A stretch of DNA of 14,202 nucleotides, taken from a bacterium (GTDB lineage Bacteria > DYJV01 > JALVYZ01). Below the pieces are notes generated by a model. That model had not been told where the DNA came from, did no database searches, and saw nothing but the letters and a program-made list of their open reading frames with translations. Positions 1 to 14,202 of the stretch are shown here, in pieces. The stretch lies in assembly GCA_027037705.1 (NCBI GenBank), contig JALVYZ010000119.1, positions 1 through 14,202 on the forward strand, read 5' to 3'. Within the stretch, counting starts at the first letter, position 1; every line of letters begins with the position of its first letter. The translations under genes were made by a program, and so were the position numbers.

Positions 1-1860
1 AAAAAAGCATAATAAAAATATTGCTAAAATATATATTATATACCAATAAATTTTTCCGTTCATTAAAACTCGTGCAGTCAATTTCCCAAAATAAAGAGAT
101 AATCTTTTAAAGAATCCATATGGATAAGTTAAAATATCTGAAACTTCTATAATATAGTTGCCCCCAATAATCCTTTCTTTTGTTCTGTACACTTTTTCTA
201 AAATATGTTCTAAAATATATGAAAAAGCATGTGCAGTAAAATATTCTTCCTCTTTCAAAGGAAGCGCTCCATTAAAAGAATTTACTTTTCTTACCTTTCT
301 TTTTGTCATAGCATAAATTGAAAATGGAGCTAAAAAAAGTACACCTATTACTATAAATAAAAATGTTGGAGAAATTACTCCAAAAATAGGTTTTCCAGAC
401 ATAATTAAAAATGGTTTTGGGACTCCAAGGACACCACCAAGCATATAAGAATATCCAAACATTTTAAAGAGAACTGGAGCAAATATACCAGCACCTATTA
501 CAAAAATAATTAAAAAAATTTCTGAAAATTTCATTAATGTTTGTTTTAATTCTTTAATTTTAATATTATGATGATAGCCAAGTGAAGTATAGCCAATTAG
601 TTTTACCATTGCAAAACCTGTTAAACCAATCCCAAGCGCAATTAAAACTCCAATAAAAGTTCCAAAAAATCTATAAAAATTACCTGCGAATTTAAATGAC
701 TGGAAAATTGACTCTAAAATCATCCATTCTCCAACATAACCAATTAATGGTGGAAAGGCACTTAATGACAAACCAGCAACTAATATTCCAATAGCAGGAA
801 TTTTTCCAACACCCTTCCACACACCTCTTACTTCATCAATTATATGTGCACCATAAGCTTCTTTTGCATGACCTATTGAAATAAAAAGTAGTGATTTTGC
901 AAGTAAATGTCCAAATGCAACAATTAATCCTGCTGCAAAAGCAAAATTTGCCAAATAATGATCTTTTGTTAGAAAAGAAAATGAAATTGCACTTAATATT
1001 AATCCATTATTTTCAACTGTTGAATAGGCTGGTAAAATTTTTAATCCTCCAGTTGCGACAGCTTGCAATGCTCCCCAAAATGCAGATAGTCCACCAAGAG
1101 CTAAAAGAACTACATAAAATTCATTTAAAGGGATATTATAAATTTTTACAACTCTAATAATTCCATATACCCCCATTAAAGTCATTGGAGCACTTAATAT
1201 TGCGCAAACATTTGTAGGAGCTTTATCATAAACATTTTTCATCCATGTATGAAATGGAACTATATCCATTTTTATAAAAAACCCAATTGTTGTGAGTATT
1301 AGGAATAGAGGCTTGCTGTATTTTATTGAAGCAAAACTTATTGAATCTGTTGAAAGGTAAAGAGAAGCAAATCCAATTATTATTAAAACACTTGATAATT
1401 CCCCAAAAGCAAGAAAAGAAAATGCATTTCGATATTTAACCTCTTTTTCTGCTAAAATCATTAAAAATGAGAAAATTGTCATTAATTCCCAGCCTGAAAG
1501 AAATGTAATACCATCATGCGCAATTAAAACTAACAACATTCCTAAAAATATTAAATTTATTATAGATTCTGAAGATTTTCCATGATTTCTTCCATAATTA
1601 ACTGAAAAAATAGATATAGCAAACCAGCTAATTGAGGCAAATATTAAAAAAATAGATGTTAAATGGTCAACTTTTCCAATTAAATTTATATTATCAACTA
1701 AATGAATATAAAAAAGATTATAAGATTGTTTTAACCCACTTACTCCACCTAAGAATGAAAATATTGAAGCAATTGCAGATATCAAATACCCGCCTTTTCC
1801 TCTTGTTGATATGATAAAACCTGCTAAAAATAGTAAAATTGCAATAAAAATAAAAATCAT
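1..1860 (-). CDS. HyfB/NuoL-like antiporter subunit of an Ehr-type complex (3' end cut by window edge)
   Basis: I translated this frame codon by codon from ATG at 1860-1858 to position 1: 620 codons without a stop, so the gene is open at the left edge. It is a very hydrophobic multi-pass protein of the NuoL/HyfB/MrpA-D ion-channel family. Family marks seen: GWELMTIFSF (Glu125), the FIKMDIVPFHTWM segment (Lys198, His204), AYSTVENNG (279-286), HLLAKSLLF (His318, Lys322) and FPPLIGYVGEW (Glu378). These Glu/Lys residues line the proton or Na+ path in the family. Residues 521-600 form a polar stretch, followed by a last hydrophobic segment (604-620), so little is probably missing; E. coli HyfB is about 670 residues. 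It starts 2 bp after the small-subunit gene with AGAGG as ribosome site. The family is certain; HyfB type is inferred from length and context. Confidence 0.93.
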   Translation of the reverse strand, partial: MIFIFIAILLFLAGFIISTRGKGGYLISAIASIFSFLGGVSGLKQSYNLFYIHLVDNINLIGKVDHLTSIFLIFASISWFAISIFSVNYGRNHGKSSESIINLIFLGMLLVLIAHDGITFLSGWELMTIFSFLMILAEKEVKYRNAFSFLAFGELSSVLIIIGFASLYLSTDSISFASIKYSKPLFLILTTIGFFIKMDIVPFHTWMKNVYDKAPTNVCAILSAPMTLMGVYGIIRVVKIYNIPLNEFYVVLLALGGLSAFWGALQAVATGGLKILPAYSTVENNGLILSAISFSFLTKDHYLANFAFAAGLIVAFGHLLAKSLLFISIGHAKEAYGAHIIDEVRGVWKGVGKIPAIGILVAGLSLSAFPPLIGYVGEWMILESIFQSFKFAGNFYRFFGTFIGVLIALGIGLTGFAMVKLIGYTSLGYHHNIKIKELKQTLMKFSEIFLIIFVIGAGIFAPVLFKMFGYSYMLGGVLGVPKPFLIMSGKPIFGVISPTFLFIVIGVLFLAPFSIYAMTKRKVRKVNSFNGALPLKEEEYFTAHAFSYILEHILEKVYRTKERIIGGNYIIEVSDILTYPYGFFKRLSLYFGKLTARVLMNGKIYWYIIYILAIFLLCFF

Positions 1861-1862
1861 TT

Positions 1863-2327
1863 TTAACCTCTATTCATTTGTGTCAATAATATACTTAAAA
1901 TCTCGTCTGGTGATAAATTTTTATCCACTTTAGCAATAACATTTGGAATTTCTATTTCATTAATTTTATTATCAATAGAATTTTCTTCATTTATAATTAT
2001 TACCCCAAAGTCTCCTGGCATTTGATTTATTGTCTCTAAAAGAGGTTGTTTCATTTTCTCATTTACAGGTCCAAGAACAATTAAAATATCTGCATGTCTT
2101 GGAGTTTCTGTAAAAAAAATACCAAATCTGTGAATATTGTATTGTGGAGATTTCAATGCTTTAATAGTAAAATTTAACAAGTTTGAATTTCCAACATCAA
2201 TTACAAAAATATGAAGAGATTTTTTAAAAACTTTATCTTTTAAAGAATATTTAATTTCTCCTTTAAAATCATAATCTTTTTTTTCTGTAAAATAATTTTT
2301 AATTCCAACTAATGGCCACCATTTCAT
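1863..2327 (-). CDS. Cysteine-free NuoB/HyfI (hydrogenase small subunit)-like protein of an Ehr-type complex
   Basis: This 154-residue soluble subunit corresponds to NuoB/HycG/HyfI, which normally carries the [4Fe-4S] cluster next to the catalytic subunit. Backbone matches are clear: SLHIFVID (37-44), SPQY..RFGI (60-70), PRHADILIVLGPV (76-88), a PGDFGVIIIN segment and a C-terminal SPDEIL (139-144). The ligands are gone: the usual D-x-G-S-C-N-G-C-E segment reads D-V-G-N-S-N-L-L-N (44-52), so two Cys became Ser48 and Leu51, and the positions of the third and fourth Cys also lack cysteine. There is no Cys in the whole protein. It is shorter than HyfI (252 residues). It lies 6 bp after the large-subunit gene and 2 bp before the HyfB-like gene. 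The fold is inferred from motifs; a structural role in the complex is likely. Confidence 0.9.
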   Translation of the reverse strand: MKWWPLVGIKNYFTEKKDYDFKGEIKYSLKDKVFKKSLHIFVIDVGNSNLLNFTIKALKSPQYNIHRFGIFFTETPRHADILIVLGPVNEKMKQPLLETINQMPGDFGVIIINEENSIDNKINEIEIPNVIAKVDKNLSPDEILSILLTQMNRG

Positions 2328-2333
2328 AATTTT

Positions 2334-3563
2334 CTACCTCGCAGCATCGGCAAAATTTACTCCAAATGATTCCACTGTAAATACAAAATCTGTAAAAATT
2401 TGACCAACAAGCGAATCTGCTATTGCTTTAAAACCAAAAGTTGATGGAGTTACTATGTAACAATAATCAATTAATCCATTTTTTATGGCAATAAAATAGC
2501 AAATGGTACCAGATGGTGATTCAACAGCAGCAACTTCCTCTCCATCTTTTATTTTATATTCATTTTTTTCACTATCATTGAAATCTTTTATTTTTTGTAA
2601 CTTCTCTTTAATAATATTTATTGATATAAAAATTTCTTCAGCCCGCACTTCCATTCTTGCTAAAGCATCTCCTTCTTCTTTAACAGGAATGTTTGTTAGA
2701 TTGTAATCATTATCAAATTCTCTTAAATCTTCTCTAAAGTTCGATGCCCTTAAAGATGGACCTGTTAAACCAATTTCAAGAGCCTTTTCTGTTGTTATAA
2801 TACCTGTATTATGAAGTCTGTCCAAATAGTTACCACTCTCAAGGCTCTTTTCATATAAATATTTAAATCTTTCCTCCAACTCAGATAATTTATCAATTAT
2901 TTTAACTATTTCTTCTTTGTTCAAATATTTTGAGATCCCGCCAATTTTATTAAAACCAATTAAATGTCTTGAGCCTGAGAAAATTTTATTAACTCTTAAA
3001 GATTCTTCAAAAAGATATTGCATATGTGAAGTATAAACTTTTTGGGCTGCTCCTTTAGCTAATTCTGCTATTACATAAAAATGATTGTAAATCCTCTCAA
3101 GTTCAAGTCCAACTATTCTAAAATATTTTATGACTTCTGGAAGCTTTATTTGTAAAATTTTCTCAATAGTTTTACAATAAGCAAGAGAATGGGAAAATGC
3201 AAAATTACCACACACTGCATTAGCTAATTTTAATCCATCTTCAATAGATTTTCCTTTTAATTTATCTTCAATGTATCTTCTTTTATAACTTACATCTATT
3301 TGAACACCTAAAATTTTTTCTCCATTTGTAAAAATATTATAAATTCCTGCTTCTGCAACCCCACCTGTTACAGGTCCATATCTAAAATTGAAAACTCCTT
3401 CTCCTGTAATTTTCTGATTTCCAATAATTGTGTTTCTATTATTTATTAAATCATAATTTTTTGGTTTAACATAATTTTCACCTGAAACTACAGCTATAGT
3501 TCCATTTTCCTGAAAAATAAACTTTTCTCCATTATAATTAAAAGCACCTAAAAGCTTTTTCAT
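2334..3563 (-). CDS. NuoD/NiFe-hydrogenase large-subunit-like protein lacking the NiFe site (Ehr-type)
   Basis: This 409-residue protein matches the 49-kDa/NuoD and HycE/HyfG family: FRYGPVTGGVAEA (60-72), SYKRRYIEDKLKG (92-104), AVCGNFAFSHSLAYC (116-130), then RASNFREDLRE (272-282) and EGDALARMEVRAEE (297-310). Catalytic NiFe hydrogenases have CxxC near the N-terminus and DPCxxC near the C-terminus. Here the first reads C118-G-N-F121 and the second S-F-G-V-N-F-A-D-A-A-R (399-409), so three of four cysteines are gone and the chain stops at the arginine. It is shorter than E. coli HyfG (555) because the fused NuoC-like N-terminal domain is largely absent. It is best described as the large subunit of an energy-converting-hydrogenase-related complex, not a hydrogenase. 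The gene starts 10 bp after the HyfF-like gene. Its substrate, if any, is unknown. Confidence 0.92.
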   Translation of the reverse strand: MKKLLGAFNYNGEKFIFQENGTIAVVSGENYVKPKNYDLINNRNTIIGNQKITGEGVFNFRYGPVTGGVAEAGIYNIFTNGEKILGVQIDVSYKRRYIEDKLKGKSIEDGLKLANAVCGNFAFSHSLAYCKTIEKILQIKLPEVIKYFRIVGLELERIYNHFYVIAELAKGAAQKVYTSHMQYLFEESLRVNKIFSGSRHLIGFNKIGGISKYLNKEEIVKIIDKLSELEERFKYLYEKSLESGNYLDRLHNTGIITTEKALEIGLTGPSLRASNFREDLREFDNDYNLTNIPVKEEGDALARMEVRAEEIFISINIIKEKLQKIKDFNDSEKNEYKIKDGEEVAAVESPSGTICYFIAIKNGLIDYCYIVTPSTFGFKAIADSLVGQIFTDFVFTVESFGVNFADAAR

Positions 3564-3573
3564 CCCTACTCTC

Positions 3574-4923
3574 TTAGATAAAAAATTTTATATAAAAAAT
3601 TGTTCCAAAAGCTAAAATTACATTAATTAAAGGGATATAATTTACAAGTGATTTTCTCTCTTTAATATCTTTTTCTTTTTCCGTAAAAATCATTAATCCT
3701 GTATAATAATTTGCTGAAATAAATGCTATTGCAATAAATACTCCTAAAATTAATGCCAAAACCCAACCATGAATAGATATTAATTTTGAAAAAATCATAA
3801 TTTCTCCAAAAAATGTAGCAAATGGTGGAGCTCCCGTTGCAGCTAAAACTGCAAAGAATAGACAATAAGCTGTAAAAGGCATTTTTTTAATAAGACCCTT
3901 TACATTTTTTATTTTTGTATCATTAAATCTAATTAAGATATTTCCTGTTAAATAAAAAACAGCTGATTTTGCAAATGCATGTGCCACAATAATAATCAAT
4001 GCCCCTGTTAAAGCCCTGCCACCAAGAGCTATACCAATTAAAACAATTCCCATATTTTCCATTGATGAATAAGCGTACAATCTTTTGTAAAACTTCTGAA
4101 CAGTCATTAAAAGAGAAGATACAATCACTGTTAGAAATCCAAGTACAAACATAAAATTTCTAATTTCATCAGAATAATGAAGATGACTTACTCTATAAAC
4201 ACCATACAATGCAACAGGGAGTAAAACACCAGAAAAAATCGCACTGACTGGAGATGGAGCTTTCCCATGCACATCTGGAAGCCATGTGTGCATTGGGAAT
4301 ATACCTGCTTTTGTCCCATATCCGACAATTGCCAGCAAACTCCCTATAACAATAATTTTATCACCCACAGCACTAAAATTTGCCTGAACTATATTTAAAG
4401 AATGTAACTCACCATAGATAAAAATTGTTCCAAGAAGTGATATTATCAATCCACATGAGACAATTAAAATATATCGCCAAGTAGCTTCAATTGAGTCTTT
4501 TTTTCCTTCAATTGCAATAAGAAGAGCACTTGTAATTGTGGTTGCTTCAATTCCTACCCATAATAATCCTAAATTATTCACCATAACAGAAAAAAACATT
4601 GTAAAAGCAAATAGATTTATCCAAACAAAGTAATGGTTCTTATGAAATAACGGATTTTTTATATATTTCACATAACTAATTGAATATATAACAGTTGCAG
4701 CATAAATAGAGGCAACTGTAAAAATCATTAATTTAGAAATATTATCAATAAACAAATAGTTAGAATGAAAATCAGGATTTTTTAAAATTACAAGCGCAGC
4801 TACCAATACATACAAAGAAATTGCCGCTGATATAAATTCAGCAATACCTTTCTGTTTTAAAATTGAAATTAATCCTGCTATCAGTGTCAAAATTAATGGA
4901 GAATAATAAATTAAATTTTGCAT
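3574..4923 (-). CDS. HyfF/NuoN-type antiporter-like membrane subunit
   Basis: This is a 449-residue multi-pass membrane protein of the Proton_antipo_M family (HyfF/HycC/NuoL-M-N/MrpD). Seen: LLWVGIEATTITSALL (Glu126), GYGTKAGIFPMHTWLPDVHGKAPSP (from 201; Lys205, His212), AYSSMENMG (284-292), HAFAKSAVFYLTGN (Lys319) and GAPPFATFFGEIMIF (Glu374). The charged residues of the ion channel are therefore present. It is somewhat shorter than E. coli HyfF (526). It begins 1 bp after the HyfE-like stop with an AAAGGA ribosome site, so it is probably translationally coupled. With the HyfB-like subunit, the complex has at least two antiporter modules. H+ versus Na+ use cannot be read from the sequence. 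Confidence 0.93.
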   Translation of the reverse strand: MQNLIYYSPLILTLIAGLISILKQKGIAEFISAAISLYVLVAALVILKNPDFHSNYLFIDNISKLMIFTVASIYAATVIYSISYVKYIKNPLFHKNHYFVWINLFAFTMFFSVMVNNLGLLWVGIEATTITSALLIAIEGKKDSIEATWRYILIVSCGLIISLLGTIFIYGELHSLNIVQANFSAVGDKIIVIGSLLAIVGYGTKAGIFPMHTWLPDVHGKAPSPVSAIFSGVLLPVALYGVYRVSHLHYSDEIRNFMFVLGFLTVIVSSLLMTVQKFYKRLYAYSSMENMGIVLIGIALGGRALTGALIIIVAHAFAKSAVFYLTGNILIRFNDTKIKNVKGLIKKMPFTAYCLFFAVLAATGAPPFATFFGEIMIFSKLISIHGWVLALILGVFIAIAFISANYYTGLMIFTEKEKDIKERKSLVNYIPLINVILAFGTIFYIKFFI

Positions 4924-4924
4924 T

Positions 4925-5569
4925 TTATCCTTTTAACTCCTCAATATCTTCCAATTCTTCTGGAACATAATTTTCTCTCAACCTATTAACTATTTCACTA
5001 ATCATAACAATTCCTATTAAATCTAAAACTATACCTGCCTCAAAAATCAGTGGTAATCCTGGAAATAATTTTGCTCCAAACAAGAGAACACCATTTTCCA
5101 TAATCATATACCCTATTAATTGTACAAATGTATTTCTTTTTGAGATTATTAAAAATAGTCCTTGCAATATAATTGCAATTGGAAGTGCTCCACTTCTAAT
5201 TTTTAAAAAGTCATAAAGAGTAAATGTATAAACAATATAACCTAATATAACAACCAAAATTGAGCATATTATTGCTGAAGCAGTCCCCATTATTGGATAT
5301 ATCTCTCTTTCACGCCAATGGTCTTTTGAGAGTCTTACAATCATAAACCTTGGGATAAATACAACTCTAACAATAATTGTTAATATAGCTATCAAATATA
5401 GAGTTTTTTCACCTTTCTCATATCCCAATAACAAAAGGAAAAAAGCCAAAATTAATGAATTTATTGAGAAAGTAATAATGTTTTTCTTAATATAAACCTG
5501 CCATTGAATAAAAACATTTAATAAAATCATTAAGCATGCAGTTAATAAAAATATTTTTTCAACATCCAT
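4925..5569 (-). CDS. HyfE-like membrane subunit
   Basis: This 214-residue protein is close in length to E. coli HyfE (216). Six or so hydrophobic segments are visible. The second half holds GYMIMENGVLLFG (153-165; Glu158), the NuoK/MrpC-like hallmark helix of HyfE, and a further acidic residue at Glu177. The N-terminal half has a basic loop (RFMIVRLSKDHWRERE, 74-89) and the C-terminus is acidic (PEELEDIEELKG). Its ATG shares one base with the stop of the HyfC-like gene (TAATG), which indicates translational coupling. HyfE-type subunits join the NuoH-like heel to the antiporters in group 4 hydrogenases and formate hydrogenlyase. The assignment rests on motif, length and neighbours. Confidence 0.88.
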   Translation of the reverse strand: MDVEKIFLLTACLMILLNVFIQWQVYIKKNIITFSINSLILAFFLLLLGYEKGEKTLYLIAILTIIVRVVFIPRFMIVRLSKDHWREREIYPIMGTASAIICSILVVILGYIVYTFTLYDFLKIRSGALPIAIILQGLFLIISKRNTFVQLIGYMIMENGVLLFGAKLFPGLPLIFEAGIVLDLIGIVMISEIVNRLRENYVPEELEDIEELKG

Positions 5570-6522
5570 TATATAATCCCTTTAGTTGTATAAATTGCTA
5601 TAATACCCAATAATGTAAGCACAAAAATCACTGCCATATAATCAAATATTTTATAAAGCCTATATTTTGAAATAGATTCTTCAAACAATGCAATAATTAT
5701 TATAAGAAATACCATTTTTAGAAAATGGATTATTGAATAAACTAAAACATATCCAAAACTTGCTCCTTCCATTGGGACCCAAAAAGGCAAAGCAAATACA
5801 TTTAAAAATACACTCATCAATAAAAAATGTTTTATATAACTTCCCCATTTATATATAGCAAGCTCTGGTCCTGAATATTCAATCTCCATTGCCTGATCAA
5901 TCATTCCAAATTCAGCCTGAGTTTTTGATTCTATTGGCAATTTCCCTGTTTCAATTATTATTATCATTCCAAATGCTGATGTTATAAATAAGTGGACGAG
6001 AGAAAAGTACCATGAATCTGAAGTTTGAAAGATATTATTTATTACATAAGGATTATTTGTATTTGAAATAATTCCACATAATATAAAAATTAAAACTACC
6101 ATAGGATCAGCCAATGCTCCAACGCTTGCAGCTCTTGCTGTCCCAAGATGAGCATAATTGTTTCTACTATCTAATGCGGTAATTTTCTTAATTAAAGATG
6201 CTGCTCCAAAAATTAAACCTCCACCAATAAAATCAGCAGTAGGACCAAATGTTAATGGGAATCCTGTTATTATTGGAAGGATAATTATTAGAAGCATATA
6301 AAGTGAAAAATTTAAATATGGTCCAATTCTAAAAAGAGGAGATGCAACTTTAGGGACAAGGCTCTCTTTTTTCAATAATTTAAATAAATCGTAATAAGGC
6401 TGGAATACAGAAGGACCTTGTTTAGATTCTATTCTTTCTTTAATTTTTGCTAATATACCAGCAATTAATGGCGATAATAAAATTACATAAACAAGTTGTA
6501 GAATTGAATATATTAGAAGCAA
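5569..6522 (-). CDS. HyfC/HycD/NuoH-like membrane subunit, first gene of the Ehr-type operon
   Basis: This 317-residue protein has the length of HyfC (about 315) and about eight transmembrane segments. The NuoH signatures are present: ERIESKQGPSVFQPYYDLFKLLKKE (29-53), SRNNYAHLGTARAA (119-132) and ETGKLPIES...AEFGMIDQAMEIEYSGPELA (191-222), with the conserved acidic residues (Glu191, Glu198, Glu214, Glu220) that link the redox arm to the membrane arm. In this family it anchors the NuoB- and NuoD-like subunits to the membrane. The start is TTG (6522-6520): AAGGAG sits 6 nt upstream and there is no better in-frame ATG near it. The ribosome site lies inside a strong hairpin (6529-6563), so initiation on this gene is probably regulated and would control the whole operon through coupling. 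Confidence 0.92.
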   Translation of the reverse strand: MLLIYSILQLVYVILLSPLIAGILAKIKERIESKQGPSVFQPYYDLFKLLKKESLVPKVASPLFRIGPYLNFSLYMLLIIILPIITGFPLTFGPTADFIGGGLIFGAASLIKKITALDSRNNYAHLGTARAASVGALADPMVVLIFILCGIISNTNNPYVINNIFQTSDSWYFSLVHLFITSAFGMIIIIETGKLPIESKTQAEFGMIDQAMEIEYSGPELAIYKWGSYIKHFLLMSVFLNVFALPFWVPMEGASFGYVLVYSIIHFLKMVFLIIIIALFEESISKYRLYKIFDYMAVIFVLTLLGIIAIYTTKGII

Positions 6523-6528
6523 GAAAAA

Positions 6529-6563
6529 CTCCTTGTCTAAGTTTCAAAAAACTTAAACAGGAG
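6529..6563 (-). terminator. Leader hairpin that sequesters the ribosome site and resembles an intrinsic terminator
   Basis: On the minus strand, CTCCTGTTTAAGTTT (6563-6549) pairs with AAACTTAGACAAGGAG (6544-6529) around a TTTG loop. This gives 15 pairs with one bulged A and one G-T wobble. The closing CTCC/GGAG helix contains the Shine-Dalgarno AAGGAG (6534-6529) of the HyfC-like gene, and TTTTT (6528-6524) follows at once. The same hairpin could therefore block translation, end transcription, or both. It lies directly downstream of the foldable leader 6563-6627, which can take away its 5' strand. The pairing is seen in the sequence; the regulatory effect is inferred. Confidence 0.72.
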
Positions 6564-6627
6564 CTATTGTCTCACTAAATGTGAGAGGTTAAAGGTGAGC
6601 TCCACCACCTCAAATTATTGAGATAGC
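6563..6627 (-). promoter_or_regulatory. Structured 5' leader, candidate riboswitch of unknown class
   Basis: Read on the minus strand from the likely transcript start. A closing stem GCTAT (6627-6623) / ATAGC (6567-6563) encloses three hairpins: CTCAA-TAAT-TTGAG (6622-6609), GGTG-GAGCT-CACC (6606-6594) and TCTCAC-ATTTA-GTGAGA (6586-6570). Together they can form a four-way junction. Alternatives exist: GAGGT (6611-6607) with ACCTC (6589-6585), and GGAGCT (6603-6598) with AGCTCC (6565-6560). The last pairing would break the closing stem and pull the CTCC strand out of the downstream hairpin, freeing the ribosome site. That is how riboswitch expression platforms work. I could not match conserved cores of classes I know (TPP, SAM-I, cobalamin, glycine, c-di-GMP, fluoride, preQ1, guanidine). 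A protein-bound leader is the main alternative. Confidence 0.55.
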
Positions 6628-6631
6628 GACT

Positions 6632-6660
6632 ATCATATAAAGTTTTTTATGTCAACTCAA
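6632..6660 (-). promoter_or_regulatory. Sigma70-type promoter of the Ehr-type operon
   Basis: On the minus strand, TTGAGT (6660-6655) and TATGAT (6637-6632) are separated by exactly 17 bp. The predicted transcript start is about 6627-6625, at the G that begins the closing stem of the leader. An overlapping TTGACA (6655-6650) is a better -35 hexamer but only 12 bp from TATGAT. The site lies in the 216-bp gap after the preceding gene (stop at 6739), so the complex has its own promoter. The prediction rests on consensus only. Confidence 0.6.
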
Positions 6661-6738
6661 TTTTATTTTAATCTTTTTTTATGTATTTTTAAAATTCTGG
6701 TGCAGTTTTATTAGTATTTTCTGTAAATCAATTTCCTT

Positions 6739-7956
6739 TTATGAATAAACTTTTTTAGCGATATTAATAATTTGAAGGGCTCTATCTGTGTATTTATGCT
6801 CTTTAATTACTCTATTATAAGCTTTTTTTATAACTTTTTCTCTTTCATCTTTATAGTGTAAATACTTTTTCACAAGCTCTTGAATTTCATCAATATTTCT
6901 ATAGCATATTACTTCTTCGCCAATTTCAAATAAATCTTCCATTTGTTTTCTAAAATCAGTGATTATAAATCCCTGACATGCTGGAACATCAAATATCCGC
7001 TGATTTACAGCATTTTTCATTTGAAGACTTGTTGTGTTAAAATTTATTTCACTTAAATTATAGATATATGGCAAATCTTCATAATAATTGACTTCAGGAA
7101 AATAATTAATTTTATCTCTAAAATATTTTTTCCAATTCCTATCACCAATTAACAACGGTTTAAATGGTACAATTTCCTTAACACATTTATATCTATAAAT
7201 CCTTGTTGCCTCCCAGGTCACAGTTGTTTCAAAATAGGTTTTAGATTCTTCATCCAATAGTTGAAAAAGCTCATATATTTCAGGAAAAAAATCTTTTATA
7301 AAATTTTCAACACTTCTTTCTGATGTTTCTATAAATTCAACAGCAATCTTTTTATAAAATTTTTTAAAACTTTCAGGAGCTCTTATTTGATTAAAAGTTT
7401 TTTTTACCTGATCTATCATAGTTTTTCCAACAAAAGATATATCTGTTTTCAAACTTTTAAAAGGATTATCAGCCAAATTTATTTTTTTAAATCTATCAGG
7501 ATCTGTCCCAAGAGGCATATAAAAAACATTTTTAAATCCTATTTCTTTCATATCTTGAATATTATCTCTATCCCACACTAAAATCGTGCAAAAATCTGAA
7601 ACATTTTTTTTAAAATTTTTTATTATTAAATTAGGATTGTCTACATACCAAGATAAAATAGGCATCTCAATCTTCTCAAATAAATTCATTAATACGCCTT
7701 CTCTATCAATTCCAAGATGATTAATTGTAAATGTAAAATCTGGTTTAAATGAAGAGATTTTCTCTTTTAAAAGGTTAATAAAATCTTCAGTTAAATATTC
7801 TTTTTCTCCTAACAGAAGGGTATCAAATTCAATATTTAGCTTTCTTAAAGCAGTTATAAATTCCCCAATTAAAAAATATTTTGAGGTTATTAATAAAATT
7901 TTTGGATTATTATGTTGAAATTTCTTATATTTTAATCTTTCAAGATTAAAATTCAT
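6739..7956 (-). CDS. CgeB/DUF3880-type glycosyltransferase (GT-B fold)
   Basis: This 405-residue soluble protein has the layout of CgeB-like glycosyltransferases. The N-terminal half contains PKILLITSKYFLIGEFITALRKL (18-40), HLGIDREG (80-87) and PILSWYVDNP (99-108), typical of the DUF3880 region. The C-terminal half contains NQRIFDVPACQGFIITDFRKQMEDLF (318-343), the strongly conserved Glyco_trans_1_2 nucleotide-sugar site, and ends with a helix (YNRVIKEHKYTDRALQII). Members modify surface glycans, flagellins or spore coat; the acceptor here cannot be predicted. The gene overlaps the GNAT gene by 11 bp and has no clear ribosome site of its own, so it is probably coupled. It looks like the last gene of the long operon; I see no convincing terminator in 6661-6738. 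Confidence 0.82.
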   Translation of the reverse strand: MNFNLERLKYKKFQHNNPKILLITSKYFLIGEFITALRKLNIEFDTLLLGEKEYLTEDFINLLKEKISSFKPDFTFTINHLGIDREGVLMNLFEKIEMPILSWYVDNPNLIIKNFKKNVSDFCTILVWDRDNIQDMKEIGFKNVFYMPLGTDPDRFKKINLADNPFKSLKTDISFVGKTMIDQVKKTFNQIRAPESFKKFYKKIAVEFIETSERSVENFIKDFFPEIYELFQLLDEESKTYFETTVTWEATRIYRYKCVKEIVPFKPLLIGDRNWKKYFRDKINYFPEVNYYEDLPYIYNLSEINFNTTSLQMKNAVNQRIFDVPACQGFIITDFRKQMEDLFEIGEEVICYRNIDEIQELVKKYLHYKDEREKVIKKAYNRVIKEHKYTDRALQIINIAKKVYS

Positions 7957-8509
7957 AATCAGATTTTGCTTGCAAATCGTACATCATAATTGTTACATCA
8001 TACATTTTCCCAGATTCAGTAATAAAATAATCTTCTAAATCACATTTTCTTGAAAAACCTAATTTTCTAAATGATTTAACAAGTCTATAATGTTCAGAAA
8101 TTACTTCAGCTATTACAAATTTTAAATTTAATTCTTTTGCAATTTTTATTAAAGATTTTACCATATATGAACCAAGTCCAACTCCACGAAATTCCTTATC
8201 AAGAAAAATTCTAATTTCAGCCATATGTCTTTTTGACTTTGTCATAAAATGTAAAGTTGCATTACCAACTACTCTATTGTCATACAAAGCAACAATTGGT
8301 AAAACTTTTGTAAAATCTAATTTTTCATACCATCTTTCAACTGTTTCTCTGTTTTTTACTTTATCTTTTAAAAATATCATATCTTCATCATCTGCTCTTT
8401 GAAACATATCATAAACAAGATCTTTATCAGAAGGAATTGTTGGTCTAATAATTACCTTTTTATAGTTAGTTAAAGTCACAAAATCTCTGAAATTTTTAAT
8501 TTTTTTCAT
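7946..8509 (-). CDS. GNAT-family N-acetyltransferase
   Basis: This 187-residue protein has a single GNAT domain. The start IIRPTIPSDKDLVYDMFQ (20-37) is the usual RxxxxxD opening. AEIRIFLDKEFRGVGLGSYMVKSLIKIA (97-124) contains the acetyl-CoA pyrophosphate-binding R-G-V-G-L-G motif. ISEHYRLVKSFRKLGF resembles the C-terminal half of the fold, ending in a strand with YDVTIMMYDL. The substrate is unknown; the family acetylates amines of small molecules, amino sugars, proteins or antibiotics. The ATG overlaps the xseA stop (ATGA) and has GGGGGAG upstream. The 11-bp overlap with the glycosyltransferase gene fits joint expression and perhaps a shared role in sugar modification, which is only context. 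Confidence 0.85.
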   Translation of the reverse strand: MKKIKNFRDFVTLTNYKKVIIRPTIPSDKDLVYDMFQRADDEDMIFLKDKVKNRETVERWYEKLDFTKVLPIVALYDNRVVGNATLHFMTKSKRHMAEIRIFLDKEFRGVGLGSYMVKSLIKIAKELNLKFVIAEVISEHYRLVKSFRKLGFSRKCDLEDYFITESGKMYDVTIMMYDLQAKSDYEF

Positions 8510-9864
8510 TTTTCTCCCCCTATTTCTATTACTTTTGCTCCAAAATTTCCTTTATATAAAAGTACATTAATTTTATCATCAAGGTTTATTTGATTAATAT
8601 TATTTACAACTTTATTCTTTTTAAAAACGATAGAATATCCTCTTGCAAGCACATTTAATGGACTTAAATTTCTTAATGAGTTTTCTAAATTTTTTAATTT
8701 TTGTTTTTTACTAAAAATCTTATTTAAATACACATTTTCAAGATTATTCATTAAAATATTTACTTGATTTCTTAAATTTTGAATCTTTAATAATGGATTT
8801 TGCATTTTTAAATGTTCATTAATTTCTAAAAATTGTGATTTTTTGTTATTAAAATTGTTGAATATCAAACTAATTAGTTTATTCTCATAATTTTGAATTT
8901 TACTTTTTAAGTTTTTTAAATCAACTAATTTTGAATAAATTCTTTTTTCTAAATTCAAAAATTTTTGTTTGTTATAATTTAAAATTTTCTGCATATTAGA
9001 GATTAACTGCTTTTCTAAATTTGTTAAATGTAGTAAAATATCTTCTTTATTCTTAACAACCAGTTCAGCAGCAGCTGAAGGAGTTGGGGCTCTTAAATCA
9101 GCTGTAAAATCAGCAATTGTAAAGTCAGTTTCGTGTCCAACAGCGCTTATTATTGGAATATTTGAATTGAAAATTGCTCTTGCAACAATTTCTTCATTAA
9201 AAGGTTGCAAATCCTCTAAAGAACCACCACCTCTTGCTAAAATTATTACATCAATGTCTGAAAAATTTAGATTAAAAAAATTTATTGCTTCAACAATTTC
9301 AAATTTAGCTTCTTCTCCTTGAACTTTCACAGGAGCGATTATGATATTTATATTTACAAATCTTCTTTTTAAAATATTTAAAATATCTCGAATTGCAGCA
9401 CCTGTAGGTGATGTTATAATTCCAATTTTTCTTGGAAATTCAGGAATTTTTTTCTTATATTTCTTATCAAATAATCCCTCTTTTTCTAATTTTCTTTTTA
9501 ATTTTTCAAATTTTAAGTAAAGCGCTCCAATTCCATCTGGCTCAATGTAATCAACTATAATCTGATATTCTCCTCTTTTTTCATAAACAGTGATTCTTCC
9601 TCTAATAATAACTTTATCTCCATCATTATAATCAAAATTAATTAATCTTTGTTGAAACTTAAAAAGCACACATCTTATAGAAGCATTTTCATCTTTTAAT
9701 GTAAAATAAATATGTCCAGAAATAGGTTTTGATAAGTTTGAAATTTCTCCAGTTACATAAACATCAAAAAAGTTATTTTCCAATAAATTTTTAATTTGAG
9801 AAGTTAACTCTGAAACAGATAAAGTTTTTTTCTCTTTTAAAATTTTTAAATCTTCTAAAATCAT
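8506..9864 (-). CDS. xseA: Exodeoxyribonuclease VII large subunit
   Basis: XseA is the catalytic subunit of exonuclease VII, which degrades single-stranded DNA in repair and recombination in the cytoplasm. At 452 residues it has the usual length. An N-terminal OB-fold (about 14-110) shows SVSELTSQIKNLLE, VTGEISNL and GHIYFTLKDENASIRCVLFK. The catalytic domain follows with GIITSPTGAAIRDIL (148-162), RGGGSLEDLQPFNEE (211-225), AVGHETDFTIADFTADLRAPTPSAAAE (241-267). The Lys/Asn-rich part from about 270 to 410 is the long coiled-coil arm that binds XseB, and the end (LARGYSIVFK) is typical. The partner gene xseB is not in this window. The start overlaps the mtnP stop by 4 bp (ATGA). Confidence 0.97.
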   Translation of the reverse strand: MILEDLKILKEKKTLSVSELTSQIKNLLENNFFDVYVTGEISNLSKPISGHIYFTLKDENASIRCVLFKFQQRLINFDYNDGDKVIIRGRITVYEKRGEYQIIVDYIEPDGIGALYLKFEKLKRKLEKEGLFDKKYKKKIPEFPRKIGIITSPTGAAIRDILNILKRRFVNINIIIAPVKVQGEEAKFEIVEAINFFNLNFSDIDVIILARGGGSLEDLQPFNEEIVARAIFNSNIPIISAVGHETDFTIADFTADLRAPTPSAAAELVVKNKEDILLHLTNLEKQLISNMQKILNYNKQKFLNLEKRIYSKLVDLKNLKSKIQNYENKLISLIFNNFNNKKSQFLEINEHLKMQNPLLKIQNLRNQVNILMNNLENVYLNKIFSKKQKLKNLENSLRNLSPLNVLARGYSIVFKKNKVVNNINQINLDDKINVLLYKGNFGAKVIEIGGEK

Positions 9865-10715
9865 TTTACATATTTCCCAATAATTGGCTTTAATTTTTCT
9901 TTTACATCATCAGAAATTAAATGAGGAGCAGTCATTATTGCATTATTTAAAGCATCTTTACATAAACAATTTCTCTCATTATCTATCATTTTAACTGCTT
10001 CAACTATAATTTTTTTTGCATTTTCAACATTTTGCTTTATCACTTTAAGGACTTCTTCTGCTGAAACTATATTGTCTTCTTTCCAGCAGTCATAGTCAGT
10101 TGCAAGAGCTAAAGTAGCATAACATATCTCTGCTTCTCTTGCTAATTTTGCTTCATTAACATTTGTCATACCAATAACATCTACACCCCAACTTCTATAA
10201 ACATTTGATTCTGCTTTAGTTGAAAATTGTGGACCATTAATGCAAATGTAAGTTGCATTTTTATGCGTTCTTTCAACTACTTTTTTTGAAGCATTATATA
10301 AAATTTCTGATAGCTCTGGACAAACAGGATCAGCAAAAGAAATATGAGCTACAATATTTTTATTAAAAAAAGTTGAAACTCTTCCCCATGTTCTATCTAT
10401 AAATTGACTAACAACTACCATATCTCCAGGTTTTATTTCCTCTTTCATACTTCCTACTGCACTTATTGAAATAATCCTTTCAACACCTAAAACTTTCATC
10501 CCGTATATATTTGCTCTAAAATTTAAATCCATAGGAGGGATTCTATGCCCTTTACCATGACGAGGGAGAAAAATTAATGTTTTCCCGTGAAGCTCACCTT
10601 TTATAAATTTATCAGAAGGTTTACCAAAGGGAGTATCAAGCTCTATCTCTTCTATATTTTCAAGTCCTTCTATTTCATATAAACCACTTCCTCCAATAAT
10701 TCCAATCTTTCCCAT
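9861..10715 (-). CDS. mtnP: S-methyl-5'-thioadenosine phosphorylase
   Basis: This 284-residue enzyme cleaves methylthioadenosine with phosphate to adenine and 5-methylthioribose-1-phosphate, which recycles by-products of polyamine synthesis and other SAM reactions. Motifs: IGIIGGSGLYEIEG (4-17), FLPRHGKGHRIPP (49-61, phosphate binding), SAVGSM (85-90), INGPQFSTKAES (159-170), GMTNVNEAKLAREAE (182-196) and ATDYDCW (205-211). The Asp in TDYD is the residue that favours adenine over the Asn of guanine-type purine nucleoside phosphorylases. A broader 6-oxopurine or inosine activity cannot be excluded by eye, since small changes switch specificity in this family. AGAGGGG lies 5 nt before ATG. The gene is 11 bp after the TPR gene and overlaps xseA by 4 bp. 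Confidence 0.93.
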   Translation of the reverse strand: MGKIGIIGGSGLYEIEGLENIEEIELDTPFGKPSDKFIKGELHGKTLIFLPRHGKGHRIPPMDLNFRANIYGMKVLGVERIISISAVGSMKEEIKPGDMVVVSQFIDRTWGRVSTFFNKNIVAHISFADPVCPELSEILYNASKKVVERTHKNATYICINGPQFSTKAESNVYRSWGVDVIGMTNVNEAKLAREAEICYATLALATDYDCWKEDNIVSAEEVLKVIKQNVENAKKIIVEAVKMIDNERNCLCKDALNNAIMTAPHLISDDVKEKLKPIIGKYVK

Positions 10716-10726
10716 TTTTCCCCTCT

Positions 10727-11371
10727 TTAAAGTTCATTTACTTTTGCTTCAGCATATTTAAAGAATATAAAATCCTTGTATCTATCAATAATTTCTTGAT
10801 AAAATTGTTTTGCCATTTGTATATTTTTACTATTTTCATTTATCACAGCTAAATAAAATGTTGATTCAGCCCCTACTATCGAATCATTTTTTAATTCTTT
10901 TAATATACTTTTAGCATCATTTATTTTCCCGATTTCAAGATAACATTGTGCTTCACATAATTTTGCAAAATTTTTGAATTCTTCATTAATATTGTTTTTT
11001 TCTAATTCTTTATAGTAAGAAAGAGACTTTTTAAAATTTCTTTTATTAAAATAATAATTTGCAACTCTGATTTTTGCAAAGATTTCTGCTTTTGTCCCTT
11101 TGTGTTTTGCAATAAAATTTTCTAAAATTTTTGGATCTTTTTTCTGAATAAACTCGTATAATAAATTGTTGTATGCATTATATGCATCATGCTCTTTTTT
11201 CTCTTTAAAGTAGCTATAAAGAGAAATAATTACAGGAACAGCAATTATAATTATTAAAACAATAACACAATGCTTCCAGTACTTCCCATACTTTTGCCAT
11301 AATTCAATCATTGCAGCTTGAAACTCATCTGGAGCTTTTAACTCCTTTTTACTCATACCTTTCCTTTTCAT
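10727..11371 (-). CDS. Membrane-anchored tetratricopeptide-repeat protein
   Basis: This 214-residue protein has a short charged N-terminus, one membrane segment (about 35-55: CVIVLIIIIAVPVIISLYSYF) and a helical outer domain. The helices form degenerate TPR units, for example AKIRVANYYFNKRNFKKSLSYYKELEK (99-125), FAKLCEAQCYLEIGKINDAKSILKEL (135-160) and AESTFYLAVINENSKNIQMAKQFYQEII (168-195). It resembles YfgM/TPR_21-type proteins, which assist envelope protein folding, but the match is by architecture only. GGAGG sits 7 nt before the chosen ATG; an internal ATG at codon 6 is possible. The start lies inside the end of the preceding gene (23-bp overlap). Confidence 0.78.
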   Translation of the reverse strand: MKRKGMSKKELKAPDEFQAAMIELWQKYGKYWKHCVIVLIIIIAVPVIISLYSYFKEKKEHDAYNAYNNLLYEFIQKKDPKILENFIAKHKGTKAEIFAKIRVANYYFNKRNFKKSLSYYKELEKNNINEEFKNFAKLCEAQCYLEIGKINDAKSILKELKNDSIVGAESTFYLAVINENSKNIQMAKQFYQEIIDRYKDFIFFKYAEAKVNEL

Positions 11372-12311
11372 TAAAAAACCTCCATACAGAATTTAATAAA
11401 TCATAGGGATTGTAAGGTGCTACACTATACTTTCCCAAATAATTATTATTTTTTGAGATAAGTCCTCTATAACTCTTAACAAATTTTTTTTCAACTAAAT
11501 TGTCTAATTCTACTTTTTCATTCATATAGATATTATAAAATTCTTCAAATTCATTTAGATGTTCACAATTTTCAAAAGTATAAAAATTATCTTTTTTATA
11601 AATTGTTATAGGTTTAGAATAGTAAAAAATAGTTAATTCAGGTAGAAAATTTTCTTTTATTTTTACATTTGTATAACTAACCGTGATTTCATAATTTTTA
11701 TACTTATCAGGGCAATCTGTTAAAACAAAACTCCTTTTATTTATAACTGGACTTATAAAAGTTTTATCACTTAACAATATATTCAAATTGCAAAAATAAT
11801 TTGGGGAGAAAAAATCTTTTATTATCTCAATCCCTTTTTTTAAAGAGATCTTTTCTAAATTAAAAAATTTATAGACAACTAATATTGAAAATAAAATTTT
11901 TGAAAAATTTTCTGAAAAATTATTTTCAATAAAATCAAAAAAACTTATATTTTTTACTTTTTTAAGATTTAATGTTTCTTCAAATAATTTTACTTCATCT
12001 GTAGTAACGCAATTTCTTATTCTTTTTTTAAATTTTATATAGTTATTGGATAATGGGATAATAAAATTTTTAGTTATTAATAGATAACTTATAAATCTTC
12101 TGTTTTTTAAATCCAAAAATTTTGCAAGTTTTTCTGGTAAGTAAAAATTTTCAATTAATGAGAAAAAATCTCTCTTTTCTGTTTTTATATAATGAAATTC
12201 TAATCCTTTTTTTTGTAAAATATTTCCTGCAAAATCTGTAAGAATTGAATTACCAAATATTTTATATATCGGTTTATTGAAGAATATAAGTCTCTTCAAA
12301 ATTAACAACAA
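11349..12311 (-). CDS. Uncharacterised 320-residue protein; possible degenerate FAD-dependent amine-oxidase/desaturase-like protein
   Basis: I do not recognise this protein with confidence. The N-terminus, IYKIFGNSILTDFAGNILQKKGLEFHYIKTE (about 15-45), has the spacing of a Rossmann beta-alpha-beta unit: a hydrophobic strand, G20, a helix, then a strand ending in Glu. The GxGxxG signature is not intact. A middle part, SFFDFIENNFSENFSKILFSILVVYKFF..KISLKKGIEIIKDFF (123-168), recalls the helical substrate domain of phytoene-desaturase/amine-oxidase-like flavoproteins. It is very rich in Lys, Asn, Phe and Ile. The TTG start lies inside the UPF0173 gene (38-bp overlap) with GGGAG abutting it; the second and fifth codons are also TTG, so the exact start is open. 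No later plausible start is near. The function is unknown. Confidence 0.62.
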   Translation of the reverse strand: MLLILKRLIFFNKPIYKIFGNSILTDFAGNILQKKGLEFHYIKTEKRDFFSLIENFYLPEKLAKFLDLKNRRFISYLLITKNFIIPLSNNYIKFKKRIRNCVTTDEVKLFEETLNLKKVKNISFFDFIENNFSENFSKILFSILVVYKFFNLEKISLKKGIEIIKDFFSPNYFCNLNILLSDKTFISPVINKRSFVLTDCPDKYKNYEITVSYTNVKIKENFLPELTIFYYSKPITIYKKDNFYTFENCEHLNEFEEFYNIYMNEKVELDNLVEKKFVKSYRGLISKNNNYLGKYSVAPYNPYDLLNSVWRFFNEKERYE

Positions 12312-12978
12312 CTCCCTTTGTATAACTATGTGTCTTTTCTAACATTTCAACAAAGTCATTAGGATCTTTTTTTATTACATCAAATGTATCATAATGCATT
12401 GGAATTGCAACTTCTGCTTTTAGTAACTCACAAGCTTTTACTGCATCTTCAATACCCATTGTAAAATTATCTCCAATTGGCAATAACGCTAAATCAATTT
12501 TATACATTTCTCCAAGTAATTTCATATCATAAAAAATTCCTGTATCACCAGCAAAATAAATATTTTTTCCTTCAAGGCTAATTAAAAAGCCACAAGGATT
12601 TCCAGTATAAATTGTTTCATTTTCTGTAACATATGCAGACCCATGAGTTGCTGGAGTAAGTTTAACTTTTCCCCATTCAAACTGGAAACTACCGCCAATA
12701 TGCATTGGGTGGCATTTCTCAGGGTTAACTCCTGCTCTCTGCAAATAAACAATTAATTCAAAAGGAGCAATTACAAGAGAATTATTAGCTTTTGCTATTT
12801 CTACTGTATCTCCCACATGATCAGGATGACCATGAGATACTAAAATAACATCTGGTTTTAAATCTTCTGATTTAATTTTAGCAAGCGGATTACCAGTAAT
12901 AAATGGATCAGTTAAAATTTTAACATTATCTGTAGATATTGTAAAACATGCATGTGAATGATATGTTACTCCTATCAT
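12274..12978 (-). CDS. UPF0173 metal-dependent hydrolase (metallo-beta-lactamase fold)
   Basis: This 234-residue protein is close to the usual length of the UPF0173/YtkL family. It begins with TYHSHACFTIST, then LTDPFITGNP (22-31), and carries the metal motif SHGHPDH (48-54: His49, His51, Asp53, His54). Further ligands are expected at His112 (PATHGSAY), Asp145 (YFAGDTGIFY) and His195 (AIPMHYDTFD). Such proteins bind two metal ions and hydrolyse an unknown substrate; in several bacteria they are annotated only as predicted Zn-dependent hydrolases. AGGAGG is 6 nt before ATG. The gene lies 16 bp after the DUF523 gene, and its end overlaps the start of the uncharacterised gene. Confidence 0.93.
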   Translation of the reverse strand: MIGVTYHSHACFTISTDNVKILTDPFITGNPLAKIKSEDLKPDVILVSHGHPDHVGDTVEIAKANNSLVIAPFELIVYLQRAGVNPEKCHPMHIGGSFQFEWGKVKLTPATHGSAYVTENETIYTGNPCGFLISLEGKNIYFAGDTGIFYDMKLLGEMYKIDLALLPIGDNFTMGIEDAVKACELLKAEVAIPMHYDTFDVIKKDPNDFVEMLEKTHSYTKGVVVNFEETYILQ

Positions 12979-12994
12979 AACAAACCTCCTGATT

Positions 12995-13447
12995 TTATTC
13001 TATTCCAAAAACTTTTATATTATTTTTTAATAATAATGCTGTTGTTACTCCACATCCATTACATAATTTTCCATTGTTATATATTTTGCTTACACCACAA
13101 GACGGACTTTTTTCCTTAAAAAATGCTAAATCTATTCCAAAAGTTTTGCAAATGTATAAAACTTCATTAGCTCCTTTTATAAATTTTTCTGTAACATCAA
13201 GACCTCTTTCATTTAAAATTTTTGATTTTCCCTCAATAACATCAAAACCATTCCCTTTTTCAATTTCACATTTTAATCTTGGAGTTGGAAAGCCAGCTAA
13301 CTGTTCAGGACAGATTGGAATTAAAATATATTTTTCTTTATAAATATTCAAATATTTAGATAAACTATCTTTTCCATTGTATCTACATTTTACTCCAATT
13401 ACACAAGCACTAATAATAGCCAAATTTTTATTTGACAATGTTAGCAT
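12995..13447 (-). CDS. DUF523 protein, TudS-like (thiouracil desulfurase family)
   Basis: This 150-residue single-domain protein has the full DUF523 pattern: SACVIGVKCRYNG (13-25), ILIPICPEQLAGFPTPR (41-57), a DVTEKFIKGANEVL segment (84-97), KEKSPSCGV (111-119) and NGCGVTTALLLKNN (130-143). Characterised family members (TudS) use a [4Fe-4S] cluster held by three cysteines to remove sulfur from 2-thiouracil; Cys15, Cys47 and Cys117 are the likely ligands here. A role in salvage of thiolated bases is plausible but not proven for this protein. No Shine-Dalgarno precedes the ATG; TTG codons 4 and 9 are alternative starts, also without one. It is the first gene of the eight-gene minus-strand run. 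Confidence 0.88.
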   Translation of the reverse strand: MLTLSNKNLAIISACVIGVKCRYNGKDSLSKYLNIYKEKYILIPICPEQLAGFPTPRLKCEIEKGNGFDVIEGKSKILNERGLDVTEKFIKGANEVLYICKTFGIDLAFFKEKSPSCGVSKIYNNGKLCNGCGVTTALLLKNNIKVFGIE

Positions 13448-13453
13448 ATAGGA

Positions 13454-13482
13454 ATAATAATATAAAAAAATGATATATTCAA
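13454..13482 (-). promoter_or_regulatory. Candidate promoter of the DUF523 operon, possibly giving a leaderless mRNA
   Basis: On the minus strand, TTGAAT (13482-13477) and TATTAT (13459-13454) are 17 bp apart. Only six bases (TCCTAT) separate the -10 from the ATG at 13447, so transcription would start at or next to the start codon. No ribosome site is present. The surroundings are very AT-rich, so a chance match is possible. Confidence 0.4.
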
Positions 13483-13527
13483 GTTTTTTAAATTAAGACA
13501 ATTAGGATATAAAATATAAAAATTTTA

Positions 13528-13556
13528 TTGACAAACTAAAACAATAATGATAATTA
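13528..13556 (+). promoter_or_regulatory. Rubrerythrin promoter
   Basis: A perfect TTGACA lies at 13528-13533. Two -10 choices exist: GATAAT (13549-13554, 15-bp spacing) and TAATTA (13551-13556, 17-bp spacing). Both lie inside the Fur/PerR-like box. The start codon at 13578 follows with AGGAGG (13567-13572) 5 nt upstream. Confidence 0.65.
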
Positions 13557-13561
13557 TTATT
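13543..13561 (+). promoter_or_regulatory. Fur/PerR-type operator
   Basis: The 19 bases AATAATGATAATTATTATT match the classic Fur box (GATAATGATAATCATTATC) at 16 of 19 positions. The inner 15 bases TGATAAT-T-ATTATTA fit the 7-1-7 inverted repeat of Fur and PerR. The box covers the -10 region, so a bound repressor would block transcription. Rubrerythrin removes peroxide and is a well-known PerR target in anaerobes, so PerR is the more likely regulator. No regulator gene is in the window. Confidence 0.68.
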
Positions 13562-13577
13562 AAAAAAGGAGGAAAAA

Positions 13578-14156
13578 ATGGCTAACTTAAAAGGAACTAA
13601 AACAGAAAAAAATATTTTAACAGCATTTATTGGTGAATCTCAAGCAAGAAACAAATATACATATTTTGCATCTGTTGCTAAAAAAGAGGGCTATGTTCAA
13701 ATAGCTGCAATTTTTGAAGAAACAGCAAATCAGGAAAAAGAACACGCTAAAAGATTATTCAAACTTTTAGAAGAAGGAAATCCTGTTGAAATTCAAGCAA
13801 CTTTTCCAGCAGGTAGAATTGGAAATACTCTTGAAAATTTAATTGAAGCTGCTAATGGAGAAAATTACGAGCATACTCAAATGTATCCAGAATTTGCTAA
13901 AATTGCGAGAGAAGAAGGCTTTGAGCATATTGCTTTAATTTTTGAAAACATAGCAGTAGCTGAAGCCTTTCATGAAAAAAGATATAAAGCATTAGCAGAA
14001 AATATAAAAACAGGAAGAGTCTTTAAAAGAGACGAAAAAGTTGTGTGGAGATGTAGAAACTGTGGATTTATTTACGAAGGAGAAGAAGCACCAGAAATTT
14101 GCCCAGCATGCGCACATCCACAAGCTCATTTTGAATTAGTTTGTGAAAATTGGTAA
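13578..14156 (+). CDS. rbr: Rubrerythrin
   Basis: This 192-residue protein has the full two-domain form. A four-helix diiron domain (1-145) carries Glu20, the Glu53-x-x-His56 pair (QEKEH), Glu95/Glu98 (GENYEH) and Glu129-x-x-His132 (AEAFHEK). A C-terminal rubredoxin domain has C159-RN-C162 and C175-PA-C178 for one iron. Rubrerythrin reduces hydrogen peroxide to water in the cytoplasm of anaerobes, taking electrons through its rubredoxin centre. It is the only rightward gene here and has its own promoter with a Fur/PerR-like box. No intrinsic terminator follows within the 46 bases left in the window. Confidence 0.97.
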   Translation: MANLKGTKTEKNILTAFIGESQARNKYTYFASVAKKEGYVQIAAIFEETANQEKEHAKRLFKLLEEGNPVEIQATFPAGRIGNTLENLIEAANGENYEHTQMYPEFAKIAREEGFEHIALIFENIAVAEAFHEKRYKALAENIKTGRVFKRDEKVVWRCRNCGFIYEGEEAPEICPACAHPQAHFELVCENW

Positions 14157-14164
14157 GATAATAA

Positions 14165-14202
14165 AGGTTAGTTGGAGGTTAGTTAAAGGTTAGTTGATGT
14201 TA
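14165..14202 (+). repeat. 11-bp tandem repeat downstream of rubrerythrin, near the window edge
   Basis: AGGTTAGTT occurs at 14165, 14176 and 14187, a strict 11-bp period with variable last two bases (GG, AA, GA). A partial, imperfect TGTTA follows to the window end. The first unit starts 8 bp after the rubrerythrin stop codon. Total array length is unknown because the window ends. Confidence 0.75.

Follow-up and report, generated by a model that had tools for sequence, protein, structure and literature searches.

A divergent fluoride-class riboswitch precedes an Ehr-type operon that appears to have lost the redox ligands of its family

The window, that is, the whole stretch of 14,202 nucleotides analysed here, carries an RNA leader on its minus strand, between an unrelated open reading frame (6739-7956) and a six-gene operon with a TTG start at 6522. 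This locus raises the question of which signal the leader senses and what the operon behind it makes. An initial annotation had described a leader that could be assigned to no known class and had guessed that its ligand might report on an ion. Judged from its sequence, the window RNA is a slightly divergent variant of the known fluoride riboswitch class, with fluoride as the predicted ligand. We put the probability that it belongs to the crcB/fluoride class and acts as a translational switch, in which fluoride would bind and turn the operon ON, at about 0.88. The computed evidence comprises the identity of the aptamer, its covariation, its pairing with the Shine-Dalgarno sequence, its conserved placement and the loss of cysteines from the operon's proteins. 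The RNA features are as follows.

6632-6660, minus strand: promoter-like site TTGAGT-N17-TATGAT (consensus match only), predicted transcription start near 6625
6551-6618, minus strand: aptamer of the fluoride riboswitch class (crcB RNA motif), from the RF01734 alignment
6594-6609, minus strand: P1 hairpin, GGTG (6609-6606) with CACC (6597-6594), from the RF01734 alignment and covariation
6605, minus strand: G at aptamer position 6 (normally A), the partner of 6569
6598-6603, minus strand: pseudoknot 5' strand GGAGCU, aptamer positions 8-13, from the RF01734 alignment and covariation
6570-6586, minus strand: P3 hairpin TCTCAC/GTGAGA (6586-6581/6575-6570), from the RF01734 alignment and the fold
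6569, minus strand: C at aptamer position 38 (normally U), so that G6-C38 replaces A6-U38
6560-6565, minus strand: pseudoknot 3' strand AGCUCC, positions 42-47, also the anti-Shine-Dalgarno strand
6522-6566, minus strand: expression platform hairpin, in which GCUCCUGUUUAAGUUU pairs with AAACUUAGACAAGGAGUU and hides AAGGAG before the TTG start

The sequence elements that the initial annotation had named were all located on the minus strand: GGAGCT (6603-6598), AGCTCC (6565-6560), GCTAT (6627-6623) and ATAGC (6567-6563). The leader is indeed structured. The segment 6515-6630 of the minus strand folds with -41.6 kcal/mol, compared with -23.0 +/- 3.1 kcal/mol for shuffled sequences (z = -5.97), and none of 200 shuffles was as good. 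The hairpin that had been said to hide the ribosome site is significant when it is taken alone (z = -4.1); the 3' part of the leader base-pairs with the Shine-Dalgarno sequence AAGGAG, after which comes TTTTTCTT. The T run after this hairpin did not qualify in the terminator scan, which found no intrinsic terminator at the leader. The start near 6625 given by the promoter-like site, a consensus match only, implies that the leader should be within the transcript; the region holds five promoter-like sites where 1.4 are expected.

A default scan of the whole window against Rfam at curated cut-offs gave no match. A permissive scan of the leader resulted in a full-length match to RF01734 (model positions 1-64) with 32.7 bits and an E value of 1.4e-7; all other families had E > 1. 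The default scan misses the leader because its score lies just under, by 1.3 bits, the Rfam gathering score of 34 bits, which is a curated threshold and not a biological feature. The window's match was recovered again in a whole-genome RNA scan. The idea of a new riboswitch class is thereby rejected. A match to a known Rfam family, which the initial annotation had listed as a possible refutation, removes the novelty of the class but not the riboswitch itself; the original observation is confirmed, and its interpretation stands for the riboswitch and falls for the unassigned class.

The window has the hallmarks of RF01734: the P1 and P3 hairpins, the long-range pseudoknot between positions 8-13 and 42-47, and the intact core residues A40, U41 and U48. 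The mutation U41A abolishes the response of the B. cereus fluoride riboswitch (PMC11077080). Known structures contain a reversed Hoogsteen pair A40-U48 (PMC11586693; PMC10687018) and a long-range reversed Watson-Crick pair A6-U38 (PMC11586693). With known fluoride riboswitches the leader also shares its position ahead of an operon and an expression platform that uses the pseudoknot 3' strand. It differs from them in its score below the cut-off, in the pair G6-C38 and in that it is predicted to switch at the Shine-Dalgarno sequence and not at a classical terminator.

The nearest large-subunit homologues were picked among 290 that were sampled. They come from three genomes (44-49% identity to the window's protein), and in each of these the same six-gene operon is headed by a fluoride riboswitch that scores above the cut-off. 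A scan with one genome per species gave twelve loci, mostly from Desulfurellales, together with a Bacteroidetes MAG and Desulfurella acetivorans A63. In 20 of 21 related operons, whole-genome RNA scans combined with gene coordinates put RF01734 immediately before HyfC; these come from Desulfurella, Hippea, other Desulfurellales, the Bacteroidetes MAG and the G250 lineage. The remaining one, L068, sits on a truncated contig that lacks HyfC. All but two of these 20 clade leaders, L070 (30.9 bits) and L190 (33.4 bits), score above the RF01734 cut-off. The motif also precedes four more distant Ehr-type operons (G127, G207, G093 and G160), and many hydrogenase or complex I large-subunit loci in the same sample have no RF01734.

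In an alignment of 22 leaders 99.2% of the cells of the structure, pseudoknot included, are paired, and five pairs show changes on both sides. When the partner was slid by 1-3 columns as a control, pairing fell to 40-54%. In this check of homologous leaders, proposed in the initial annotation, the helices covary; the leader is, as had been proposed, of riboswitch type with two exclusive folds ahead of an Ehr-type operon. The competing helix GGAGCU/AGCUCC of that description is present and covaries as well, but its role is that of the ligand-binding pseudoknot of the aptamer. The closing stem GCTAT/ATAGC did not hold up as a conserved or functional element: among 18 homologous leaders the window alone has it, and the other 17 lack it.

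Because AGCUCC pairs both in the pseudoknot and with the Shine-Dalgarno sequence AAGGAG, fluoride should turn the operon ON. In the presence of fluoride the Mg2+-fluoride-bound aptamer would keep AGCUCC (6565-6560) paired to GGAGCU (6603-6598) as the pseudoknot, with AAGGAG left free. In its absence AGCUCC would leave the pseudoknot and pair with AAGGAG, so that the ribosome site would be hidden; the T run after the hairpin may add some termination. This logic, whose direction and ligand are predicted, is that of known transcriptional fluoride switches, in which the pseudoknot overlaps a terminator (PMC11077080), except that here the overlap of AGCUCC is with the Shine-Dalgarno sequence. In the window, the score of AGCUCCU with AGGAGUU (Shine-Dalgarno sequence against positions 42-48) was reached by 2 of 500 shuffles. 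The same complementarity passes the 5% level against shuffles in 12 of 24 leaders; with half of them lacking a significant complement, the expression platform varies. In the minimum-energy fold, from a method that cannot show pseudoknots, the P1 5' strand sits in an upstream hairpin, and hence aptamer formation may depend on folding during transcription. At three other loci (L048:2518-2575, also L184 and L185) the stretch from the aptamer to HyfC holds a Shine-Dalgarno sequence and what may be a short reading frame; the stop of this frame overlaps the HyfC start (ATGCTTAG), which suggests translational coupling.

The aptamer departs from the consensus at positions 6 and 38, where the window retains the pairing with changed base identity. 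Over 63 distinct aptamers, collected without any condition on these two positions, 50 have A/U, 13 have G/C and none is mixed; in the 22-leader alignment there are 13 G-C and 9 A-U pairs. On the sequence level this swap is good evidence for pairing. The large-subunit tree requires two state changes between G-C and A-U, and therefore the many covarying rows represent few independent events; long branches make the placement of L187 and of the window in this tree unsure. With two changes and these long-branch warnings, a reading of the covariation as many events was rejected. Every placeable G6-C38 aptamer among the 63 fronts an Ehr-type operon, while the second fluoride riboswitches of genomes that have G-C Ehr leaders carry A-U. 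Orthologous operons with the same genes in Desulfurella, the G250 lineage and the Bacteroidetes MAG have A6-U38. In the Ehr leaders L065, L070 and L181 position 7 is A, normally U, with no partner change seen.

Fluoride genes surround Ehr operons elsewhere. In the Bacteroidetes MAG (L190, 3129-9806) four fluoride riboswitches lie within 7 kb; they precede a dynamin-like GTPase gene, a DUF6062 gene, a CrcB-DUF190 open reading frame and the Ehr operon, and a pyrophosphatase gene lies downstream. At the G127 locus (L187) Ehr, DUF190 and CrcB genes stand together in one riboswitch-rich island. These islands back fluoride as the signal most likely to be sensed; the guess of an ion was close, with fluoride favoured over Na+, H+ or a metal. 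The CrcB part of the L190 open reading frame is incomplete. Several RF01734 matches in L187 and L188 (G127:C1:3456500-3486000) lie among many repeated transposase-like open reading frames, and the small subunit of the Ehr operon in this island is also degenerate.

Two alternative readings of the RNA have to be weighed. The G6-C38 pair together with the score under the cut-off means that affinity, or even the ligand, could differ in the window, and the G6-C38 subgroup might have a fluoride-class fold that binds another small anion or a metal complex. The confinement of placeable G6-C38 aptamers to Ehr-type operons, next to A6-U38 in other aptamers of the same genomes, would fit such a change, as would the additional exchange of U7 for A in some members. 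However, orthologous operons with the same genes retain A6-U38, Ehr is located in fluoride gene islands, and the Mg2+ and fluoride ions are held by backbone phosphates, so that a swap of a base pair need not alter specificity (PMC11586693). We regard another ligand as very unlikely. Still less probable is a decayed, non-functional riboswitch with constitutive expression of the operon; the low score could be read in this way, but P1, P3, the pseudoknot and A40/U41/U48 are all intact, the departures at positions 6 and 38 compensate each other, and the Shine-Dalgarno hairpin is retained. A working fluoride riboswitch is thus the reading that we prefer.

The window's genome has a second fluoride riboswitch (L002, G000:C231:1775-1846, 59.6 bits) before a dynamin-like GTPase gene. 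A dynamin-type GTPase gene also follows the second fluoride riboswitches checked in G097, G310 and G302, a combination seen in Hippea/Desulfurella-type genomes (L189, L193 and L194) as well as at L190:3129-3203. Pfam Dynamin_N was confirmed with E values of about 1e-28 in the window's genome, G097 and L190. A literature search found no paper joining 'fluoride riboswitch' and 'dynamin'. Ehr as the sole fluoride exporter of this organism is unsupported, since genes for CrcB (C106) and for a CLC protein (C43) are both present in the window's genome. Desulfurella and Hippea genomes gave no match to CrcB; CLC proteins, possibly of the fluoride type, are present in them. A CLC-family gene, which may be of the fluoride type, lies divergently next to fluoride-riboswitch Ehr operons of Desulfurella (L049:8284-9423 and near G302:C18:303211). 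Just 3' of another Ehr operon (L047:9299-9418) is a molybdenum/tungsten cofactor riboswitch (RF01055, 87 bits), which fronts periplasmic binding protein-like open reading frames.

The operon behind the leader consists of six genes.

5569-6522, minus strand: HyfC/NuoH-like membrane subunit, 317 aa, TTG start (Pfam NADHdh, E 2.8e-28)
4925-5569, minus strand: HyfE-like membrane subunit, 214 aa (hydrogenase 4 membrane subunit, E 1.5e-18)
3574-4923, minus strand: HyfF-like antiporter subunit, 449 aa, with conserved E126, K205, H315, K319 and E374
2334-3563, minus strand: NuoD/hydrogenase large-subunit homologue, 409 aa, without nickel-iron cysteine pairs
1863-2327, minus strand: NuoB/small-subunit homologue, 154 aa, with zero cysteines
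1-1860, minus strand: HyfB/NuoL-like antiporter subunit, at least 620 aa, running off the contig, with conserved E125, K197, H318, K322 and E383

The subunits were compared with solved hydrogenase and complex I subunits. In the large subunit the first nickel-iron pair lacks its second cysteine (CGNFAFSH for CGICSFSH), and there is no C-terminal pair. Nickel-iron cysteine pairs and small-subunit iron-sulfur cysteines are missing in all 22 clade operons; none has a cysteine at the cluster positions of the small subunit, and the window's protein has none anywhere. The charged residues of HyfF and HyfB are at least 95% conserved in the clade, also when distant Ehr operons are added. Energy-converting hydrogenase-related (Ehr) complexes are defined by a group-4-like subunit set without nickel-iron ligands (PMC6349859), and this is what the window encodes. 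With Ehr complexes it shares the group-4 hydrogenase/complex I subunit set and the antiporter-like subunits; it differs from them in its compact large subunit (about 409 aa) and in a small subunit without the iron-sulfur cysteines kept by L191, L057 and L186, more distant Ehr-type operons that have a fluoride riboswitch and no nickel-iron ligands. Judged from its sequence, the operon encodes a six-subunit, complex I-like Ehr complex in which the ligands of every redox cofactor known for the family are gone.

Published work has linked the fluoride riboswitch class to 'formate hydrogen lyase' genes since 2010 (Weinberg 2010, PMC2864571; 2024 review, PMC11139923). This naming, and HyfB-, HyfC-, HyfE- and HyfF-like membrane subunits of the kind found in Hyc/Hyf (formate hydrogenlyase/hydrogenase 4), could suggest a working formate hydrogenlyase or hydrogenase that is induced by fluoride to shift metabolism. 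Yet the two large-subunit CxxC motifs and the iron-sulfur small subunit of a formate hydrogenlyase are lacking, and the six genes include neither a ferredoxin-like nor a formate dehydrogenase gene. A working enzyme of this type is extremely unlikely, and judged by these motifs the label does not fit the operons of the clade. Redox activity through an unlinked electron-transfer partner, by analogy with the FDH-Ehr partnership proposed for Riflemargulisbacteria and Saganbacteria (PMC6349859), is also unlikely, but less so: the small subunit, which would carry the cluster nearest to the membrane, is cysteine-free in the window, and the clade has no cysteine at the cluster positions, unlike L191, L057 and L186.

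With redox ligands lost and ion-path residues kept, the complex is most likely a non-redox ion transporter; on balance we favour one for H+ or Na+, possibly coupled to fluoride, that is made when fluoride enters. Mrp-type multisubunit Na+/H+ antiporters, which share antiporter subunits with conserved Glu and Lys, illustrate how a non-redox ion exchanger would work. Mrp lacks the NuoD-, NuoB- and NuoH-like subunits that the window operon carries. On entry as HF, fluoride makes the cell interior acidic. Among the genes that fluoride riboswitches control, Na+/H+ antiporters form the second most frequent class (PMC11139923). Together these two points make it likely that the complex would serve to balance ions or pH, or to export fluoride, under fluoride stress. 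More tentatively, at somewhat less than even odds, all redox cofactors may be gone from this clade of complexes, many of whose leaders have G6-C38; the result would be a transporter that is induced by fluoride, driven purely by ions and perhaps linked to the export of fluoride itself.

A literature search for the fluoride riboswitch together with energy-converting hydrogenase found no paper, which is not proof of absence. The interest of the locus is that of a target: a cofactor-less Ehr complex under predicted fluoride control, which makes its function directly testable. Desulfurella acetivorans A63, a sequenced isolate that shares this riboswitch and operon and in whose genome a Pfam search found no CrcB exporter, offers a start for work on fluoride tolerance. 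Should the operon protect against fluoride, 'formate hydrogenlyase' would be a misnomer within the fluoride regulon, at least where this clade is concerned. A relative of complex I without cofactors, if that is what these operons encode, would be a clean system for studying how membrane arms move ions without electron transfer.
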